From positions 62,001 through 126,000 of the forward strand of contig NZ_VAHO01000009.1 of the NCBI RefSeq assembly GCF_005796225.1: DNA of 64,000 bases. Direction: 5' to 3'. This DNA is from Pseudarthrobacter sp. NamE5 (GTDB lineage Bacteria > Actinomycetota > Actinomycetes > Actinomycetales > Micrococcaceae). Shown in pieces: positions 1 to 64,000 of the stretch. Positions within the stretch are counted from its first letter, which is position 1. The number at the start of each line of letters is the position of its first letter. The translations under genes and the position numbers were made by a program. The notes beneath the pieces were generated by a model. That model was not told the DNA's origin. It saw only the letters and a list, made by a program, of their open reading frames with translations, and did not search any database.

Positions 1-1
1 C

Positions 2-178
2 ATTGAGTTCGGTCCCGGTTCACCTGCAGACCCGGACACCCCGCCCGCCTACAACCCCGGCGAAAGCTACCGCTACCTGGCCGGCACCAACGCGTCGGAG
101 GGCGTGAAGGTGTACATCACCGGCCGGACCACAGGGAGCCGGCGCTTCACCTTCCGGGGCGTGGCTGGGCGGCAGTAG
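2..178 (+). CDS. C-terminal end of an unidentified protein (truncated by window edge)
   Basis: An open frame enters from the left edge and stops with TAG at 176-178, giving 58 residues. The visible part is rich in Pro, Gly and Tyr and then has alternating polar and hydrophobic residues (VKVYITGR, RFTFRGV), as in a beta-sandwich or carbohydrate-binding tail. It converges on the CPBP gene with only 5 bases between the two stop codons. The family cannot be recognised from this fragment. Confidence 0.5.
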   Translation: MEFGPGSPADPDTPPAYNPGESYRYLAGTNASEGVKVYITGRTTGSRRFTFRGVAGRQ

Positions 179-183
179 CTGTT

Positions 184-945
184 TTAGGGCTGGACCTGCT
201 GGAGCTGTTCGAAGACCTCCGGGGGAATGGCGTAGATGAACACCACGGCAAGCAGGTTCTTTGCAGCGTGCACGAAATAGGCGAACATCAAGTTCTTCCC
301 GGTCCAGACGTACACGAAGACCAGCGTGGCGCCCATGGCCAGGTAGGGGAGCAGTGCGGTGAACGTGATCGCTTCCTGGCCCACAATATGCAGGGCCGCG
401 AACAGGACCACTGACAGGATGCAGCAGATCCAGATGTTCACGCGCCGGCTCATTTTGCCGATCAGCAGGTGGCGGAAGATGTACTCCTCCACGAACGGTC
501 CCACCACCACCAGCAGCGGAACCATGAGCCAGGCGGGCACCTGCTGCATGAGCTCCTGCAGCCCCGCCTGGTTCGCGGAGGTCTGGGCTTCACCGCTGGC
601 CGCTACCACCACAGCCGTCAGGATCATCATGGCAATGACGGCTGCAGGGACCATCAGCAGGGTGAACCAGGGCCGGGTGGCCAGCACTTTCAGGTCGCGG
701 CCCACCACCTTCCGTGCGGCCACCAGTGCCAGTATGCCCACTGAGGCATAGAAGAGAAGGTTCACGGCGTAGGAGGCAGCGGCCGGGGTAGGAGCCACCT
801 GGCGGAGGAACGGTGCCAGGACTTCCCCCGCCACGGCGAAGAACCCTGCGACGGCCACATACGTCAGCAGGGTGGCGACATCCAGGGGAGTGAAGCGGTA
901 CAGGTGCGGTTGCGGGGCAGGGGGCAGTCGTTGGGCGGTAGCCAT
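184..945 (-). CDS. CPBP family intramembrane glutamic endopeptidase
   Basis: A 253-residue polytopic membrane protein. The CPBP (CAAX protease / bacteriocin-processing, Rce1-like) motifs are present: paired glutamates E153-E154 followed by R158 in VEEYIFR, H186 in the next helix, and H226/N230 in FAYFVHAAKN. These are the expected catalytic residues of an intramembrane glutamate protease. Family members cleave prenylated proteins, bacteriocin leaders or membrane regulators; the substrate here is unknown. The gene is divergent from the metal transporter, and the shared intergenic region carries a perfect 25-bp inverted repeat. Confidence 0.85.
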   Translation of the reverse strand: MATAQRLPPAPQPHLYRFTPLDVATLLTYVAVAGFFAVAGEVLAPFLRQVAPTPAAASYAVNLLFYASVGILALVAARKVVGRDLKVLATRPWFTLLMVPAAVIAMMILTAVVVAASGEAQTSANQAGLQELMQQVPAWLMVPLLVVVGPFVEEYIFRHLLIGKMSRRVNIWICCILSVVLFAALHIVGQEAITFTALLPYLAMGATLVFVYVWTGKNLMFAYFVHAAKNLLAVVFIYAIPPEVFEQLQQVQP

Positions 946-959
946 ATCTTCAGCCTAGC

Positions 960-1027
960 CCCCAACTAGGTAGCAGCAGATGTCGGTTTCAGGCGTCAAA
1001 AGGACATCTGCTGCTACCTAGTTGGGG
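960..1027. repeat. Perfect 25-bp inverted repeat in a divergent promoter region
   Basis: Left arm 960-984 and right arm 1003-1027 are exact reverse complements (beginning CCCCAACTAGGTAGC), separated by 18 bases. It lies between two divergently transcribed genes, so it is not a normal terminator, and it abuts the presumed promoter of the metal transporter. It does not resemble a Zur, MntR or DtxR box. It could be a REP-like palindromic element. Confidence 0.85.
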
Positions 1028-1036
1028 AGGGCTGCG

Positions 1037-1066
1037 TTGTCGTGGGAATCCGGCGGCAGCTAAAGT
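1037..1066 (+). promoter_or_regulatory. Candidate promoter of metal ABC operon (leaderless start)
   Basis: TTGTCG at 1037-1042 and TAAAGT at 1061-1066 are separated by 18 bases, a reasonable housekeeping promoter. The ATG at 1074 falls about 8 bases after the -10 hexamer and no ribosome site is visible, so the transcript is probably leaderless. Confidence 0.45.
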
Positions 1067-1073
1067 ATTCGGT

Positions 1074-2042
1074 ATGCCTAAATTCTCTTTTCGGTGCGCC
1101 AAAGTAGTCGACCGGACCACTGCGCCCAAGGTGCGCTTCCCCGTCCTGGCGGCGGCCGCCGTCGTCCTTTCCCTTTTGCTGACCGCCTGCGGTGGCGGGG
1201 CCGCGGGAAACGGGGACGGCAAGCCGGTGGTCCTCACCACGTTCACTGTTCTGGCGGACGTCGCCCGGAACGTCGCGGGGGACAAGCTCACCGTGGAGTC
1301 CATCACCAAGGCGGGGGCCGAGATCCACGGCTACGAGCCGACCCCTGGGGACATCCGTAAGGCATCCAGGGCCGACCTGATCCTGGACAACGGACTGAAC
1401 CTGGAGGCCTGGTTCGGGCAGTTCGTCGAAGGGCTGGACGTGAAGCACGCAGTGGTCAGCGAAGGTGTGGAGGCCATGTCCATCAACGAGGATGCCTACC
1501 AGGGCAAGCCGAACCCGCACGCCTGGATGTCGCCGCTGAACGTCCAGGTCTACGTGGACAACATGGTCAAGGCTTTCAGCGAACTCGACCCGGAGAACAC
1601 CGAAGCTTTCAAGGCAAACGGCGAGGCCTACAAGGCCGAACTTCAGGCCGTGCAGGACCAGATGACCGCCAGCCTCGCCGCTGTGCCCGAACCCCAGCGC
1701 GCCCTGGTCACGTGTGAGGGGGCTTTCTCCTACCTGGCCCGGGACGCCGGCCTTAAGGAGCTCTATATCTGGGCCGTCAACGCCGAACAGCAGGCCACGC
1801 CCCAGCAGATTACCCGTGCCATTGAGTACGTTAAGGCCAACAAAGTACCGGCCGTCTTCTGTGAATCCACAGTGTCCGACGCTCCCATGCAGCAGGTGGT
1901 GGAAGCCACGGGCACAACGTTCGGCGGGACCCTGTACGTGGACTCCCTCTCAGAAGCTGACGGTCCAGTGCCCACTTACCTGGACCTGATCCGGCACGAC
2001 GCGGACGTCATCACCAAAGCCCTTACGGAAGCAGGGTCATGA
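1074..2042 (+). CDS. Metal ABC transporter substrate-binding lipoprotein (Mn/Fe type)
   Basis: 322 residues. A lipoprotein signal ends at the lipobox LTAC (C39). The family A-1 (ZnuA/MntC/SitA/PsaA) metal ligands can be assigned as H85 (IHGYEPT), H149 (NPHAW), E215 (CEGAFSY) and D290 (LYVDSLSE). A His-His-Glu-Asp set without a long His-rich loop is characteristic of the manganese/iron branch rather than the zinc branch. It captures the metal outside the membrane and delivers it to the permease encoded two genes downstream. The stop overlaps the start of the ATPase gene by 4 bases. Confidence 0.88.
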   Translation: MPKFSFRCAKVVDRTTAPKVRFPVLAAAAVVLSLLLTACGGGAAGNGDGKPVVLTTFTVLADVARNVAGDKLTVESITKAGAEIHGYEPTPGDIRKASRADLILDNGLNLEAWFGQFVEGLDVKHAVVSEGVEAMSINEDAYQGKPNPHAWMSPLNVQVYVDNMVKAFSELDPENTEAFKANGEAYKAELQAVQDQMTASLAAVPEPQRALVTCEGAFSYLARDAGLKELYIWAVNAEQQATPQQITRAIEYVKANKVPAVFCESTVSDAPMQQVVEATGTTFGGTLYVDSLSEADGPVPTYLDLIRHDADVITKALTEAGS

Positions 2043-2803
2043 GCACCCCGGCCATCCTCGTCGACAACGTAACCGTCCACTACGGCGAGGTCCTGGCCCT
2101 GGACGCCGCGTCCCTGACCCTGGACCCCGCGCGGATCTGCGGCTTGGTGGGCATGAACGGCTCCGGGAAGTCCACGCTGTTCAAGGTAATTATGGGCATG
2201 ATCAAGCCCGACGCCGGCACCGTCCGGATCCACGGAGAGCCGCCTTCACGGACCCGGCGGGAAGGGGGCATCGGCTACGTACCGCAGAGCGAGGAGGTGG
2301 ACTGGCAGTTCCCGCTGTCCGTCCGCGATGTGGTGATGATGGGCCGCTACGGCCACCAGGGCTTTACCCGCCAGGCGTCCAAAGCGGACCGGGCTGCCGT
2401 GGACGAGGCCCTGGACCGGGTGGAACTGGGAGACTACGCCGGCCGGCAGATCGGCCAGCTGTCCGGCGGGCAGAAGAAGCGTGCATTCGTGGCCCGCGGC
2501 ATCGCCCAGGGTGCCACCACCATGCTCCTCGACGAACCCTTCGCCGGCGTGGACAAGCGCTCCGAGGCCACCATTACCCGGCTGCTGCGCGAGCTTGCCT
2601 CGGACGGCTGCACCATCCTGGTGTCCACCCACGATCTGCATGCCCTCCCCGAACTGTGCGACGAGGCAGTGCTGCTCATGCACCGGGTCCTGATGCACGG
2701 CCCGCCGGAACTGGTGCTCCAGCCGGAGAACCTGGCCATGGCCTTCGGGCTGGACGTGCTGAACCGGGACCAGCGGGACAGTCATGAGAGGAGGAGCGCC
2801 TGA
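2039..2803 (+). CDS. Metal ABC transporter ATP-binding protein
   Basis: 254 residues with Walker A GMNGSGKST, Q-loop region YVPQSEEVDW, ABC signature LSGGQKKR, Walker B MLLDEPFAGVD and the H-loop STHDLH. This is the cytoplasmic ATPase of the Mn/Fe/Zn importer (MntB/SitB/ZnuC type). ATGA overlap with the upstream binding protein and stop/start overlap with the permease indicate translational coupling within a three-gene operon. Confidence 0.92.
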   Translation: MSTPAILVDNVTVHYGEVLALDAASLTLDPARICGLVGMNGSGKSTLFKVIMGMIKPDAGTVRIHGEPPSRTRREGGIGYVPQSEEVDWQFPLSVRDVVMMGRYGHQGFTRQASKADRAAVDEALDRVELGDYAGRQIGQLSGGQKKRAFVARGIAQGATTMLLDEPFAGVDKRSEATITRLLRELASDGCTILVSTHDLHALPELCDEAVLLMHRVLMHGPPELVLQPENLAMAFGLDVLNRDQRDSHERRSA

Positions 2804-3669
2804 TGGAACTGCTGCTCGAACCGCTCAGTTACGACTTCATGGTCCGCGCCATCGTGACTACCGCACTAGCTGCCGTCGTCTGCGCCGTCCTCAGCTGCTG
2901 GCTCGTCCTCATCGGCTGGTCCCTCATGGGGGACGCCGTCTCGCATGCGGTGCTGCCCGGCGTCGTGCTGGCCTACATTGTGGGTGCCCCGTTCGCGCTT
3001 GGGGCGCTGGTGTTCGCGCTGGTGGCCGTGACCCTGATCGGCGTGGTGCGCAACACCAGCAGGGTCAAGGAGGACGCCGCCATCGGCATCGTGTTCTCCT
3101 CCCTCTTTGCCCTGGGCCTGGTGCTGATCTCCGTCACGCCCAGCCAAACGGACCTGAACCACATCATTTTCGGCAACCTGCTGGGCGTCAGTGTCCCGGA
3201 CCTCATCCAGGTCCTGGTGCTGGGCGTGGTGGCCTTCGCCATCCTGATCCTGAAGCGCCGGGACCTGACCCTGTACGCCTTCGACCCCACCCATGCCCAC
3301 GCCATCGGCCTGTCACCCCGGCGGCTCGGCGCGCTGCTGCTGGGCCTGCTGGCCCTGACCTCCGTGGTGGCGCTGCAGACCGTGGGTGTGGTGCTGGTGG
3401 TGGCCATGCTCATCATTCCCGGCGCCACGGCCTACCTGCTCACGGACCGGTTCTCACGGATGCTGGTCATCGCACCGGTGGTCTCGGCACTTTGCTCAAT
3501 CACCGGGATCTACGTCAGCTACTACCTGGACACGGCCTCCGGCGCCATGGTGGTGCTGACGCAGGGCGTCGTGTTCGCTGCCGTCTACCTCTTCAGCCCG
3601 CGGCAGGGGCTGATCGGGACCCGGCTGGCCAAGGCCCGGCGCAGGAAGGCAGCAGCGGTCGCGGCATAG
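2803..3669 (+). CDS. Metal ABC transporter permease
   Basis: 288 residues, strongly hydrophobic, with about eight or nine membrane segments and the family-typical GWSLMGDAVSHAVLPGV region near residue 40, as in ZnuB/MntC/SitC-type permeases. It forms the channel for the metal captured by the upstream lipoprotein. The start overlaps the ATPase stop by one base, and GAGGAG lies just upstream inside the ATPase gene. The last gene of the operon; no clear hairpin terminator follows. Confidence 0.9.
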   Translation: MELLLEPLSYDFMVRAIVTTALAAVVCAVLSCWLVLIGWSLMGDAVSHAVLPGVVLAYIVGAPFALGALVFALVAVTLIGVVRNTSRVKEDAAIGIVFSSLFALGLVLISVTPSQTDLNHIIFGNLLGVSVPDLIQVLVLGVVAFAILILKRRDLTLYAFDPTHAHAIGLSPRRLGALLLGLLALTSVVALQTVGVVLVVAMLIIPGATAYLLTDRFSRMLVIAPVVSALCSITGIYVSYYLDTASGAMVVLTQGVVFAAVYLFSPRQGLIGTRLAKARRRKAAAVAA

Positions 3670-3784
3670 CGGACGCCTGGCGGTGAGATTTGCTTTAAAC
3701 AGTCTTTACCGCACGAACGGCAGCCTGAAACATCCCCGGCGCAAGATGGAGCCACGCCCGTCTTCCCGCCGAAAGGACTTGTCC

Positions 3785-4132
3785 GTGATTACCAAGAACC
3801 TTTTCCTGCAGGGCATCTACCATTTCCAGGGCCTGGGGCTGGAAAAGCCCATGCCCCTTCACAGCGAGCTTTCGCACTACGTCCCGGACGGCGTGGTCAA
3901 CCAGGCACTTTACTTCCGCGGCGGCAATTCCAGCAGTGAGCTGATCGCCGTGGTGCTGATGCGCAACGGCGTGCCCATGCGCTACTTTCCCATCGGCGCC
4001 AAGAGCGACGTCCATGTGCCGCTGCGGGTGGTAGAGGATATCGACGGCGGCTCGGTAATCGAGCTCTATCTGGCAGCTCCCGAGGGACTCACCGGATCCG
4101 TGGTCATCGACCTGGGGATGGTGGAGCACTGA
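3785..4132 (+). CDS. Small unknown protein coupled to the NirB-Rieske flavoprotein
   Basis: 115 residues when started at GTG 3785, preceded by GAAAGGA (3771-3777) at a good distance; an in-frame extension back to 3683 has no such site. The protein is soluble, with a beta-rich look (NQALYFRGGNSSSELIAVVL, VIELYLAAP). I do not recognise the family. Its stop overlaps the start of the next gene by one base, so the two are almost certainly co-translated, and a role with that flavoprotein (accessory or small subunit) is an inference. Confidence 0.7.
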   Translation: MITKNLFLQGIYHFQGLGLEKPMPLHSELSHYVPDGVVNQALYFRGGNSSSELIAVVLMRNGVPMRYFPIGAKSDVHVPLRVVEDIDGGSVIELYLAAPEGLTGSVVIDLGMVEH

Positions 4133-5769
4133 TGTCACGGTCCGGCATGCGGGACAACCGGCGCAGGCTGGTGGTCATCGGCAACGGCATGGCAGGAGCC
4201 CGTGCCGTGGAGGAAATCCTGGCGCGCGGTGGAGCGAAGCAGTTCCGGATCACCATGTTCGGGGACGAGCCCTACGGAAACTACAACCGGATCATGCTCA
4301 GCCACGTCCTTTCCGGGGATGAGGATGACGACGCCATTTTCCTCAACCCGCTCTCGTGGTACCGGGACAACGGGATCACGCTGCATGCGGGCGTCCGGGC
4401 GAAGCGGATTGACCGCTTTACCAAGAATGTTTTTTCCAGCGATGGCAGGGTGACGCCCTATAACACCCTCATTATCGCGACCGGAAGCCGTTCCCACATG
4501 CCGCCCATGAAGGGGCTCTACACTCCGGGCGGGTCGGTGAAGCAGGGCATTTTCGGTTTCCGGACCATCGATGACACCCGCAAGATGCTGGCGTACGCGC
4601 AGCATGAGCAGCACCGGCATGCGGTGGTGATCGGGGGAGGCCTCCTTGGCCTGGAGGCTGCCTCCGGCCTCCGCCGTTATGGCCTCGAGGTGGACGTGGT
4701 GCACTCCGGCGGCCACCTGATGAGTGCGCAAATGGGGCCCGACGGCGGTGCGGTGCTCCGGAGGAGCGTGCAGGCACTGGGTATCGGGGTTTATACCGGC
4801 AGCCGGACCACTGCCGTGCTGGGAACGGACAAGGTGGCGGCTGTCCGCCTGCGGGACAGGTCCGACATCGAGTGCGACATGGTGGTGATGGCGGCCGACA
4901 TCCGGCCCAATGTGGACCTGGCGGTCCTCAGCGGGCTGCCGGTGGAACGCGCCATTGTGGTGGATGACAGCCTGCGGGTCCAGGACGAGGACGACATCTA
5001 TGCCGTGGGGGAGTGCGTCCAGCACCGGGGCCAGGTGTACGGGCTGGTGGCGCCGCTGTGGGAGCAGGCGGCCGTGCTGGCCAACCACGTCACGGGTGCG
5101 GACACGAGCGCCGCCTATCATGGCTCCCGCACGGCCACCAAGCTTAAGGTCGCCGGCATCGAGGTTGCTTCGATGGGCCTGCAGGGGCCGGAACTTGAGA
5201 CCGACGAGCAAATTGTCTTTTCAGAGCCCAGCCGCGGGGTGTTCAAGTCCATCGTGGTCCGGGACAACAAGATGGTTGGCGCCACGCTGTTGGGGGACAG
5301 CCGGAAGGTCGCCTTCCTGACGCAGGCCTTCGACCGCGGCCTGCCACTGCCCGAGGAACGTCTTGGCCTGATGTTCGACCTCGGCACGCCCGGTCAGGAA
5401 GTGGGAGTCGCGGAGCTCGACGACGACGCCCAGGTCTGCAGCACGGAGACGGGTACGAAGACCCACATCCTGGGCTTCCTGGAGCAGATCCCGGTAGGGG
5501 AGGGGCGCGCCTTCGCCGTGGACGGGAAGCAGGTGGCCGTGTTCCGGCTGCGGAACCATACACTGCGGGCGGTGTCTGCCGTCTGCCCCCACCGCGGCGG
5601 CCCGCTGGCGGACGGCACCATCGACGGGCAGGTGGTGATGTGTCCCCTGCACCAGCACGCCTTCGACCTTGCCACCGGCTGCTCCACAACAGGTGCAGGC
5701 GCGCTGCAAAGCTACCGCGTCAGGCTGGACCGGGAGCAGAACCTGGTGCTGGAAACGGTCCCCGTGTAG
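4132..5769 (+). CDS. NirB-like FAD/NAD oxidoreductase fused to a Rieske [2Fe-2S] domain
   Basis: 545 residues. Residues 10 to about 420 match the flavoprotein part of NADH-nitrite reductase large subunit: FAD-binding VVIGNGMAGARAVEE, the GNYNRIMLSHVLSG segment, NAD-binding VVIGGGLLGLEAA and the second FAD motif IYAVGECVQH. The C-terminal 100 residues form a NirD/Rieske-type domain with C485-x-H487 and C504-x2-H507. The sulfite/nitrite reductase siroheme domain of true NirB is absent, so this cannot by itself reduce nitrite. It more likely passes electrons from NAD(P)H to an unknown partner, possibly the small protein encoded just upstream. Confidence 0.85.
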   Translation: MSRSGMRDNRRRLVVIGNGMAGARAVEEILARGGAKQFRITMFGDEPYGNYNRIMLSHVLSGDEDDDAIFLNPLSWYRDNGITLHAGVRAKRIDRFTKNVFSSDGRVTPYNTLIIATGSRSHMPPMKGLYTPGGSVKQGIFGFRTIDDTRKMLAYAQHEQHRHAVVIGGGLLGLEAASGLRRYGLEVDVVHSGGHLMSAQMGPDGGAVLRRSVQALGIGVYTGSRTTAVLGTDKVAAVRLRDRSDIECDMVVMAADIRPNVDLAVLSGLPVERAIVVDDSLRVQDEDDIYAVGECVQHRGQVYGLVAPLWEQAAVLANHVTGADTSAAYHGSRTATKLKVAGIEVASMGLQGPELETDEQIVFSEPSRGVFKSIVVRDNKMVGATLLGDSRKVAFLTQAFDRGLPLPEERLGLMFDLGTPGQEVGVAELDDDAQVCSTETGTKTHILGFLEQIPVGEGRAFAVDGKQVAVFRLRNHTLRAVSAVCPHRGGPLADGTIDGQVVMCPLHQHAFDLATGCSTTGAGALQSYRVRLDREQNLVLETVPV

Positions 5770-5943
5770 TGCGCGTCACGTAGCACCCCCGCGCGTCTTG
5801 TAGGATGGACGAGCCGCGTGAAGCTTCGGCTGTGCGAGCGGATGCACTCATAAACGTCAGCTTTCAGAAGATTTGACCGAATTTTGTGAGCTGCATTACT
5901 CGTTTCCCGGATGCGGCCAACCCCCGACCCACAAGGAACCGTT

Positions 5944-7404
5944 GTGCCTCAAAGTACCCCTACAGACCTGCAGAACCGCACGGCACCATCCACCGCCGTC
6001 GACCCGACCCTCAGCGCCGAGGGTTACAGCAAGACCCTGGGCCGGCGCCATGTCACCATGATCGCCATGGGCGGCGCCATCGGCGTCGGCCTGTTCATGG
6101 GCGCCGGCGGACGCCTCGCCTCCACCGGCCCGGCCCTAATTTTCTCCTACGCCATCGCCGGCGTCATCGCCTACCTGCTCATGCGGGCCCTCGGCGAGCT
6201 CATCATGTACCGCCAGACCTCCGGTTCGTTCGTCAGCTACGCCGGCGAAATGTTCGGCAAGAAGGGCGCCTTCCTGTCCGGCTGGATGTACTTCATCAAC
6301 TGGGGCATGACCGGCATCGCCGAACTGATCGCCATCGGCCTCTATTTCCAGTTTTTCTTCCCCAATGTTCCGGTTGAGGCTTCCGCCATCGCGGCGCTGG
6401 CCCTGCTCGTCGCCGTCAATCTGCTCAGCGTCAAGGCCTTCGGCGAGTTCGAATTCTGGGCCTCATGCCTGAAGGTGGGCGCGATCCTGATCTTCCTGGT
6501 GGTGGGCACGTTCATGGTGGTCACCAACGCCCAGGTAGGCGACGGCAACGCGTCGGTGGCTAACCTGTTTGCTGCCGACGGGGGCATGTTCCCCAAGGGC
6601 GCCCTGGTAATGGTCCTGGTCCTCAACGCCGTCATCTTCGCCTACAACGGCATCGAACTGGTTGGCATCACCGCCGGCGAGATGCAGAACCCGGAACGCG
6701 AAGTGCCCAAGGCGATCCGCGCCGTCGTCCTCCGCATCGTGGTGTTCTACGTCGGTTCCGTGACCCTGCTCGCCATGCTGCTGCCCTCGGACCAGTACAA
6801 GGCAGGCACGTCCCCGTTCGTTACCGTCTTCGGCCAGATGGGCCTGGGCTGGGTGGGCGACGTGATGAACATGATCGTGATCACTGCCGCGCTTTCCTCC
6901 TGCAACTCCGGCCTGTACTCCATCGGCCGCGTGTTCCGCACCATGGCCAACAACGGCCACGCCCCGCAGTGGCTGACCAGGATGTCCAAGCGCCACGTCC
7001 CGTACGCGGCCATCCTGGGCATCGCGGCGTTCTACCTGGTGGGCATCATGCTGAACATCTGGCTGGGCGGCTCGCACGCATTCGACCTCGCCCTGAACAC
7101 CGCCTCCATCGGCGTTATTTTCTGCTGGGGCTCCATCTTTGCCAGCCAGATTGTGCTGCGCCGCCGCAAGGGTGTCACGTCCACCCTGCCGATGCCCGGT
7201 TCGCCGTGGACCAGCTGGGCCGGCCTGTTCGGGCTGCTGGCCATCACGGTGCTGATCGGGTTCGACACCATGACCAGCAAGACCGGCGAGGTCTTCTACC
7301 TGGGCCTCTGGACCCTGGCCACCATCCCGTTCTTCGCGGTGCTCCTGTGGCTGGGCTGGCAGAAGGTCAAGAACAACGAGCCGAAGAGTGAGCTGTTCAG
7401 CTAG
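5944..7404 (+). CDS. Amino acid permease, APC family, AnsP-like
   Basis: 486 residues from GTG 5944, which has AAGGA at 5933-5937 six bases upstream. Twelve membrane segments are expected. The N-terminal stretch GGAIGVGLFMGAGGRLASTGP and the following ALGELIMYR and SFVSYAGEMFG are typical of the AnsP/CycA/GabP amino acid:H+ symporters and closest in memory to L-asparagine permease. Substrate assignment is tentative. TAGGAT at 5811-5816 is a possible -10 element. The gene stands alone and faces the AbiEi-like gene. Confidence 0.87.
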   Translation: MPQSTPTDLQNRTAPSTAVDPTLSAEGYSKTLGRRHVTMIAMGGAIGVGLFMGAGGRLASTGPALIFSYAIAGVIAYLLMRALGELIMYRQTSGSFVSYAGEMFGKKGAFLSGWMYFINWGMTGIAELIAIGLYFQFFFPNVPVEASAIAALALLVAVNLLSVKAFGEFEFWASCLKVGAILIFLVVGTFMVVTNAQVGDGNASVANLFAADGGMFPKGALVMVLVLNAVIFAYNGIELVGITAGEMQNPEREVPKAIRAVVLRIVVFYVGSVTLLAMLLPSDQYKAGTSPFVTVFGQMGLGWVGDVMNMIVITAALSSCNSGLYSIGRVFRTMANNGHAPQWLTRMSKRHVPYAAILGIAAFYLVGIMLNIWLGGSHAFDLALNTASIGVIFCWGSIFASQIVLRRRKGVTSTLPMPGSPWTSWAGLFGLLAITVLIGFDTMTSKTGEVFYLGLWTLATIPFFAVLLWLGWQKVKNNEPKSELFS

Positions 7405-7446
7405 TTCTTTCGCCTCATAAGTGGCCGGATTCGCCGGAACAATGCA

Positions 7447-7464
7447 GGAACGCCGTAGCGTTCC
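7447..7464. repeat. Short hairpin after the permease gene
   Basis: GGAACGC (7447-7453) pairs with GCGTTCC (7458-7464) across a CGTA loop. No T-run follows. It lies 43 bases after the permease stop and could help terminate transcription. Confidence 0.35.
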
Positions 7465-7505
7465 GGCGTCCCGGCGGTATTCCAGCGACCTTGCGCTTGA
7501 GCACA

Positions 7506-7545
7506 CGACGGCGGGACGCCCCTGGGGAGGGCGGGCCCGCCGTCG
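7506..7545. terminator. Candidate bidirectional terminator, ACGACGGCGG-type stem
   Basis: CGACGGCGGG at 7506-7515 pairs perfectly with CCCGCCGTCG at 7536-7545 across a 20-base G/C-rich loop, between convergent genes. Stems containing the same core recur after other genes in the window. Confidence 0.5.
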
Positions 7546-7574
7546 GCGTTTCCCCGCCTTTACTGCTCGGGGTC

Positions 7575-7646
7575 GCCTCAATCGCCGGAGCCGCGCCCGG
7601 TAGCCGGACCGCTTCAGCGTGCGGACACTGTTCCGGCGATTTAGGC
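7575..7646. repeat. Long-range inverted repeat near the 3' end of the AbiEi-like gene
   Basis: GCCTCAATCGCCGGA near 7575-7589 and its near reverse complement at 7632-7646 match at 14 of 15 positions, enclosing about 42 bases. The function is unknown; it may be a palindromic intergenic element. Confidence 0.4.
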
Positions 7647-7659
7647 GCTGTGGGCACCC

Positions 7660-8595
7660 TCAGGGCCGGAGGGCACCGAGGATGCGGTTCTTGAACTCGT
7701 GCTCCCGGAACAAGTCCATCCATTCGATTCGGACGAAGACCCATCCGTCTTCAGCGAGCGCCTTCTCCCGGCGCCGCTCCTGGAACAGGACTTCGGCCGT
7801 TGGTTGGTAGTCGAAGTACTTGACCTTTCCGTCGAATTCGAGGGCTACTTTCTTCTCCTTCCAGGCGAAGTCAAGACGATGCCGGCCCACACGGCTCTGG
7901 ACCTCAACCTGGGCGTCAGGCATGGGCAGCTTCAGCCGTACCAGGAGCTCACGGGTCAGTGTTTCACCGGCCGATTCTGCGCGGATATCAGCGCTGGCGA
8001 GTGCCCTGCGAAGGTTCCTTACTCCGCTGCGGCCCGGGAGGTTGCCCGCCATGGAGTTCATCAGGTCCAGGCTCGCGCCAAGCCTGAGCGCGTGGTCTGT
8101 GAGTATCAGCGCTTGGCGGTATTTGAGCACCATGGCGCAGTCCACCACTGTCCGCTCCAAAGAGGTCACCCTAAGCCGTCCGAGGGTTGTCACTTCCGCG
8201 TCGGTATACGGCCGGGTGTGGCCGCGGACGTCCTTCCCGAGGCGCTCGCCGGAGGGCCGTACCCGGAGCAGGATATGGATCAGGTCATCCGTGTTCCACA
8301 GGAACAGTCCGTGGAGGCGGGCCGCGGAGGTGTGGCTGTAGACAAAGTCGCCCCTTGAAGTGGTCAGCGTCCCGTGGGCGTGCGCATGGATCAGTTGCAG
8401 GCTGCGGACTGTGGGAGACTGCTTCTCCCACAGGGCAGCCCGGATGTAGCAGCCGTACCTGAGCCGGACCAGGCCGCCGCGGTTCACCAACTGCCGAATG
8501 GCCCGTGAGTTGAGCCCTACGGCATTCAGTTGGTCGGTCCGCCAGAGATTTCCAGTGACCGGCAGTGGTGGCAAAGGTGCTGGGAGCGGTGTCAT
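7660..8595 (-). CDS. AbiEi-type winged-helix / DUF559 (Vsr-like nuclease fold) protein
   Basis: 311 residues. The N-terminal 80 residues (LNSRAIRQLVNRGGLVRLRYGCYI) look like the winged-helix antitoxin domain of type IV systems (AbiEi). The C-terminal part has the DUF559/very-short-patch-repair pattern RLDFAWKEKKVALEFDGKVKYF followed by RREKALAEDGW and FVRIEW, that is, a PD-(D/E)XK-like core. Such proteins are common solitary genes in actinobacteria and no AbiEii toxin gene is adjacent. The function is unproven; DNA binding or cleavage is an inference. Imperfect direct repeats flank the gene. Confidence 0.7.
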   Translation of the reverse strand: MTPLPAPLPPLPVTGNLWRTDQLNAVGLNSRAIRQLVNRGGLVRLRYGCYIRAALWEKQSPTVRSLQLIHAHAHGTLTTSRGDFVYSHTSAARLHGLFLWNTDDLIHILLRVRPSGERLGKDVRGHTRPYTDAEVTTLGRLRVTSLERTVVDCAMVLKYRQALILTDHALRLGASLDLMNSMAGNLPGRSGVRNLRRALASADIRAESAGETLTRELLVRLKLPMPDAQVEVQSRVGRHRLDFAWKEKKVALEFDGKVKYFDYQPTAEVLFQERRREKALAEDGWVFVRIEWMDLFREHEFKNRILGALRP

Positions 8596-8785
8596 CCACC
8601 CACCCTTCGGTAAGGGCAGCTCCTGTGCCAGGTCCCGCCGTCGTTATGTGGAAAGCTCCACGGACGCTGGAAGGGTGCGAAGTCTCCCTAGCGGTTCAGC
8701 GTCCCGGAACGATTCCAGCGCTTACGACGGCGGGAGGCCGGGCAGGTGCTGGTGCGTACTGCCCGGGGCGTGCAGACTGGGGCTT

Positions 8786-9856
8786 GTGGGCGAATCCTGG
8801 GTGCTGCATGTGGACCTTGACCAGTTCATCGCAGCTGTCGAAGTGCTCCGTCGGCCCGAACTCGCGGGCAAGGCGGTGATTGTTGGCGGCCGGGGCGATC
8901 CCACCGAGCGGGCAGTAGTGTCCACCGCGTCATACGAAGCCCGGGCGTACGGGGTTGGTTCTGGGATGCCGCTGCGCATCGCCGCGCGGAAAGTGCCGGA
9001 CGCCGTCATCCTGCCTGTCGACCAGGACGCCTACCTCGCAGCCTCCGAAAAGGTGATGTCCGTCCTGCGTTCCCAGCCGGGCGCCACTGTCCAGGTGCTC
9101 GGCTGGGATGAAGCGTTCGTCGGTGTGCAGGTTGAGGATCCGGAGGCCTACGCCCGGCAGCTGCAGCAGGCCGTACTCGAGGAGACGCGGCTGCACTGCA
9201 GCGTTGGCATCGGTGACACCCTGGTCCGCGCCAAGGTGGCGACCACGCTTGGCAAGCCCGCCGGCGTTTTCCGGCTCACGGCAGGGAACTGGCTCGACGT
9301 GATGGGAAACAGGCCCACCATCGAGCTGTGGGGGGTGGGAACCAAAGTGTCAGGCCGCCTCGCCAAGCTCGGCATCAGGACTGTGGCGCAGCTCGCGGCA
9401 TCGAACCCTGACGACCTGGTTCCGGAGTTCGGCCCGAAGATGGGTCCCTGGTATGCGCAGCTCGGGCGGGGTGACGGAGCGCGGACAGTTGACGACACGC
9501 CCTGGGTGGCGCGTGGGCACAGCCGGGAAACCACCTTCCAGCGGGACCTTACCGAGCCCGGGCAGGTCGACGGTGCGGTGAGGGAGCTGGCGGGCCACGT
9601 GCTGGAGGATGTGGCGGGCGAGGGGCGGCCGGTGGTGGGGCTGACACTGAAGGTCCGCTACGCCCCGTTCACCACCAAGACGTACGCGCGGAAGATCCCC
9701 GAGACGGCGGACCCCGCGGAAGTCCTCGCCCGTGTTCTGGACCTGGTGGCGAAGATCGAGCCGGGCCGCCCTATCAGACTCCTCGGGCTGCGGGCCGAAA
9801 TGACGATGCCTGAAAACTCCCGGCAGGGGCATACCCCCACGCGCAGCGGATGGTGA
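8786..9856 (+). CDS. Y-family DNA polymerase, DinB2-like (non-aromatic steric gate)
   Basis: 356 residues from GTG 8786. Palm motifs are D10-L-D12 (HVDLDQF) and D108-E109 (LGWDEAF), giving the metal-binding carboxylates, then a helix-hairpin-helix region and a little-finger domain. In E. coli DinB the residue after DMDCF is the aromatic steric gate; here it is I15 in DLDQFI. Mycobacterium smegmatis DinB2, which has Leu there, incorporates ribonucleotides, so this enzyme belongs to that type. The start is chosen because homology begins there; the ribosome site (GGGG, 3 bases away) is poor, so translation may be leaderless. Confidence 0.87.
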   Translation: MGESWVLHVDLDQFIAAVEVLRRPELAGKAVIVGGRGDPTERAVVSTASYEARAYGVGSGMPLRIAARKVPDAVILPVDQDAYLAASEKVMSVLRSQPGATVQVLGWDEAFVGVQVEDPEAYARQLQQAVLEETRLHCSVGIGDTLVRAKVATTLGKPAGVFRLTAGNWLDVMGNRPTIELWGVGTKVSGRLAKLGIRTVAQLAASNPDDLVPEFGPKMGPWYAQLGRGDGARTVDDTPWVARGHSRETTFQRDLTEPGQVDGAVRELAGHVLEDVAGEGRPVVGLTLKVRYAPFTTKTYARKIPETADPAEVLARVLDLVAKIEPGRPIRLLGLRAEMTMPENSRQGHTPTRSGW

Positions 9857-9877
9857 GGGAAGAGTTCCGGACAGCAC

Positions 9878-9911
9878 AATGGCGGCAGATCCCTTAGGAT
9901 CCACCGCCATT
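9878..9911. terminator. Bidirectional hairpin terminator between dinB2 and csbD
   Basis: AATGGCGG (9878-9885) pairs with CCGCCATT (9904-9911), with an inner GATCC/GGATC pair. It sits between convergent stop codons and is followed by a short T run. Confidence 0.6.
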
Positions 9912-9956
9912 TGGGCTGCTGCAGCACGCCGTTCGCTGCGGCTGCATCAGCAAGGA

Positions 9957-10133
9957 CTAGCCGCGCTTAAATTCGTCCTTGACGCTTTCGCCAACCTTCT
10001 TGGCGTCCGCCTTGACCTGGTCCGTCTGGCCTTCAGCCCTCAGGCGGTCGTTGTCAGTTGCGTTGCCGGCAACTTCCTTGGCTTTGCCGCCAAGGTCCTC
10101 TGCCGCGTTACTGATCTTGTCTCCGAGGCCCAT
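9957..10133 (-). CDS. CsbD family stress-response protein
   Basis: 58 residues from ATG at 10133, which has AAGGAG six bases upstream (an upstream in-frame ATG would add seven residues). It matches CsbD: GDKISNAAEDLGGKAKEVAGNATDNDRL, with regular Lys/Glu/Ala heptads and no hydrophobic segment. CsbD proteins are small, hydrophilic, partly disordered and induced in the general stress response; the molecular role is unknown. The gene is divergent from the SRPBCC gene and shares with it the GTAAGCATGCTT palindrome at 10185-10197. Confidence 0.9.
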   Translation of the reverse strand: MGLGDKISNAAEDLGGKAKEVAGNATDNDRLRAEGQTDQVKADAKKVGESVKDEFKRG

Positions 10134-10184
10134 GATGGACTCCTTCCGTTTCATCGATCAAACTGACAACTTCACACTAACACG

Positions 10185-10197
10185 AAGCATGCTTACT
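10185..10197. promoter_or_regulatory. Palindromic stress-type promoter motif, csbD/SRPBCC divergent pair
   Basis: AAGCATGCTTACT on the plus strand continues into TACTAA, a -10-like hexamer, 66 bases before the SRPBCC ATG. On the minus strand it reads AGTAAGCATGCTT, 51 bases before csbD. The same palindrome occurs before other genes in the window. Confidence 0.55.
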
Positions 10198-10262
10198 AAT
10201 TCAAGTCCATCACGCAGCCTCGGTCCTGTCGCTTGTCTGCGCCCCCGGCTAGGCTCGAAGCC

Positions 10263-10721
10263 ATGGACCACAGCACCAGCCTTACCCGGCACATCCAGGC
10301 CCCGCCCGAGAAAGTCTGGTCCGTCATTACGGACATTCCAGGTTCGCCCGCAACGCTTTCCGGGGTGGCTTCCGTGCAGCTGCTTACCGATGGCCCCTAC
10401 CGCGAAGGAACGCGATGGAAGGAGACCCGGAAAATGATGGGCAGATCCGAAACGGTGGAGATGTGGGTGGCAGAAGCCGAGCCCAACAGCAGCATCACGG
10501 TCAAGGCAAACCAAGGTGGCGCTGACTACACCACGCATTTCAGCCTGGTCCCGAAAGATGGCGGAACGGACCTCTCCCTGACCTTGGGGGCCAAAGTCCT
10601 CAAGCCGACCGTCGGCAGCCGCCTCCTCATGCTGCTCTTCGGAAGGATGGGCATGGCCGCCACCCGCAAGGCCCTCACCAAAGACCTGACAGAAATTGCC
10701 GCCAAGGCTGAATCCCTGTAA
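10263..10721 (+). CDS. SRPBCC superfamily protein
   Basis: 152 residues from ATG 10263. It begins with the usual helix-grip entry (TRHIQAPPEKVWSVITDI) and has the beta-strands of a START/Polyketide_cyc2 fold (TDGPYREGTRWKETRK, TTHFSLVPKDGGTDLSLTL), ending in a C-terminal helix. Members bind hydrophobic ligands; the ligand here is unknown. An in-frame ATG lies 10 codons upstream, but homology begins at 10263. Two promoter options are visible: TAGGCT at 10250-10255 (leaderless) and the palindromic element near 10190. Confidence 0.8.
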   Translation: MDHSTSLTRHIQAPPEKVWSVITDIPGSPATLSGVASVQLLTDGPYREGTRWKETRKMMGRSETVEMWVAEAEPNSSITVKANQGGADYTTHFSLVPKDGGTDLSLTLGAKVLKPTVGSRLLMLLFGRMGMAATRKALTKDLTEIAAKAESL

Positions 10722-10784
10722 CCACGTCCTGGCCCTAGCCCCAGCCTGTCCATTTTCGAGCTACGCAACGGAAGCCCTGCCGTG

Positions 10785-10814
10785 TACTATTTACAGAACG
10801 AACGGTCGGTAAGG
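10785..10814 (+). promoter_or_regulatory. Promoter -10 and PaaR-like operator upstream of thiolase operon
   Basis: TACTAT at 10785-10790 is a good -10 hexamer. It is followed at about the transcription start by GAACGAACGGTCGGTAA (10796-10812). Read on the other strand this is TTACCGACCGTTC, the half-site shared with the sites before paaZ, paaI and the TetR gene. The placement fits repression. Confidence 0.65.
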
Positions 10815-10874
10815 AGTGTGGGCGCTGCCAACCTGCCGATGACAGTGCTGTTTATCGCGTGAAGGGTGTTTCCA

Positions 10875-12101
10875 ATGGCTGCAACCGCAGGTCCGCAGGC
10901 TTTCCTGGTGGGCGGGGTACGAACGCCGGTGGGCAAATACGGCGGGTCGCTCTCGTCGGTCCGCCCAGATGACCTCGCGGCCCTGGTGCTCCGGGAGGCG
11001 GTGGGCCGGGCCGGCCTCGATCCGGACAGCATCGACGAAGTCATCATGGGAAACGCCAACGGAGCGGGGGAAGAAAACCGCAACGTGGCCCGGATGGCCA
11101 CGCTCCTCGCGGGACTTCCCCTCCACATTCCGGGGATCACCGTCAACCGGCTGTGCTCCTCCGGGCTGAGCGCCATCATCCAGGCAAGCCACATGATCAA
11201 AGCCGGAGCCGCGGACGTCGTGATCGCCGGCGGCGTGGAATCCATGACCCGGGCCCCCTGGGTGCAGGAGAAGCCCTCCGCTGCCTTCGCAAAGCCGGGC
11301 CAGATTTTCGATACCTCCATCGGCTGGCGCTTCACCAACCCCCATTTCCAGCACGGCAGCCTCTCACGTGATGGCAAGATGACCTACTCCATGCCGGAAA
11401 CGGCCGAGGAAGTGGCCCGCGTGGACAACATCTCCCGCGAGGACGCGGACCAGTTTGCCGTCCGCTCCCACCAGCGGGCCCTGGATGCCATCGCCGCCGG
11501 TCGGTTCAAGGACGAGATTGTTCCTGTCACGGTGAAGAGCCGGAAGTCGGAGACCGTGGTGGACACCGATGAAGGCCCCCGCAAGGACACCACTATGGAG
11601 GTGCTCGCCGGCCTCAAGCCTGTGGCCCATGGCGGCTCGGTGGTAACAGCGGGCAACTCGTCCTCCCTCAACGACGGCGCTTCAGCCATCATCGTGGCGT
11701 CCGAGGCAGCCATCGAGAGGCTGGGACTGACCCGGCGGGCAAGGATCATCGACGGCGCCTCAGCCGGGTGTGAACCCGAAACCATGGGCATCGGCCCTGT
11801 ACCTGCCACCCAAAAGGTCCTCAAGCGGACGGGCCTCAGCGTAGGCGACCTTGACGCCGTCGAACTCAACGAAGCCTTTGCCACGCAGTCACTTGCCTGC
11901 ATCCGGCGCCTTGGCCTGGAGCCGGACATCGTCAACAACGACGGCGGCGCGATCGCTTTGGGGCATCCGCTGGGTTCCAGCGGGGCACGGATTGCCATCA
12001 CGCTGTTGGGCCGGATGGAGCGCGAGGACGCCATGATTGGCCTGGCCACCATGTGCATCGGCGTCGGGCAGGGTACCGCCATGCTGCTGGAGAAGGTCTG
12101 A
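10875..12101 (+). CDS. Acetyl-CoA C-acyltransferase / 3-oxoadipyl-CoA thiolase (PaaJ/PcaF-like)
   Basis: 408 residues from ATG 10875, with GAAGGG eight bases upstream. Thiolase signatures: nucleophile C94 in NRLCSSGLSAI, GGVESMTRAPWV, the H364 motif HPLGSSGARI and the acid/base C394 in CIGVGQGTA. The about 400-residue length and the PaaR-like operator favour the last step of phenylacetate or beta-ketoadipate catabolism: thiolytic cleavage of 3-oxoadipyl-CoA to succinyl-CoA and acetyl-CoA. It starts an operon with a hydratase and a dehydrogenase, consistent with that route. Confidence 0.88.
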   Translation: MAATAGPQAFLVGGVRTPVGKYGGSLSSVRPDDLAALVLREAVGRAGLDPDSIDEVIMGNANGAGEENRNVARMATLLAGLPLHIPGITVNRLCSSGLSAIIQASHMIKAGAADVVIAGGVESMTRAPWVQEKPSAAFAKPGQIFDTSIGWRFTNPHFQHGSLSRDGKMTYSMPETAEEVARVDNISREDADQFAVRSHQRALDAIAAGRFKDEIVPVTVKSRKSETVVDTDEGPRKDTTMEVLAGLKPVAHGGSVVTAGNSSSLNDGASAIIVASEAAIERLGLTRRARIIDGASAGCEPETMGIGPVPATQKVLKRTGLSVGDLDAVELNEAFATQSLACIRRLGLEPDIVNNDGGAIALGHPLGSSGARIAITLLGRMEREDAMIGLATMCIGVGQGTAMLLEKV

Positions 12102-12901
12102 TGGCAGGCGCCGTGGATTTGGCGGCGGAGAAATTCCACGCACTTCTGGTGGAGGAGCGCACTGACCGTGTGGTGGTGATGCTGAACCGGCCCGAGGTGC
12201 GCAACGCCATCGACCAGCAGATGGTGGACGAGCTGCACATCGTCTGTACGGCGCTGGAGCAGGACCCCAAGGTGCTCATCATCGCGGGCGTGGACGGCGT
12301 GTTCGCCTCCGGGGCGGATATCGCCCAGCTGCGCGAGCGGCGCCGCGACGATGCCCTGCAGGGCATCAACTCCACCATCTTTGTGCGGATCGCCAAGCTG
12401 CCCATGCCGGTGATCGCCGCCGTCGACGGTTACTGCCTGGGCGGCGGCGCGGAGCTCGCCTACGCCGCGGACTTCAGGATTGGAACTCCCGCCGTGCGCA
12501 TCGGCAACCCGGAAACCGGGCTGGGCATCCTCGCTGCCGCCGGTGCCAGCTGGCGGCTGAAGGAACTCGTGGGGGAGCCGGTGGCCAAGCAGATCCTCCT
12601 CGCGGGCCGCGTCCTCACCGCGGAGGAAGCCCTCGCGGTCAACCTCATCACCGGGATCCACGAAGCCAGCGGACTCATGGACGCGGCTCACGATCTGGCG
12701 GACAGGATCGGCCGGCAGGATCCGCTGGCGGTGCGGATCACCAAGTCCGTGTTCCACGCCCCGGCTGAGGCCCACCCCCTGATTGACCAGCTGGCGCAGG
12801 GCATCCTCTTCGAATCCGAAGCCAAGTTCAGCCGGATGCAGACGTTCCTGGACAGGAAGGCCGGTAAGAACGCAGAAACCGGAAAGAAGGAGAACGCGTG
12901 A
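12101..12901 (+). CDS. Enoyl-CoA hydratase/isomerase (PaaF-like)
   Basis: 266 residues; the start ATG 12101 overlaps the thiolase TGA, with AGAAGG inside the thiolase end. Crotonase fold: oxyanion-hole segments ASGADIAQLRER and DGYCLGGGAELAYAADF, and the first catalytic glutamate in NPETGLG. The second catalytic glutamate position seems to be occupied by Lys/Gln (EPVAKQILL), so the chemistry may differ from classical hydratase. In the phenylacetate route it would hydrate 2,3-dehydroadipyl-CoA. The downstream gene overlaps by 4 bases (GTGA). Confidence 0.85.
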   Translation: MAGAVDLAAEKFHALLVEERTDRVVVMLNRPEVRNAIDQQMVDELHIVCTALEQDPKVLIIAGVDGVFASGADIAQLRERRRDDALQGINSTIFVRIAKLPMPVIAAVDGYCLGGGAELAYAADFRIGTPAVRIGNPETGLGILAAAGASWRLKELVGEPVAKQILLAGRVLTAEEALAVNLITGIHEASGLMDAAHDLADRIGRQDPLAVRITKSVFHAPAEAHPLIDQLAQGILFESEAKFSRMQTFLDRKAGKNAETGKKENA

Positions 12902-13770
12902 ACGTCCCCCATCCCGCCCCTGGCCTGCCCGCCCGTGTGGGTGTCCTTGGCGGCGGACGCATGGGCGCCGGAATCGCCCACGCTTTCCTGGTCAAGGGTG
13001 CTGACGTGCTGGTGGTCGAGCGCGACGACCAGTCCGCGGTGGCTGCCCGCGAGCGGGTTGAGTCGGCCGCGGCAAAGAGCATCGAGCGCGGAGTGGCGGA
13101 CGCCGACCTGCACGAGATGGCTTCCCGGCTTACCGTGGGTGTGGACTACGATGCCTTCGCCGACCGCGGGCTGGTGGTGGAAGCCGTCCCGGAGGACTGG
13201 GACCTGAAAGTCGCCTCACTGCGCGGCATCGAGGAGCGGCTGGCCCAGAATGCGTACCTGGCGTCCAACACATCCTCGCTCTCCGTCAGCGGTCTCGCCC
13301 GTGAGCTGAAGCGGCCGGAGAACTTCCTGGGCCTGCACTTCTTCAATCCCGTGCCGGCGTCAACCCTGATCGAGGTGGTGCTGGGGGAGCAAACCTCGCC
13401 CGGACTCGCGGCCGAGGCAAAAGGGTGGGTTGAGGCACTCGGCAAGACAGCCGTCGTCGTCAATGATGCCCCTGGCTTTGCATCCTCACGGCTGGGGGTG
13501 GCAATTGCGCTGGAGGCGATGCGCATGGTGGAGGAAGGCGTTGCCTCCGCGGAGGACATCGACGCCGCAATGGTCCTGGGCTATAAGCACCCCACCGGGC
13601 CACTCAGGACTACGGACATCGTGGGGCTGGACGTCCGGCTGGGCATCGCCGAGTACCTGCACTCGACCCTCGGTGAGCGGTTCGCCCCGCCCCAGATCCT
13701 CAAGGACAAGGTGGCCCGCGGGGAACTGGGGCGCAAGACGGGCAAAGGGTTTTTTGACTGGCCCGGCTGA
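12898..13770 (+). CDS. 3-hydroxyacyl-CoA dehydrogenase (PaaH-like)
   Basis: 290 residues. N-terminal Rossmann motif VLGGGRMGAGIAHAF, the catalytic histidine in GLHFFNPVP, and the dimerisation domain with NDAPGFASSRLG and GYKHPTGPL, all typical of short 3-hydroxybutyryl-CoA-type dehydrogenases. It oxidises a 3-hydroxyacyl-CoA with NAD+, here probably 3-hydroxyadipyl-CoA, producing the thiolase substrate. The GTG start overlaps the hydratase stop. The last gene of the three-gene operon; converges on the DUF6480 gene. Confidence 0.88.
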   Translation: MNVPHPAPGLPARVGVLGGGRMGAGIAHAFLVKGADVLVVERDDQSAVAARERVESAAAKSIERGVADADLHEMASRLTVGVDYDAFADRGLVVEAVPEDWDLKVASLRGIEERLAQNAYLASNTSSLSVSGLARELKRPENFLGLHFFNPVPASTLIEVVLGEQTSPGLAAEAKGWVEALGKTAVVVNDAPGFASSRLGVAIALEAMRMVEEGVASAEDIDAAMVLGYKHPTGPLRTTDIVGLDVRLGIAEYLHSTLGERFAPPQILKDKVARGELGRKTGKGFFDWPG

Positions 13771-13772
13771 GC

Positions 13773-14006
13773 CTAGTCGAAGAAACCGACGATGTAGCCG
13801 ATGAAATAGAGCAGCGACAACAGAACCACGACGCCGATAACCGCGATCCAGAAGAACTGGGTGCTCTTTTTCGTGCCGTGCTCGTCATGGCCCTGCGTGG
13901 TGCTCGTGGATGCCTCACCCGGCGGCGTTTCGCCCGGCGGTACCCCGCCACCAGGCTCCAGGCCGGTCAGTTTGTCTTCTTCCGGGTCCGGATTTTGTCC
14001 TGACAC
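13773..14006 (-). CDS. DUF6480 family small membrane protein
   Basis: 77 residues from GTG 14006, which has AGGGAG six bases upstream. The N-terminal half is acidic and Pro/Gly rich with the family hallmark GLEPGGGVPPGETPPGE, then a His/Lys linker and one C-terminal membrane segment (FFWIAVIGVVVLLSLLYFIG). DUF6480 proteins are small actinobacterial tail-anchored proteins of unknown function. The gene lies between convergent paaH and a divergent GNAT gene. Confidence 0.82.
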   Translation of the reverse strand: MSGQNPDPEEDKLTGLEPGGGVPPGETPPGEASTSTTQGHDEHGTKKSTQFFWIAVIGVVVLLSLLYFIGYIVGFFD

Positions 14007-14080
14007 GTTTTTCTCCCTCGTCGTCGTCCTGTGCTTTTCCCAGCGTAACCGGCCCGGATGGTTGGACCTAGGCTGGTGCA

Positions 14081-14689
14081 ATGACTTTCCTTGAACCCCT
14101 TACCCTCACCGGCAGGCGTGTAATCCTTGAGCCTCTGACTGAGGAACACCACGACGGACTGGTGGAGGCGGCCGAGGACGGCGGGCTCTGGAAGCTCTGG
14201 TACACCTCGGTTCCAACTCCCGAAGAAATGGCAGGTGAAATCCGGCGCCGCCTGGCCCTTCAAACGGAGGGCTCCATGTTGCCGTTCACCACCCGCCTGA
14301 TCGACAGGGATACCGGCGGTCCGGGCAGGATCATCGGCATGACCACGTACATGAACATCGACGCCGGCACTCCCCGGCTGGAGATCGGCTCCACCTGGAA
14401 TGCTGCGTCGGTCCACGGGACCGGCACCAACCCGGACTCCAAGCTGCTGCTCCTGGGCCATGCCTTCGACGTTCTTGGCTGCCCGGCCGTGGAGTTCCGG
14501 ACCCACTGGCTGAACCACCAGTCGCGGGAAGCCATCGCCCGGCTGGGCGCTAAACAGGACGGCGTGCTCCGCAGCCACTCGAGGACCCGCGACGGGATCC
14601 TGCGGGACACCGTGGTGTTCTCCATCCTGGAGCACGAGTGGCCCTCGGTCCGGGCCGGGCTGGAGTACCGGCTGGACCGGCGCGGCTAG
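14081..14689 (+). CDS. GNAT family N-acetyltransferase (RimJ/RimL-like)
   Basis: 202 residues. The start LTGRRVILEPLTEEHHDGLVEA and the later GSTWNAASVHGTGTNPDSKLLLLGHAF and VEFRTHWLNHQSREAIARLGAKQDGV are typical of RimJ/RimL-type acetyltransferases, which use acetyl-CoA to modify amino groups of proteins or small molecules. The substrate is unknown. TAGGCT ends 6 bases before the ATG, which has no ribosome site, so the message is probably leaderless. Confidence 0.85.
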   Translation: MTFLEPLTLTGRRVILEPLTEEHHDGLVEAAEDGGLWKLWYTSVPTPEEMAGEIRRRLALQTEGSMLPFTTRLIDRDTGGPGRIIGMTTYMNIDAGTPRLEIGSTWNAASVHGTGTNPDSKLLLLGHAFDVLGCPAVEFRTHWLNHQSREAIARLGAKQDGVLRSHSRTRDGILRDTVVFSILEHEWPSVRAGLEYRLDRRG

Positions 14690-14746
14690 CGTCTTATGGG
14701 CTGCTTGTGACGTGCGCGTTTGGGTGCCTTGTGGTTAGCTGTGCGG

Positions 14747-15475
14747 ATGAATAGACCGGGCAGATCCATGGACTGGGATGGTGCTGTCAACGCCTGGCAG
14801 GTTGCCGGCGGCGTATATCGGATGGGCCGGCGTGAATGGCTTACCGAAGCGGGCTGGCGGCAGGCATACGACGACGGCGTCCGCACAGTGATCGACCTCC
14901 GCAACTCTGCGGAGGCACGGCGCAGGGAAACGGATCCGGTAGTGCCCGGTTCAGCCTGGTCAAGGATCACCGTAGTTTCCTCGCCCACCGAGGAGCCGGG
15001 CGATCCCCGCCTCACCGCCGTCACCGGCCCTTACCTGAACGATCCGGCCCACTATGCGGAGAACGCCCGCATCTTCCCGGAGAAGCTGGTGGGCGTTTTC
15101 CGGGAACTGGCCGCAGCTGCCGGCCGCGGCGCCGTGGTGCTGCATTGCGCGGCCGGACGGGACCGCAGTGGCATGGTGGCTGCCATGGTCCAGGACCTCG
15201 CGGGGGATTCCGACCACGACATTGCCGAAGGCTATCGGCGCTCGGCCCGCGGCATCAATGAGCGGTACCGCACCCACGGCCCGCCGCACTCGCGCGAACG
15301 CTACCTCGAAGAGGAGGAGTTGGCTCCGCTGCTCGAAGCCCGCGGGTATGCCGTGGCCGAATTCGTGCGGAACCTGGACACTCGAAGGTTCCTGTTGGCG
15401 AATGGGCTGCGGCCCGAGGAGCTGGACTCTGTGCTGTCCCTCTGCGAAGCAGCCTGCCACAAGGAACCACAATGA
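14747..15475 (+). CDS. Tyrosine-protein phosphatase family protein
   Basis: 242 residues from ATG 14747. The protein-tyrosine phosphatase loop is HCAAGRDRSG with nucleophile C134 and R140 (C-x5-R), as in the Y_phosphatase3 / lipid phosphatase LipA-like family common in actinobacteria. It dephosphorylates phosphotyrosine or phosphoinositide-like substrates, probably in the cytoplasm because no signal peptide is visible. A TTAGCT hexamer ends 6 bases before the ATG, suggesting a leaderless start. The stop overlaps the start of the secreted protease gene by 4 bases. Confidence 0.82.
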   Translation: MNRPGRSMDWDGAVNAWQVAGGVYRMGRREWLTEAGWRQAYDDGVRTVIDLRNSAEARRRETDPVVPGSAWSRITVVSSPTEEPGDPRLTAVTGPYLNDPAHYAENARIFPEKLVGVFRELAAAAGRGAVVLHCAAGRDRSGMVAAMVQDLAGDSDHDIAEGYRRSARGINERYRTHGPPHSRERYLEEEELAPLLEARGYAVAEFVRNLDTRRFLLANGLRPEELDSVLSLCEAACHKEPQ

Positions 15476-18063
15476 GAACGGGCACTTTGTTCCGCCGGGG
15501 AAAGCGCGGTGTAGCACTGAACGCCGCGGCCGGCATCCTCGCCGCTTCCGTCCTGGGTTATGCCCCCGGCTGGGCCGTGATGGAGGCGCAGGACCCCGCG
15601 CCGGCGGTTCCGGCGGCAACGCCCGGCCCTGCCGCTGCCGCCGCACCCGCCCCTGGGGCGGAGAACGCAGGGCTGAAGGACGCGGGCCTTTCCGACGCCC
15701 TCCTGCGGGACTTGCGCCTGACCCCTGAGCAGTTCATTGCGGCAGGGGAACTGGGCAGCCGGGCTGCAGCTGCCGCAAGCCATTTGCGCGGCGTCCCCGG
15801 CTATATAGGCATCCGGCTCCAGGACAACAGAATCATCGTCAGTGGCACGGGAGCCGAGCTCTACCTGGCCGTCGACCGGCTGTCCCGCACCATAGCCGAC
15901 GTCTCCATCGAAGCGCCCGCCACCGCAGGGCCGGAGCCCGCACCCAGTGCGGCTCCAGCGCCAACCGTCCCTGCAGCGGAACCAAGCGCTGCCGCGTTCG
16001 CCGGCGCCCCGCCGTCGGCCGCCCCAAGATCCCAACTTGCCGTGAGCGTGGAACAGCTGTTCCAGGCCTACCTGAGCGAGGTCGGAACCGCTGGGCTGCA
16101 GGCAGTGGTCGCCTCGGGCGGCAAATTCGTCATCCGGACGGGGAGTATTGCAGCGGAGTCAACGTTGGCGCGCGAAACGCCCGCCAACCCGCCTGGCGAG
16201 CTGGCCACCACTGCCGCCCCCGGGAAGATCTCGCCATCGGAATTCGTCTCCAGGTACGCGAACGTAGTGCTCGACGGCGGCTCGCCCCTGAGGCCTGAGG
16301 CGGACGTCCCCGGCGGGGTGGGCTACCAGACGGACAACCGCGCCATCTGCTCCACAGGGTTTTCCGCGTTTGATCCCTCGGGCCTGCCTGCAGTCTTCAC
16401 TGCAGGGCACTGTACCGATGACGGCACAGCCACCAACGCCGAGCTGTTGCTTCAGGGCACGCCCGCCGGGCCTTTGGGTGCCTTCCAGTTCAGCCAGCTG
16501 GGCGGGCCCGGCAACTCGAGAGTGCTGAACCCCAACATCTCCACGGACCAGAACGGTGTGGCAGTTACGGACCCCGGCAATGTGGGAACCGACATCGCGG
16601 TGATCGGTGCACTCCGCCCTGACGTGGATCCCCTGCCAGCTGCCACCACCTATGGCGACGCGCGGCAGCCCGGGCCGGATGTCAAAATCATCGGCACTGC
16701 CACCCCCGTAGTGGGCATGGAGGTCTGCCGTTCCGGGTGGAGAACGGGCTGGTCCTGCGGAACCGTGAGCGCCGTGGGGATTTTCCTGTTGGGAGGACCC
16801 ACCTATCCCGCTAACCCTGCCGATGTGCGAGCCTTCAACGGTTTCCTGTCCTACGACGTGCAATCGAGCGGTGGTGACTCCGGCGGTCCGTGGATCAGCG
16901 GAAATTATGCGGTGGGGACGCACAGTGCTGGTGACGCCCCCGGGCCCAACGAACCAGAGCCCCTGAACTTCGCCGTGGCGGCCACCCTGGAATCATCCCT
17001 GGAGGTGCTGCCCGGCTACCAGCTGGAGCTCTTCCTCAACAAGCCCGAACTCGTGCCCCCTGCGGATAAGACAGCCAGGGCCGGTACCAGCATCACGGGC
17101 CGGGTTGCGGCCGCCCCTGCCTCCGCCGTGGCCCCGGGGTCCCGGGTGCGGATCGCCCACGCCGGCCGGCCGCCATTCGACATTGCCGTGGACGGGTCTG
17201 GCAGTTGGTCGTTCACCGCGCCGGAAGCGCCTGGCACGTTCACTTTTACGGCTGAAACCGTAAATGGTTTCAGCCGCTCTGGTGCCGTGTCGCTGGGCAT
17301 CGTCATCGCACCGTCGTTCCTTCCCGCGCCGGCCTTCACCACACCGGCCAACCAACCGATGCCGGACTTGAAGACCGTCGAAGGAACGGGAACGCCCCGC
17401 GCCACCGTGACACTCTCCGGTGACGCCGCGGGCTCGGCGCTGGTGGGGGATGACGGGCGCTGGTCAGTTTCGCTGCCGGCTCAGGTCCCGTACGGCAAGG
17501 TGAACGTCACGGCGGTACAGTCCTATCCCGGCCTTCCGGACAGCCCGGCCACCACGGCAACCTTCGCCGTCATGCCACCACCGCCGGCCGTTACCAGCCT
17601 TTCCCACGGACAGCACCTCAAGCAGGACGGCCCGCCGGCAGCCATAGCGGGAAGCGGACTGAACGGCGCGGAGGTGACGGTGTCGATTGACGGGAAGCCG
17701 CTCTCCGCCGCAACGGTTGGCGCCGCACAGGGATCCCGTTCCGTGGCTCTCGTCCTGGCGCCTTTGGTGCTGGTCAACGGTGGCATTTGGCAGGTTCCGT
17801 TCCCCGCCGGGCTGGCAGTAGGCACCCACGATCTGTCGGTGACGCAGGCGGTGGGCGGCGTCGCGTCTGCCCCGGCGCACCTAACCTTCATTGTCGACGC
17901 CCCGCCGTCCGTCCTGCCGGCAGGGCACACCCGTGACGGCGGCCTCGCCGCCACTGGCGCCGCGGGGCTGGTCTCCGCAGTGGTCACAGCTGCGGCCGCG
18001 CTCGCCGTCGGGATCCTGCTGATGGTGCTGGTCCGCCACCGCAAGAAGCGTTCGCCACGGTAG
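15472..18063 (+). CDS. Large secreted S1 family serine protease with Ig-like tail and LAATG sorting signal
   Basis: 863 residues. An N-terminal signal peptide is followed by an alpha-lytic-protease-type pro-region (about 60-250) and a chymotrypsin-fold domain with catalytic H313 (FTAGHC), D374 (GTDIAVIG) and S470 (GGDSGGPW). About 300 residues of repeated Ig-like or bacterial adhesion modules follow. The end carries LAATG, a hydrophobic helix and RHRKKRSPR, matching an LAXTG-type (class E sortase) cell-wall sorting signal. It is probably a wall-anchored exoprotease. AAGGA precedes the start, which overlaps the phosphatase gene. Confidence 0.85.
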   Translation: MRTGTLFRRGKRGVALNAAAGILAASVLGYAPGWAVMEAQDPAPAVPAATPGPAAAAAPAPGAENAGLKDAGLSDALLRDLRLTPEQFIAAGELGSRAAAAASHLRGVPGYIGIRLQDNRIIVSGTGAELYLAVDRLSRTIADVSIEAPATAGPEPAPSAAPAPTVPAAEPSAAAFAGAPPSAAPRSQLAVSVEQLFQAYLSEVGTAGLQAVVASGGKFVIRTGSIAAESTLARETPANPPGELATTAAPGKISPSEFVSRYANVVLDGGSPLRPEADVPGGVGYQTDNRAICSTGFSAFDPSGLPAVFTAGHCTDDGTATNAELLLQGTPAGPLGAFQFSQLGGPGNSRVLNPNISTDQNGVAVTDPGNVGTDIAVIGALRPDVDPLPAATTYGDARQPGPDVKIIGTATPVVGMEVCRSGWRTGWSCGTVSAVGIFLLGGPTYPANPADVRAFNGFLSYDVQSSGGDSGGPWISGNYAVGTHSAGDAPGPNEPEPLNFAVAATLESSLEVLPGYQLELFLNKPELVPPADKTARAGTSITGRVAAAPASAVAPGSRVRIAHAGRPPFDIAVDGSGSWSFTAPEAPGTFTFTAETVNGFSRSGAVSLGIVIAPSFLPAPAFTTPANQPMPDLKTVEGTGTPRATVTLSGDAAGSALVGDDGRWSVSLPAQVPYGKVNVTAVQSYPGLPDSPATTATFAVMPPPPAVTSLSHGQHLKQDGPPAAIAGSGLNGAEVTVSIDGKPLSAATVGAAQGSRSVALVLAPLVLVNGGIWQVPFPAGLAVGTHDLSVTQAVGGVASAPAHLTFIVDAPPSVLPAGHTRDGGLAATGAAGLVSAVVTAAAALAVGILLMVLVRHRKKRSPR

Positions 18064-18066
18064 CAG

Positions 18067-18516
18067 CTACTTGTGGCGCCTCATCAGCAGGTTGGTGATG
18101 CGCAGGGTGCAGAGCCGCTGGCCGGCCTCGTTGGTGATGAGCACCTCGTGGGTGGTGATGGTGCCGCCCAGGTGGATCGGCGTGGCGGTTATGGTGACCT
18201 GCCCCTCCCGTGCCGAGCGGTGGTGGGTGGCGGAAACATCCACGCCCACCGCCGTCTTTCCCAGCCTGCTCGCATGGATGACCGCGGCCCAGGAACCCAC
18301 GGCTTCGCCGACCGCCAAAGATGCGCCCCCGTGCAGCAGACCGAAAGACTGCCTGTTCCCCTCCACAGGCATAGTTGCCACCACCCGCTCCACGGACTCC
18401 TCGAGGATTTGCACGCCCATCTTCTCGTCCAGTTCGCCGAGCGTGATCTTCCATAGTTCGTGATCGGTGACGGGGTGGGTTTCCGCGGCTGTCTCCTCGG
18501 GTGACGGGGTGGTCAT
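18067..18516 (-). CDS. PaaI-family hotdog-fold thioesterase
   Basis: 149 residues. The hotdog helix motif NRQSFGLLHGGASLAVGE, with VDVSATHHRSAREGQVT downstream, is typical of 1,4-dihydroxy-2-naphthoyl-CoA hydrolase/PaaI-like thioesterases. It hydrolyses an acyl- or aryl-CoA. The gene lies between the protease and paaZ, divergent from paaZ, and could recycle CoA in aromatic breakdown or act in menaquinone synthesis; the sequence alone does not decide. Confidence 0.82.
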   Translation of the reverse strand: MTTPSPEETAAETHPVTDHELWKITLGELDEKMGVQILEESVERVVATMPVEGNRQSFGLLHGGASLAVGEAVGSWAAVIHASRLGKTAVGVDVSATHHRSAREGQVTITATPIHLGGTITTHEVLITNEAGQRLCTLRITNLLMRRHK

Positions 18517-18608
18517 GTGCTCTCCTCATTGTGGCGGATTTGGCAGGGGCGCTTTCCAGTGTGCACCAGACTCCTAGTGTGCAGCGGGGCACATTCCTGT
18601 ATGGTAAA

Positions 18609-18634
18609 TATATTACCGAACGGACGGTCAGTAA
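18609..18634 (+). promoter_or_regulatory. PaaR-like operator upstream of paaZ
   Basis: A dyad of TTACCGAACGG and ACGGTCAGTAA-type halves spans 18613-18634, overlapping an AT-rich -10-like stretch (TATATT, 18609-18614). It is the best match in the window to the Corynebacterium PaaR consensus as I remember it (ACTNACCG…CGGTNAGT) and lies about 47 bases before the paaZ ATG. Confidence 0.65.
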
Positions 18635-18680
18635 TCATGGCCGCTCCTGTATGCCCCTTTGTTGGAAGGACCCGTCAACG

Positions 18681-20792
18681 ATGACCACCACTGCCACAGC
18701 TCCCCAGGCCACGGTTGACACCGTGGAGACAGTGCCCAGCTTCATCATGGATTCCTGGTGGACTCCCGACGCCGGGGCGTCAGCGTCAGCAATGCCCGTC
18801 CGGGATGCGAGCACGGGGCAGATCCTGGCGAAGGTAAGCACGGAGGGGCTGGACCTTGGCGCCGTTGTGGAGTACGGCCGGACCACCGGGCAAGCGGAAC
18901 TCGGCCGGCTGACCTTCCACCAGCGCGCACTCAAGCTCAAAGAGCTGGCGCAGTACCTTCACGCCCGGCGCGAGCACTTTTACACCTTCTCGGCGCAGAC
19001 GGGCGCCACCAAAGTGGACTCCATGATCGACATCGACGGCGGCATCGGCGTCCTCTTCACTTTCGGTTCCAAGGGCCGGCGCGAACTGCCCAACTCCCAG
19101 GTGGTGGTGGACGGGCCCATGGAGGTGCTCTCCAAGGACGGGTCCTTCGCCGGCGAGCACATCTACACCCGCATCCCCGGTGTTGCCGTACAGATCAACG
19201 CCTTTAACTTCCCGGTCTGGGGCATGCTGGAAAAGTTCGCCCCCGCCTTCATCGCAGGGGTTCCCACCATCGTGAAGCCTGCCACTCCCACCGGATACGT
19301 GGCTGCGGCCGTGGTCAAGGCCATTGTTGAGTCCAACATCCTCCCCAAGGGTTCGCTGCAGCTGATCTCCGGTTCAGTCCGAGGCCTGCTGGATGTCCTG
19401 GACTACCGTGACCTGGTGGCCTTTACCGGCTCGGCCTCCACCGCGCTGTCCCTGAAATCCCACCCGAATGTGGTGCAGGGCGGGGTGCGGTTCACTTCCG
19501 AGACCGACTCCCTCAACGCCGCCATCCTGGGCCCGGACGCCGTAGAGGGCACCCCGGAATTCGACGCCTTCGTGAAGTCCGTGGTCACCGAAATGACGGC
19601 CAAGGCCGGGCAGAAGTGCACCGCCATCCGCCGCGCCATTGTGCCGCAGGAGCTCGTCCCGGCGGTGTCCGCCGCCGTTGGCAAGCGCATCCAGGAGCGG
19701 ACAGTGCTGGGGGATCCGCGCGCCGACGGCGTGACCATGGGCGCGCTCGCCTCCGTGGAACAGCTTGAGGACGTGCGGGCAGCCGTGCAGTCCATGCTCG
19801 ACGCCGGAGGTGAGCTTGGGTACGGAACGCTGGATTCGCCGTCGGTCACCTCTGCGGATGGTTCCACCGGTGTGGTGGACGGCGGCGCATTCATGGCCCC
19901 GGTCCTGCTCACATGGCAGGACCCCGAGGCGGAGGAAGTCCACTCGCTGGAGGCGTTCGGCCCCGTTTCATCCGTGATCGGGTACAAGGACCTTCCCGAC
20001 GCCGTCCGGCTCGCCGCCAAGGGCAGCGGCTCCCTGGTGGCAACGGTCTGCACCAACGATCCCTCGGTGGCGCGGGAACTGGTCACGGGCATCGCCGCGC
20101 ACCACGGCCGCGTCCTGATGCTCAACCGCGAGGACGCCCGCAGCTCCACCGGCCACGGATCGCCCGTGCCGCACCTGGTCCATGGCGGTCCCGGCCGTGC
20201 CGGCGGCGGCGAAGAGCTGGGCGGGATCCGCTCCGTGATGCACCACATGCAGCGCACCGCCATCCAGGGTTCGCCGAACATGCTGACCGCCATCACGGGA
20301 ATCTGGCATGCCGGCGCGGACCGCAACTTCACGCTCGAGACCGAGGGGACGCACCCGTTCCGCAAGTCCCTGGAGGCGTTGCGGATTGGCGACGCCGTCC
20401 GGTCGGACCTGCGGCAGGTCACCCTCGAGGACATCACCGCATTCGCGAACTCCACCGGCGATACCTTCTACGCCCACACCAACCAGGAAGCGGCGGAAGC
20501 CAACCCGTTCTTCCCGGGCATCGTGGCGCATGGGTACCTCTTGCTGGCATGGGGCGCGGGACTCTTCGTGGAGCCTGCGCCGGGCCCGGTCCTGGCCAAC
20601 TACGGGCTGGAGAACCTGCGCTTCATTACCCCGGTGGCCGCGGGCGATTCGATCCGGGTGACCCTGACTGCCAAGAAGATCACCCCGCGCGAAACGGACG
20701 AGTACGGCGAAGTGGCCTGGGACGCGGTCCTCACCAACCAGAACGATGAGATCGTGGCCACCTACGACGTCCTCACTCTCGTGGAAAAGTAG
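18681..20792 (+). CDS. paaZ: PaaZ: oxepin-CoA hydrolase / 3-oxo-5,6-dehydrosuberyl-CoA semialdehyde dehydrogenase
   Basis: 703 residues from ATG 18681, GGAAGGA ten bases upstream. The N-terminal aldehyde dehydrogenase domain (about 1-520) has general base E274 in TSETDS and nucleophile C313 in GQKCTAIRR. The C-terminal MaoC-like domain (about 550-700) has D594 and H599 in GDTFYAH, with the spacing of the E. coli hydratase residues. PaaZ opens the oxepin ring of the CoA-bound phenylacetate epoxide and oxidises the resulting aldehyde, giving the substrate for the beta-oxidation-like genes at 10.9-13.8 kb. The paaABCDE oxygenase genes are not in the window. Confidence 0.92.
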   Translation: MTTTATAPQATVDTVETVPSFIMDSWWTPDAGASASAMPVRDASTGQILAKVSTEGLDLGAVVEYGRTTGQAELGRLTFHQRALKLKELAQYLHARREHFYTFSAQTGATKVDSMIDIDGGIGVLFTFGSKGRRELPNSQVVVDGPMEVLSKDGSFAGEHIYTRIPGVAVQINAFNFPVWGMLEKFAPAFIAGVPTIVKPATPTGYVAAAVVKAIVESNILPKGSLQLISGSVRGLLDVLDYRDLVAFTGSASTALSLKSHPNVVQGGVRFTSETDSLNAAILGPDAVEGTPEFDAFVKSVVTEMTAKAGQKCTAIRRAIVPQELVPAVSAAVGKRIQERTVLGDPRADGVTMGALASVEQLEDVRAAVQSMLDAGGELGYGTLDSPSVTSADGSTGVVDGGAFMAPVLLTWQDPEAEEVHSLEAFGPVSSVIGYKDLPDAVRLAAKGSGSLVATVCTNDPSVARELVTGIAAHHGRVLMLNREDARSSTGHGSPVPHLVHGGPGRAGGGEELGGIRSVMHHMQRTAIQGSPNMLTAITGIWHAGADRNFTLETEGTHPFRKSLEALRIGDAVRSDLRQVTLEDITAFANSTGDTFYAHTNQEAAEANPFFPGIVAHGYLLLAWGAGLFVEPAPGPVLANYGLENLRFITPVAAGDSIRVTLTAKKITPRETDEYGEVAWDAVLTNQNDEIVATYDVLTLVEK

Positions 20793-20882
20793 CCCCACCC
20801 CGGGATGCCCCATAACAGCGGGAAAAGGCACGGTCTTTTTGGCGGGCGGAAGCGTAAAATTCTGCCCGTAGGAGGTGGCCAC

Positions 20883-21290
20883 ATGAGCCTAAGAATGAAC
20901 ACAGCCACAACCGTCCTGCCAGTCGATGACGCAGCGCGGGCCCGGAGGTTTTACACCGAAAAACTCGGACTCCCGCACCGCGGCAGGGCAGACGACGGAA
21001 GCGAACTACTCGGCAGTGACGGCGGTCCCATGCTGCAGTTGATGCCGGTCTCCGACGGCAAGCACTCCGAACACACAGCCCTGAGCTTCGAGGTCACGGA
21101 CATTGAGAAGACCGTCCGGGACATGGAGGCAAGGGGCGTAAAGTTCCACGACTACGACCTGCCCCACCTAAAGACGGAGAACCACATCTGCACCACCAAT
21201 TCGGAGAAGTGCGCGTGGTTCATGGATACCGAGCACAACATCCTCTGCGTCCACGAGAAGCTCGGCGTTCAGGCCGAATACGAGCTCTAG
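20883..21290 (+). CDS. VOC family protein (glyoxalase/dioxygenase fold)
   Basis: 135 residues from ATG 20883 with AGGAGG (20870-20875) seven bases upstream. Typical VOC opening TVLPVDDAARARRFYTEKLGL and the strand pattern LLGSDGGPMLQLMP, ALSFEVTDIEKTVRDMEARGVKF, CAWFMDTEHNILCVHE. One glyoxalase-type module, probably a dimer that binds a metal. The substrate is unknown. TAAAAT at 20855-20860 is a likely -10 box. Terminated by the strong hairpin at 21311-21346. Confidence 0.83.
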   Translation: MSLRMNTATTVLPVDDAARARRFYTEKLGLPHRGRADDGSELLGSDGGPMLQLMPVSDGKHSEHTALSFEVTDIEKTVRDMEARGVKFHDYDLPHLKTENHICTTNSEKCAWFMDTEHNILCVHEKLGVQAEYEL

Positions 21291-21310
21291 TGCAGCGCCG
21301 TTAAACGGCA

Positions 21311-21346
21311 GCAGGGGCGCCCCGGGATAATCCGGGGCGCCCCTGC
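21311..21346. terminator. Strong bidirectional terminator hairpin
   Basis: A perfect 15-bp stem (GCAGGGGCGCCCCGG at 21311-21325, complement at 21332-21346) with a GATAAT loop, between the convergent VOC gene and the htrA operon. Confidence 0.85.
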
Positions 21347-21381
21347 TTGCCAGTATGGCCGGTGGTGGCCGGTCCGAAACG

Positions 21382-21687
21382 TCAGGACTCAGCGCCGCCG
21401 TGCAGGCCGTCGTCGCTGCTGTCATCCTCCGGGCCAGTCCCGCGTCCGCTGTCGCTCTGGTCGGAGAGGTCCATGTTGCCGCGGGCTTCCGCCATAGTGG
21501 GACCGCCCGAGGGGATGCTGTAGGTGTCCGGGCGGATGCCGTGGGCCTGTTCCTCGATCAGGGCCTGCTCTTCGCTGAAGCGGATCACGTTGGCCTCGTC
21601 GCCGGCGTCGCCGGGAATGTCCTCGCGGACCTGGGAGGGGTCCGGGACGATGAAGCCGGCATCCGGTTCTTCTTTGGGGTGGCTCAT
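21382..21687 (-). CDS. Small acidic, probably disordered protein
   Basis: 101 residues from ATG 21687 with AGGAAGG upstream. It is rich in Asp, Glu, Ser, Gly and Pro (for example PDPSQVREDIPGDAGDE) with no hydrophobic segment. I do not recognise a family. It starts 13 bases after the stop of the HtrA gene, in the same direction, so it is probably co-transcribed with that envelope-stress protease. Confidence 0.65.
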   Translation of the reverse strand: MSHPKEEPDAGFIVPDPSQVREDIPGDAGDEANVIRFSEEQALIEEQAHGIRPDTYSIPSGGPTMAEARGNMDLSDQSDSGRGTGPEDDSSDDGLHGGAES

Positions 21688-21700
21688 TTTTCTTACCTTC

Positions 21701-22849
21701 CTATCGGTTGTTTCCTGTTGGCCGGTCGATGAGGTCCGCCTTGAGGTCAAGGCTTTGGTCCTCCCGCTTGACCTTGAACGCCACGGTGTCACCGGGGTTG
21801 CGGTTGCGGAGTTCGGCCAGCAGCTTCTCCGGCGAGGCCAGTTCAGCGCCTTCCATGGACTCCAGCACGTCACCGGGCCGTATTCCGGCGCGTCCCGCCG
21901 GTCCGTCCTCGTCCACGGCCAGAACCACGACGCCGGTGCTGGCGTCGATGCCCAGCTGTTCGGCAATCTGCGCCGTCAGTTCGCCCGGTGTCAGGCCCAG
22001 GTAGGCGTGCTCGGCGGTGCCGTCCGCCAGCAATTCCTCGGCCACCTCCACTGCGGTGGCAGCGGGGATGGCAAAGCCGAGTGCCACGGCGCCGGCTGAC
22101 GGCGGGATGTACGCCTCGCTGATGCCGATGATCTCGCCGCGCATATTGATGACCGCGCCGCCGGAGTTGCCGGGGCTGATGGGGGCGTCGGTCTGGATCA
22201 GGTCCACGAGGGAAAGGCTGTTGGAGGCGGAGCCGGGAATGGAGCGGTGCAGTCCGGAGATGATCCCGGAAGTGGCGGTGTTTTCGAAGCCGAGCGGCGA
22301 ACCGAGCACCAGCGCACCCTCGCCCACCTGCGGAAGGGTGGTTTGGTAGACGGGCTTGGGCAGCCCGGTACGGTTGGCCTGGACCAGGGCAAGGTCGGTG
22401 ACGGGATCAGCGGCCCTGACGGTGCCCTCCACCCGCTGGCCGTCGGCGAAGGCGATCTCCACCCTGTCGTTGCCCCGGATCACGTGCTCGTTGGTAAGAA
22501 TGAGGCCGTCCTCGGAGTAGACCACGCCGCTGCCCAATCCGCCTTCGGTGAAGATGGTCACCACTGATGGTGCAAGGTTCTCCACCAGCCGGGGAATGTC
22601 GCCCGAGGCGGCCGGCGCCTGGGGTGCAGCGGTGCTGCCGGCCGTGCTGCCGGATGTGGCAGTGGAGGTGGCTCCGGCGGCGGAAGTCTCGGTGGCTTCC
22701 GGGGGAGGGGTACTGCCAGTGCAGGCAGTGAGCGCCAGGGAGGCTGCCAGGACCAGGCTTCCGGCCGCAGTGCGGACAGCGGCCCTGCGGGCTGCGGCAC
22801 TGCGGGCGGGGGCTGCACGGCGCAGTCCGCTGCTGGCGTTGGTGCTCAT
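21701..22849 (-). CDS. HtrA/DegP-like trypsin-PDZ serine protease (lipoprotein)
   Basis: 382 residues. A signal peptide ends in a lipobox (LTAC, C43), then a Ser/Thr/Ala/Pro linker. The protease domain has H122 (LTNEHVI), D152 (TDLALVQ) and S229 (SPGNSGGAV). One PDZ domain (about 275-370) carries YLGLTP and AGIRPGDVLESMEG. HtrA-type proteases degrade or refold damaged envelope proteins. A weak copy of the GTAAGCATGCTTAC-type motif (22909-22927) lies 60 bases upstream of the start, at the distance seen for other stress genes here. It leads a two-gene unit. Confidence 0.9.
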   Translation of the reverse strand: MSTNASSGLRRAAPARSAAARRAAVRTAAGSLVLAASLALTACTGSTPPPEATETSAAGATSTATSGSTAGSTAAPQAPAASGDIPRLVENLAPSVVTIFTEGGLGSGVVYSEDGLILTNEHVIRGNDRVEIAFADGQRVEGTVRAADPVTDLALVQANRTGLPKPVYQTTLPQVGEGALVLGSPLGFENTATSGIISGLHRSIPGSASNSLSLVDLIQTDAPISPGNSGGAVINMRGEIIGISEAYIPPSAGAVALGFAIPAATAVEVAEELLADGTAEHAYLGLTPGELTAQIAEQLGIDASTGVVVLAVDEDGPAGRAGIRPGDVLESMEGAELASPEKLLAELRNRNPGDTVAFKVKREDQSLDLKADLIDRPTGNNR

Positions 22850-22933
22850 GGGCGGGCCTCCTTCGGGTCCTGGCTGGTCCTACCACCGTAGCCGGGGATC
22901 CGCAGAAATACCAAGCACCCTTAGTATTTTGGC

Positions 22934-23560
22934 CTACGGCTTAGTGGAGTGCAGCCCTTCAAAGGCCATGGTGATCACGTCGTCGGCAAGCCGCTCCGGT
23001 GAAAGGGATCCGCCCGGCTTGTACCACTCCACAATCGAGTTGATCATGCCGAACAGCAGCCTTGTCACGGTCCGCGGGTCGATGTCCTGGCGCAGCGAGC
23101 CGTCGTCCCGGGCCGCGGAGATCAGCGCGGCCACCTTGTGGTCGAAGGTCCGCCGGCGTTCCAGCGCGTCCCGCTCGATCTCCGTGTTGCCCCGCAGGCG
23201 CAGGAGCAGCGTGACGAACGGCAGCCTGTCCACCAGTACGGCCACGGTCTGCCGGAGGACAAACTCCAGGCGCGCATCGGCGGCGCCGGACGTCGCCTCG
23301 GGCTGTTCAAGGATGGCCTCGAGCCCGCCCAGGGCGTGGTCGAGGGCGAGCTTGAGGAGGTCCCCTTTCGAGGGCACGTGGTGGTAGATGGCGGACTTTG
23401 AAATGCCCAGGTTGTCCGCGAGGATGCCCATGGACGTCGCGTCGTAGCCGTGCCGGTTGAAGACGTCGACGGCGATGCGCAGCACCGACTGTTGGTCGTA
23501 TCCGGGGCGGCCGCGTTTCGCGCCGTTGCCGGTGCTTGCTGTTTCAGTGGTGCTGGGCAT
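22934..23560 (-). CDS. paaR: TetR family repressor of phenylacetate genes (PaaR-like)
   Basis: 208 residues. The TetR N-terminal helix-turn-helix is clear: VLRIAVDVFNRHGYDATSMGILADNLGISKSAIYHHVPSKGDLLKLAL; the rest is a helical ligand domain. It is the last gene after paaI and paaK in the same direction. A PaaR-like operator lies 18 bases before its own start, and similar sites precede the other phenylacetate operons, so I infer a local repressor relieved by phenylacetyl-CoA. The inducer is inferred from characterised PaaR proteins. Confidence 0.82.
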   Translation of the reverse strand: MPSTTETASTGNGAKRGRPGYDQQSVLRIAVDVFNRHGYDATSMGILADNLGISKSAIYHHVPSKGDLLKLALDHALGGLEAILEQPEATSGAADARLEFVLRQTVAVLVDRLPFVTLLLRLRGNTEIERDALERRRTFDHKVAALISAARDDGSLRQDIDPRTVTRLLFGMINSIVEWYKPGGSLSPERLADDVITMAFEGLHSTKP

Positions 23561-23576
23561 GGACGTTAGTTTCTCA

Positions 23577-23591
23577 TGAACGGTCGGTCAG
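23577..23591 (-). promoter_or_regulatory. PaaR-like operator at the TetR gene (autoregulation)
   Basis: TGAACGGTCGGTCAG on the plus strand, CTGACCGACCGTTCA on the gene strand, 17-18 bases before the TetR start. It shares ACCGACCGTTC exactly with the site upstream of the thiolase operon. Confidence 0.6.
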
Positions 23592-23603
23592 CCGGTGCTC
23601 GTA

Positions 23604-24956
23604 CTACCCCTTGGGCCTCAGGTCGTAGATCCGGCGGAGTTTGCCGTTGGACCGCTCCAGCGAACCCGGCTCCACCACATCCACCTCGCAGGAAGACCCC
23701 ACGTGGATCTTGATCTGCTCCTTTAAGGTGCGTGCCGCCGTCGTGCTCTGCTCAGCGGTGACGCTGTCCCGGCGCTCGATCTTCACCGTCATCTGGTCCA
23801 TCCGCTGTCCCTCGGGCCGGGTCAGTTCGAGCTGGAAGTGCGGGCTGAGCTCGGGAATGCGCAGGGCAATTTCCTCAATCTGCGACGGGAACAGGTTCAC
23901 GCCCCGCAGGATGATCATGTCATCGCTGCGGCCCGTGATGCGCCCCATCCTGCGGTGGGCTGGACGGGCGCTGCCGGGGAGCAGGCGGGTGAGGTCCTTG
24001 GTGCGGTACCGGATGATCGGCAGCGCCTCCTTGGTCAGCGAGGTGAAGACGAGCTCGCCGTGTTCGCCGTCGCGCAGGACGTTCTCCTTGCCCACCACCG
24101 GGTTGAAGGGGTCGATGATTTCGGGCCGGAAGTGGTCCTCCCAGATGTGGCTGCCGTCCTGCGTCTCCACTGCCTCGCCGGCCACCCCCGGGCCCATCAC
24201 CTCGGAGAGCCCGTAGATATCGCAGGCCTTGAGGTTCATGGTGACTTCGAGTTCGTGGCGCATCTCCTGGGTCCACGGCTCGGCGCCCAGCACCGCGTAC
24301 TTCAGCGACGTCGAGGTGGGATCCATGCCCATGTGCGCCATGGCGTCGGCAATGGTGAGCAGGTAGGTGGGGGTGCACAGGATGGCGTCGGGCCTGAAGT
24401 CCTGGATCAGCTGGATCTGGCGTTCGGTCTGCCCGCCGGACATTGGGATCACGGTGCAGCCCAGGGCTTCGGCGCCGGCGTGCGCGCCCAGTCCGCCGGT
24501 GAACAGGCCGTAGCCGTAGGCGTTGTGGACCTTCATGCCGGGGCGGATGCCGGAGGCCCGGAAACAGCGGGCCACGAGCTTGGCCCAGTCGGCCAGGTCC
24601 TGCTTCGTGTAGCCGACCACGGTGGGCCGGCCGGTGGTGCCGGAGCTGGCGTGGACGCGGGCCACCTCGTTCTGCGGCACGGCGAACATGCCGAACGGGT
24701 ACTCCTGGCGCAGGTCTTCCTTGGTAGTGAAGGGGAAGTTGCCCAGGTCGTCCAGTTCGCGCAGGTCGCCGGGGCGGACGCCGGCTTCGTCGAATTTGCG
24801 CTTGTACAGCGGCACGCGCTCGTAGGCGTACGCAACGGTGTGCTGCAGGCGGCTGAGCTGGAGGGCCTCGAGCTCGTCGCGGGAGATGGTCTCCTCGCGG
24901 TCAAGGCCGGCATCGGCTGGTGCGGCGGCGGGGGTTTCGGGGGCATGCAGGGTCAT
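23604..24956 (-). CDS. paaK: Phenylacetate-CoA ligase PaaK
   Basis: 450 residues. Adenylate-forming enzyme with the P-loop-like HASSGTTGRPTVVGYT, the LSEVMGPGVA motif, the YRTKDLTRLL segment and a C-terminal lid with GRSDDMIILRGVNLFP. The length and motifs are specific for PaaK, which makes phenylacetyl-CoA from phenylacetate, CoA and ATP in the first pathway step. The gene lies 6 bases downstream of paaI in the same operon. Confidence 0.93.
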   Translation of the reverse strand: MTLHAPETPAAAPADAGLDREETISRDELEALQLSRLQHTVAYAYERVPLYKRKFDEAGVRPGDLRELDDLGNFPFTTKEDLRQEYPFGMFAVPQNEVARVHASSGTTGRPTVVGYTKQDLADWAKLVARCFRASGIRPGMKVHNAYGYGLFTGGLGAHAGAEALGCTVIPMSGGQTERQIQLIQDFRPDAILCTPTYLLTIADAMAHMGMDPTSTSLKYAVLGAEPWTQEMRHELEVTMNLKACDIYGLSEVMGPGVAGEAVETQDGSHIWEDHFRPEIIDPFNPVVGKENVLRDGEHGELVFTSLTKEALPIIRYRTKDLTRLLPGSARPAHRRMGRITGRSDDMIILRGVNLFPSQIEEIALRIPELSPHFQLELTRPEGQRMDQMTVKIERRDSVTAEQSTTAARTLKEQIKIHVGSSCEVDVVEPGSLERSNGKLRRIYDLRPKG

Positions 24957-24962
24957 GGTTTC

Positions 24963-25448
24963 CTACTTCCTGGGGATGGTGCGGCTGCGTCCGCGGAACT
25001 CGGCTATGAGCTCGCCTGGCTGGCTCGGGTCGGGGCTTGAACCATGGGTTTCGGGGCCCGGCTCCAGCGCGTCGGCGGCAAAGATCTGGATGTCGTACAG
25101 CCCGCTCCGGCCCGCGCTGGAGCGGCGGTCTGCCACTGCGGTCAGCATTTGGCCCCGGAAGGCGGGTTTCAGGAAGTTGATGTCCACGCCGGAGGCCACG
25201 GTGATGCTGTTTTCCTCGCCGGGGGCCGGCACGGCGGGGTTGCAGGCGAGTGCGAAGGCCGTATCCCCAAAGGCGAAGATCATTCCGCCGTGGGCCATGC
25301 CGAAACCGTTGAGCATTTCCTGCCGGAGGGTCATCCGGATGGTGGCATGCCCGTCGCTGAGGGCGAGGACCTGGATGCCCATCCACTCGGAGGCGTAGTC
25401 GTTCTCCAGTATCTGGTGCGTAGGCCCGGAAAGGGCGGTTTCAGCCAT
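24963..25448 (-). CDS. paaI: Hydroxyphenylacetyl-CoA thioesterase PaaI
   Basis: 161 residues. Hotdog fold with the PaaI hallmark NGFGMAHGGMIFAFGDTAFALACN and ENSITVASGVDINFLKPA. PaaI releases stalled hydroxyphenylacetyl-CoA or phenylacetyl-CoA derivatives and so recycles CoA in the phenylacetate pathway. GGAGG precedes the ATG at 25448. It is the first gene of the paaI-paaK-paaR operon, with an operator-like dyad 23 bases upstream. Confidence 0.9.
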   Translation of the reverse strand: MAETALSGPTHQILENDYASEWMGIQVLALSDGHATIRMTLRQEMLNGFGMAHGGMIFAFGDTAFALACNPAVPAPGEENSITVASGVDINFLKPAFRGQMLTAVADRRSSAGRSGLYDIQIFAADALEPGPETHGSSPDPSQPGELIAEFRGRSRTIPRK

Positions 25449-25786
25449 GCGTCATTGCCTCCAGCTTTATTTACCGAATGTTCATTAGGTAATCCCATGA
25501 GGGGGTACCGTGTCAAGGGTCACTGGGGTTGTGGCCGTGCCTCCCTGCCCGGTTGCTCCGGCGGGCCAGCGGGCCCTAGCCGGGACACGCCGTCGTGCGT
25601 GGTGCGCCGGGCGGGTGCGGGAAAAGCAACCGGGCGGGAACGTACCACGGCGGCACGCACCTGCCGCCGCAGCCCGCCCTGCGTGCCCATGCCCACACGT
25701 TCCGCAACGCCAAACCTTGCCGAAAGCCGCGGCCAAAGTGCAAGGATGGAAGGACCGGCACCAGCACACCAGCAAAAGGGCGGACC
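25449..25786. other. Intergenic region between paaI and pta
   Basis: 338 bases without a credible gene. The paaI-side end holds the operator at 25471-25492. The pta-side end has AAGGG six bases before the ATG. The open frames across it lack ribosome sites and recognisable motifs. Confidence 0.6.
25471..25492 (-). promoter_or_regulatory. PaaR-like operator upstream of paaI-paaK-paaR
   Basis: TTACCGAATGTTC followed by ATTAGGTAA gives a 22-base dyad with TTACC/GGTAA ends. The left half matches the other three phenylacetate operators. Confidence 0.6.
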
Positions 25787-27907
25787 ATGGCCACAGGCAT
25801 TTACGTCAGCGCAACCACCCCCGGCTCAGGCAAGTCACTCGTGGCTTTGGGCCTGGCGGACACCCTGCACCGGCATGCGGACAGGATCGGGTTTTTCAAG
25901 CCTGTGGTCCACGGCCCGGATCCCGCGGCGGATCCCATGGTGACGCTGATGAAATCCCGCTTCGCGCTCGAGGATGACACGTGCCGGGGCGGCCTGACGC
26001 ATGAAGAGGTCCGGGCCCTGCTGGCTGAAGGAAACCGGGCGGAGATCGATGCCCGCTGCGTCGAGATCTTCGCCGAAATCTCGCGTTACTGCGACGTGGT
26101 GATCGTGGAGGGGACGGACCTGGTGGGCCAGGACTCCGCCGTCGAGTTCGACCTCAACGCACGCCTGGCCAACAACCTCGCCACGCCTGTGGTGGCCGTG
26201 GTGGGCGCAAAAGGCCGCACTGTGGCTGAGACCGCGGCGGCCGTCGAGGTCGCCCGGAAGGAACTCGCCGCCGAAAGGTGTGCCCTGCTGGCCATCCTGG
26301 TTAACCGTGCGGACCCGGAGGACCTGGAAGGGATCCGGGCTGCTGTGAAGCCCGGCGCTTCCAACCGGCCCGTGTACATCCTCCCGGAACTGGACGAGAT
26401 CGCCCGGCCCACCACCGGCGAGGTGGCCAGTGCCCTGCAGGTGCGCCAGATCGCAGGGCGGGCGGACATGGAGCGCGATGTGAAGGACATCAAGGTGGCG
26501 GCCATGAACGTGGGCAACTTCCTGAACGTGCTGGATGAGGGTGCCCTGGTGATCGTTCCCGGTGACCGCGCCGATGTGATGGTGGCGTGCCTGGCCTCGT
26601 CCTTCTCCCCGGAGTTCCCGGTGCCTTCGGGGCTGATCCTGACGGGCGGGCTCGCGCCGGACGCCAACATCTACCCGCTGCTGGCCCAGGCCCCGTTTCC
26701 CGTGTTCGCCGCCAGTGAGGATACGTACCAGACCGCACGCCGGGTCGCCGAGGTCCGCAGCGAGATCTGGTCCGGGCACCGGCGCAAGGTGGCGTCTGCA
26801 CTCGGGCTTTGGTCCCGCCGGGTGGACGAAACCGAGCTGGTGGAGCGCCTGCACCTGCCCCGGCCCGAGCGGATGACCCCGCTGCGCTTCCTGCATGACC
26901 TGATTGAGCGTGCCCGCTCGCAGCGCCGGCACGTGGTGCTGCCGGAGGGCACGGACGTGCGGATCCTGCGGGCGGCGGAAATCCTGCACCGCCGCGACGT
27001 CTGCGACCTCACCGTGCTGGGGCCTGAATCGGACGTCCGTGAACTGGCTTCTGCCCAGGGCATTGACCTCTCCGGCATCAACATTGTGGACCCAGTAATT
27101 TCGGACCTTCGGCAGAAATTCGCCGAGAAGTACGCCGAGCTGCGGGCCCACAAGGGCGTGGACCTGGCGAAGGCCCTGGAGATTATGCAGGACGTGAGCT
27201 ACTTCGGCACCATGATGGTCCAGCTCGGAGTGGTGGACGGCATGGTCTCCGGCGCTGCCCACACCACTGCCCACACCATCCGGCCCGCGCTCGAGTTCGT
27301 GAAGACGCGCCCCGGGGTGAAGATCGTCTCCTCGGTGTTTCTGATGCTGATGCCGGACCGGGTGCTGGTCTACGGTGACTGTGCCGTGAACCCGGATCCA
27401 AACGTGGAGCAGCTGGCGGACATCGCGCTCGCCTCGGCGGAGACCGCAGCGCAGTTCGGGGTGGAGCCCCGCGTGGCGATGCTGTCCTACTCAACCGGCG
27501 GTTCGGGCGCCGGGGAGGCGGTGGACGCGGTGCGGCAGGCCACCGAACTGGTGCGCCAGCGCCGCCCGGACCTCGCCGTTGAAGGCCCCATCCAGTACGA
27601 CGCCGCCGTGGACGCTTCCATTGCCGAGTCCAAGATGCCGGGCTCCTCGGTGGCAGGCCAAGCCACCGTGTTCATCTTCCCGGACCTGAACACGGGCAAT
27701 AACACGTACAAAGCTGTGCAGCAGAGCTCGGGGGCCGTGGCCGTGGGGCCCGTCCTCCAGGGGCTGCGGAAGCCGGTCAACGACCTCTCGCGCGGCTGCA
27801 CGGTGGAGGACATCGTGAACACCGTGGCAATCACTGCCATCCAGGCGCAGGCCCAAAATCCCGCGCAGGAGCCGATCCAGAGCGCAGCGCAGGCACCGCC
27901 TTCCTAG
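25787..27907 (+). CDS. pta: Phosphate acetyltransferase, long form
   Basis: 706 residues from ATG 25787 with AAGGG six bases upstream. Residues 1-230 are a BioD-like P-loop domain (SATTPGSGKSLVALGLADTL), about 230-350 a DRTGG domain, and about 380-700 the catalytic PTA_PTB domain (VVLPEGTDVRILRAAEIL, GAAHTTAHTIRPAL, MLSYSTGGSGAGEAVDAV, FPDLNTGNN). It interconverts acetyl-CoA and acetyl phosphate. ackA lies about 510 bases downstream, with a small gene on the other strand between them. Confidence 0.93.
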   Translation: MATGIYVSATTPGSGKSLVALGLADTLHRHADRIGFFKPVVHGPDPAADPMVTLMKSRFALEDDTCRGGLTHEEVRALLAEGNRAEIDARCVEIFAEISRYCDVVIVEGTDLVGQDSAVEFDLNARLANNLATPVVAVVGAKGRTVAETAAAVEVARKELAAERCALLAILVNRADPEDLEGIRAAVKPGASNRPVYILPELDEIARPTTGEVASALQVRQIAGRADMERDVKDIKVAAMNVGNFLNVLDEGALVIVPGDRADVMVACLASSFSPEFPVPSGLILTGGLAPDANIYPLLAQAPFPVFAASEDTYQTARRVAEVRSEIWSGHRRKVASALGLWSRRVDETELVERLHLPRPERMTPLRFLHDLIERARSQRRHVVLPEGTDVRILRAAEILHRRDVCDLTVLGPESDVRELASAQGIDLSGINIVDPVISDLRQKFAEKYAELRAHKGVDLAKALEIMQDVSYFGTMMVQLGVVDGMVSGAAHTTAHTIRPALEFVKTRPGVKIVSSVFLMLMPDRVLVYGDCAVNPDPNVEQLADIALASAETAAQFGVEPRVAMLSYSTGGSGAGEAVDAVRQATELVRQRRPDLAVEGPIQYDAAVDASIAESKMPGSSVAGQATVFIFPDLNTGNNTYKAVQQSSGAVAVGPVLQGLRKPVNDLSRGCTVEDIVNTVAITAIQAQAQNPAQEPIQSAAQAPPS

Positions 27908-27917
27908 AGAGGCCAAT

Positions 27918-27972
27918 TGCAAAACAAAGGACGACGGCGGCACCCGCCTGAGCGCCGCTATCGTCCTTTTGC
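27918..27972. terminator. Bidirectional terminator after pta
   Basis: AAAGGACGACGGCGG (27926-27940) pairs imperfectly with CGCCGCTATCGTCCTTTT (27952-27970), giving an A/T-flanked stem-loop between convergent genes. The stem contains the recurrent ACGACGGCGG core. Confidence 0.65.
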
Positions 27973-27977
27973 AGGTC

Positions 27978-28283
27978 TCAGCTGTTGTCCGGCTTGGCCA
28001 GGCTTTCCTCGTCCTCCTGCTTGGCCGGCTCATCGGAGAGACCCTGCGGCGTGAGGTCCAGGTCTTCTGCGTTCTCCAGTGCCTGCGGGGCCTCGCCGGT
28101 CTCAGCGGCCTTATCGTTTCCGGTGTCGTCCAGTGCAGGGTTGGCACCCTCCACCCCGGTGGGGTCCTGCTTCCCCGACCCGCTGCCGGGGTCCGAATCC
28201 GCCCTGGCATTCAGGGGAGCGGTGCTGCTGGATCCTGTGTTGGTGGGGTCGTTCTCGTCGATCGAAGTGGGCTCGTTCGTCAT
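27978..28283 (-). CDS. Small acidic disordered protein
   Basis: 101 residues from ATG 28283, with GAGAGGA seven bases upstream. It is highly acidic and rich in Ser, Asn, Gly and Pro, with no hydrophobic core. No family is recognised. The gene lies alone between pta and ackA on the opposite strand, divergent from ackA. It resembles in size and composition the protein encoded after htrA; a hydrophilin-like role is only a guess. Confidence 0.6.
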   Translation of the reverse strand: MTNEPTSIDENDPTNTGSSSTAPLNARADSDPGSGSGKQDPTGVEGANPALDDTGNDKAAETGEAPQALENAEDLDLTPQGLSDEPAKQEDEESLAKPDNS

Positions 28284-28418
28284 GGAAGTGTCCTCTCGGG
28301 CGTGGTCCAGCCTGTCTGCCGACTCTAGGCACAGCCGGTCCCCATCCGCAAGGAAACCGCCGGCGGGGCAACCTATAGTGGGGACTGAACTGCAGAAGCA
28401 AGGCTCAGGAGGCCCCGC

Positions 28419-29579
28419 ATGCTCGTGCTCGTCATCAATTCCGGCTCGTCCTCGCTCAAGTACCAGGTGCGTGACGTCGCCGCCGGCAGCGTCCTGACTG
28501 AGGGGCTGATCGAGAAGATCGGCATGGGCAACGGCGGCGGCGGGGACGGCGAGATCGAGGGCCCCAGGGATCATTCAGAGGCACTGGAGCAGGTGGACGC
28601 CGCCATCCATCGAGAACTGGGTGAACTGGAACTGGGCGCGGTGGGGCACCGGGTGGTGCACGGCGGCGAGCGGTTTGCCGAGCCCGTGCTGATCGACAAC
28701 GAGATCACCAGGGCCATCGAGCGGCTCAATCCGCTGGCGCCGCTGCACAACCCGGCCAACGTGCTGGGCATCCGTGCCATCACCAGGAAGTGGCCGGACA
28801 TGCCGCAGGTGGCCGTCTTTGACACCGCCTTCCACCGCACCCTCCCCGAGCACGCCTGGCGCTACGCGGTGCCGGACGAGCTCTACACCAACCACGGCAT
28901 CCGCCGCTACGGCTTCCACGGCACGTCCCACGAGTACGTCACCCGCCGCGCCGCAGCACTGCTGGACCTCCCGGTGGAGGAGTTCGACGGCGTCATCGCC
29001 CACCTGGGCAACGGGGCCTCGGTCACCGCGATCCAGGGCGGCTGCTCCGTGGACACCTCCATGGGCTTCACCCCGCTCGAAGGCCTGGTGATGGGCACCC
29101 GCTCAGGCGACCTGGACCCGTCCATCCTGGTGTTCCTGGGCCGGGCAGGCTGGACGCCGGAGGACATCGACACCATGCTCAACCGGGAATCCGGACTCAA
29201 AGGTCTTGCCGGCAACAACGACATGCGCTCAGTGGTGGAAGCCTCCGAGGCCGGTGACGCCCGCGCTGCCATGGCGCTCGCCGTCACGTCCTATCGGCTT
29301 GCCAAGTACATCGGTGGGTACCACGTGGCCGTGGGCGGGGCGAAGGCCTTGGTGTTCACCGCCGGCATTGGTGAGAACTCCCACCAGTTCCGCGGCCTGG
29401 TGGCGGACAGGCTGGCTGCCCTGGGCATTGAGCTCGACGCCGTCCTGAACGGTGAGCGGTCCAAGGAGCCGCGCGTCATTTCCACGGCACAGTCGGCCAT
29501 CCCCGTCCTGGTGGTTCCCACCGACGAGGAACAGGCGATCGCGGAGGCGACGGCCGCCGTCGTCAGTTCCGCAGGGTAG
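28419..29579 (+). CDS. ackA: Acetate kinase
   Basis: 386 residues. Starts with MLVLVINSGSSSLKYQV; has the active-site region AVFDTAFHRTLPEHAWRYAVP and the nucleotide motifs HLGNGASVTAI and VFTAGIGENSHQFR, all diagnostic of acetate kinase. With Pta it interconverts acetyl-CoA and acetate with ATP formation. AGGAGG precedes the ATG and TATAGT at 28373-28378 is a likely -10 hexamer. Confidence 0.95.
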   Translation: MLVLVINSGSSSLKYQVRDVAAGSVLTEGLIEKIGMGNGGGGDGEIEGPRDHSEALEQVDAAIHRELGELELGAVGHRVVHGGERFAEPVLIDNEITRAIERLNPLAPLHNPANVLGIRAITRKWPDMPQVAVFDTAFHRTLPEHAWRYAVPDELYTNHGIRRYGFHGTSHEYVTRRAAALLDLPVEEFDGVIAHLGNGASVTAIQGGCSVDTSMGFTPLEGLVMGTRSGDLDPSILVFLGRAGWTPEDIDTMLNRESGLKGLAGNNDMRSVVEASEAGDARAAMALAVTSYRLAKYIGGYHVAVGGAKALVFTAGIGENSHQFRGLVADRLAALGIELDAVLNGERSKEPRVISTAQSAIPVLVVPTDEEQAIAEATAAVVSSAG

Positions 29580-29591
29580 CCGGCCCGAGGG

Positions 29592-29641
29592 ACGCTCTCT
29601 CACTTGATGCGGGGTTTTCCGGCACGCTCTCTCAGGTCAGG
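29592..29641 (+). repeat. Partial 32-bp-period repeat (ACGCTCTCTC family)
   Basis: Two units starting ACGCTCTCTCACTTGATG (29592) and ACGCTCTCTCAGGT (29624) are exactly 32 bases apart. They belong to the same family as the array at 43831-44032. They lie between convergent ackA and the SQR-like gene, so they may act in termination. Confidence 0.7.
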
Positions 29642-30833
29642 CCCTGCCCTTGAGGATCAGGTTCCAGTAGATCTGCGGGAACACGTCCCGGTCCACCACC
29701 CAGGAAAGCTTGCTCTCGTTCCACGTGGGCACGCGGGGGATGGTGGGCATTGGCCGGAACCGGTCGTCGAACTCGGCGAACACCACGGTGTCACGGGAGA
29801 CGGTGAAGGGGCACACCGAGTAGCCGTTGTACTTGGCGGGCAGCGGCTTGCCCTTCCGTGCGGCGACGAGGTTCTTGGCCAGGACTTTGGTCTGCTTGCG
29901 CAGAGCCCCGCCCGACTTGGAGTTGGTGGTCCCGGCCGCGTCCCCGAGGGACCACACGTTCGGGAACCTGATGTGCCTCAGTGTCTGGCGGTCCACCTCC
30001 ACAAACCCCCCGGCATCGCCTGCCGCCGGAAGGTTGGTGGACTTGAGCCAGTCCGGCGCCGACTGCGGTGGAACAGCGTTGAGCACGTCGTAATGCAGGT
30101 TTTCTTCCGAACCGGTTCCGATGTTCCGGATAGTGGCTTTTTGCCCTGCCGCATCCACGGAGACCAGCTCGCTGTTGGTCCACAGCTCAATGCCGTACTC
30201 CGCGATCTTGCGGTCAAGCTCCCGGTCCACCTCCGGCACCCCGAACACCGTGGGGTAGGGCTGGACCATGACCACCCTGATCTTGTCCAGTACGCCCTGT
30301 TCCCGCCAGTAGTCGCAAGCCAGGTACATGGGTTTCTGGCTGGCGCCGCCGCATTTGATGGGACCGGCCGGCATCGTGAAAACGGCCGTTCCCGAAGCGA
30401 GCCCGCGGAGCAGGGTCCAAGCCTTGGGTGCCAGCTCGAACTCGTAGTGGGAGGTCCCGTTTGGCGAATGCACCGCCTCGGCCAGCCCAGGCACGCTGTC
30501 CCAGTCGTACTGCAGCCCAGGGCACACCACCAGTTGTCCGTAGGACACGGTGGATCCGGATGCCAGGGTGACAGTGTTGGCATCCGTGTCGACGTCCACG
30601 GCGCTGTCCCGGATCCAGGTGACACCCGTGGGCGTCACCGATTCCTGGGAGCGGACGGCCTCCTGGGCCTGGGCCCGGCCGCCCGCAATGTGTGAAAACA
30701 GCGGCTGGAAGAGGTGGTGGTCCTTGGGCTCGATCAGGGCCACGTCCTTGACGCCGTAGCGCTCCAGCCGGGCCGCCAGGGAAACGCCCGCGTTGCCGCC
30801 GCCAATAATGACCACTTCATGCTGTGGGGCCAT
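29637..30833 (-). CDS. Sulfide:quinone oxidoreductase-like flavoprotein
   Basis: 398 residues. FAD-binding VVIIGGGNAGVSLAARL at the N-terminus and WSLGDAAG near the C-terminal third. The SQR active-site cysteines are both present: C161 in IKCGGASQKPMYL and C341 in YNGYSVCPF, the arrangement of mitochondrial/bacterial SQOR-type enzymes. It would oxidise sulfide and pass electrons to the quinone pool, at the inner face of the membrane; the C-terminus has the amphipathic, aromatic end expected for membrane contact. The gene starts 3 bases after the DUF2945 stop, in one operon. Confidence 0.83.
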   Translation of the reverse strand: MAPQHEVVIIGGGNAGVSLAARLERYGVKDVALIEPKDHHLFQPLFSHIAGGRAQAQEAVRSQESVTPTGVTWIRDSAVDVDTDANTVTLASGSTVSYGQLVVCPGLQYDWDSVPGLAEAVHSPNGTSHYEFELAPKAWTLLRGLASGTAVFTMPAGPIKCGGASQKPMYLACDYWREQGVLDKIRVVMVQPYPTVFGVPEVDRELDRKIAEYGIELWTNSELVSVDAAGQKATIRNIGTGSEENLHYDVLNAVPPQSAPDWLKSTNLPAAGDAGGFVEVDRQTLRHIRFPNVWSLGDAAGTTNSKSGGALRKQTKVLAKNLVAARKGKPLPAKYNGYSVCPFTVSRDTVVFAEFDDRFRPMPTIPRVPTWNESKLSWVVDRDVFPQIYWNLILKGRA

Positions 30834-30836
30834 GTG

Positions 30837-31043
30837 CTACTTCTTTTCGGTCAGGGCAGAGGCCTTGTGCGCTGCCCTGGCGCCGGTCTTGTCCGACTCC
30901 ACCACGTACTGCGGTTCATCTTCGCTGGCCCGGTGCTTGTGCCCGTCCAGCTCAAAGTCGCTGGTTTTCTTTTCCACGACCTTGCCGTGCGTCTTGCCCT
31001 GCGAAGTATTCCACTCCACATGCGTTCCCTTGCTTAACGACAT
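30837..31043 (-). CDS. DUF2945 (HVA-type TUDOR) domain protein
   Basis: 68 residues, very hydrophilic. It matches DUF2945: GTHVEWNTSQGKTHGKVVEKKTSDFELDGHKHRASEDEPQYVVESDKTG. AGGAG lies before the ATG at 31043. The function is unknown; a small Tudor-like barrel is expected. It lies 8 bases after the M50 gene stop and 3 bases before the SQR-like gene, suggesting one transcript from the palindromic promoter at 34.3 kb. Confidence 0.85.
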   Translation of the reverse strand: MSLSKGTHVEWNTSQGKTHGKVVEKKTSDFELDGHKHRASEDEPQYVVESDKTGARAAHKASALTEKK

Positions 31044-31051
31044 CTGTTCTC

Positions 31052-33484
31052 CTAGCTGGGGTTTGTGGTGGGTAGGGGTTCCGCGGCCGGGGCCGTGCCC
31101 CCAGTATCCGCCGTTGGGAGCGGTGTCTCAATGGGGATGTACGACGGCGGCGCGCCGCCTGCGGGCTGTGTTGCCGGGGTGGTGGGAACCGCGGTCCCTG
31201 CCGGAGGCGGTGCCCCTCCTCCCGGTGGGTGGGTGGCAGGTGCACCGGGAGTCCCGGCGATGGCGCCCGTCGTGGTCGGCGTGGTCGTCACCGGTGCACC
31301 CGAAGGCGTGGCCGAAGCGGCGGCCTTCGTGGCGCTGGGATCAGTCTTGATGATGGCTGTGATCTGCTCCTTGTACTCGGCAAGCCGGGCCTGGATCTCC
31401 GAGAGAGGCACGTTCCGGATGTTCCGGCCATATTCTGCAATCTCTGCCCACAATGCCTTCAGCTGGGCCAGGCTGCCTTCGCCAAGCGGACCATCCAGTG
31501 TGAGGACCAGCTGGCTCGCGAGCGCGTACGTGAGGCAGTCCCGGCAGTTGTAATTGGCTGCCGCGGAGAGGTTCTCCGGGACAATGACATTCGTTTGGCC
31601 TACGACGAGGACCACTTGGAAGCCCACCGCCACGGCGGCGCAGCCGGTACAGCTGGCGAAGGCATAGGCCTCGTTCCTCGCGTCCACTGTTTCGCCGTCC
31701 TCTGCCCAAACGAGCGCAAAAGCCACACTGTAGGTAACTGTCCCGTCAGTGCTGTTCACGGCGAGTGCCTGGTTGCCGTTCTCCTCGGGCGCTGCAGGGA
31801 GGTCGAACGGGAACACCCAGGATGGTTCAGCATCGGCGGCGGTGGTGGCGGCGGATGCATGGGATCCGCCCGCAGCTGCCGCGCCCTCTACGGGGACCAG
31901 CACCATACTCAGCTGCGGGTTCTCCCTGGTTGGCTTCGCTACACCTGCGGGCCACAGTGCCACTGTCCTGCCGCTGCCGCCTTCGCGCAGCCTCACCGTG
32001 CTGCCTTGCGGGAAGAGCGAGGTTGTGGCATCAGCCAGCGTGCCGCGCTCGTAAGGCTGCACAGCACGGTACGTCCCGTCGTCGGGCCACCACGCCCAAG
32101 TGAGCCCGGCCAGCAGGGCGGCGACCGCACCCATGGCGGCGGTCCTTTGGAGGGCTTTACCGCGGGTCTTCCGCCACAGCACGGTGACCAGCTGGCGCAG
32201 CAGCCGGAGCAGGATGTACAGCATCCCCAGCATGGGAAGCGCGACAGCGATGATGGCCAGCACACGGACGCCAGCCCCTGCTAAGTCCCCGGCGGAAAGG
32301 CTCCCGGCAAACAGTTCCTGCTGCCTGGAGGCGCTCTCCCAGGCGGTGGCCAGCAGCCGCGGCAGCGCAATTACCATCAAGGCCAAACTGAGCAGCAGCA
32401 GCGGCACGGTGACCAGGACCCACGCCGTCACCACAACCCTGGCCCAAGGCTTCAGGATCCGGTTTTCCGGCTTTCCCCAGTTCCAGGGCAACAGTCCCAG
32501 GAACGTGGGCTTAATGCGCTGGAACAAGTCGGGCACGCCCGAAGCGTCAGCGAGGATGTGGTATCCGTCGAATCTCACCAGGGGGAGCAGTTGCCGGACC
32601 ATCTGCAGGATCTGGGTGACCACCACCAGCAGCAGCGCGTCGAAACCGGTGACCCACCACAACCCCATGATGACGACTGCGACGATTGCGTTGAAGTAGA
32701 GGCCGCCCAGATCGGTGCGGAGACGCCCGCCCCTGCCCAGCCTGTAGGAGTCGGTGACGTCAGTAAAAAAGGCGGGCCATACCAGATAGAGCCCCGCACC
32801 CATGGCACCTGGAGTTGCCCCGCCCCTGCGTGCGGCGGCGGCATGGCCAAACTCGTGGAAGCCGGCGGAAAGGATGGTGATGGCAAAAACCAGCAACAGC
32901 AGCGAGGGGTTCGCGAAGGCCTCGTGGGTTGCTGAACCCAGGCCCTTCACCATGAGCACCCACCAACACGTAGCCAGGAACGCCGCCGTGGCCACCGCCA
33001 CGAGCAATGGACTGAATAGGGCGGCGAACGGGGCTGTGATTGATAGGGTGCGTTCCGGATCCGTCACTGTATAGCGGAAGCGCATCCCGAGCAGCGGATC
33101 AGCCTTTTTTACCTCTGGCTGGGCACCGTCCGCCAGGCGGAGCAAACCCATCGGCAGCAACTGGGAATGCATCAGTGTCCGCACGTTGTCCGCGCTGACC
33201 AACCGCCCCGAACCCTGCGAAACGTGCTGCGCGATCTCCTCCACGCTGCGGTTTCCGTCAGCACCCTCCAGCACGAGGTAGAGCAGCCGGGTCAATTGCA
33301 GGGTCTGGCCGTCCGCCCGGCGGACCAGCGAGGGTGGTTCCCGGTAGCCGGACCCTTCGGACTGGCCCGACAGCTGCACGCCGTCGGCCCGGGCGGGAAC
33401 CTGCAGCGGGTGCCCGGCAAGAAGGGAGGCAGGGGTCGACGGCGGGCCGTCCTGAGCGCGCGGCCCGCCGGTGGCGTGGGTCAT
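31052..33484 (-). CDS. Multidomain intramembrane M50-type metalloprotease with PqqD-like N-terminus
   Basis: 810 residues. Residues 50-120 form a PqqD-like winged-helix region (LTRLLYLVLEGADGNRSVEE, then LMHSQLLPMGLL). Membrane segments start near 150. The site-2-protease zinc motif is H210-E211-x2-H214 (GFHEFGHAAA) with a third ligand candidate D306 in LVRFDGY. Further helices lie at about 345-380, 403-430 and 450-465. The outer part (about 480-700) has two CxxC pairs (C612/C615 and C647/C650), followed by a helical stretch and a Pro/Thr-rich tail. This layout recalls the putative peptide zinc metalloproteases near secreted or modified peptides. It is translated 6 bases after a duplicated partner protein. 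Confidence 0.8.
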   Translation of the reverse strand: MTHATGGPRAQDGPPSTPASLLAGHPLQVPARADGVQLSGQSEGSGYREPPSLVRRADGQTLQLTRLLYLVLEGADGNRSVEEIAQHVSQGSGRLVSADNVRTLMHSQLLPMGLLRLADGAQPEVKKADPLLGMRFRYTVTDPERTLSITAPFAALFSPLLVAVATAAFLATCWWVLMVKGLGSATHEAFANPSLLLLVFAITILSAGFHEFGHAAAARRGGATPGAMGAGLYLVWPAFFTDVTDSYRLGRGGRLRTDLGGLYFNAIVAVVIMGLWWVTGFDALLLVVVTQILQMVRQLLPLVRFDGYHILADASGVPDLFQRIKPTFLGLLPWNWGKPENRILKPWARVVVTAWVLVTVPLLLLSLALMVIALPRLLATAWESASRQQELFAGSLSAGDLAGAGVRVLAIIAVALPMLGMLYILLRLLRQLVTVLWRKTRGKALQRTAAMGAVAALLAGLTWAWWPDDGTYRAVQPYERGTLADATTSLFPQGSTVRLREGGSGRTVALWPAGVAKPTRENPQLSMVLVPVEGAAAAGGSHASAATTAADAEPSWVFPFDLPAAPEENGNQALAVNSTDGTVTYSVAFALVWAEDGETVDARNEAYAFASCTGCAAVAVGFQVVLVVGQTNVIVPENLSAAANYNCRDCLTYALASQLVLTLDGPLGEGSLAQLKALWAEIAEYGRNIRNVPLSEIQARLAEYKEQITAIIKTDPSATKAAASATPSGAPVTTTPTTTGAIAGTPGAPATHPPGGGAPPPAGTAVPTTPATQPAGGAPPSYIPIETPLPTADTGGTAPAAEPLPTTNPS

Positions 33485-33490
33485 CGGTGC

Positions 33491-34231
33491 TTACTGTTCG
33501 AGGTTTGACTGCTGGTTGGCAGAGGCGTTGGCCTCGCCCTCGATGTGCTGCGAGATGATGGCATCCTGATCGGCCACCGCGTAGGCCTGGCTGTCGATGG
33601 AGCCGATGTTGGCCGCCACTGCCGCGTCGATCGGGGCAGCCACGTTGGCGTTTGCTGCCACGGCGCCGTTGATTGGCGCGGCGATGTCGGCATCGGCGGC
33701 CAGGTCCACGTTGACGTTGAGCAGGTCTCCGTCCAGAGCTGCGGCCGGATCCACCGGCAGCGCACCGACGCCCGGGAGAGTGCCGTCCGCAAGCGTCCCG
33801 TCCGGAAGGGTGCCGTCGGTGACTGTTCCATCGGTAAGGAGGCTCCCGCCGTCGGGCGTTCCTGTTGCGGTGCCGGTGTCATCCGTGGTGCCGCCGTCGT
33901 CGATTGTGTCATTGCCCTGGTTGATGGTGCTGTCCTGGGTGGACTCGGCGTTCGCGTCGGCCACGATTCCCTGCTCGATTGAGACGCCCTGGTCCGCGAG
34001 CGCCTGGGCCTCCGAGCCGAAGGAAAGGATGTTGGCGGAGGCTGCCGCGTCAATTGGCGCCGCCACGTTGGCATTCGCGGCTACGGCCAGGTCGATGGGT
34101 GCTGCGGCATCAATGCCCAGGTCGAGGTCCGCGTTCAGGTCCAGGACGGACGCGACTTCCTTGTCCGGCAAAGCTGTGGCCTGCTCCGACATCAGTTCAT
34201 CGTCAGTCAGGGGACGCATCTCATGTTCCAT
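33491..34231 (-). CDS. Internally duplicated Ala/Asp-rich protein, partner of the M50 protease
   Basis: 246 residues from ATG 34231, with GGAGGT nine bases upstream. A polar leader-like segment (LTDDELMSEQATALPDKEVAS) precedes two similar units at about 30-104 and 170-246, each containing ANANVAAPIDAA and ending in an ADQ…Q-rich segment. A Gly/Thr/Asp-rich linker with DGTL repeats separates them. It has no classical signal peptide or membrane helix. I do not recognise the family. Its place directly before an M50/PqqD-like gene makes it the likely substrate or cargo; this is inference. The palindromic stress-type promoter lies 67 bases upstream. Confidence 0.75.
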   Translation of the reverse strand: MEHEMRPLTDDELMSEQATALPDKEVASVLDLNADLDLGIDAAAPIDLAVAANANVAAPIDAAASANILSFGSEAQALADQGVSIEQGIVADANAESTQDSTINQGNDTIDDGGTTDDTGTATGTPDGGSLLTDGTVTDGTLPDGTLADGTLPGVGALPVDPAAALDGDLLNVNVDLAADADIAAPINGAVAANANVAAPIDAAVAANIGSIDSQAYAVADQDAIISQHIEGEANASANQQSNLEQ

Positions 34232-34297
34232 GGTTATGCAACCTCCGAATCGCGCGGGTTGGTCTGCCCCCAGCGGGCAGCCCGGCACCAGCCAATA

Positions 34298-34311
34298 GTA
34301 AGCATGATTAG
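34298..34311 (-). promoter_or_regulatory. Palindromic promoter motif of the duplicated-protein/M50 operon
   Basis: GTAAGCATGATTAG on the plus strand; on the gene strand AATCATGCTTAC runs into TACTAT, a -10 hexamer, 67 bases before the ATG. Same arrangement as at glsB. Confidence 0.6.
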
Positions 34312-34376
34312 CTTTTTTGGGAATCGCGCGGTGTGCAGGGCTGGCAGCTCTTTTCATAGAGCGTTGACAGTGCCCT

Positions 34377-34565
34377 ATGCGAGGTTCAAGCTGGCGCTGT
34401 GCCTGCCTTCCCGCTGGCCGAGCCGGGCCGGCGCCAGGTGCGATTCGCAGGAGACGGGTTTTCGGCAGGCTGGCGGATCCTCTGGTCGAACGGGCACAGG
34501 GGCGTACAGTCCGCGCCAACCTTGAAACCTTGGCGGAATGGCTGTCCGGACACCCGCAGTCCTGA
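34377..34565 (+). pseudogene. Possible SRPBCC C-terminal remnant
   Basis: A 62-codon open frame. Its last 35 residues (VFGRLADPLVERAQGRTV, then RANLETLAEWLS) resemble the C-terminal helix of Polyketide_cyc2/SRPBCC proteins, while the upstream part has no matching fold in any frame. No ribosome site precedes it. It may be a decayed gene end, or chance. Confidence 0.25.
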
Positions 34566-34599
34566 CCCCCCGCCGGGGTGCAGCGGCATAGAGGGCGGA

Positions 34600-34631
34600 C
34601 GTGCGAGGCGGGAACCGCCCGCCGTCGTACG
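34600..34631. terminator. Hairpin after the oligopeptidase gene
   Basis: CGTGCGAGGCGGG pairs with CCCGCCGTCGTACG with one mismatch or gap, around an AACCG loop. It is 16 bases beyond the stop on the gene strand and carries the recurrent ACGACGGCGG core. Confidence 0.5.
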
Positions 34632-34647
34632 CTTCGGTGCGCCGTGC

Positions 34648-36861
34648 CTACTTCAGCCCGGCTCCCGGCAGCAGTTCCGTCGCCCCCAGGGCATCCGCGA
34701 TGAAAGCGTAGTCCCAGGCCCGCTCGCGCCACTGCACGTACCGGCCGGAGGCGCCGCCGTGGCCGCCCTCCATCTCGATCTTCATGACGATCGGCTCGGT
34801 ACCGGTGGTCTTGTTGCGCAGTTCCTGCACCCACTTGGCGGGCTCCACATAGAGGACACGCGTGTCGTTGAAGGACGTGACGGCGGCGATCTTGGGATAG
34901 GCCGCCTCACGCACATTTTCATAGGGGGAGTAGGACTTCATGTAGGCGTAGGCCTCGGGGTCGGTGATGGGATTGCCCCACTCCTCCCACTCGAGCGCCG
35001 AAAGCGGAAGCTCCGGGTCAAGGATGGTGGTAAGGGCGTCCACGAACGGGACCTGCGCCACGATCGCCGCGTACTTCTCCGGGGCCATGTTTGCCACGGC
35101 ACCCATCAGCAGGCCGCCGGCCGAGCCGCCCAGGGCAGCGATGCGGGACGGGTCCACCCAGCCGGAGTTCGCCAGCCAGTCGGTGGCGTCCACGAAGTCG
35201 GTGAACGTGTTCTTCTTGTCCAGCTTCTTTCCGCTCTCGTACCAGTGCCGGCCCAGCTCACCACCGCCGCGGATGTGTGCGATGACGAACACCACGCCGC
35301 GGTCCAGCAGCGAAAGCCGGGCAATTCCGAAGCCGGGGTCCATGCTCATCTCATAGGAGCCGTACCCGTACACCAGGCCGGCCGCCGTCGAGTCCTGCCG
35401 GACGGCCTTGTGCCGCAGCACTGAGAGCGGAATCCTGGTGCCGTCCGCGGCCAGCGCCCATTCCCGGGTGGCCACATAGTCGCTGCCGTCGTAGCCGCCC
35501 AGGACCGGGCTTTCCTTGCGCAGCAGCAGCTCTCCGGCGGGCCGTTCCGCGGTGGGCAGCACGAAGTCGTACACCCGGGACGGCGTGAAGTAGGAGGTGT
35601 AGCCCAGCCGGATGACCGGTGCCTCGTAGTCCGAGCCGCCGACGCCGGCGGTGTACAGCTCTTCGTCGAAGGCCGGCTCCACCGGGGCCTCCTGTTCCGG
35701 CGTACCCAGCCCGGCCAGCCCGATGAACTGGACCCGCTCGATGGTGTCCTTGCGCACGGAAACGATGAGGTGCGTGGAGGTGACGCCGGCACCGTTGACG
35801 CGGACGTCGTCGGAATGCCCAACGACGGTGACCCACTGCTGTTCGGCGAGCGGCTTGGCGAGCTCGGCCGGGTCTGCCAGGGAGACCATGGAGTTGATGG
35901 CGCCGCGGTTGTGCGTGAGCAGGATTCGTTCCTCACCAGCCAGCAGGAACGGCTCGGCCTCGTAGAGCACGCGCTCGTCCCGGGAGATGACCGTGATGAG
36001 TTCCTGCGCAGGATCATCGAAGCGGAGCAGGCGGGTTTCGCTGTATTCGGAGCATCCGATGCCCAGCACCAGGTAGCGCCTGTCGGAGGACAGCTCGAAG
36101 CCCAGCCACATGGCGGCGTCGTCCTCCTGGTAGATGACCACGTCCTCGGCCACCGGCGTGCCCAGCGTGTGGGCCTTCACCTGGTAGGGGCGCCAGGATT
36201 CGTCCACCACCGTGTAAAAAATCCTGGTGCCGTCGGGGGAGAAGGCGATGCCGTAAAAGATGTTCTCGATGACGTCGGGCAGCAGTTCGCCGGTGCGGAG
36301 GTCCTTGATCCGGAGGGTGAAGCGTTCGTCCCCGGAGTTGTCCACGGCATAGGCATACAGGTTCCCGTCCACGGTCACGGCCGAACCGTCCACCGCGAAG
36401 AAGGGCTTGCCCTCGGCTTCCACGTTGCCGTCCAGCAGGACCTCCTCCCGGGGGATCTCGACGCCGGGCTGCACCGCCGGGGGAGTCCAGTCGGCAATCT
36501 TGTCCTCGGTATCGGCGGCCCTGACCCGGCACTGGATGCCGTATTCCTTGCCTTCGACCGAGCGGCTGAAGTACCACCAGCCGTCCTTGCGGTGCGGGAC
36601 GGAGAGGTCGGTCTCCTGGGTGCGGCCCTTGATCTCCTGGAAGATGGCCTCCCGAAGGGGCTCCTGGTGTGCCGTGATGGCTTCCTGGTAGGCGTTTTCA
36701 GCCTTCAGGTGCTCCACGACCTCGGCGGATTCCTTGTCCCGGAGCCACTCGTAGTTGTCCACGAATGTGTCCCCGTGGTGACGGCGCTCGGAGGGGACCT
36801 TCCTGGCTACCGGCGGCATGGGAGTGGCAGTGGCGGCGGAATCCCGCAGAGTCTGGGTCAT
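34648..36861 (-). CDS. ptrB: Oligopeptidase B, S9A family
   Basis: 737 residues from ATG 36861; the longer open frame upstream is not coding. An N-terminal beta-propeller (about 70-430) is followed by an alpha/beta-hydrolase domain with S580 (GGSAGG), D666 (FNDTRV) and H701 (GGHGG). GYGSYEMSMDPGF and HIRGGGELGRHWYE are oligopeptidase B hallmarks. It cleaves short peptides after basic residues in the cytoplasm; there is no signal peptide. TATATT ends 6 bases before the ATG, suggesting a leaderless start. Confidence 0.92.
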   Translation of the reverse strand: MTQTLRDSAATATPMPPVARKVPSERRHHGDTFVDNYEWLRDKESAEVVEHLKAENAYQEAITAHQEPLREAIFQEIKGRTQETDLSVPHRKDGWWYFSRSVEGKEYGIQCRVRAADTEDKIADWTPPAVQPGVEIPREEVLLDGNVEAEGKPFFAVDGSAVTVDGNLYAYAVDNSGDERFTLRIKDLRTGELLPDVIENIFYGIAFSPDGTRIFYTVVDESWRPYQVKAHTLGTPVAEDVVIYQEDDAAMWLGFELSSDRRYLVLGIGCSEYSETRLLRFDDPAQELITVISRDERVLYEAEPFLLAGEERILLTHNRGAINSMVSLADPAELAKPLAEQQWVTVVGHSDDVRVNGAGVTSTHLIVSVRKDTIERVQFIGLAGLGTPEQEAPVEPAFDEELYTAGVGGSDYEAPVIRLGYTSYFTPSRVYDFVLPTAERPAGELLLRKESPVLGGYDGSDYVATREWALAADGTRIPLSVLRHKAVRQDSTAAGLVYGYGSYEMSMDPGFGIARLSLLDRGVVFVIAHIRGGGELGRHWYESGKKLDKKNTFTDFVDATDWLANSGWVDPSRIAALGGSAGGLLMGAVANMAPEKYAAIVAQVPFVDALTTILDPELPLSALEWEEWGNPITDPEAYAYMKSYSPYENVREAAYPKIAAVTSFNDTRVLYVEPAKWVQELRNKTTGTEPIVMKIEMEGGHGGASGRYVQWRERAWDYAFIADALGATELLPGAGLK

Positions 36862-37117
36862 TCCCTCAATATATAGATCCACGCCGACAAATGGCCCGTC
36901 GTTCGCTACCGGGGAATTACCCTTCCGTCGAATGGGCTCCTTCGGCTGCCCGCCGGCCGGGACGGGGATGAAAGAGGCCAAAGACCCTGATGCCGGGGGC
37001 CCGGCTGGTCGCCGCCACCCCGGGCTAACAAGCCCGGCCCGCCCTAGTGGGCTTGAGGTGGCGGGCGTATCCTGTTCACGCCAAGGCACGTCCATCAAAC
37101 CTGAGAGGGGAACGTCA

Positions 37118-37309
37118 ATGACCATCCCGCCAGTGCACGAGCCCGAGCCGTTTCCGCCCGAACCGGGCCCGGACCAGCCGGATCCCACACATCCGGGCCA
37201 CCCCGGTCCGCCTGCTCCGAATCCTTTCCCTACGCCTGAGCCGCCAGGCCCGCTGCCGGTACCGGATCCCGGCCCGGCACCGCTTCGCCCGGACCCCACC
37301 AGGAGCTGA
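37118..37309 (+). CDS. Proline-rich small protein
   Basis: 63 residues, about 40 percent Pro, with Glu, Asp and Gly (repeating PEP/PDP/PGP units). ATG 37118 has GAGAGGGG seven bases upstream, which is the main reason to accept it. Similar Pro-rich micro-proteins are familiar from Arthrobacter genomes, with no known function. It is divergent from ptrB and ends before the hsp20 control region. Confidence 0.55.
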   Translation: MTIPPVHEPEPFPPEPGPDQPDPTHPGHPGPPAPNPFPTPEPPGPLPVPDPGPAPLRPDPTRS

Positions 37310-37420
37310 TACACCCGCGCTGAGGGGCCTTTTGCATGCTGCGAAGGGCCCCTCAGGCGTGCCTGGGGAAGCGCAAAAAAGTCGGGAAAATCTCTGCCGC
37401 AACCTCTTGCAGATCTCCTT

Positions 37421-37432
37421 CTTGAGTGCTAA
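37421..37432 (+). promoter_or_regulatory. Heat-shock operator half-sites upstream of hsp20
   Basis: CTTGAGT (37421-37427) equals a HAIR (HspR) half-site, and GAGTGCTAA (37424-37432) equals the right half of CIRCE (HrcA). The opposite CIRCE half nine bases upstream matches only about 4 of 9 positions. The two halves overlap, so one may be fortuitous. Confidence 0.4.
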
Positions 37433-37509
37433 AAAATCTATATCAGCCAATACAGATCGGCTGGTACCAAAAACAAGTGTTGGACCGTCTCTTACGAGGA
37501 GGGAAAGCC

Positions 37510-37932
37510 ATGTTGATGCGAACCGATCCGTTCCGCGAGCTGGACAGGCTGGCCCAGCAGGTCCTCGGCACGGCGGCGCGCCCGGCAGCGATGCCAATGG
37601 ACGCGTGGCGGGAGGACCAGGAATTTGTAGTCGCCTTTGATCTGCCCGGTGTCGCTCTGGATTCTGTGAATCTGGATGTGGAACGGAACGTCCTGACGGT
37701 ACGGGCCGAGCGCCCCGAACCTGCAGGCAAGGACACCGAATTGATCGCCTCCGAGCGGCCGCGCGGCGTATTCAGCCGCCAGCTGATCCTCGGGGACACC
37801 CTGGATACTGAGAACGTAAAGGCTACGTACGAGTCCGGTGTCCTGACCCTGCGGATTCCTGTCGCCGAAAAGGCCAAGCCGCGCAAGATCGAAATTGAGA
37901 CGAAGGGGGCAAAGCAGGAGATTGCCGCCTAG
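37510..37932 (+). CDS. Hsp20/alpha-crystallin family small heat-shock protein
   Basis: 140 residues from ATG 37510 behind GAGGAGGGA. It begins [19 protein letters not shown], then the alpha-crystallin domain (about 35-125) with [28 protein letters not shown] and the A[12 protein letters not shown] motif, and a short Lys-rich tail. It is an ATP-independent holdase chaperone forming oligomers. Heat-shock half-sites lie about 80 bases upstream. An in-frame ATG 84 bases upstream is rejected because it lacks a ribosome site and family similarity. Confidence 0.93.
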
Positions 37933-38051
37933 TTTCAACACAGGATCGGAAAGTCGGGATTTGCTGACTGCCTTTTGGGCGGATCGCTAAGTATGCACGC
38001 CACAGCGCTTTCAGCGCACCCGCAGCCTACACCCGCACTTCCCGATATGGC

Positions 38052-38075
38052 GGCCCCCGGCTTCAGCCGGGGGTC
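38052..38075. terminator. Hairpin terminator between hsp20 and nnrD
   Basis: CCCCCGGC pairs with GCCGGGGG across a TTCA loop, followed by TCGTCTC; it lies between convergent genes. Confidence 0.6.
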
Positions 38076-38107
38076 GTCTCATGTCCGGGAAGTTCGGCCC
38101 AAGTCTG

Positions 38108-39031
38108 CTAGGTGTTGAGCTCCAGCATCAGGGCCGGCAGCTCATCCGCGAGTTCGCGGGCCAGGAAGCCCAGGGGTCCCAACCGGCTGGCAAGCCTGTC
38201 GGCAGCTGCGGCATGCAGGTGGCTTCCCCAGCACGCGGCCTGCACGTCACTGGTTCCCCTGGCTCGGAGCCCTGCGATTGCGCCGGCGAGGACATCACCG
38301 CTGCCGGACGTTCCCAAGCCGCCGTACCCAGTGGTGATCTTCCACAGTTCGGGCTCTTCGGTATCGTTCCCGGGAGGGCGTGCGACGAGCCCCTGGCAGC
38401 TCACCACGGCGTCGAAACGCTCGGCAACTGCGGCAACATCCGCCTCCAGGTCCTCGACGTCCCGGCCCAGCAGTACCGCTGTCTCCTTGGGATTAGGCGT
38501 CAGGATCAGCCGGCCCCGCCAGGGGTCCAGTTGGTCCTCCAGCTTTACCAGTCCGCCCAGTGCGTAGGCGTCAAGGACGACGGCGGCACGGCCTTCCCCG
38601 TTCGGCCCGCCGGAAGGTTGCTCCCGCTCCAGCAGGGCCCGCAGCAGCTCCTCGGCCAGGCCGGGATCATCCAGCCCCGGTCCCACCAAAACCGCGTCGG
38701 CCCGGTCCAGGTACTTGGAAATCCGGTCCAGTCCTTCGCCGCTCACGGACCCGTCGGCCGTCTCGGGCAGTGCCATGGCTCCGCACTCGGGCAGCGCCAC
38801 CCCCACCTGTACCGCGACGGACTCGGCGACGGCCAACGTCAGCTTCCCGGCACCTGCGCGCAGTGCTGCGGTGCCGGCGAGCAGGGCAGCGCCGGGTGTG
38901 CCACGGGCTCCACCGATCACCAGGACCGAGCCGCGCGAGTACTTGTCCTCGCCGGCAGCCGGCAGCGGCCAGTCGCGCAGCAGCGATGGCGTTACCAGTG
39001 TTGCTTCATCGGCCTTACCGCGGGTGGACAC
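38108..39031 (-). CDS. nnrD: ADP-dependent NAD(P)H-hydrate dehydratase
   Basis: 307 residues. Ribokinase-like fold with GSVLVIGGARGTPGAALLAG, VLVGPGLDD, LTPNPKETAVLLGR and the catalytic anion-hole/Asp motif GTSGSGDVLAGAIAGL. It repairs hydrated NAD(P)H, using ADP, in the cytoplasm. It is the single-domain form without the N-terminal epimerase. The gene overlaps the histidine phosphatase gene by 17 bases, in the same operon. Confidence 0.92.
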   Translation of the reverse strand: MSTRGKADEATLVTPSLLRDWPLPAAGEDKYSRGSVLVIGGARGTPGAALLAGTAALRAGAGKLTLAVAESVAVQVGVALPECGAMALPETADGSVSGEGLDRISKYLDRADAVLVGPGLDDPGLAEELLRALLEREQPSGGPNGEGRAAVVLDAYALGGLVKLEDQLDPWRGRLILTPNPKETAVLLGRDVEDLEADVAAVAERFDAVVSCQGLVARPPGNDTEEPELWKITTGYGGLGTSGSGDVLAGAIAGLRARGTSDVQAACWGSHLHAAAADRLASRLGPLGFLARELADELPALMLELNT

Positions 39032-39791
39032 TGGTATCTCCGGCGTGCTCTGTCACGGTGACGCCGTGTTCCGTCAGATGGTCGGCCACATTAAAGCTCT
39101 CCAGCGTCCAAGGACCCTGGCCGGCAGGCCGCACATACCGGGTCAAGGACGCGTTCAGCACCGAGGTGCTGGCGGCCAGGTCCAGGACTTCCTTTTCGCT
39201 GAGCCCTTCGAGCACATAGCGGAACAGCATGATCACGGCGTCGTGGCAGACCAGCATCACGCGGTGTCCAACGCCGAGGCTGTTCAGCTCGGCCAGGACA
39301 GAGCGCAGCCGCAGCGCAACGTCTGCCCAGGATTCCCCGCCCGGAGGCCGGTAGTACAGCTTCCCGAGCCACTCACGGCGTTCCACTTCCTCGGGGAAAC
39401 GCTTCTCCACGCCCCGGCGGGTAAGCCGGTCCAGAATGCCGAGCTCGCGGTCCCGCAGCCTTTCATCGGTGCGTACCTTCACCGGCCAGCCCGCCGCCTC
39501 CACGGCAATTTCCGCCGTCTGCAGGGCGCGGGCGTAGGGCGAGGAAACCACAGCGTCCGGCCGGAACTCTTCGGCAATCCGGGCCAGCGCCATGCCCAGG
39601 GCTTTTGCCTGCTCCTGTCCCGTGCCGGAAAGGTTTACGTCAGCGTCGCGGGCAGGCACTGCGATGACCTCCGCCCCGGCCTGCCGCGCTTCCGTGGCCG
39701 CGACGTTGCCTTCGCTCTCACCATGGCGGATCAGCAGCAGCTCCACCGCCCCGGCTTCCTGTACAGCCTCTGTCAGCTGCTCCTCTTTCAC
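39015..39791 (-). CDS. Histidine phosphatase family protein (phosphoglycerate-mutase fold)
   Basis: 258 residues. The branch-1 signature LIRHGESEGN carries the phosphorylated histidine; ALQTAEIA and the second histidine in VMLVCHDAVIMLF complete the pocket. Members dephosphorylate small phosphates or proteins; the substrate is unknown. It is upstream of nnrD with coding overlap, so the products are made together. Confidence 0.87.
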   Translation of the reverse strand: MKEEQLTEAVQEAGAVELLLIRHGESEGNVAATEARQAGAEVIAVPARDADVNLSGTGQEQAKALGMALARIAEEFRPDAVVSSPYARALQTAEIAVEAAGWPVKVRTDERLRDRELGILDRLTRRGVEKRFPEEVERREWLGKLYYRPPGGESWADVALRLRSVLAELNSLGVGHRVMLVCHDAVIMLFRYVLEGLSEKEVLDLAASTSVLNASLTRYVRPAGQGPWTLESFNVADHLTEHGVTVTEHAGDTSVHPR

Positions 39792-39934
39792 AAGAAATCA
39801 CCCCGTCCGCGTGTCGTGCCGAATGCAGGAACACTACCAGCGGCGTACCCACGGAGCGCTGCCAGTAAACGCCGGGTAAGTGATGGACGACGGCGATCGC
39901 CCGCCGAGGGGGCGCGGCCGCACCGGCGGTGGAG

Positions 39935-41626
39935 CTACCGCTCCGGCGTCAGCACTTTGGAGAACACCGTGGCGCCGTTAGCGTTTCGCAGGCTGGCAGT
40001 GAAACTGTTGTCTTCGCCAAGCTGGACGTGCCCGAAGAACTGGTTCTCGCCGTCCCGCGGTGATTCGCCGGGGAACCGCCCGGCTTTCGAGAACACCACC
40101 TCCGGGCCGAAGGTGCCGTCCATCGCGTTCGGCCCGAAGGATCCGGCCGCGATGGGTCCGGCCACGAATTCCCAAAACGGGTCGAAGTCGGTGAACGCTG
40201 CCCGCTCGGGAGAGTAGTGGTGGGCGGCGCAGTAGTGCACGTCGGCGGTCAGCCAAACAATGTTTCTCACCCGGTTCCGCTTGAATGCGCTCAGGACTCC
40301 GGCGATCTCCAGCTCCCGGCCCAGGGGTGCGCCGGCATCGCGGTTGGCCAGGCTCTCCTGGTTCACGGGGCCGTCGGGCACAATGATGCCCAGCGGCAGG
40401 TCCGCGGCGATCACCTTCCACGTGGCTTTCGACGCCGACACCTCGCGGATCAGCCAGTCCACCTGTTCCTGGCCCAGGATGCTGGTGGCGTAGCCTTCCT
40501 TGCCGTCGGTGTTGGGCGACTTGAAGGTGCGCATGTCCAGGCAGAAGACGTCCAGCTGCGGGCCGCGGGGAATCTTCCGGTAGATGCGCGCCGGCTGGTA
40601 CTGGCCGGCGTCGTCGAAAGTGCCGGGACGCCACAGCGCGGAACCCTCCGCGATGGGCATGTACTCCTGCCACGCCTGCCGGCCGCGGGCCGCCAGGGTG
40701 TTGACGTCGCGGACGGTGTAGCGGGGGTCGTCCAGGATCTCGCCGGGGTACCAGTTGTTGGTGGTCTCGTGGTCGTCCCAGTTCGCGACCACGGGGACGT
40801 CCGCGAACATGGCCCGCATGTTGACGTCCATCAGGTTGTAGCGGTGCCGGCCGCGGTACTCGTCGAGCGTCTCCGCTACTTTGGAGACCTCCTCGGTGAC
40901 CAGGTTCCGCCACACCTGCCCGTCCTTTTCCATCACCGTTTCGGCCAGCGGCCCGTCCGCGTAGACGGTATCGCCGGAGTGGATGAAGAAGTCCGGCCGG
41001 GTCTGGTGCATGGCCCGGTAGCCGCGCATCCCGCCGATCTCCTCGTTGATGCCCCAGCCCTGGCCCGCTGTGTCACCGGTCCACACAAAGCTTTGGGCGG
41101 ACGACGCCGGTACCTGGCCTCCGTTGCTTGTGTCACCGGTGCGGCCCTTGCCGTTGTACGTCCCGGCGTCGGGAGCGGTGCGGAAGGTGCCGCGGGCCGT
41201 CTCACCGGCCGCGCCGCCGTCGTCCTCGAAGCTGATCTCCAGCGCGAACCGTGTGTTGGATGGCAGGTTTCCGGCGTGGATCTTCGCCGTGAAGTCGGAC
41301 GCTTGCGTGGCCCTTGGCCCGCGGACGACCCGCTCAAAGGCGCCGCGCCCGCGCAGGATGTCCCCGCCGTCGTCCACTGCCCGCAGCACCGCAGTCATCC
41401 GGCCGGATCCTGAGGAACGGGACCACAGCACGGCTGAGTCGGAGGTTACGTCCCCGGTGGCGATGCCGCTGGGCAACGTGAGCCGGTTCCGGACCAGCGC
41501 GACGCCGGCGGGGGAGTTCGCGGGAGTGGCGTTCGCGGCGGCAGGGACGGAGGCCAGGGCGGCGGCGAGGACGGAACCTTTGACGATGGTGCGGCGGGAC
41601 ATGCCAGCGCGGGAGAAGTCAGTCAT
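39935..41626 (-). CDS. phoD: PhoD-type alkaline phosphatase/phosphodiesterase
   Basis: 563 residues from ATG 41626. A Tat signal (SRRTIVKGS then an alanine-rich helix) exports the folded enzyme. A PhoD N-terminal beta-domain precedes the metallophosphatase domain with IHSGDTVYADG, VANWDDHETTNNW and VWLTADVHYCAAHHYSP, the Fe/Ca ligands of PhoD. It releases phosphate from mono- or diesters outside the cell. The gene stands alone, with no Pho box that I could identify. Confidence 0.9.
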   Translation of the reverse strand: MTDFSRAGMSRRTIVKGSVLAAALASVPAAANATPANSPAGVALVRNRLTLPSGIATGDVTSDSAVLWSRSSGSGRMTAVLRAVDDGGDILRGRGAFERVVRGPRATQASDFTAKIHAGNLPSNTRFALEISFEDDGGAAGETARGTFRTAPDAGTYNGKGRTGDTSNGGQVPASSAQSFVWTGDTAGQGWGINEEIGGMRGYRAMHQTRPDFFIHSGDTVYADGPLAETVMEKDGQVWRNLVTEEVSKVAETLDEYRGRHRYNLMDVNMRAMFADVPVVANWDDHETTNNWYPGEILDDPRYTVRDVNTLAARGRQAWQEYMPIAEGSALWRPGTFDDAGQYQPARIYRKIPRGPQLDVFCLDMRTFKSPNTDGKEGYATSILGQEQVDWLIREVSASKATWKVIAADLPLGIIVPDGPVNQESLANRDAGAPLGRELEIAGVLSAFKRNRVRNIVWLTADVHYCAAHHYSPERAAFTDFDPFWEFVAGPIAAGSFGPNAMDGTFGPEVVFSKAGRFPGESPRDGENQFFGHVQLGEDNSFTASLRNANGATVFSKVLTPER

Positions 41627-41706
41627 GGCGTCAGGCTTCCGCAGCCCGGCGCACGGATAGTTGCCCACGAATGAACGGGCGGTGAGCCCGGATTGAACAC
41701 CCGGGA

Positions 41707-42795
41707 CTATGGCCTGGCGAACTCGCCGATCCGCCCCTCCCGCAGGGCTGCACCTACAGCGCCAATCCCGCCGTAATCAGGGAAGAGGACGGACTGCCCC
41801 GCCACGAATCCCGAGCCTGCCGTCGGCAGTGTCATGGTGCCGATTGCGTTCGCGTCCAGGTTGCGCAGGCTGTAGGCAAGGATGGCGGCCTGCACCAGAT
41901 CGAAGCCCTTGTTCACTGTCAGGCAGCACGAGGCAAGATTTACCAGCCCGCGGACGGCGTTGACGTCGTTCAGCGCTCCGCCGGCCGTTAGCTTGGCCAG
42001 GATTGCCTTGAGCAGGATCTGCTGGTTGCGCACCCGCTGGAAATCGCCGTCGGAGAAGGCATAGCGCTCGCGGGAGAATTCCAGCGCCGCCTGCCCGTCC
42101 AGGTGGTTGATGCCGGGTGTGAAGACGTGCCCTGTGTCGTGAGTGGACTGGAACGGGACGGGCACGTTGACGTCAATACCGCCAAGCGCGTCGGTGAGGA
42201 TCCTGAGCCCGCCGAAGTCCAGCATCAGGGAGTGGTCGATAGTGATCCCCAGCAGTGATTGGACGGCGGCCACCTGCAGGTCGATCCCCCCGTACTGCAG
42301 GGCAGAGTTGATCTTTGCGCCGCCGAACCCCGGGATGTCCACCCACGTGTCGCGGTTGATCGAGATGATGTACAGGGTCCGCCGGTCGGCGGGCACGTGG
42401 ACCACCATCAGCGTGTCGGCCCGGTGGTCTGACGGTTGGCCGGTGGCGGCGGTGTGGGCTGCTGCATCCTTCGCGACGCCGCGCATGTCGCTGCCGATCA
42501 CCAGCACATTCATGGGCACTGCGGGGTGCTCCGGGATGGGTTCTGGAGGGGGCGGGGGAGCGGGGGCCGGGGGAGGCGTCTCGGAGGGGGTTTCCGAAGG
42601 CGACTGGCTTTGGGTGGCAGCAGGCTGCGTCTCCATGCCGGCGCGGTTCAGGCTGATTACCGCGACGACGGCTGCGGCCGCCAGCACCAGTGCCAGAAGT
42701 GCGGCGATCCAGCGGCGGCGCCCGTGCGCCACCATGTTCTGCGGACTGGAGTCAGAACCGGGGCTGGATGGATCAGAACCGCCAGGAGCGCTCAT
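41707..42795 (-). CDS. LytR-CpsA-Psr (LCP) family protein
   Basis: 362 residues. A short cytoplasmic tail, one membrane helix (about 28-50), a Pro/Ser/Thr linker, then the LCP domain with NVLVIGSDMRG, SDHRADTLMVVHV, SINRDTWVDIPGFGGAKINSA, GGIDVNVP and LEFSRERYAFSDGDFQRVRNQQ. The conserved Arg and Asp residues that bind the polyprenyl pyrophosphate head are present. It transfers glycopolymers to peptidoglycan. The low-molecular-weight phosphatase upstream in the same direction may also be linked to polysaccharide assembly. Confidence 0.9.
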   Translation of the reverse strand: MSAPGGSDPSSPGSDSSPQNMVAHGRRRWIAALLALVLAAAAVVAVISLNRAGMETQPAATQSQSPSETPSETPPPAPAPPPPPEPIPEHPAVPMNVLVIGSDMRGVAKDAAAHTAATGQPSDHRADTLMVVHVPADRRTLYIISINRDTWVDIPGFGGAKINSALQYGGIDLQVAAVQSLLGITIDHSLMLDFGGLRILTDALGGIDVNVPVPFQSTHDTGHVFTPGINHLDGQAALEFSRERYAFSDGDFQRVRNQQILLKAILAKLTAGGALNDVNAVRGLVNLASCCLTVNKGFDLVQAAILAYSLRNLDANAIGTMTLPTAGSGFVAGQSVLFPDYGGIGAVGAALREGRIGEFARP

Positions 42796-43085
42796 TGTGC
42801 CTTCACCTCATCGTGCTGGGCGGAAGTTTGCGTTGATGGGATCAGTCTCTGCCCGCGGGGCTCCTGCTGGCTACGAACTTGTCCAAACCGTCATCTGCCG
42901 GAATCTCTGGAATGGAGCTGTAATCCGGCAGCAGGATTGGCTGGCCATCCATCAGAATCCGGAGGTGAGGGCTTCATTGGTTCGGCATGGATGCTTCAGC
43001 TGCGTGCTCATTCCGGAAAATTAGCACCGGCAAAGATGCTTCACATCGGGGGAATCCGCAGAAAAACCGCAGAGTACTCCACAAT

Positions 43086-43757
43086 TTACGACGGCGCGTG
43101 GCTGGATGAGGCGGGTGCGTTCAGGCGCGCATGGCGAAGGATGGAGACGATCGCCGGCGCCAGCTGGTCTTCCATCTGCCGGTACACCTCTGGAGCGCGG
43201 CGGTAGGGGTCCACGATGTCGTTGTCGCCCGGGTCGGCGGCCAGGGCGAGGTGCCGCACCCCTGCCGCTCGCGGAGGCAGGCCCTTCCAGAAGGCGGTGT
43301 TGGCAGGGAGCCGCCCACCGCCGTCGTAATTCTCTTCCGAAAGGGCGGCGGCCGGCCCGTTGCCTGCCGAGGCTGCTGCCCGCTGGTCCAAGACGTCCAG
43401 CATCCGGGCGAACTCGCGAATGGTGAAGGTCCGCTTGAGGAGGGCCGCGTCCAGCTGAAGTACTTCACCGCGGTGCCCCGCGGTCATGGTGAGTACGAGG
43501 TCTACGCCTCGCAGGATCTTCGAATTCAGCTGGCGCGCGGCAAAGTTTTCCGGGTCCCCGCCGAAGGTCCGCACAATGTCCGCTGAGATAGGCTGCATGG
43601 GCTCGCCCACCAGGGCCCGGGTTCCTGCGCTGGTGACCATGAAACCGCCCGGCACCACCTGGTCGAGTCCCGCCTGCAGCAGTCTCTCGGCCACCGGCGA
43701 CCGGCAGATGTTACCGGTGCACACGGTCAGGATTCTTACCGGTTCGGTTGTATCCAA
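43086..43757 (-). CDS. Low-molecular-weight protein-tyrosine/arginine phosphatase
   Basis: 223 residues, longer than the usual about 150-160. The P-loop is C13-TGNIC-R19 (VCTGNICRS), and the general acid lies in the DPYRR motif near residue 197. An insertion of about 50 residues sits before the acid loop. Such phosphatases regulate exopolysaccharide kinases or remove phosphoarginine. A weak copy of the stress-type palindrome (43813-43827) lies 56 bases upstream. Confidence 0.87.
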   Translation of the reverse strand: MDTTEPVRILTVCTGNICRSPVAERLLQAGLDQVVPGGFMVTSAGTRALVGEPMQPISADIVRTFGGDPENFAARQLNSKILRGVDLVLTMTAGHRGEVLQLDAALLKRTFTIREFARMLDVLDQRAAASAGNGPAAALSEENYDGGGRLPANTAFWKGLPPRAAGVRHLALAADPGDNDIVDPYRRAPEVYRQMEDQLAPAIVSILRHARLNAPASSSHAPS

Positions 43758-43830
43758 TGGGAGAGTCTCTTTCCAGCCGATGCCCGCGGCCCGTCCGGCC
43801 CGCGAACTTCAACTTAACATGCATACTCCG

Positions 43831-44032
43831 ACGCTCTCTCACTTGATGCGGCTTTTTGCGTGACGCTCTCTCACTCGACGCGGCTTTTTCGCCAACCTTC
43901 TCTCAGCTCACGGTTGGCAGGTGAGAGAGCGGTGGCCGATTTGGCACGTCAAGTGAGAGAGCGTTGGCCGATTTGGCACGTCAAGTGAGAGAGCGTTGGC
44001 CGATTTGGCACGATAAGTGAGAGAGCGTCCGG
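43831..44032. repeat. Mirrored array of 32-bp repeats
   Basis: Three forward units start at 43831, 43863 and 43895 (ACGCTCTCTCACTTGA-type), each 32 bases apart. They are followed by reverse-oriented units: one near 43921, two identical 32-base units at 43947-43978 and 43979-44010 (CGTCAAGTGAGAGAGCG…), and a partial copy at 44011-44032. The centre (GCCAACC…GGTTGGC) is itself a hairpin. No coding potential is seen. It lies between the phosphatase start and the DUF305 stop. Confidence 0.9.
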
Positions 44033-44040
44033 CGGGAGGG

Positions 44041-44664
44041 TCAGCGCGCCGCCAGCATTTCCTTCATCTGGGCGATCTCGGCTTCCTGTGCGGCGACGAC
44101 GTCCCGGGCGAGCTGGATGCTCTCCGGGTGCTTGCCGGCGCCGATCTCCTGCTGTGCCATGTCCACGGCCCCCTCATGGTGCCCGATCATGTGCTCCAGG
44201 AACAGCCGGACTGCTTCCGTTCCCTGCGCCTCCTTCAGTTTCTCCATGCCCTGCGGGTCAACCATGCCGGCCATCCCGTGCCCGGAATGGTCCGACTTCA
44301 TGGTGGGCACGTTCCACTCTTCAAGCCAGCCGCTCATCAGCTCGATCTCCGGCGCCTGCGCGTCCTTGATCTTGGTGGCCAGGGCAGTGACTTCCGCCGG
44401 CATGTCCTGCTTGGCCAGGACGAGGTCGCTCATCTCCACGGCCTGCGCGTGGTGCGGGATCATCATCTGCGAAAACATGATGTCCGCCTGGTTATGGTCT
44501 GCGCTGGCATCGGGCATCATGCTGGACATCGCACTGGGACTGCCGTGATTCGAGCCGTGCATGGTGTTCCCGCCCGAACTTCCGGAGCCGGCAGCGCAGC
44601 CAGCGAGGCCGATTGAGGCTGCCAGCGCAGCAGCGAGGGACAGGGTCCTAATCTTCGTGTTCAT
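44041..44664 (-). CDS. DUF305 domain lipoprotein
   Basis: 207 residues from ATG 44664, with GAAGGA upstream. The signal peptide ends at a lipobox LAGC (C23), then a Met/His-rich linker (NTMHGSNHGSPSAMSS) and a ferritin-like helical DUF305 domain with MMIPHHAQAVEMSDL and MIGHHEGAVDMAQ, the two His-pair motifs. DUF305 proteins occur with copper genes and may bind metal at the cell surface. Last gene of the copper block. Confidence 0.9.
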   Translation of the reverse strand: MNTKIRTLSLAAALAASIGLAGCAAGSGSSGGNTMHGSNHGSPSAMSSMMPDASADHNQADIMFSQMMIPHHAQAVEMSDLVLAKQDMPAEVTALATKIKDAQAPEIELMSGWLEEWNVPTMKSDHSGHGMAGMVDPQGMEKLKEAQGTEAVRLFLEHMIGHHEGAVDMAQQEIGAGKHPESIQLARDVVAAQEAEIAQMKEMLAAR

Positions 44665-44740
44665 TCTTGGTGGTCCTTCAGGAAAGTAGGTGAACTGGGC
44701 CTGTTGCAGAGCGCGGAGCAGCCGCGCGGCGCAGTCCGGT

Positions 44741-45208
44741 TTACGTTCGGCTGATGGACAGTTCACCCGGAGTTGGGCTTGCAGGAATGTAGGAGTAACC
44801 GGAGGTCTCCTGCGTGCCGCCCGCAGACTCAAGATGCACCGCCAGGTTAATCGGGGGCGGAACGGTTGCCAGCGGACCGGTCTTGCCCAGGGGGATGCAG
44901 TATGCGCCGGCCTCCCGCACATCAGGGCAGCCGGCGCCACAGGACTCCAACGCCGGGAACGGCTCCGCTGCATTGCCGGGCGCAGCAATATGCCCTGCGT
45001 GGGAGTGTCCGACGGCGGTGTGCCCGGCCGGGTGCGCTGCACTGGCGGGTGCCGCAGCCGGCGCCGCTGTTCCGGCATGCCCTGCATGGGACGAATGGCC
45101 CGCCGTGATGACGTGCATCCCGAAGATCCCCGCCACGATGGAGAGGACCGCAGCCAGCAGCCCCGCCCGAAGGACGGCTGCCGACAGGACGCGGACACGT
45201 GCGGTCAT
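44741..45208 (-). CDS. DUF6153 family membrane protein, His-rich
   Basis: 155 residues, with GAAGGAGG before the ATG. One N-terminal membrane segment (LLAAVLSIVAGIFGMHVI) is followed by a His/Gly/Ala-rich outer stretch (HSSHAGHAG, HPAGHTAVGHSHAGH) and a Cys-containing segment (SCGAGCPDVREAGAYC). This matches DUF6153, small actinobacterial proteins found beside copper ATPases. A role in copper binding outside the membrane is inferred from composition and context. Confidence 0.75.
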   Translation of the reverse strand: MTARVRVLSAAVLRAGLLAAVLSIVAGIFGMHVITAGHSSHAGHAGTAAPAAAPASAAHPAGHTAVGHSHAGHIAAPGNAAEPFPALESCGAGCPDVREAGAYCIPLGKTGPLATVPPPINLAVHLESAGGTQETSGYSYIPASPTPGELSISRT

Positions 45209-45266
45209 GCTGTTCCCTCCTTCGTACGGGGGCTTGATGCTGGAGCTTGAGCGGGTTTCCGTATTC

Positions 45267-47459
45267 TCAACGTACCTCGGACGGGTTCAGTCTCACCCGC
45301 CGGAGCAGCTGTGCGTTCAGGGCCACCACAATAGTGGACGCGGACATCAACACAGCGCCGGCTGCCGGTGAGAGCACCACCCCGGCGAACGCGAGAATGC
45401 CGGCGGCCAGCGGCACGGACAGGACGTTGTAGCCCGTAGCCCACACCAGGTTCTGCCACATCTTCCGGTAGCTGGCATGGGACAAGTCCACCATCGACAG
45501 GACGGCACGGGGGTCGTTCCCGGCGAGCACCACACCGGCGGACTCCATGGCGACGTCGGTGCCGGCACCGATCGCGATGCCCACCTCGGCCCGGGCCAGG
45601 GCCGGTGAATCGTTGACGCCGTCGCCCACCATGGCCACCTTCAGGCCGCGGGCCTGGAGTTCGGCCACCTTCTTGTCCTTGTCCGCCGGCAGGACTTCCG
45701 CGAACACCTCATCGATGTTCAGGTCCGCCGCCACAGCCTCGGCCACCTGCCGCGCGTCGCCGGTGATCATGCCTACCCTGACGCCCCGGTTCTGCAGGGC
45801 CGCCACGGCCTGGCGCGACTCCGCCCGCACCGCGTCCTCCAGGCTGACCGCCCCCAGCACGCGGCCGCCGTCGTCAATCACATGCAGTACGGCGGCGCCG
45901 CGCTTCATCCACGCGCCCGTGGACTCTGCCAGGGCGGAAGGCTCGACGGCGTCCAGCTCGCGCAGGAGCGCAGGCCCGCCGACGTGGACCGTGCGCCCGT
46001 CCACGGTGGCCCGGACTCCGCGGCCCGTGAGCGAGGCGAACTCCGAGGCTCCCGGCAGGGCAAGGTTCCGTTCCCGGGCTGCCCGGACGATGGCCCGCGC
46101 CACGGGGTGCTCGCTGTCCGACTCGACGGCGGCGGCCAGGGCCAGCAGCCTGTCACTGTCCACGCCTTCGGCTGCGGCGGCCACGTCCTTCAGCTCGGGC
46201 TCGCCCTTGGTAAGCGTGCCGGTCTTGTCGAACAGGACGACGTCGATGGTCCGCATCCGCTCCAGCGCCATCCGGTTCTTGATCAGCACCCCGGCGCCGC
46301 GGGCAGCCTGCTCGGTGGAAATGGCGATAACCACCGGGATGGCCAGGCCCAGGGCATGCGGGCAGGCAATGACCAGGACCGTGACGGTGCGGGTGACGGC
46401 CTCCGGGACGCTGCCCAGCAGGGTCCATGCGATGAAGGTGAGCACCCCGGCCCCTGCGGCGAAGTAGAACAGGAAAGCTGCAGCACGGTCAGCCAGTGCC
46501 TGGGCGCGCGAGGAAGATGCCTGCGCCTCCGCCACCAGCCGCTGGATGCCGGCAAGGGCCGTGTCCTCGCCCACCGCCGTGACCCTTACCCGGACACTGG
46601 TATCCGTGGCAACAGTTCCGGCCACCACAGTGTCCCCTGGGCCGCGTGCAACGGTCTTGGATTCGCCGGTGATCATCGACTCGTCAAACTCGGCCTGCCC
46701 TTCCACCACTGTTCCGTCGGCCGGCATCCGGGCGCCGGAACGGACCAGGACCAAGTCGTCGGGGCGGAGTGCGGAGACGGGAACGGTTTCAGTGCCGGTG
46801 TCCGTGACGCGCTCGGCTTCGTCGGGGAGCAGGGCGGCAAGGGCGTCCAGGGCACCTTGGGCCGAACCCAGGGCGCGCATTTCGATCCAGTGGCCCAGCA
46901 GCATGATGGCCACCAGCAGCGCCAGCTCCCACCAGAAGTCCAGGTCGAAGCCGCCGATGCCAAGGCTGGTAACCCAGGACGCAGCGAAGGCCACCGTGAT
47001 GGCCATGGCGATCAGCAGCATCATGCCGGGCCTGCGGTCCTTCAGTTCCTGCAGGCCGCCCTTGAGGAAGGGCTGGCCGCCGTACACGAAGATGACGGTG
47101 CCCAGGACCGGCGGGATCCAGGCTGAGCCGGGGAACATTGGTGCCATGTAGCCCAAGATGTGGCCCACCATGGGGCTGAAGTAGACAACGGGAACGGACA
47201 GCGCCAGCGTCAGCCAGAACCTGTTTTTGAACATCGCAGTGCTGTGCCCGGCGTGCTGGCCGTGGGTGTGGACGGTATGGTCGTCATCGTGGCGGGCGGT
47301 GGACTCGTCGCCGTGATGCCCGGGGCCATGGTGCCCGGGATGCTGGTGCACGCCGTGCCCGGCGTGTCCGGCGCCGGCTGGCGCAGCTTTCGCTGCGGTG
47401 ACTGTCCCGCCTGACTGGCGGTCGTCGTCGTGATGGTGAGTGTGCTGGTGGTCCTGCAT
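45267..47459 (-). CDS. CopB-type copper-translocating P-type ATPase
   Basis: 730 residues from ATG 47459, AGGAGG five bases upstream. The N-terminal 75 residues are strongly His-rich in place of a Cys-type HMA domain. Core motifs: TGES in MITGESKTV, the membrane metal-site motif CPH (VIACPHALGLAIP), DKTGTLTKGEP with the phosphorylated Asp, the SEHPVARA nucleotide motif and GDGVNDSPALA. CPH with a His-rich N-terminus is typical of P1B-3 (CopB) pumps for Cu(II)/Cu(I) export. Second gene of the copper operon. Confidence 0.92.
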   Translation of the reverse strand: MQDHQHTHHHDDDRQSGGTVTAAKAAPAGAGHAGHGVHQHPGHHGPGHHGDESTARHDDDHTVHTHGQHAGHSTAMFKNRFWLTLALSVPVVYFSPMVGHILGYMAPMFPGSAWIPPVLGTVIFVYGGQPFLKGGLQELKDRRPGMMLLIAMAITVAFAASWVTSLGIGGFDLDFWWELALLVAIMLLGHWIEMRALGSAQGALDALAALLPDEAERVTDTGTETVPVSALRPDDLVLVRSGARMPADGTVVEGQAEFDESMITGESKTVARGPGDTVVAGTVATDTSVRVRVTAVGEDTALAGIQRLVAEAQASSSRAQALADRAAAFLFYFAAGAGVLTFIAWTLLGSVPEAVTRTVTVLVIACPHALGLAIPVVIAISTEQAARGAGVLIKNRMALERMRTIDVVLFDKTGTLTKGEPELKDVAAAAEGVDSDRLLALAAAVESDSEHPVARAIVRAARERNLALPGASEFASLTGRGVRATVDGRTVHVGGPALLRELDAVEPSALAESTGAWMKRGAAVLHVIDDGGRVLGAVSLEDAVRAESRQAVAALQNRGVRVGMITGDARQVAEAVAADLNIDEVFAEVLPADKDKKVAELQARGLKVAMVGDGVNDSPALARAEVGIAIGAGTDVAMESAGVVLAGNDPRAVLSMVDLSHASYRKMWQNLVWATGYNVLSVPLAAGILAFAGVVLSPAAGAVLMSASTIVVALNAQLLRRVRLNPSEVR

Positions 47460-47508
47460 GGGATCCTCCTTGGAAGACGGTCCGGGCGGGTAGGCCCGGG
47501 CGCGGAAG

Positions 47509-47844
47509 TCAGTTGGATGCCGGGGAATACCCGGCCGAGGTGACGGCCTGCCGGATGGCGGCGTCTGTGGCGGAACCGGCAACGGTGAGGCCGGAACGGC
47601 CACCCGGTACCAGGTCAACGGTGGCCGACTCGACGCCCGCAAGGGCGGAGACGGCCTCCTCGACGGTCTGGACGCAGTGCCCGCAGGTCAGCCCCTCCAC
47701 GGCAAAGGTGCGCTGGGCGGCGGCACCGCCGTCGGAATATGCGACGGCGGCCTGCGCCTGCGGTGCGTCACCGGAGGGAGCGCAGCAGCTGCAGCCGGCG
47801 CTGGAAGCGAGGGGGAGGATGGTCCGGTTTTCAGTGTCGAACAT
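47509..47844 (-). CDS. Heavy-metal-associated (HMA) copper chaperone-like protein
   Basis: 111 residues from ATG 47844. The C-terminal HMA domain has the metal motif C54-GH-C57 (GLTCGHCVQTVEEAVSAL) and the closing SAGY. The N-terminal 40 residues add CSCC (residues 18-21), an extra possible metal site. It would carry Cu(I) to the ATPase encoded 49 bases downstream. First gene after the CsoR-like operator. A second ATG, 12 bases upstream, has a worse ribosome site. Confidence 0.87.
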   Translation of the reverse strand: MFDTENRTILPLASSAGCSCCAPSGDAPQAQAAVAYSDGGAAAQRTFAVEGLTCGHCVQTVEEAVSALAGVESATVDLVPGGRSGLTVAGSATDAAIRQAVTSAGYSPASN

Positions 47845-47959
47845 GTCAGTTTCCATTCCTGGGGAAGGACGATTCCTGGAAAAGCGTGCTGGGGTTGAAC
47901 GGCTGTGTAGGCGGTGGGCACCGGCCGGGACATACCACTTCACTGACAACACCTCGAAT

Positions 47960-47976
47960 ATACCCCTAGGGGGTAT
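47960..47976 (-). promoter_or_regulatory. CsoR-like operator and promoter of the copper operon
   Basis: ATACCCCTAGGGGGTAT is a near-perfect dyad matching CsoR/RcnR-type GC-tract operators. On the gene strand it overlaps TATATT (47957-47962), a -10-like box, so repressor binding would block transcription until copper is present. No csoR gene lies in the window. Confidence 0.75.
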
Positions 47977-48133
47977 GCGCGTCAAGCCCGCCTGCCACTC
48001 TCCCCTGTCCCCTGGCTGGGGAAAGGGGGAGGCCCGCCACTATCCCGGCAACACCTGCGCCCACCATAATTAAGAAAGTGCGCCTGGTGCCTACCGGCCC
48101 GCGGACGTGTCGACGCTACATGGAGGTGGCCCA

Positions 48134-48799
48134 GTGACAGAGCTGACCGGCCCGTACACCTATTCCAGTGCGCTGGGGGACAGCCAGTGCACCGCTGGCA
48201 CTTTTCATGCGGATCTGAGCACATGGAAAATCCATTGGTCTGACGGCATGTTCCAGCTGCACGGGTACGAGCGGGGCGAGGTGGTTCCCACCCTTGAGCT
48301 GCTGTTCGCCCATAAGCATCCGGAGGACCGGCCGCGATGCGAGGAAATCGTTGCGCAGGTCGCCCGTACCGGCGGCTACTTCTGCATGTACCACCGGATC
48401 ATTGACGCCCGGGGCAGGACCCGGCGGGTTTTGACCTCGGGGGACGGGATCATGGACGGGGACAAGGTCATCGCATTGGACGGGGTGATGATCGACCTCA
48501 CCTCCACCCTCCAGCGCGAGACAGAGCAGACGGCACGGGCGGCCGTCGAGGGGGCCACCTCCACCCGGGGCGTCATCGACCAGGCGCGCGGCATCCTGAT
48601 GGGCCAGTTGAAGATGGGCTCTGAGGATGCCTTCCAGATGCTGGTGAGCACCAGCAGCCACCGGAACGTCAAGCTGGTGGTGGTGGCCGCCGAGCTCGTG
48701 CAGTTGGCCAACTCAGCGGAATCCCGAAACTACCTGGATACGGCCGTCAAGGCCATTCAGATGGAGGGAAGGCCCTCCCAACGCCGGCGGGCCGTCTAG
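48134..48799 (+). CDS. PAS and ANTAR domain RNA-binding regulator
   Basis: 221 residues from GTG 48134, with GGAGGTGG (48122-48129) close upstream; an in-frame GTG 27 bases earlier lacks a site. A PAS fold (about 20-135; WKIHWSDGMFQLHGYERGEV, RIIDARGRTRRVLTSG) is followed by an ANTAR domain (about 150-205; STRGVIDQARGILMGQLKMG). ANTAR domains bind tandem hairpins in mRNA leaders and prevent termination. The PAS ligand is unknown. The gene is divergent from the copper operon. Confidence 0.85.
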   Translation: MTELTGPYTYSSALGDSQCTAGTFHADLSTWKIHWSDGMFQLHGYERGEVVPTLELLFAHKHPEDRPRCEEIVAQVARTGGYFCMYHRIIDARGRTRRVLTSGDGIMDGDKVIALDGVMIDLTSTLQRETEQTARAAVEGATSTRGVIDQARGILMGQLKMGSEDAFQMLVSTSSHRNVKLVVVAAELVQLANSAESRNYLDTAVKAIQMEGRPSQRRRAV

Positions 48800-48811
48800 G
48801 AGCTGCCGGGG

Positions 48812-49477
48812 CTAGTGATGCTCCACCCAGCACGCCAGGATGGTGGTGGACAGCTGGTACGCCAGCGCATTGCGGCTGATGCCGTCCGGGCCCAGGGCCT
48901 CAGGCAGCCCTGAAGCGTCCGCCTGCAGCACAAAGCTGTCCTTCTGGAAGACCGCTGTGCCGCCCGCCGTCTCGTAGGCGGGGAATCCCAGGTTTGCTAG
49001 CCCCTTGATCGCCGTGGCATCGACCGCCAGTGCCTGCATGGCATCAAAGTACATCAGTGCCGTCGCCTGGTCCGGTGCTTCCCTGACGGAGACTTCCAGG
49101 GCGCCCTGGTCCAGATGGTAGATGCAGGTGAAAGTGCTGTCCGCCCAGCTGTTGACGGTATGCGGGTCCTCCCCGAGGTCCAAGATGTCCGTCAGCCGGT
49201 CCATCGGCTGGTCCCCGCACACCATCTTTGCGGCCTCGCTGGGGCCATCGGAGCTCGGCCGTGGATCAGCCGAGGCACCGCCGTGGTGCCTGCCGTGGAT
49301 GCCATCGGAGGAAGACAGCGCGGACGACGGCGGGGCGCCTGCAGGTGCGGACGCCCCGGAAGGAGTTCCCGACGGCGGCGCGGAGGCCGTCCCCACGGAC
49401 CCCGCCGCCGCAGCGCAACCGGAGAGCAGCAGGGAGGAGAGTGCCAGCGAGGCCAGCAGCGGGCTGCGGTGTGTCAT
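48812..49477 (-). CDS. Unknown lipoprotein
   Basis: 221 residues. A signal peptide with lipobox LSGC (C21), a Ser/Pro/Ala/Gly-rich linker to about residue 85, then a folded domain (KMVCGDQPMDRLTDILDL, STFTCIYHLDQGALEVSV) with two cysteines likely forming a disulfide. I do not recognise a named family. It lies downstream of the sortase gene in the same direction, on the outer face of the membrane. Confidence 0.75.
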   Translation of the reverse strand: MTHRSPLLASLALSSLLLSGCAAAAGSVGTASAPPSGTPSGASAPAGAPPSSALSSSDGIHGRHHGGASADPRPSSDGPSEAAKMVCGDQPMDRLTDILDLGEDPHTVNSWADSTFTCIYHLDQGALEVSVREAPDQATALMYFDAMQALAVDATAIKGLANLGFPAYETAGGTAVFQKDSFVLQADASGLPEALGPDGISRNALAYQLSTTILACWVEHH

Positions 49478-49557
49478 GGCTCTTCCGTCCTGGCCGCTCC
49501 TGTTCAGGGGGTGCGCGGCCGCTTAGATAGGCAGGTTTGGACTTTGCCGGGAGCAGG

Positions 49558-50255
49558 TCAGGCCTTGAGTTTGGCGAAGACCACGTAGTTGTCGTCAAAG
49601 AGCCCGGTGCCGGGATCGTAGCCGTCGCAGGTGATCAGACGGAGCTCAGAGCCGGAGGTGTTGCCGTAGACCTCCAGCGTGGGAAAGCTGTCCTTGCTGT
49701 ACAGTGCGCCGCGGTCCACCGTGAAGACGGCGGTGCTGCCGTCCGCCCGCGAGACGTTGATGTCTGCACCGGGGGTGAGCTTCCGGAGGTCGGCGAAGAC
49801 ACCCCCGCGCCCGCTGGGGGAATTGACGTGGCCCAGCATGACGAAGGGTCCCTGTTCGCCGGGGGTGAGTGATCCGTTGTACCAGCTGGCCGGGGTGCCG
49901 CTGCCGTTGTCCTGGGGCACTTCGAGCGTTCCGTTGTCCCGCAGGCCGCGCCTGAGCAGGTCGGTCCGGACGCCGATGGACGGGATTTCCAGGGTTACCG
50001 GCTCGGAGCGTGGAAGGACCCCGGGCTGTGAGGCGGCCCATGCTGCAGGTTGGGGTTGGATGCTGCCGGTGCCGGAGCCGCAGGAGTGGCTGCGGTGGAG
50101 GCATGGGGTGCGGAAGCTGCGGCGGAAGCGGAAGGTGCGGTGCCGGCGTCGGATGGTCCGGAACTGCCGCAACCGCCCAGGGGCATCAGGAGCAGAAGCC
50201 CGGCCGCCGTGGAGGCCAGCAGGCCCCCGCGGCGGCCGGATTTCATGTTTGCCAC
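49558..50255 (-). pseudogene. Class F sortase split by a one-base frameshift
   Basis: The N-terminal frame (from GTG 50255 or ATG 50246) gives a lipoprotein-type signal (LLLLMPLGGC) and an Ala/Pro/Ser linker, then ends at a stop near 49995. The catalytic domain lies in a second frame to 49558: VTLEIPSIGVRTDLL, the His motif MLGHVNS, the Cys motif LRLITCDGYDPGTGLFDDNYVVF. One extra C in the run of four at 50052-50055 (GGGG on the plus strand) would join the frames exactly. The gene follows a CHRD surface protein. It may be a real mutation, a phase-variable run or a sequencing error. Confidence 0.8.
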
Positions 50256-50273
50256 TGGTCAGTCAGCTCAATC

Positions 50274-51053
50274 TCAGGCTGCTGAACCGGCGGTGCGGCG
50301 GCGGACCAGGTAGGTACCCCCGGCTGCTGCTGCCAGTACCAGGCCACCGCCCAGGGCGAGGGCCCCGGCGTCAGTGCCGCCGGTCTCCTGGGCAACTCCG
50401 GTATCCGCCCCGCCCGCAGGCATCTTCATCTGGCCGGCCGTCAAGGTGCCGCACAGGGCGGGCGAGGTGGCGGCCAGCGGAAGCTCCGGAACCAGGTCGG
50501 ACTTCGCGGCCTGGCCTGCCGGGCTCAGCGTGGCCGGGTCAAGGCCGTGGACAACCACCACTGCGGTGCCTGCCTGGAGGGCGGCCTTGGTTTCGGCGTT
50601 CAGTTCGAAGGTGCGGTCGATGGTGTACGCGGCGCCCTGTCCGGCGACCTTGAGGTCGAGCCCGGCTGCGGGGCTGGTGTCACCGCTGGTGGAGAGGGTG
50701 GTCACAATACCGCCGTAGCCCGGCGCGCCCTCGGTGGTGGAGATGACCTGGTCGCCGTCCTTGTCGGCCGAGGGTGCCGGGCAGACGCCCTGCGCGCCGC
50801 CGTGGATGTGCTGGACGTGCGGGTAGGGGGCATCCATGAAGGTTGCGGCCAGGCCGGAAACCTTCAGGACGGCGTGGGCCTGGTTGCCCGTGACATCCAC
50901 AGTGATGGTGCCGGTGGCCGAGCTGCCGTTGATCTGGCCCAGCGTCGACTGGTAGTGGTCGGCACCGTCGTGGGCCATGGCGGGAGCACCGGAAAGCGCA
51001 AGGGCGCCCAGGGCGAGGGTTGGTACGGCAAGGAAGCGAAGTGTCTTGTTCAT
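50274..51053 (-). CDS. CHRD domain surface protein with C-terminal anchor
   Basis: 259 residues. A signal peptide (ending near AMA), then a CHRD domain (about 30-215; ATFMDAPYPHVQHIHGGAQGVCP, VVVHGLDP), a Gly/Asp-rich linker with AQETGG, one membrane helix and RRR. The end resembles a sortase-recognised tail, and a class F sortase gene follows 18 bases later, so it is a likely sortase substrate. CHRD domains are of unknown biochemical role; the His-rich motif suggests metal binding. Confidence 0.83.
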   Translation of the reverse strand: MNKTLRFLAVPTLALGALALSGAPAMAHDGADHYQSTLGQINGSSATGTITVDVTGNQAHAVLKVSGLAATFMDAPYPHVQHIHGGAQGVCPAPSADKDGDQVISTTEGAPGYGGIVTTLSTSGDTSPAAGLDLKVAGQGAAYTIDRTFELNAETKAALQAGTAVVVVHGLDPATLSPAGQAAKSDLVPELPLAATSPALCGTLTAGQMKMPAGGADTGVAQETGGTDAGALALGGGLVLAAAAGGTYLVRRRTAGSAA

Positions 51054-51284
51054 CGGAAAGCAGTCTCCTCATACACGTGACGTTCGTCCCAGATGAGGGA
51101 CATGGGTGCTTCGGAGACAACGCTGTTAAGGATGGGAGAAATGTGAAACAGGGCACATGCGGGGTGCTCTCTGGCAGGGATTACTGGCTCCCGCGGCGGA
51201 AAGCACCGCCTGTAGGATGGATCAAAGGTGCGCCGGGAAGTCTGGTCGGCATAGTTTTGTCGACCCCACAGTGCAGGAGCCTTT

Positions 51285-52637
51285 ATGAAACATCCTTCGT
51301 CCTCCGTCCCGCCGTCGAATTCCCGAAAGTCCGCGGTGTTTTCCCGCGGCAGTTACGCCGAAGCCCTCCGGATCGGGGAGATCCTCCGTAAGGAAACGGT
51401 CGGTGGCGCCCTGCTGGTGGCTGCAGCGGTGATTGCCCTCGTCTGGGCCAACTCGCCGGCGTCGGACAGCTACTTTGCCCTCCGCGATTTCAAGGTGGGC
51501 TACGAGCCCTGGCACCTCGAACTGAGCCTCGGCGCCTGGGCAGCCGACGGGTTGTTGGCCATCTTCTTCTTCCTGGTGGGCCTTGAGCTTAAGCGCGAAT
51601 TCGTGGCTGGGGACCTGCGGCAGATCAGCAAATCGATAGTTCCCGTCGCCGCGGCTGTAGGCGGCGTAGTGGTTCCGGCATTGATCTACGCGGTGATCAA
51701 CCTGGCCAGCCCGGAAACCCTGCGCGGCTGGGCCATTCCCACCGCCACGGACATCGCTTTTGCGGTGGCGGTCCTTGCCATCATCGGCTCCCACCTGCCC
51801 AGCGCGCTGCGGATTTTCCTGCTGACCCTGGCCGTGGTGGACGACCTCATCGCCATCACCATCATCGCGTTCTTCTACACCAGCGACCTCCACATCACGC
51901 CGCTGCTCCTGGCCCTCATTCCGCTGGCCATCTACGCCTTCCTGGCGCACAGGTACCGCCACTTCTTCGGCATGAAAGCGCCAGCCGCCTGGGTCATCCT
52001 GCTGCCGCTCGGTGTGGTCACCTGGGCATTGGTCCACGCTTCCGGCATTCACGCAACCGTCGCCGGTGTGCTGCTGGGCTTCGCCGTTCCCGTGATCCGC
52101 TCGCAGGCCGCCGGGGGACCTGAAGCGGGGCCGGGGCTGGCTGAGATCTTCGAACACAGGTTCCGGCCCATCTCCGCCGGCATTGCGGTCCCCATCTTCG
52201 CGTTCTTCTCGGCGGGCGTGGCCGTGGGCGGGTGGGAAGGGCTGGGATCAGCTCTTACGGACCCGGTAGCGCTTGGCATCATCGCGGGCCTGGTCCTGGG
52301 CAAGCCTATTGGCATCTTGGGCGTCACATGGCTCCTGACCAAGGCCACCCGAGCTGAGCTGGACAAGTCGTTCAAGTGGGTTGACGTGTTTGGCGTTGCG
52401 CTCCTGGCCGGCATCGGCTTCACGGTGTCCCTGCTGGTGGCCGAGCTGAGCTTCGGGCAGGGGAGCCTGCACGATGACCATGCCAAGGTGGGCATCCTGG
52501 CGGCGTCCCTGTTCGCGGCGCTGCTGGCCGCTGCCGTGCTAACCATGCGTAACCGCCAGTACCGGGCCACGGAAGAGCTGGAGAAGGTGGATGCGGACCA
52601 GGACGGCGTCCCGGACGTCTACCAGGAACGTTCCTGA
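51285..52637 (+). CDS. nhaA: Na+/H+ antiporter NhaA
   Basis: 450 residues with about 12 membrane segments. The family motifs are [37 protein letters not shown] and the ion-binding pair of aspartates in [10 protein letters not shown]. It exchanges cytoplasmic Na+ or Li+ for protons and serves in pH and salt homeostasis. AGGAG lies seven bases before the ATG; TAGGAT at 51213-51218 is a possible -10. The C-terminus adds about 35 hydrophilic residues ([14 protein letters not shown]). Followed by a long inverted repeat. Confidence 0.94.
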
Positions 52638-52642
52638 ACGAA

Positions 52643-52724
52643 CTTCCCCGGGAGTTTTTGTCCAGATATGCCGAGCTCAGGCGAGCTGAAGGCGGCGTAT
52701 CTGGACAAGAACCCCGCGGGGAAG
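52643..52724. terminator. Long imperfect inverted repeat between nhaA and glsB
   Basis: Arms at 52643-52673 and 52693-52724 pair over about 31 positions (both contain TTGTCCAGATA when read inward; CTTCCCC at both ends) around a GAGCTC-containing loop. Lying between convergent genes, it is probably a bidirectional terminator or a palindromic repeat element. Confidence 0.7.
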
Positions 52725-52734
52725 TGCCGGCCGG

Positions 52735-52998
52735 CTAGCGGCGCACTGACCTCCGGCGGCCAACGACTGCCTCGGCGGTGCCTATCAGGAGCACCGCGGC
52801 GATGACAGCCACTATGAAGCCCAGGAAGTTCAGTTCGAAAATGTTCCCTGTGCCCAACAGGGACGCCACCACTCCGCCAATAACTGAGCCAACAAGGCCC
52901 AGCAGGAGAGTGGCGAGCAAGCCAAGGTTCTGCTTGCCCGGCTTGATGAGGCGGGCCAGTGCGCCGATGATCAGGCCGGCAACGATGAAACCAATCAC
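52735..52998 (-). CDS. GlsB/YeaQ/YmgE family stress-response membrane protein
   Basis: 87 residues from GTG 52998 with GAAGGAG six bases upstream. Three membrane segments and the family motifs GFIVAGLIIGALARLIKPG, LLLGLVGSVIGGVVASLLG and FLGFIVAVIAAVLLI. Known as transglycosylase-associated proteins, usually induced by general stress; the function is unknown. The perfect palindrome GTAAGCATGCTTAC with overlapping TACAAT lies 68 bases upstream. Confidence 0.9.
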   Translation of the reverse strand: MIGFIVAGLIIGALARLIKPGKQNLGLLATLLLGLVGSVIGGVVASLLGTGNIFELNFLGFIVAVIAAVLLIGTAEAVVGRRRSVRR

Positions 52999-53065
52999 GG
53001 TGTGCTCCTTCAAGGTGTAACCGGGCTCAGCCCGGACTGCCGCGGGGTGCCGCAATGGATCTATT

Positions 53066-53079
53066 GTAAGCATGCTTAC
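53066..53079 (-). promoter_or_regulatory. Perfect 14-bp palindromic promoter motif upstream of glsB
   Basis: GTAAGCATGCTTAC. On the gene strand the right half continues as TACAAT, a -10 hexamer, 68 bases before the GTG. This is the most symmetrical copy of the motif in the window. Confidence 0.65.
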
Positions 53080-53119
53080 TGTTGTGCCGGTTCCCGTGCC
53101 GGTGCTTGTGCTGGAGCGC

Positions 53120-53344
53120 TCAGGTGGTAGCGAGTGGCCTGGCCGGCTGTTCCGCGTGCCGGATTTCCAGGGCTTCTGGATCCAGCAGCTTCCGGGCGCC
53201 GGTCCTGGCGTCCAGGATCCAGAACAGTTCAAGGTGCGGAACCACGTCCGTCACCCGGCCGCGGTGGAAGAGCTTGCCGTTGTGCCACGCCTCGATCTGG
53301 TCGCCGATCCGGAGCTGGTCCGTGCGAATTCCTTGTGCCTCCAT
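53120..53344 (-). CDS. Small unknown protein, SH3-like barrel predicted
   Basis: 74 residues from ATG 53344, preceded by AGGAGG at six bases. The core RIGDQIEAWHNGKLFHRGRVTDVVPHLELFWILDARTG looks like a short beta-barrel with conserved aromatic residues, then a basic, Pro-rich tail. I do not recognise the family. The gene overlaps no neighbour; downstream lies the glsB promoter region. The strong ribosome site supports expression. Confidence 0.65.
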   Translation of the reverse strand: MEAQGIRTDQLRIGDQIEAWHNGKLFHRGRVTDVVPHLELFWILDARTGARKLLDPEALEIRHAEQPARPLATT

Positions 53345-53505
53345 GATGTGCCTCCTGCTGTTGTATCCCCGTATGCACAGCATGCCGGGGCCAGGTTGCT
53401 GAATTGTTTCAGTGGAGTGTTTTTTCTGTGACCTTTGTTGGTTGCGGCCAGCTCTGCGCACAAACGGAGCCGCGGGAATCACGACGGCGGGCGGCAGCCC
53501 TGGGA

Positions 53506-54291
53506 TCAGGCAGCGGCCGCGCGGCGGGCAGCTGCCACGGCCTCCTTGATGCCGCCGGTCCAGGGTTCGCCGTGGCCCGGCAGGACCAGGGAGGCGCCCG
53601 TCTGCGCAAGCTGGGCCAGCGTCTCCAGGTTCTGCCTGCTGTCCATGGTGGCTGCTCCGGCAACAATCCGCGGACCGGTCCGGCCGGTATACGGGTCAAG
53701 CGTTACCAGGGCGTCGCCGCTGAACAGCACGCCGCGGTCCCGCAGGTACAGGCCGCAGTGGCCGGCGGTGTGGCCGGGGGAGAACACCACTTCCGGATAA
53801 CCCGGCACCGGGAGCGAACGGGGACCGGCCTCGTCGGCCTCCGCAGGAAACAGGGTCACGCCGTCCACGCCCCGCACCCGAAGCGCCCCGGCGGCGGCCA
53901 TCCGCGCAAGAACGGGCAGCCCGCCGGGATGCGCCAGCGAAAAGACGAAGCGTGATTTCTCGTGCCGATACCGGTAGGGGTGGCGGGCGATGAATGAGTC
54001 CCCCGAGTGGACCCATACCGGCACCCCGAACTGGGTGTGCAGCCGATGCGCTAAGCCAAGGTGATCGAAGTGTGCATGCGTCAGGACCAGGGCCTTGATG
54101 TCGTCCAGCGAGTGCCCCAGTCCGCGGAGCGCGGCGTCCAGGGTCTTCCATGACGCCGGCAGCCCGGAGTCCACCAGGGTCAGCCCGTCACGGCTCTCCA
54201 CCAGGTAAAAGTTCACGTACGCCTCGGAAATGCGGTGAACGCCGTCGGCCACTGTGGTGAAAGCAGCCCGGCGCTGCTCTGCCTGCGTCAT
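53506..54291 (-). CDS. MBL fold metallo-hydrolase
   Basis: 261 residues from ATG 54291. The metallo-beta-lactamase motif THAHFDHLG gives the first zinc ligands; SPGHTAGHCGLYL, LFSGDAL and VLPGHGEPW supply the others. Glyoxalase II-like layout. The substrate is unknown. The start overlaps the stop of the upstream unknown gene (ATGA). It is the last gene of an operon led by a zinc alcohol dehydrogenase, so a role in aldehyde or thioester detoxification is possible. Confidence 0.88.
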   Translation of the reverse strand: MTQAEQRRAAFTTVADGVHRISEAYVNFYLVESRDGLTLVDSGLPASWKTLDAALRGLGHSLDDIKALVLTHAHFDHLGLAHRLHTQFGVPVWVHSGDSFIARHPYRYRHEKSRFVFSLAHPGGLPVLARMAAAGALRVRGVDGVTLFPAEADEAGPRSLPVPGYPEVVFSPGHTAGHCGLYLRDRGVLFSGDALVTLDPYTGRTGPRIVAGAATMDSRQNLETLAQLAQTGASLVLPGHGEPWTGGIKEAVAAARRAAAA

Positions 54292-54878
54292 TTCCGCCCC
54301 GAAGCGCGCCGTGCCAGTGCCCGCACCGCTGTCACTGCCCCGAGTCCTGCCAGCACCCACGGTCCGCCCACAAGAATGGGGTCGATCCACTGGTGGTTGA
54401 CGTCAGCCCGCTTGCTGCCGAACCTTGAGCGCAGCCCATGCCGGGCAGGTTCGCTGAGGACGCCGGTCTCGGTGACAGGGTTGTCGGGACGGAGGGTGGC
54501 GAGGGAGCGCAGGTGGTGTTCCCAGGCGTTCACGCGGTCCGCGGCGATCAGCAGCAGCCAGTGGGCTGCCCTTCCCTCGCTGTACTTGTAGGCGTACTTC
54601 CGGATGGCCCCGGAAACCCCTGCAGGTGGAGTGGAGGTGCCGAAAACGGGGGTCACGAAAGCATGCTCGATCGACTTCTCGCGGGGCCGGGACTCCGGCT
54701 GGCGCTCCGGAAAATCCCAGTGCGCGCCGGTCTGGATGCCCGGCTGCTCGCGCGGAAACGAGGGCCGGTCCGCAGGGTCGAGGTCCACGCCCCACCCGGG
54801 GATCCTGGCGCGCAGCGTCTCCGCCAATTCCATCGGGGTGCGCTTTTCGGCGACGTACGGGGTAGGTGTTTCGGTCAT
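54288..54878 (-). CDS. Unknown protein with C-terminal membrane helix
   Basis: 196 residues from ATG 54878 with GGGAAGG upstream. The N-terminal part is polar with many Pro and Arg (GVDLDPADRPSFPREQPG), then a conserved-looking section (AIRKYAYKYSEGRAAHWLLLIAADRVNAWEHHL) and a single C-terminal membrane segment (ILVGGPWVLAGLGAVTAVRAL). Family not recognised. It is encoded between the dehydrogenase and the MBL hydrolase with overlapping or near-contiguous ends, so all three are probably made together. Confidence 0.72.
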   Translation of the reverse strand: MTETPTPYVAEKRTPMELAETLRARIPGWGVDLDPADRPSFPREQPGIQTGAHWDFPERQPESRPREKSIEHAFVTPVFGTSTPPAGVSGAIRKYAYKYSEGRAAHWLLLIAADRVNAWEHHLRSLATLRPDNPVTETGVLSEPARHGLRSRFGSKRADVNHQWIDPILVGGPWVLAGLGAVTAVRALARRASGRK

Positions 54879-54892
54879 GACGGCCTTCCCTT

Positions 54893-56041
54893 TCACGATG
54901 CGCTGGAGACGATGAGGGGCTTGATGCAGCCATCAAGCTTTGCAGAGAACATGTGGTAGCCCTCTTCGATGTGCTCCAGCGGAATGCGGTGCGTCACAAT
55001 GTCGCTGGGCTTGAGGTACCCGTTGCGGATGTGCTCGAACAGGCGCGGCCACTGGCGCTTCACCGGGCACTGGTTCATCCGGAGCGTCAGCCCCTTATTC
55101 ACGGCGTCACCGAATTTCACAGCGCTGAAGATGGGGCCGTACGCGCCCACCACGGACACGGTGCCGCCCTTCCGCACGGAATCGATGGCCCAGTTCAGGG
55201 CCACCGCCGATCCGCCCTGCAGTTTCAGCTTGGTTCCGGTCACCTGCTGGAGGAAGTTGCCGTCAGCTTCGGCGCCCACAGCATCAATCACGACGTCGGC
55301 GCCCAGGTAGTCGGTTGCCTTCTTCAGGTGCACCACAATGTCGTCGTACTCGGCGAAGTTGTACGTTTCCGCATGGGCAAAGCTCCCGGCCTTGTCGAGC
55401 CGGTACTCGAGGTGGTCGATCACGATCACCCGCCCGGCGCCCATGAGCCACGCGGATTTGGCCGCGAACAGGCCCACCGGCCCGGCGCCGAACACCACCA
55501 CGGTGTCACCCTCGACGATGTCGCCCAGTTGTGCGCCGAAATAACCGGTGGGCAGCGCATCGGTGAGCAGCACCGCATCCTCTTCGTCCATCCAGTCCGG
55601 GATCTTGGTGGGCCCCACGTCCGCGAAGGGAACCCGGACGAATTCCGCCTGGCCGCCGTCGTAACCCCCGCAGGTGTGGGAGTAACCGTAGATGCCGCCG
55701 ACCGCCGTCGCGTTCGGATTCACGTTGTGGCAGTTGGAGAACAGGCCGCGCGAGCAGAACCAGCACGAACCGCAGTACACGTTGAACGGGACCATCACCC
55801 GGTCGCCCACGGCCAGGTTCTGCACCGACGGGCCAACCTCATGCACCACGCCCACGAACTCGTGTCCGAACGTCATCCCCACCCGGGTGTCCGGCATCAT
55901 GCCGTGGTAGAGGTGCAGGTCCGAACCGCAGATCGCCCCGGTGGTGACCCGGACAATCGCGTCGTTGGGGTGTTCGATCCGGGGCATGTCTTTTTCTTCG
56001 ACCCTGATCTTGTACGGGCCGCGGTAAACCATCGCTCGCAT
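54893..56041 (-). CDS. Zinc-dependent alcohol dehydrogenase (formaldehyde dehydrogenase-like)
   Basis: 382 residues. GroES-like domain with catalytic zinc ligands in AICGSDLHLYHG and GHEFVG, the structural zinc cysteines in YCGSCWFCSRGLFSNC, and the Rossmann motif VVFGAGPVGLFAA. The overall pattern (long insert near SHTCGGYDGGQAEFVRVP) is that of the glutathione-independent formaldehyde dehydrogenase/FdhA-like group. It oxidises an alcohol or aldehyde with NAD+. First gene of a three-gene operon. Confidence 0.87.
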   Translation of the reverse strand: MRAMVYRGPYKIRVEEKDMPRIEHPNDAIVRVTTGAICGSDLHLYHGMMPDTRVGMTFGHEFVGVVHEVGPSVQNLAVGDRVMVPFNVYCGSCWFCSRGLFSNCHNVNPNATAVGGIYGYSHTCGGYDGGQAEFVRVPFADVGPTKIPDWMDEEDAVLLTDALPTGYFGAQLGDIVEGDTVVVFGAGPVGLFAAKSAWLMGAGRVIVIDHLEYRLDKAGSFAHAETYNFAEYDDIVVHLKKATDYLGADVVIDAVGAEADGNFLQQVTGTKLKLQGGSAVALNWAIDSVRKGGTVSVVGAYGPIFSAVKFGDAVNKGLTLRMNQCPVKRQWPRLFEHIRNGYLKPSDIVTHRIPLEHIEEGYHMFSAKLDGCIKPLIVSSAS

Positions 56042-56261
56042 GAATGCCGCCTTGTGGTTTTGCTGTCAGTGCAGGTCCCGTTGGTGCCGGAACCACCCCT
56101 TTGCTTGAGGCCCACCGCCAGCCCTACGCTTCCATTTCCCACTGCCGGGGTCAAGGGTTCAGCCCCTGCGTAGCCAGGAGGGGAGGCCGCGATGGTTAGG
56201 GCGTCCGACGGCGGGTAGGGACAAAGGTGACAAGGTCACCAAACCAAGGGGGAGCGGAAGC

Positions 56262-56822
56262 ATGTCCCGGGAAATGCATACGGCACGCGGCTCCTCGGGT
56301 GCCGGAGCTCTGGACGAGGGCGGCGCACCGGCCGCGGCGCCCGCCTTCCTCTTCGGGATGGGGGTGGGCGGCTTCGTGGACGGCATCGTCCTGCACCAAC
56401 TGCTGCAGTGGCACCACATGCTCAGCCACACCGACAGCGGGAATACCAAGACCGTGGCCGGGCTGGAACTGAACACCCTGGCGGACGGACTGTTCCACAG
56501 CGCCATGTGGGTGCTGGTGGTGGCGGCGGCCGTCCTCGCCATCCGCGCCCGGCAACAGGGCAGGCTGTCCCCGGGCTGGAGCTTCCACTGCGGGCTGGTG
56601 CTCGCGGGCTGGGGTGTCTTCAACATTGTTGAGGGTCTGGTCAACCACCAGTTGCTGGAGATCCACCACGTGCGGGATGACCTCGGCGGGCCCCTGGCCT
56701 GGGATCTCGGCTTCCTGGCTCTTAGTGCGGTGCTGGTGGTAGCTGGATGGTTCTTATACCGGCATGGCAAACGACTGGAAAAACCGGCTGCCATGGGTCA
56801 GGATAGTAAGCATGCTGATTAA
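56262..56822 (+). CDS. DUF2243 membrane protein
   Basis: 186 residues, four membrane segments. Family motifs: FLFGMGVGGFVDGIVLHQLLQWHHMLSH and WGVFNIVEGLVNHQLLEIHHVRDD, with conserved histidines inside the membrane. GGGGGAGCGGA lies upstream of the ATG. The function is unknown; DUF2243 genes often accompany oxidase and stress genes. Its last codons contain the palindromic motif that appears to drive the manganese catalase gene. Confidence 0.87.
   Translation: MSREMHTARGSSGAGALDEGGAPAAAPAFLFGMGVGGFVDGIVLHQLLQWHHMLSHTDSGNTKTVAGLELNTLADGLFHSAMWVLVVAAAVLAIRARQQGRLSPGWSFHCGLVLAGWGVFNIVEGLVNHQLLEIHHVRDDLGGPLAWDLGFLALSAVLVVAGWFLYRHGKRLEKPAAMGQDSKHAD
56806..56819 (+). promoter_or_regulatory. Palindromic promoter motif upstream of manganese catalase
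   Basis: GTAAGCATGCTGAT lies inside the last codons of the DUF2243 gene and continues into ATTAAAT, a -10-like stretch, 64 bases before the catalase ATG. Confidence 0.5.
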
Positions 56823-56882
56823 ATCGGCAACCGGAACAGATCATTCCACCCAATCCCTATGTGAGCTCGAGAGGACATACTC

Positions 56883-57767
56883 ATGGTTTTCTTTCACAAG
56901 CAGGAACTGCAGTACAAAGCCACCCCGGACAAGCCGGACGCCGTTTACGCCCGCAAGCTGCAGGAGGTGCTCGGCGGCCAGTACGGCGAGATCACCGTGG
57001 CCATGCAGTACTCCTTCCAGGCCTGGAACGCCCACATGCCCGGCAAGTACCGGGACATGCTCTTCGGCATCGGCGCGGAGGAATTCGGCCATGTGGAGAT
57101 GCTGGCCACCATGATCGCCCAGCTGCTGGAGAAGGCTCCGCTCGGCATCACTGAGGACGCCGTCCAGTCCGATCCCACCGTGGCGGCCATCGTGGGCGGG
57201 ACCGATGTCCAGTCGGCCATCGTGGCAGGCGCCGGTGTCCGCCCGGTGGACAGCAACGGCAACCCCTGGCAGGGCAGTTACGTTACGGCCAGCGGCAACA
57301 TGCTGGCCGATTTCTGGGCCAATGCCAACGCGGAGATGCAGGGCCGGCTGCAGGTGGCCCGGCTCTATCACATGACCGATGACCACGGCATCCGGGACAT
57401 GCTTTCCTTCCTGCTTGCCAGGGACACCATGCACCAGAACCAGTGGATCGCCGCGGCCAAGGAACTTCAGGAGGAGGGCAAGGAGAACTTCCCGGTTCCC
57501 AGCAACTTCCCGCTCAATAAGGAGATGCGGGACGTCGCCTACCAGTACCGGAACTTCTCCGACGGCCAGGCTGCCGCGGAAGGCTCCTGGGCGAAGGGCC
57601 CCACCCCGGACGGGCTGGGCGAATTCAGCTACGTTGCAGAGCCGGACTCCACCGTGCCCATGCCGCCGCCCACGCACCCCGACTCACGCTTCTACGGCAC
57701 CACCGAACTGCCGAACACCATGGAGAAAGCAGCCGGCACCATCCAGGACAAGCTGCACAAGGAATAG
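56883..57767 (+). CDS. Manganese catalase
   Basis: 294 residues from ATG 56883 with GAGAGGA seven bases upstream. Dimanganese catalase fold: ligand Glu/His motifs in GGQYGEITVAMQYSFQAW, GIGAEEFGHVEML and the later ARLYHMTDDHGIRDMLSFLLARDTMHQNQW. Metal ligands are therefore complete. It splits hydrogen peroxide without haem. It follows DUF2243 by 60 bases and has its own candidate promoter. Mn supply could come from the ABC importer near the left edge. Confidence 0.93.
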   Translation: MVFFHKQELQYKATPDKPDAVYARKLQEVLGGQYGEITVAMQYSFQAWNAHMPGKYRDMLFGIGAEEFGHVEMLATMIAQLLEKAPLGITEDAVQSDPTVAAIVGGTDVQSAIVAGAGVRPVDSNGNPWQGSYVTASGNMLADFWANANAEMQGRLQVARLYHMTDDHGIRDMLSFLLARDTMHQNQWIAAAKELQEEGKENFPVPSNFPLNKEMRDVAYQYRNFSDGQAAAEGSWAKGPTPDGLGEFSYVAEPDSTVPMPPPTHPDSRFYGTTELPNTMEKAAGTIQDKLHKE

Positions 57768-57800
57768 CTTCAGGACGCGCAACGCGTCTACGACCCGCTA

Positions 57801-57840
57801 AAGCGCTGGCGCTGCCGGAATTCCGGCAGCGCCAGCGCTT
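57801..57840. terminator. Perfect 40-bp palindrome terminator after manganese catalase
   Basis: The two 20-base halves (57801-57820 starting AAGCGCTGGCGC; 57821-57840) are exact reverse complements, giving a stem closed at GGAATTCC and followed by a T run. Very strong intrinsic terminator. Confidence 0.9.
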
Positions 57841-57887
57841 TTGTGCGTCGGGATGCATGTCCTGCGTCGCAGGACAGTGCGCCGGGG

Positions 57888-57942
57888 GAGATGACGACGA
57901 CGGCCCCCGCCTAAGTGGGGCCCGTCGTCGTAATCTCCTCCT
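57888..57942. terminator. Second terminator, facing ctaD
   Basis: GGAGATGACGACGACGG pairs with CCCGTCGTCGTAATCTCC with one mismatch, around a C/G-rich loop, directly before the ctaD stop codon. Shares the ACGACGG stem core. A smaller hairpin (TGTCCTGC/GCAGGACA, 57858-57876) sits between the two. Confidence 0.75.
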
Positions 57943-57949
57943 TGGAGCG

Positions 57950-59701
57950 CTACTCGTTTGGGTTCGGGGACCGCACGTCCTTGTCGCCAATGTCCGCGGC
58001 ACCCAGGACGTCGGCGGCAGGGCCGTGTGCCGCCGGGTGCATGCGCACGCTTAGCTCCGGGTGGTGCAGGTCCAGGGCGGGACGCTCGGAGCGGATGCGG
58101 GGCAGGGAGGTGAAGTTGTGCCGCGGCGGCGGGCAGGACGTGGCCCACTCAAGCGAGGCGCCGAAGCCCCACGGATCGTCCACGGTCACCTTCTTGCCCT
58201 TCCGCCACGTGATGTACACGTTCCACCAGAACGGGATCAGCGAGGCGCCCAGGAGGAATGAGCCGATGGTGGAGAACTGGTTCATCGCCGTGAAGTTGTC
58301 CTCCGGCATGTAGTCGGCGTACCGGCGGGGCATGCCCAAAACACCCAGCCAGTGCTGGATCAGGAATGTGGCGTGGAATCCCACAAAGAGCATCCAGAAC
58401 TGAATTTTGCCCAGGCGCTCATTGAGCATGGTTCCCGTGAACTTGGGCCACCAGAAGTAGAAGCCGGCGAACATCGCGAACACCACGGTGCCGAACACCA
58501 CATAGTGGAAGTGCGCCACCACGAAGTAGGAGTCAGAGACATGGAAGTCAAGCGGCGGCGAGGCCAGGATGATGCCCGTAAGCCCGCCGAAAAGGAACGT
58601 CGCCAGGAAGCCAATGCTCCACAGCATCGGCGTCTCAAAAGTGAGCGAGCCGCGCCACATGGTCCCGATCCAGTTGAAGAACTTCACGCCTGTAGGCACC
58701 GCAATGAGCATGGTCATGAAAGCGAAGAAGGGCAGGAACACCGCCCCGGTGACGTACATGTGGTGGGCCCAGACCGTCACGGAGAGGGCGCCGATGGCGA
58801 TCGTTGCGTACACGATGCCCTTGTAGCCGAACAGCGGTTTACGGCTGAACACCGGGAAGATCTCGGACACGATGCCGAAGAACGGCAGCGCGATGATGTA
58901 CACCTCGGGGTGGCCGAAGAACCAGAACAGGTGCTGCCAGAGGATAGCACCGCCGTGGGCAGGATCGAAGATGTGCGCCCCGAAGCGCCGGTCGGCACCC
59001 AGCGCGAACAGTGCCGCCGCCAGCGGCGGGAAGGCCATCAGGACCAGGATGCCGGTGATCAGCGTGTTCCACGTGAAGATGGGCATCCGCCACATGGTGA
59101 GCCCGGGCGCCCGCATGCAGATGATGGTGGTGATGAAGTTGACCGATCCCAAAATCGTTCCGAAGCCGGACAGCGCCAGCCCGAACACCCACAGGTCGCC
59201 GCCGATGCCTGGGCTGAAGGTGGTGTTCGACAACGGTGTGTAGGCGAACCAGCCAAAGGATGCAGCACCCTGGGGGGTGATGAAACCCGCCGTGGCGATG
59301 GTGGAGCCGAAGAGGAAGAACCAGAAGGCCAGGGCGTTCAGCCGCGGGAAGGCAACGTCAGGTGCACCGATCTGCAGGGGCATGATCACGTTTGCGAACC
59401 CGGCGAACAGCGGGGTGGCGAACATCAGCAGCATCACGGTGCCGTGCATGGTGAACAGCTGGTTGTACTGCTCCTTGGTCTGCAGGAGCTGCATGCCGGG
59501 CTGGAACAGCTCTGCGCGGATCAGCAGCGCCATGACGCCGGCCAGGGAGAAGAAGACGAAGGACGAGATCAGGTACATGTACCCGATGGTCTTGTGGTCG
59601 GTGGAGGTGATCCAGCTGACCACTATGCTGCCCTTGGGACGTTTTACGGTCGAAGGCGCGGCCGTATCGGACGTAATGCCGGTGTTCTGCGTGGTGGTCA
59701 T
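57950..59701 (-). CDS. ctaD: Cytochrome c oxidase subunit I (aa3 type)
   Basis: 583 residues with 12 membrane helices. Haem-copper oxidase motifs: [11 protein letters not shown] with the low-spin haem His, the [22 protein letters not shown] helix with the Cu-B His and cross-linked Tyr, HHMYVTGA with the other Cu-B histidines, and [11 protein letters not shown] with the haem ligands. It is the terminal oxidase core that reduces oxygen and pumps protons. The start overlaps the ctaC stop (TAATG). Confidence 0.95.
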
Positions 59702-60588
59702 TACGGTGCCGTCCTTTCCTGTGCCGGCTCCAGGAACGGGCGTGCAGGGTTCTTGTCATACTGGTCGCCCAGGATGCCTGTGTTGCCGCGGGCCCGAAGG
59801 TCTGCAATGTGGTTGTCGTATTCCTGCTGGGTTACCACGCGGACGTTGAAGAGCATCTCCGAATGGTATTCGCCGCACAGCTCCGCACACTTGCCAGTGA
59901 AGGTGCCGGTGCGGTTCGGGGTGATGTTGATGTAGCGGTTGTATTGGTTTTCCCCGGGGTACATGTCGCGTTTCTGCATGAACTCCACCACCCAGAAAGA
60001 GTGCTGGACGTCGCGGGAGTTCAGCTGCAGTTCCACCGTCCTTCCCACGGGCAGGTACAGGGTGGGCAGCCGGTCCGGCGCGCCAAAATTGCCGTCCAGG
60101 TGTGCCTGCACGCCGGGGTCCTCATGGACGTCTTCCTTGACATAGTTGAAGTCCCAGGACCACTGCTTGCCCCGTACGTCAATGACGACGTCCGGGTCGG
60201 GATCCCGGGCGTCAATGGCCCTTTGGTCCCGGTCAGTGAAGATGAAGAGGACTCCCACGATCATCAGCGGTACGGAAAGGTAGAAGACCTCCAGCGGCAG
60301 GTTGTAGCTCATCTGCGCCGGGAAACCGACAGTGTCCTTCCGGCGGCGGTAGGCCACGATCACCCAGATCATGAGCCCCCACGTGATGATGCCGATGATG
60401 ACCGCTGCGATCCAGGAGTTGACCCACAGGTCCGTGATCAGGGGGGTGTGGTCGGTGGTGTCCCGCTCGCCGGGGAGCCAGCCGCGCTGCACCTCTGCGC
60501 TGCAGGATGTTGTGGCCAGTAAGAGGCCGAGGGCGGCGAACGCGGTTGCCCGCCGCCGCCATCTTGGATCGCGTCGAACTGTGGCCAC
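59701..60588 (-). CDS. ctaC: Cytochrome c oxidase subunit II
   Basis: 295 residues. A lipoprotein-type signal with LLATTSC, two membrane helices, then the cupredoxin domain with the Cu-A motif [12 protein letters not shown]. The upstream His and the KQWSWDF aromatic region for electron entry are present. It accepts electrons from the bc1-linked cytochrome and passes them to subunit I. First gene of the ctaC-ctaD unit; subunits III and IV are not in the window. Confidence 0.94.
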
Positions 60589-60732
60589 CTAAAAACCCCT
60601 CCGGTACGTTCCAGAGGCCCTCTGCATGAGCCCGCACCTCCGCCGTTGAGCGGGAGGCTTGTCCTGCCACCCTAGCGCGGGCAGGATTCTGACGGAAGGG
60701 GACATGCTGCAACAGCAGAAGCTGCAGCTCAC

Positions 60733-60754
60733 ATGACTTGGAGCAACAAGTCAT
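60733..60754 (+). promoter_or_regulatory. Inverted repeat upstream of the amidase gene
   Basis: ATGACTTG (60733-60740) and CAAGTCAT (60747-60754) form a perfect 8-bp dyad with a 6-base spacer, ending 5 bases before the ribosome site. It may be an operator or an attenuating hairpin. Confidence 0.45.
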
Positions 60755-60773
60755 CCTTGGAAAGGACAGCACG

Positions 60774-61592
60774 ATGCGCGTGGCGGTAGGCCAGTTCAGT
60801 GCAGGCACAAATACCCATGAAAATACGACGGCGCTGGGCCGGATGGTGGAGGCAGCGGCGGCTGCGGGGGCGGAACTGGTGGTCCTTCCCGAGTCCAGCC
60901 TGTACGGAACCAGCGAGGGGGCCGGGGCGGTTGCCGCCGTGGCGGAGGACCTGGACGGCCCGTTCGTGAACGCCGTCGCCGGCTTCGCCGACAGGCATGG
61001 AATCGCTGTGGTGGTGGGGACGTATGAGAGGAACCCGGACGGTCTGCCGCACAACACCCTTGTGGCGCTGGACAGCAGCGGGGACATCTTGGGCACTTAC
61101 CGCAAGGTCCACCTCTACGATGCCTTCGGCTACCGGGAAAGCGAAGGAATAGCTCCCGGCAACCCGGGGGAGCCGTTGGTGTTCAGCCTGGGCGGCTTCG
61201 GCTTCGGCGCGTTCACCTGCTATGACCTGCGGTTCCCTGAAAGTGCCCGTGCAGCCATCGACGCCGGAACCGACGTCCTGCTGGTTCCGGCCATGTGGAT
61301 CCGCGGCCCGGGCAAGGAGGACCACTGGAGCACGCTGCTCAAGGCGAGGGCCATCGAGAACACCGCCTACGTTCTGGCTGCCAACCAGACCGGGCCGCTG
61401 GCCACCGGGTACTCCATGGCCGTTGACCCTGCCGGAGTTGTCGTGGCCAATGCCGGAGAGGAGGCGGGACTCATCGTGGCGGACCTGGACCGGGACCGGC
61501 TCAACCGCGTGCGCAGGCAGGTGCCGGTACTGGACAACCGCCGCTTCGCCGTCGTCCCCCAAGCCCCGGTCCGCTCAGCGGAGTCGGGGTGA
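60774..61592 (+). CDS. Carbon-nitrogen hydrolase (nitrilase superfamily amidase)
   Basis: 272 residues from ATG 60774, with GGAAAGGA upstream. The catalytic Glu-Lys-Cys triad is E40 (LPESS), K111 (YRKVHLYD) and C149 (FTCYDLRFPE). Length and layout fit omega-amidase or deaminated-glutathione amidase-like enzymes of the superfamily. The substrate is not fixed. The gene stands alone behind the dyad at 60733-60754. Confidence 0.88.
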   Translation: MRVAVGQFSAGTNTHENTTALGRMVEAAAAAGAELVVLPESSLYGTSEGAGAVAAVAEDLDGPFVNAVAGFADRHGIAVVVGTYERNPDGLPHNTLVALDSSGDILGTYRKVHLYDAFGYRESEGIAPGNPGEPLVFSLGGFGFGAFTCYDLRFPESARAAIDAGTDVLLVPAMWIRGPGKEDHWSTLLKARAIENTAYVLAANQTGPLATGYSMAVDPAGVVVANAGEEAGLIVADLDRDRLNRVRRQVPVLDNRRFAVVPQAPVRSAESG

Positions 61593-61812
61593 AAAGCCCG
61601 GGTACGTCTCCTCCAGTTGACCCGCTTTCCTGGCGGATTAGGTATCTCCCCTTCCCCGTACCCTCCAGGAAGCCCCGTAGTCAGGGGGCGGGCCGCAGGG
61701 TACGGCACCCGTATTCGGGAGTAGGGTTAAAAGAGCGATGAGGGTTAGACGGTTCCGGTCGCGTCGCCCTTCAGAGCAAAGTACGGGGCACCAAAGAAGG
61801 AACGGGGCCTTG

Positions 61813-62550
61813 ATGGCCAAAGAACATTCCAGGGAAACAGGCACGGAGGGCCTCAACGAGCTTGTCCTCACCAGCTCCCACGTGGAGGAATTCCTCCAGG
61901 AACTTGCAGTCCTCGCTGCGGATCAACTGTTCCTGCCGGGACACGACGTTTCGTGCTCGGTGACGCTGGTCAGGCACAAGAGGCCGGCCACGGTGGCCAG
62001 CAGTGATGCCCGTGCCAGGGCCATGGACGAGGTTCAGTATCACTTCAATGAAGGGCCTTGCCTGACTGCCCTGGGGGAAGAAGCAACGGTGTACGTACCG
62101 GACCTGGAGAGTGAGCAGCGGTGGCGGGATTACCTCCACGCCGTGGACAAGCGCGAACTCCGGTCCGTCCTGGCCGTTCCGTTCCAAGCCGAGGGCGGGG
62201 CCAAGGCTGCACTTAACCTGTACTCCGACCAACCGGACGGTTTCCCGCCTGAATTCATCGAAAAGGCAGAACAGTTCGCGTGGCAGGCCAGCCGGTCCCT
62301 GCGGTTGGCGCTGCGGATAGCCCAGCTGACGGACAGCCGGAACGACCTCAGTGCGGCAATGGAATCCCGCACCATCATCGACCTCGCTGCCGGTGCCATC
62401 ATGGGGCAAAACCACTGCAGCCAGGAAACGGCTATGACCATCCTGAAGAGGGCCTCGAGCAGCCGCAACCTCAAACTCCGCGAGGTGGCCGCGACTGTGG
62501 TGGCTTCAGTCAGCCAAGACGCCTCAGTCAGCACGCACTTCGACGCGTGA
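61813..62550 (+). CDS. GAF and ANTAR domain RNA-binding regulator
   Basis: 245 residues from ATG 61813; a start at 61738 would add a basic segment without similarity. The GAF domain (about 30-165) carries HDVSCSVTLVRHKRPATVASSD, FNEGPCL and RSVLAVPF. The ANTAR domain (about 175-235) carries MESRTIIDLAAGAIMGQNHCSQETAMTIL. It senses an unknown signal and acts on RNA antiterminators. Followed by a perfect hairpin terminator. Confidence 0.87.
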   Translation: MAKEHSRETGTEGLNELVLTSSHVEEFLQELAVLAADQLFLPGHDVSCSVTLVRHKRPATVASSDARARAMDEVQYHFNEGPCLTALGEEATVYVPDLESEQRWRDYLHAVDKRELRSVLAVPFQAEGGAKAALNLYSDQPDGFPPEFIEKAEQFAWQASRSLRLALRIAQLTDSRNDLSAAMESRTIIDLAAGAIMGQNHCSQETAMTILKRASSSRNLKLREVAATVVASVSQDASVSTHFDA

Positions 62551-62552
62551 TG

Positions 62553-62580
62553 AACGACGGCGGCCCCACCCGCCGTCGTT
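62553..62580. terminator. Terminator hairpin after the GAF-ANTAR gene
   Basis: AACGACGGCGG (62553-62563, one-base uncertainty) pairs perfectly with CCGCCGTCGTT (62570-62580) across a six-base loop, followed by CTTTCC. Confidence 0.75.
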
Positions 62581-62623
62581 CTTTCCGCTGCTGAGCCACG
62601 TGCTTTGGCTTGGGCCGGGCTAC

Positions 62624-62953
62624 CTACGCCGGCGGTCCGGAGTTACCCTTCTCCCGACTGTCACCAGTTGCCCCGTTAAGCTGGTCCCCATACGGCGCCA
62701 ACAGCGGCGGTTTGTCATCATTGAATGCCTCAGGACTCTCCTCAATCAGCTCGTTGGCGGCCATGGCCAGCAAGTCCCGCTGGCCCGCGGGCAAGGACAG
62801 GAGGCCTTCAAGGTAAGCCTGGACCTCATACTCGCCCGCGCAACCGCCGAGGCTGAAGTAGCGCAGCCAGAGCTCGGCCGCGGTGATGTCCGCCACGGCC
62901 AGTGCCTGAACCAGTCTGCTTCGCTGCTCCGGTTCTTGCGGATCGAAGCCCAC
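62624..62953 (-). CDS. Unknown helical protein of a four-gene cluster
   Basis: 109 residues, mostly predicted helix (RSRLVQALAVADITAAELWLRYFSLGG, LLAMAANELIEE), with an acidic C-terminal tail. No family recognised. It starts 6 bases after the stop of the small ANTAR gene and is the last gene of a cluster of four small genes on this strand. Confidence 0.7.
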   Translation of the reverse strand: MGFDPQEPEQRSRLVQALAVADITAAELWLRYFSLGGCAGEYEVQAYLEGLLSLPAGQRDLLAMAANELIEESPEAFNDDKPPLLAPYGDQLNGATGDSREKGNSGPPA

Positions 62954-62959
62954 GTCCTC

Positions 62960-63199
62960 CTACCTTTCAACAGGCGGCACCTTGGCGATCAGCTGTTGAC
63001 TGATCCGGACCAAGGCGGCGTCCCGGGCGTCTCTGACCAGTCGCTGCAGTGCCTGGTCCTGGCTCATCCCGTGGCGCTCCAGCAAAATCCCGCAGGCCCG
63101 GTTGACGGTGTCCCTGCTGGCCAGCGTGGCGTTGGGCTCTTCCGTCATCCGCTGTGGGGTTTCCTTACCTTGGATATGGGCCAGGAGCGTGGCCGCCAT
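62960..63199 (-). CDS. Small ANTAR domain protein
   Basis: 79 residues, or 62 if translation starts at ATG 63148. The whole domain is an ANTAR three-helix bundle: LASRDTVNRACGILLERHGMS followed by QALQRLVRDARDAALVRISQQL. No sensor domain is present, so activity must be set by expression or a partner. The 63199 start would overlap the upstream gene by 35 bases. It is the third ANTAR protein in the window. Confidence 0.72.
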   Translation of the reverse strand: MAATLLAHIQGKETPQRMTEEPNATLASRDTVNRACGILLERHGMSQDQALQRLVRDARDAALVRISQQLIAKVPPVER

Positions 63200-63467
63200 C
63201 CCGGCTCTGGTCCGGAACTTCCATCTGGAATCCGCACGCGCACCGCAGTACGCGGGTTGTCAGGTAAACCTTGAGTTCCTCCGGCAGGTTCTTTCCGGTA
63301 TACACGGCGGAAATGCTGAGTAAGTCAGCTCCGGCGGGGGTCATCGGCTGCCCGCAGTGCATGTAGTTCCCATCCAAAGCCAGATCGTCGGAACCGGTGC
63401 ACCGTCCGTTCGGCTTCCTGGCCGCCGGGCTGGCGCTTGCCGGCCGGCCGTAGTGGAGCGCCATCAC
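63165..63467 (-). CDS. Unknown protein with zinc-ribbon-like cysteines
   Basis: 100 residues from GTG 63467 (ATG 63464 is the alternative). Cysteines occur as MHCGQPM and LRCACGFQMEV, a pattern that fits a small zinc ribbon. The middle contains AGADLLSISAVYTGKNLPEELKVYL. Family not recognised. Its start overlaps the stop of the upstream gene by 4 bases (GTGA), so the two are coupled. Confidence 0.65.
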   Translation of the reverse strand: MMALHYGRPASASPAARKPNGRCTGSDDLALDGNYMHCGQPMTPAGADLLSISAVYTGKNLPEELKVYLTTRVLRCACGFQMEVPDQSRDGGHAPGPYPR

Positions 63468-63721
63468 GCGACGGCAGGGTAGCTGCAGAGGATGTAGTTG
63501 GCAGCCGCGGGGCCGGTCATCCTCAGCTTGCTGTCCGCCAGGTCGATGCCGCAGCGGTGCATGCCTGCACGGAACGCCTGGTCTGACTTCGGGTTTAGCC
63601 CGTGAAGTTCGGCCCAGCTGACGTACAGGCCGTAGAGGCAGTCTGGCCCCAAAGCTGCGTCGCTGGTGGGATCAAAAACTGTTGCTTGCTTCAAAAACTG
63701 CTGGAAGTGCGAGGTTGCCAT
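63464..63721 (-). CDS. Unknown small protein, first of the four-gene cluster
   Basis: 85 residues from ATG 63721 (94 from 63748). Helical, with FDPTSDAALGPDCLYGLYVSWAELHGLN and FRAGMHRCGIDLADSKLRM, a layout faintly like the winged-helix tail of phage primases (D5-type) or a DNA-binding adaptor. No firm family. It heads the cluster that includes the small ANTAR gene, which hints at a regulatory unit. Confidence 0.62.
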   Translation of the reverse strand: MATSHFQQFLKQATVFDPTSDAALGPDCLYGLYVSWAELHGLNPKSDQAFRAGMHRCGIDLADSKLRMTGPAAANYILCSYPAVA

Positions 63722-63952
63722 GATTGGCCCGTTCCGCTTCTGCATCATCTGCCGCCGTTTTACTACAGCAGCTGCTCCAGGGGCCTGTGCAGGGGGCCGG
63801 GGAGGTTGAAATGTGAATCCCGTTACATCTCCGAGGTTACCTGCCGGGTAGAGGGATGTACAGCGCGGCTGGTCCGGGCCGGGACCGCTGACCTAGCCCA
63901 GCAGCACGCTTTCGCAGCGCGTCATCAGGAGGAGAACTCTTCCCGAGATATG

Positions 63953-63966
63953 GTAAGCGTGCTTAT
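63953..63966 (+). promoter_or_regulatory. Palindromic promoter motif at the right edge
   Basis: GTAAGCGTGCTTAT continues into TATGAT, a -10 hexamer, on the plus strand. By analogy with the other copies it should drive a gene starting about 65 bases to the right, beyond the window. Confidence 0.5.
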
Positions 63967-64000
63967 GATGTTCCCCTTTAGACGGTATGCAGAGCCCGTC

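Follow-up and report, generated by a model that had tools for sequence, protein, structure and literature searches.

Among the described systems closest to the locus analysed here, daptides have their leaders removed by MpaP, an intramembrane peptidase that depends on an RRE, and their precursors carry the leader motif ELExMEAP (PMC10036551). For epipeptides, the M50 enzyme EpeP suffices for production and is thought both to cleave and to export the epipeptide (PMC10885120). Further points of comparison are provided by the RRE domains of lasso B1, TbiB1, TruD and CteB, which share a winged-helix leader-binding fold in the context of modifying enzymes. Curli (CsgA/CsgB) consist of strand-turn-strand repeats with N, Q and A on one face and include a second protein with the same repeat.

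The window, that is, the whole 64,000-nucleotide stretch of Pseudarthrobacter sp. NamE5 DNA that was analysed, contains a gene pair that may represent a route, so far undescribed, by which extracellular peptides are matured and exported in response to stress. The two-gene unit described in the first-pass annotation was recovered with both open reading frames in place (Table 1), the partner gene lying directly upstream of the protease gene and its stop codon separated from the protease ATG by 6 nt. The motifs listed for the protease were likewise found, namely HEFGH at residue 210, FDGY at 305 and CxxC pairs at 612 and 647, with hydrophobic segments around both HEFGH and FDGY according to hydropathy. 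The internal duplication claimed for the partner is equally evident, as its two units are 56% identical across 77 residues and both contain ANANVAAPIDAA.

Table 1. Features of the RRE-M50 gene pair and its upstream region (window coordinates)
Feature	Coordinates	Strand	Basis or remark
RRE-M50 intramembrane metalloprotease, 810 aa	31052..33484	(-)	
RRE / PqqD-like winged-helix domain (putative), residues 28-119	33128..33403	(-)	AF2 and matches to lasso B1, TbiB1, TruD and CteB RRE domains
M50 (site-2 protease) membrane core, about residues 140-440	32165..33067	(-)	NCBIfam daptide_HExxH, hydropathy, S2P 3b4r match
HEFGH metal motif, residues 210-214	32843..32857	(-)	invariant in alignment except F212
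FDGY metal-ligand motif, residues 305-308	32561..32572	(-)	
Outer domain, residues 553-713: about three repeats (33-35 residues each; CxxC in two of them), followed by a pair of helices	31346..31828	(-)	
Pro/Thr/Ala-rich C-terminal tail of protease	31052..31345	(-)	sequence
Partner / precursor protein, 246 aa, two homologous units and variable linker	33491..34231	(-)	
Partner leader region, residues 1-33, LTDDEL...ALPDKEVASVLDLN	34133..34231	(-)	counterpart of LxxEL...ELLPxRExL in distant precursors
Partner unit 1, residues 29-105, AAPIDLAVAANANVAAPIDAAASANILSFGSEAQALADQGVSIEQ...	33917..34147	(-)	self-comparison and alignment
Partner linker, residues 106-169, T/D/G/P-rich, length variable between species	33725..33916	(-)	
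Partner unit 2, residues 170-246, LLNVNVDLAADADIAAPINGAVAANANVAAPIDAAVAANIGSIDSQAYAVADQDAIISQ...	33491..33724	(-)	self-comparison and alignment
Conserved inverted repeat CTGCCCGCTGGGGGCAG, between element and start codon	34264..34280	(-)	
Conserved upstream element TAATCATGCTTACTATT, 62 nt before partner start	34294..34310	(-)	

The best curated match of the protease is the NCBIfam model of the daptide intramembrane metalloprotease (NF041824; E 7.7e-31, residues 51-346), and its score of 107.6 bits against an equivalog cut-off of 300 bits indicates an enzyme that is related to the daptide protease but not the same. The epipeptide M50 model NF058609 (YydH/EpeP/LiaK) gave 33 bits against a cut-off of 225, and the Pfam M50 match fell below the Pfam cut-off. 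At the structural level, the protease model matched the site-2 protease S2P 3b4r with a Z of 5.4. A PDB sequence search returned haloalkane dehalogenase matches only, which were rejected as chance.

For structural modelling with AF2, partner and protease were joined by natural read-through, with the partner stop read as Gly; the resulting model has a pLDDT of 44 and is poor outside the RRE region, and it contained no confident docking of the leader on the RRE. Protease residues about 28-119 (model 277-368) nevertheless form a b-b-b-a-a-a arrangement with pLDDT of about 70-84. This region aligned to lasso B1 (6jx3) with a VIA-align Z of 7.5 and an rmsd of 3.0 over 82 of 85 residues, and to TbiB1, TruD and CteB with Z of 7.3, 6.2 and 6.1, values that lie in the range where caution is advised; unrelated methyltransferases match the same region. 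The lasso B1 and TbiB1 matches are structures solved with leader peptides. Because many independent RRE chains were matched and the enzyme is related to the daptide protease, the modelled segment is assigned an RRE-type, putative leader-binding fold. The earlier description of this segment as PqqD-like thus withstood structural comparison at the level of the fold, although the Pfam PqqD model does not match the protease.

Conservation of the pairing is strict among close relatives. A scan of genome contigs placed the partner directly upstream of the protease in all 50 Arthrobacter/Pseudarthrobacter-type loci (65-87% identical; one MAG labelled Microbacterium). Within these loci, LPDKEVAS in the leader and both units are nearly invariant, the linker varies, and the partner has evolved with a dN/dS of about 0.1. 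Among 61 congeneric genomes, with the orthologous protease defined by E below 1e-195, partner and protease occur in exactly the same 35, adjacent by coordinates, and both are absent from the same 26. Joint conservation, low dN/dS and exact co-occurrence together indicate that the pair is not a chance arrangement. The flanking genes are inconstant, with oligopeptidase B in 38 and an FAD oxidoreductase in 18 of 50 close loci (counts that also include the window's own copy), and a neighbour scan found housekeeping genes and no tailoring enzyme or transporter beside the window pair.

A homologue search with an eight-sequence core model, run over class and phylum genome samples, extended the family considerably. 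Matches below 1e-90, counted from tables, occurred in 35 of the 198 genomes sampled from the class and in 18 of the 198 sampled from the phylum, so that a confident RRE-M50 enzyme is present in roughly one sixth of the sampled class genomes and one tenth of those of the phylum. Forty distant loci were gathered, of which 37 have upstream DNA (L130, L138 and L162 were excluded, as they lie at a contig end), and every one of the 37 contains at least one leader-bearing ORF, with a range of one to four. Some of these proteases are preceded by long two-unit partners like that of the window, but most of the upstream ORFs encode short peptides, about 65-90 residues in length and present in one to four copies, which are united by the leader theme LxxEL...(E/T)LPx(R/K)Exx(S/L). 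ORFs matching the leader expression reach 0.66 per kb upstream of the 40 distant proteases versus 0.049 per kb in the remainder of these loci, a 13-fold enrichment, and in other classes of the phylum a leader ORF lies within 1.5 kb at 7 of 10 assessable loci, some with hydrophobic cores. The distant precursors conserve the leader and diverge in their cores, and their C-terminal residues are variable, often Q, H, N or G. The possibility that the partner is missing beside most protease homologues, which would have spoken against the first-pass annotation, was not borne out: the pairing is universal in the orthologous group and takes another form in distant homologues. Comparison with their leaders also upholds the leader proposed for the window partner, which is a fused, duplicated and protein-sized form of the short leader-bearing peptides of distant loci.

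An encoded precursor with leader and core, one of the hallmarks of RiPPs, is found here, and several features align the system with known families. As in daptide MpaP/DapP (NF041824), an N-terminal RRE is fused to a site-2 protease, whereas lasso B1, TbiB1, TruD and CteB place the domain in a modifying-enzyme context. A further trait in common with daptides is the presence of several short precursors per locus whose N-terminal leader motif is of the ExL...P type. Unlike daptides, the leaders here are of the ELLPx(R/K)E type, the precursors lack the invariant C-terminal Thr, and a protein-sized duplicated precursor and a CxxC partner are present. Furthermore, none of the daptide modifying genes (oxidative decarboxylase, aminotransferase, methyltransferase) is conserved beside the 40 relatives, and the daptide dehydrogenase was not found in the window's genome. 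Daptide membership was rejected on the leader motif, the C-terminal Thr and the missing modifying genes. Epipeptides (YydF/EpeX) likewise use an M50 membrane enzyme to mature a ribosomal peptide and, as has been proposed, to export it, but membership was rejected in view of the model score of the protease and the absence of a conserved radical-SAM epimerase or other modifying gene beside the relatives. Across the 40 distant loci no neighbour is conserved besides the precursors and the CxxC protein, with neither a tailoring enzyme nor a transporter among them, which suggests that the cores exit with little or no modification, either by way of the protease or with its assistance. A role as a defence system was dismissed in the absence of a PADLOC match.

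The CxxC-bearing outer domain offers a further clue. In L138, L156, L142, L126 and L158 a homologous domain has an ORF of its own immediately downstream of the protease gene, several with an evident signal peptide, and in L154 and L155 such a protein is encoded upstream in divergent orientation; further cases of a separate protein exist. Its repeat reads NxAxAxNxxCxxCxxxAxAxQ, and many precursor cores show the one-face pattern NxAxAxNxxSxxSxAxAxAxQ, in which the CxxC spacing is kept with S for C. The core motif A.N..[STC]..[SCATN].....A.Q was present in 42 of 78 leader-regex ORFs, a conservative fraction since a few of the 78 are clearly spurious reading frames, versus 12 of 15,600 shuffled cores and a single one of the 219 remaining genes in the neighbourhoods. 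Beyond the search pattern, conservation continues at alternate positions (-6 N, -4 A/S, +8 A, +10 A/S, +18 I/V, +20 Q), as expected for strands with one fixed face, and the beta hydrophobic moment of the cores exceeds that of shuffles for strand 1 only. When a core profile with masked S/C positions was applied to 27 CxxC proteins, its best site fell exactly on CxxC in 25, and the shuffle p was 0.01 or less in 16. A profile-profile comparison returned the same register at a low probability (33%, P 4.6e-4), so that the direct likeness of cores and CxxC proteins is no more than suggestive. The shared register may reflect either common descent or mimicry. Some precursor classes lie outside the core pattern, being Asn-rich (L127/L128), Gly/His-rich (L145/L163) or hydrophobic (L191/L193). 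The AF2 model of the outer domain is weak, with a pLDDT of 53, and Foldseek gave no significant fold match from which a fold could be named. Because the cores share its register and the domain is secreted separately in other lineages, the link between outer domain and product drawn in the first-pass annotation is retained, but we read the domain as a possible co-assembling or capping partner rather than an enzyme that handles the product.

The region before the partner gene connects the pair with stress. In the close loci, the segment TAATCATGCTTACTATTG and the inverted repeat are kept ahead of the start codon, whereas the sequence further upstream varies. The upstream element, also written TAAKCATGCTTA and having a palindromic core TAAGCATGCTTA, occurs at 17 genomic sites with two mismatches or fewer, and its reversed control at none. 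Several of the 17 sites precede general-stress-type genes, named by reading of the ORFs: we take these to encode three KEEA-repeat LEA-like proteins, a GlsB/YeaQ-like membrane protein, a pyridoxamine-oxidase-type general stress protein, and LapA- and YtxH-like proteins. The stress-type promoter claimed previously is thus borne out as a conserved element common to stress-type genes, but not as a sigma-70 promoter, for which a scan upstream of the partner gave no match. Since the pair shares this element with general-stress-type genes, its product probably serves as a material that protects against stress, whether secreted or on the cell surface.

Taken together, these features would suit a stand-alone maturation unit combining RRE-guided intramembrane leader removal with release of the core, a reading that we regard as reasonably likely. 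The cytosolic RRE domain would grip the partner leader (LxxEL...LPDKE) and pass the partner to the membrane M50 site, where the leader would be removed, with a predicted cut near the end of LPDKEVASVLDLN; the core would then leave the cell through the protease or with its help, as proposed for EpeP. With MpaP and EpeP as precedents, homology and the anatomy of the window protein are the reasons for proposing that it recognises the LPDKE leader and cleaves the precursor at the membrane. A point against this is that the cores do not clearly resemble transmembrane segments, in contrast to the classical substrates of site-2 proteases. Outside the cell, the cores may act as strand-turn-strand (beta-arch) units, associating among themselves and also with the CxxC domain. 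That domain would be a version of this repeat in which cysteines occupy the turn; here it is part of the protease, and elsewhere it is secreted separately. This assembly step is proposed because the register is shared, and we consider it possible, though somewhat short of an even chance. More tentative still is an unnamed, phylum-wide Actinomycetota pathway in which released beta-arch monomers co-polymerise on a disulfide-stapled CxxC repeat, which would provide Gram-positive bacteria with a curli-like system, with the RRE-M50 enzyme as a stress-induced export gate. The proposed likeness to curli lies in repeats that present N/Q/A on a single face and in the existence of another protein built from that repeat, whereas spacing and export route differ and the partner has no Pfam family at E<=10, hence no curlin repeat match. 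Of the interpretation as initially advanced, leader, RRE-type domain and pairing are supported by comparison, while binding, cleavage, export, self-association and a stress role of the pair are what we infer from the sequences.

Other readings of the pair have to be weighed against such a maturation unit. Leader removal could yield RiPP-like antimicrobial, haemolytic or signalling peptides, with modifying enzymes possibly encoded elsewhere; multi-copy short precursors with a shared leader and divergent cores are RiPP-typical, the nearest enzyme family is that of daptide MpaP, and homologues from other classes have hydrophobic cores. We hold this outcome to be unlikely, given that neither a tailoring enzyme nor a transporter is conserved near the 40 loci or the window pair, that a two-unit precursor of 246 residues under purifying selection does not resemble a fast-evolving toxin, and that the CxxC partner has the same register as the cores.

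M50 enzymes also act in regulated proteolysis, and the upstream element common to the pair and stress-type genes would be compatible with an outer domain that senses stress and a cut partner, as regulator or inhibitor, that signals inward. Such a role appears improbable, as neither Pfam nor NCBIfam recognises a DNA-binding or sigma/anti-sigma domain in the partner, distant homologues have tandem short peptides instead, and the RRE fold indicates leader binding. The strict one-to-one pairing and 6-nt spacing would also fit a protective or chaperone-like protease subunit, co-expressed for stability and not a substrate; this is the least probable of the readings, because one to four tandem short ORFs per protease fit substrates and the leader is kept while the cores diverge.

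As a candidate minimal leader-recognition system, with one protease and one precursor class and without a tailoring enzyme, the maturation unit would make leader binding, cleavage and release separable for study, and the repeat shared by cores and CxxC proteins provides a directly testable idea on extracellular assembly. Pfam and NCBIfam, among the libraries searched, hold no curated family for the precursors or the CxxC protein, and the literature searched, mainly open-access, contained no description of the RRE-M50 family or of the upstream element. RRE-M50 copies in annotated records are named 'hypothetical protein', as are all parts of the system on the two Streptomyces plasmids that carry it. 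The window's genome itself encodes a second, diverged protease (L003:8243-10549; 43% identity over the core), which is preceded by two short peptides, MKELSIQDLDGQQVELLPPRETLYIDGSLDLAGVMAHNTSLAVNAGSLFSNAYSAALQNVEITQH and MTTSPELSPGELDAEVVELLPARETLCCFDINISPVIAVNLSTAINAGSIGSIANAGAVQELLVLQK, and ends in a ParA/MinD-like ATPase domain.

Seventeen copies of the partly palindromic element upstream of the partner gene occur in the genome, counted with at most two mismatches, as against none for the reversed control, and stress-type genes, as we read these open reading frames, lie downstream of several of them; the sites may together mark out a general stress regulon in Pseudarthrobacter. Together with the element, the 68-aa and Hsp20-like proteins suggest a stress-gene neighbourhood around the partner–protease pair.

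Elsewhere in the same genome, the diverged RRE-M50 copy is preceded by two short leader peptides and carries a fused ParA/MinD-like P-loop ATPase domain at its C-terminus; it is a RiPP-type intramembrane protease joined to an ATPase in one protein.

At two loci the pair itself is not intact. In G209 (L071), a natural variant without the partner, only about the last 57 partner residues are left, adjoining an opposite-strand aminotransferase-like ORF, and the protease frame stays open up to the limit of the locus. In Arthrobacter sp. OVS8 (L043), the partner is intact and the protease lacks a single long open frame, which is a frameshift or an assembly error.

Precursor cores are diverse behind the same leader, including short hydrophobic (for example, ELPGRDLLVGISLLGIPLLGLDGLTFAVNTSGPNWLLSA) and, at L127 and L128, Asn/Asp/Gly-rich cores (GNDVLSDNDGNFSGNFSGNEYTDNSDNS). 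The Gly/His-rich or Gly-rich precursors, some of them carried by a Streptomyces plasmid, have conserved C-terminal ends (CxPASTV/CTPSTV); those cores that are histidine-rich could bind metal.

Coordinates of the features discussed
Feature	Location	Remark
Small 68-aa protein	window 30837-31043	flanks partner–protease region
Hsp20-like protein	window 37426-37932	flanks partner–protease region
Partly palindromic element TAAKCATGCTTACTATT	window 34294-34310	16 further genomic sites (L166-L181)
Diverged RRE-M50 copy	L003:8243-10549	contig C24, own genome
Short hydrophobic cores, same leader	L191:846-1046; L193:607; L194:736	other classes of the phylum
Gly/His-rich or Gly-rich precursors, same leader	L145:4014-5411; L163:2515-2742 and 4413-4673
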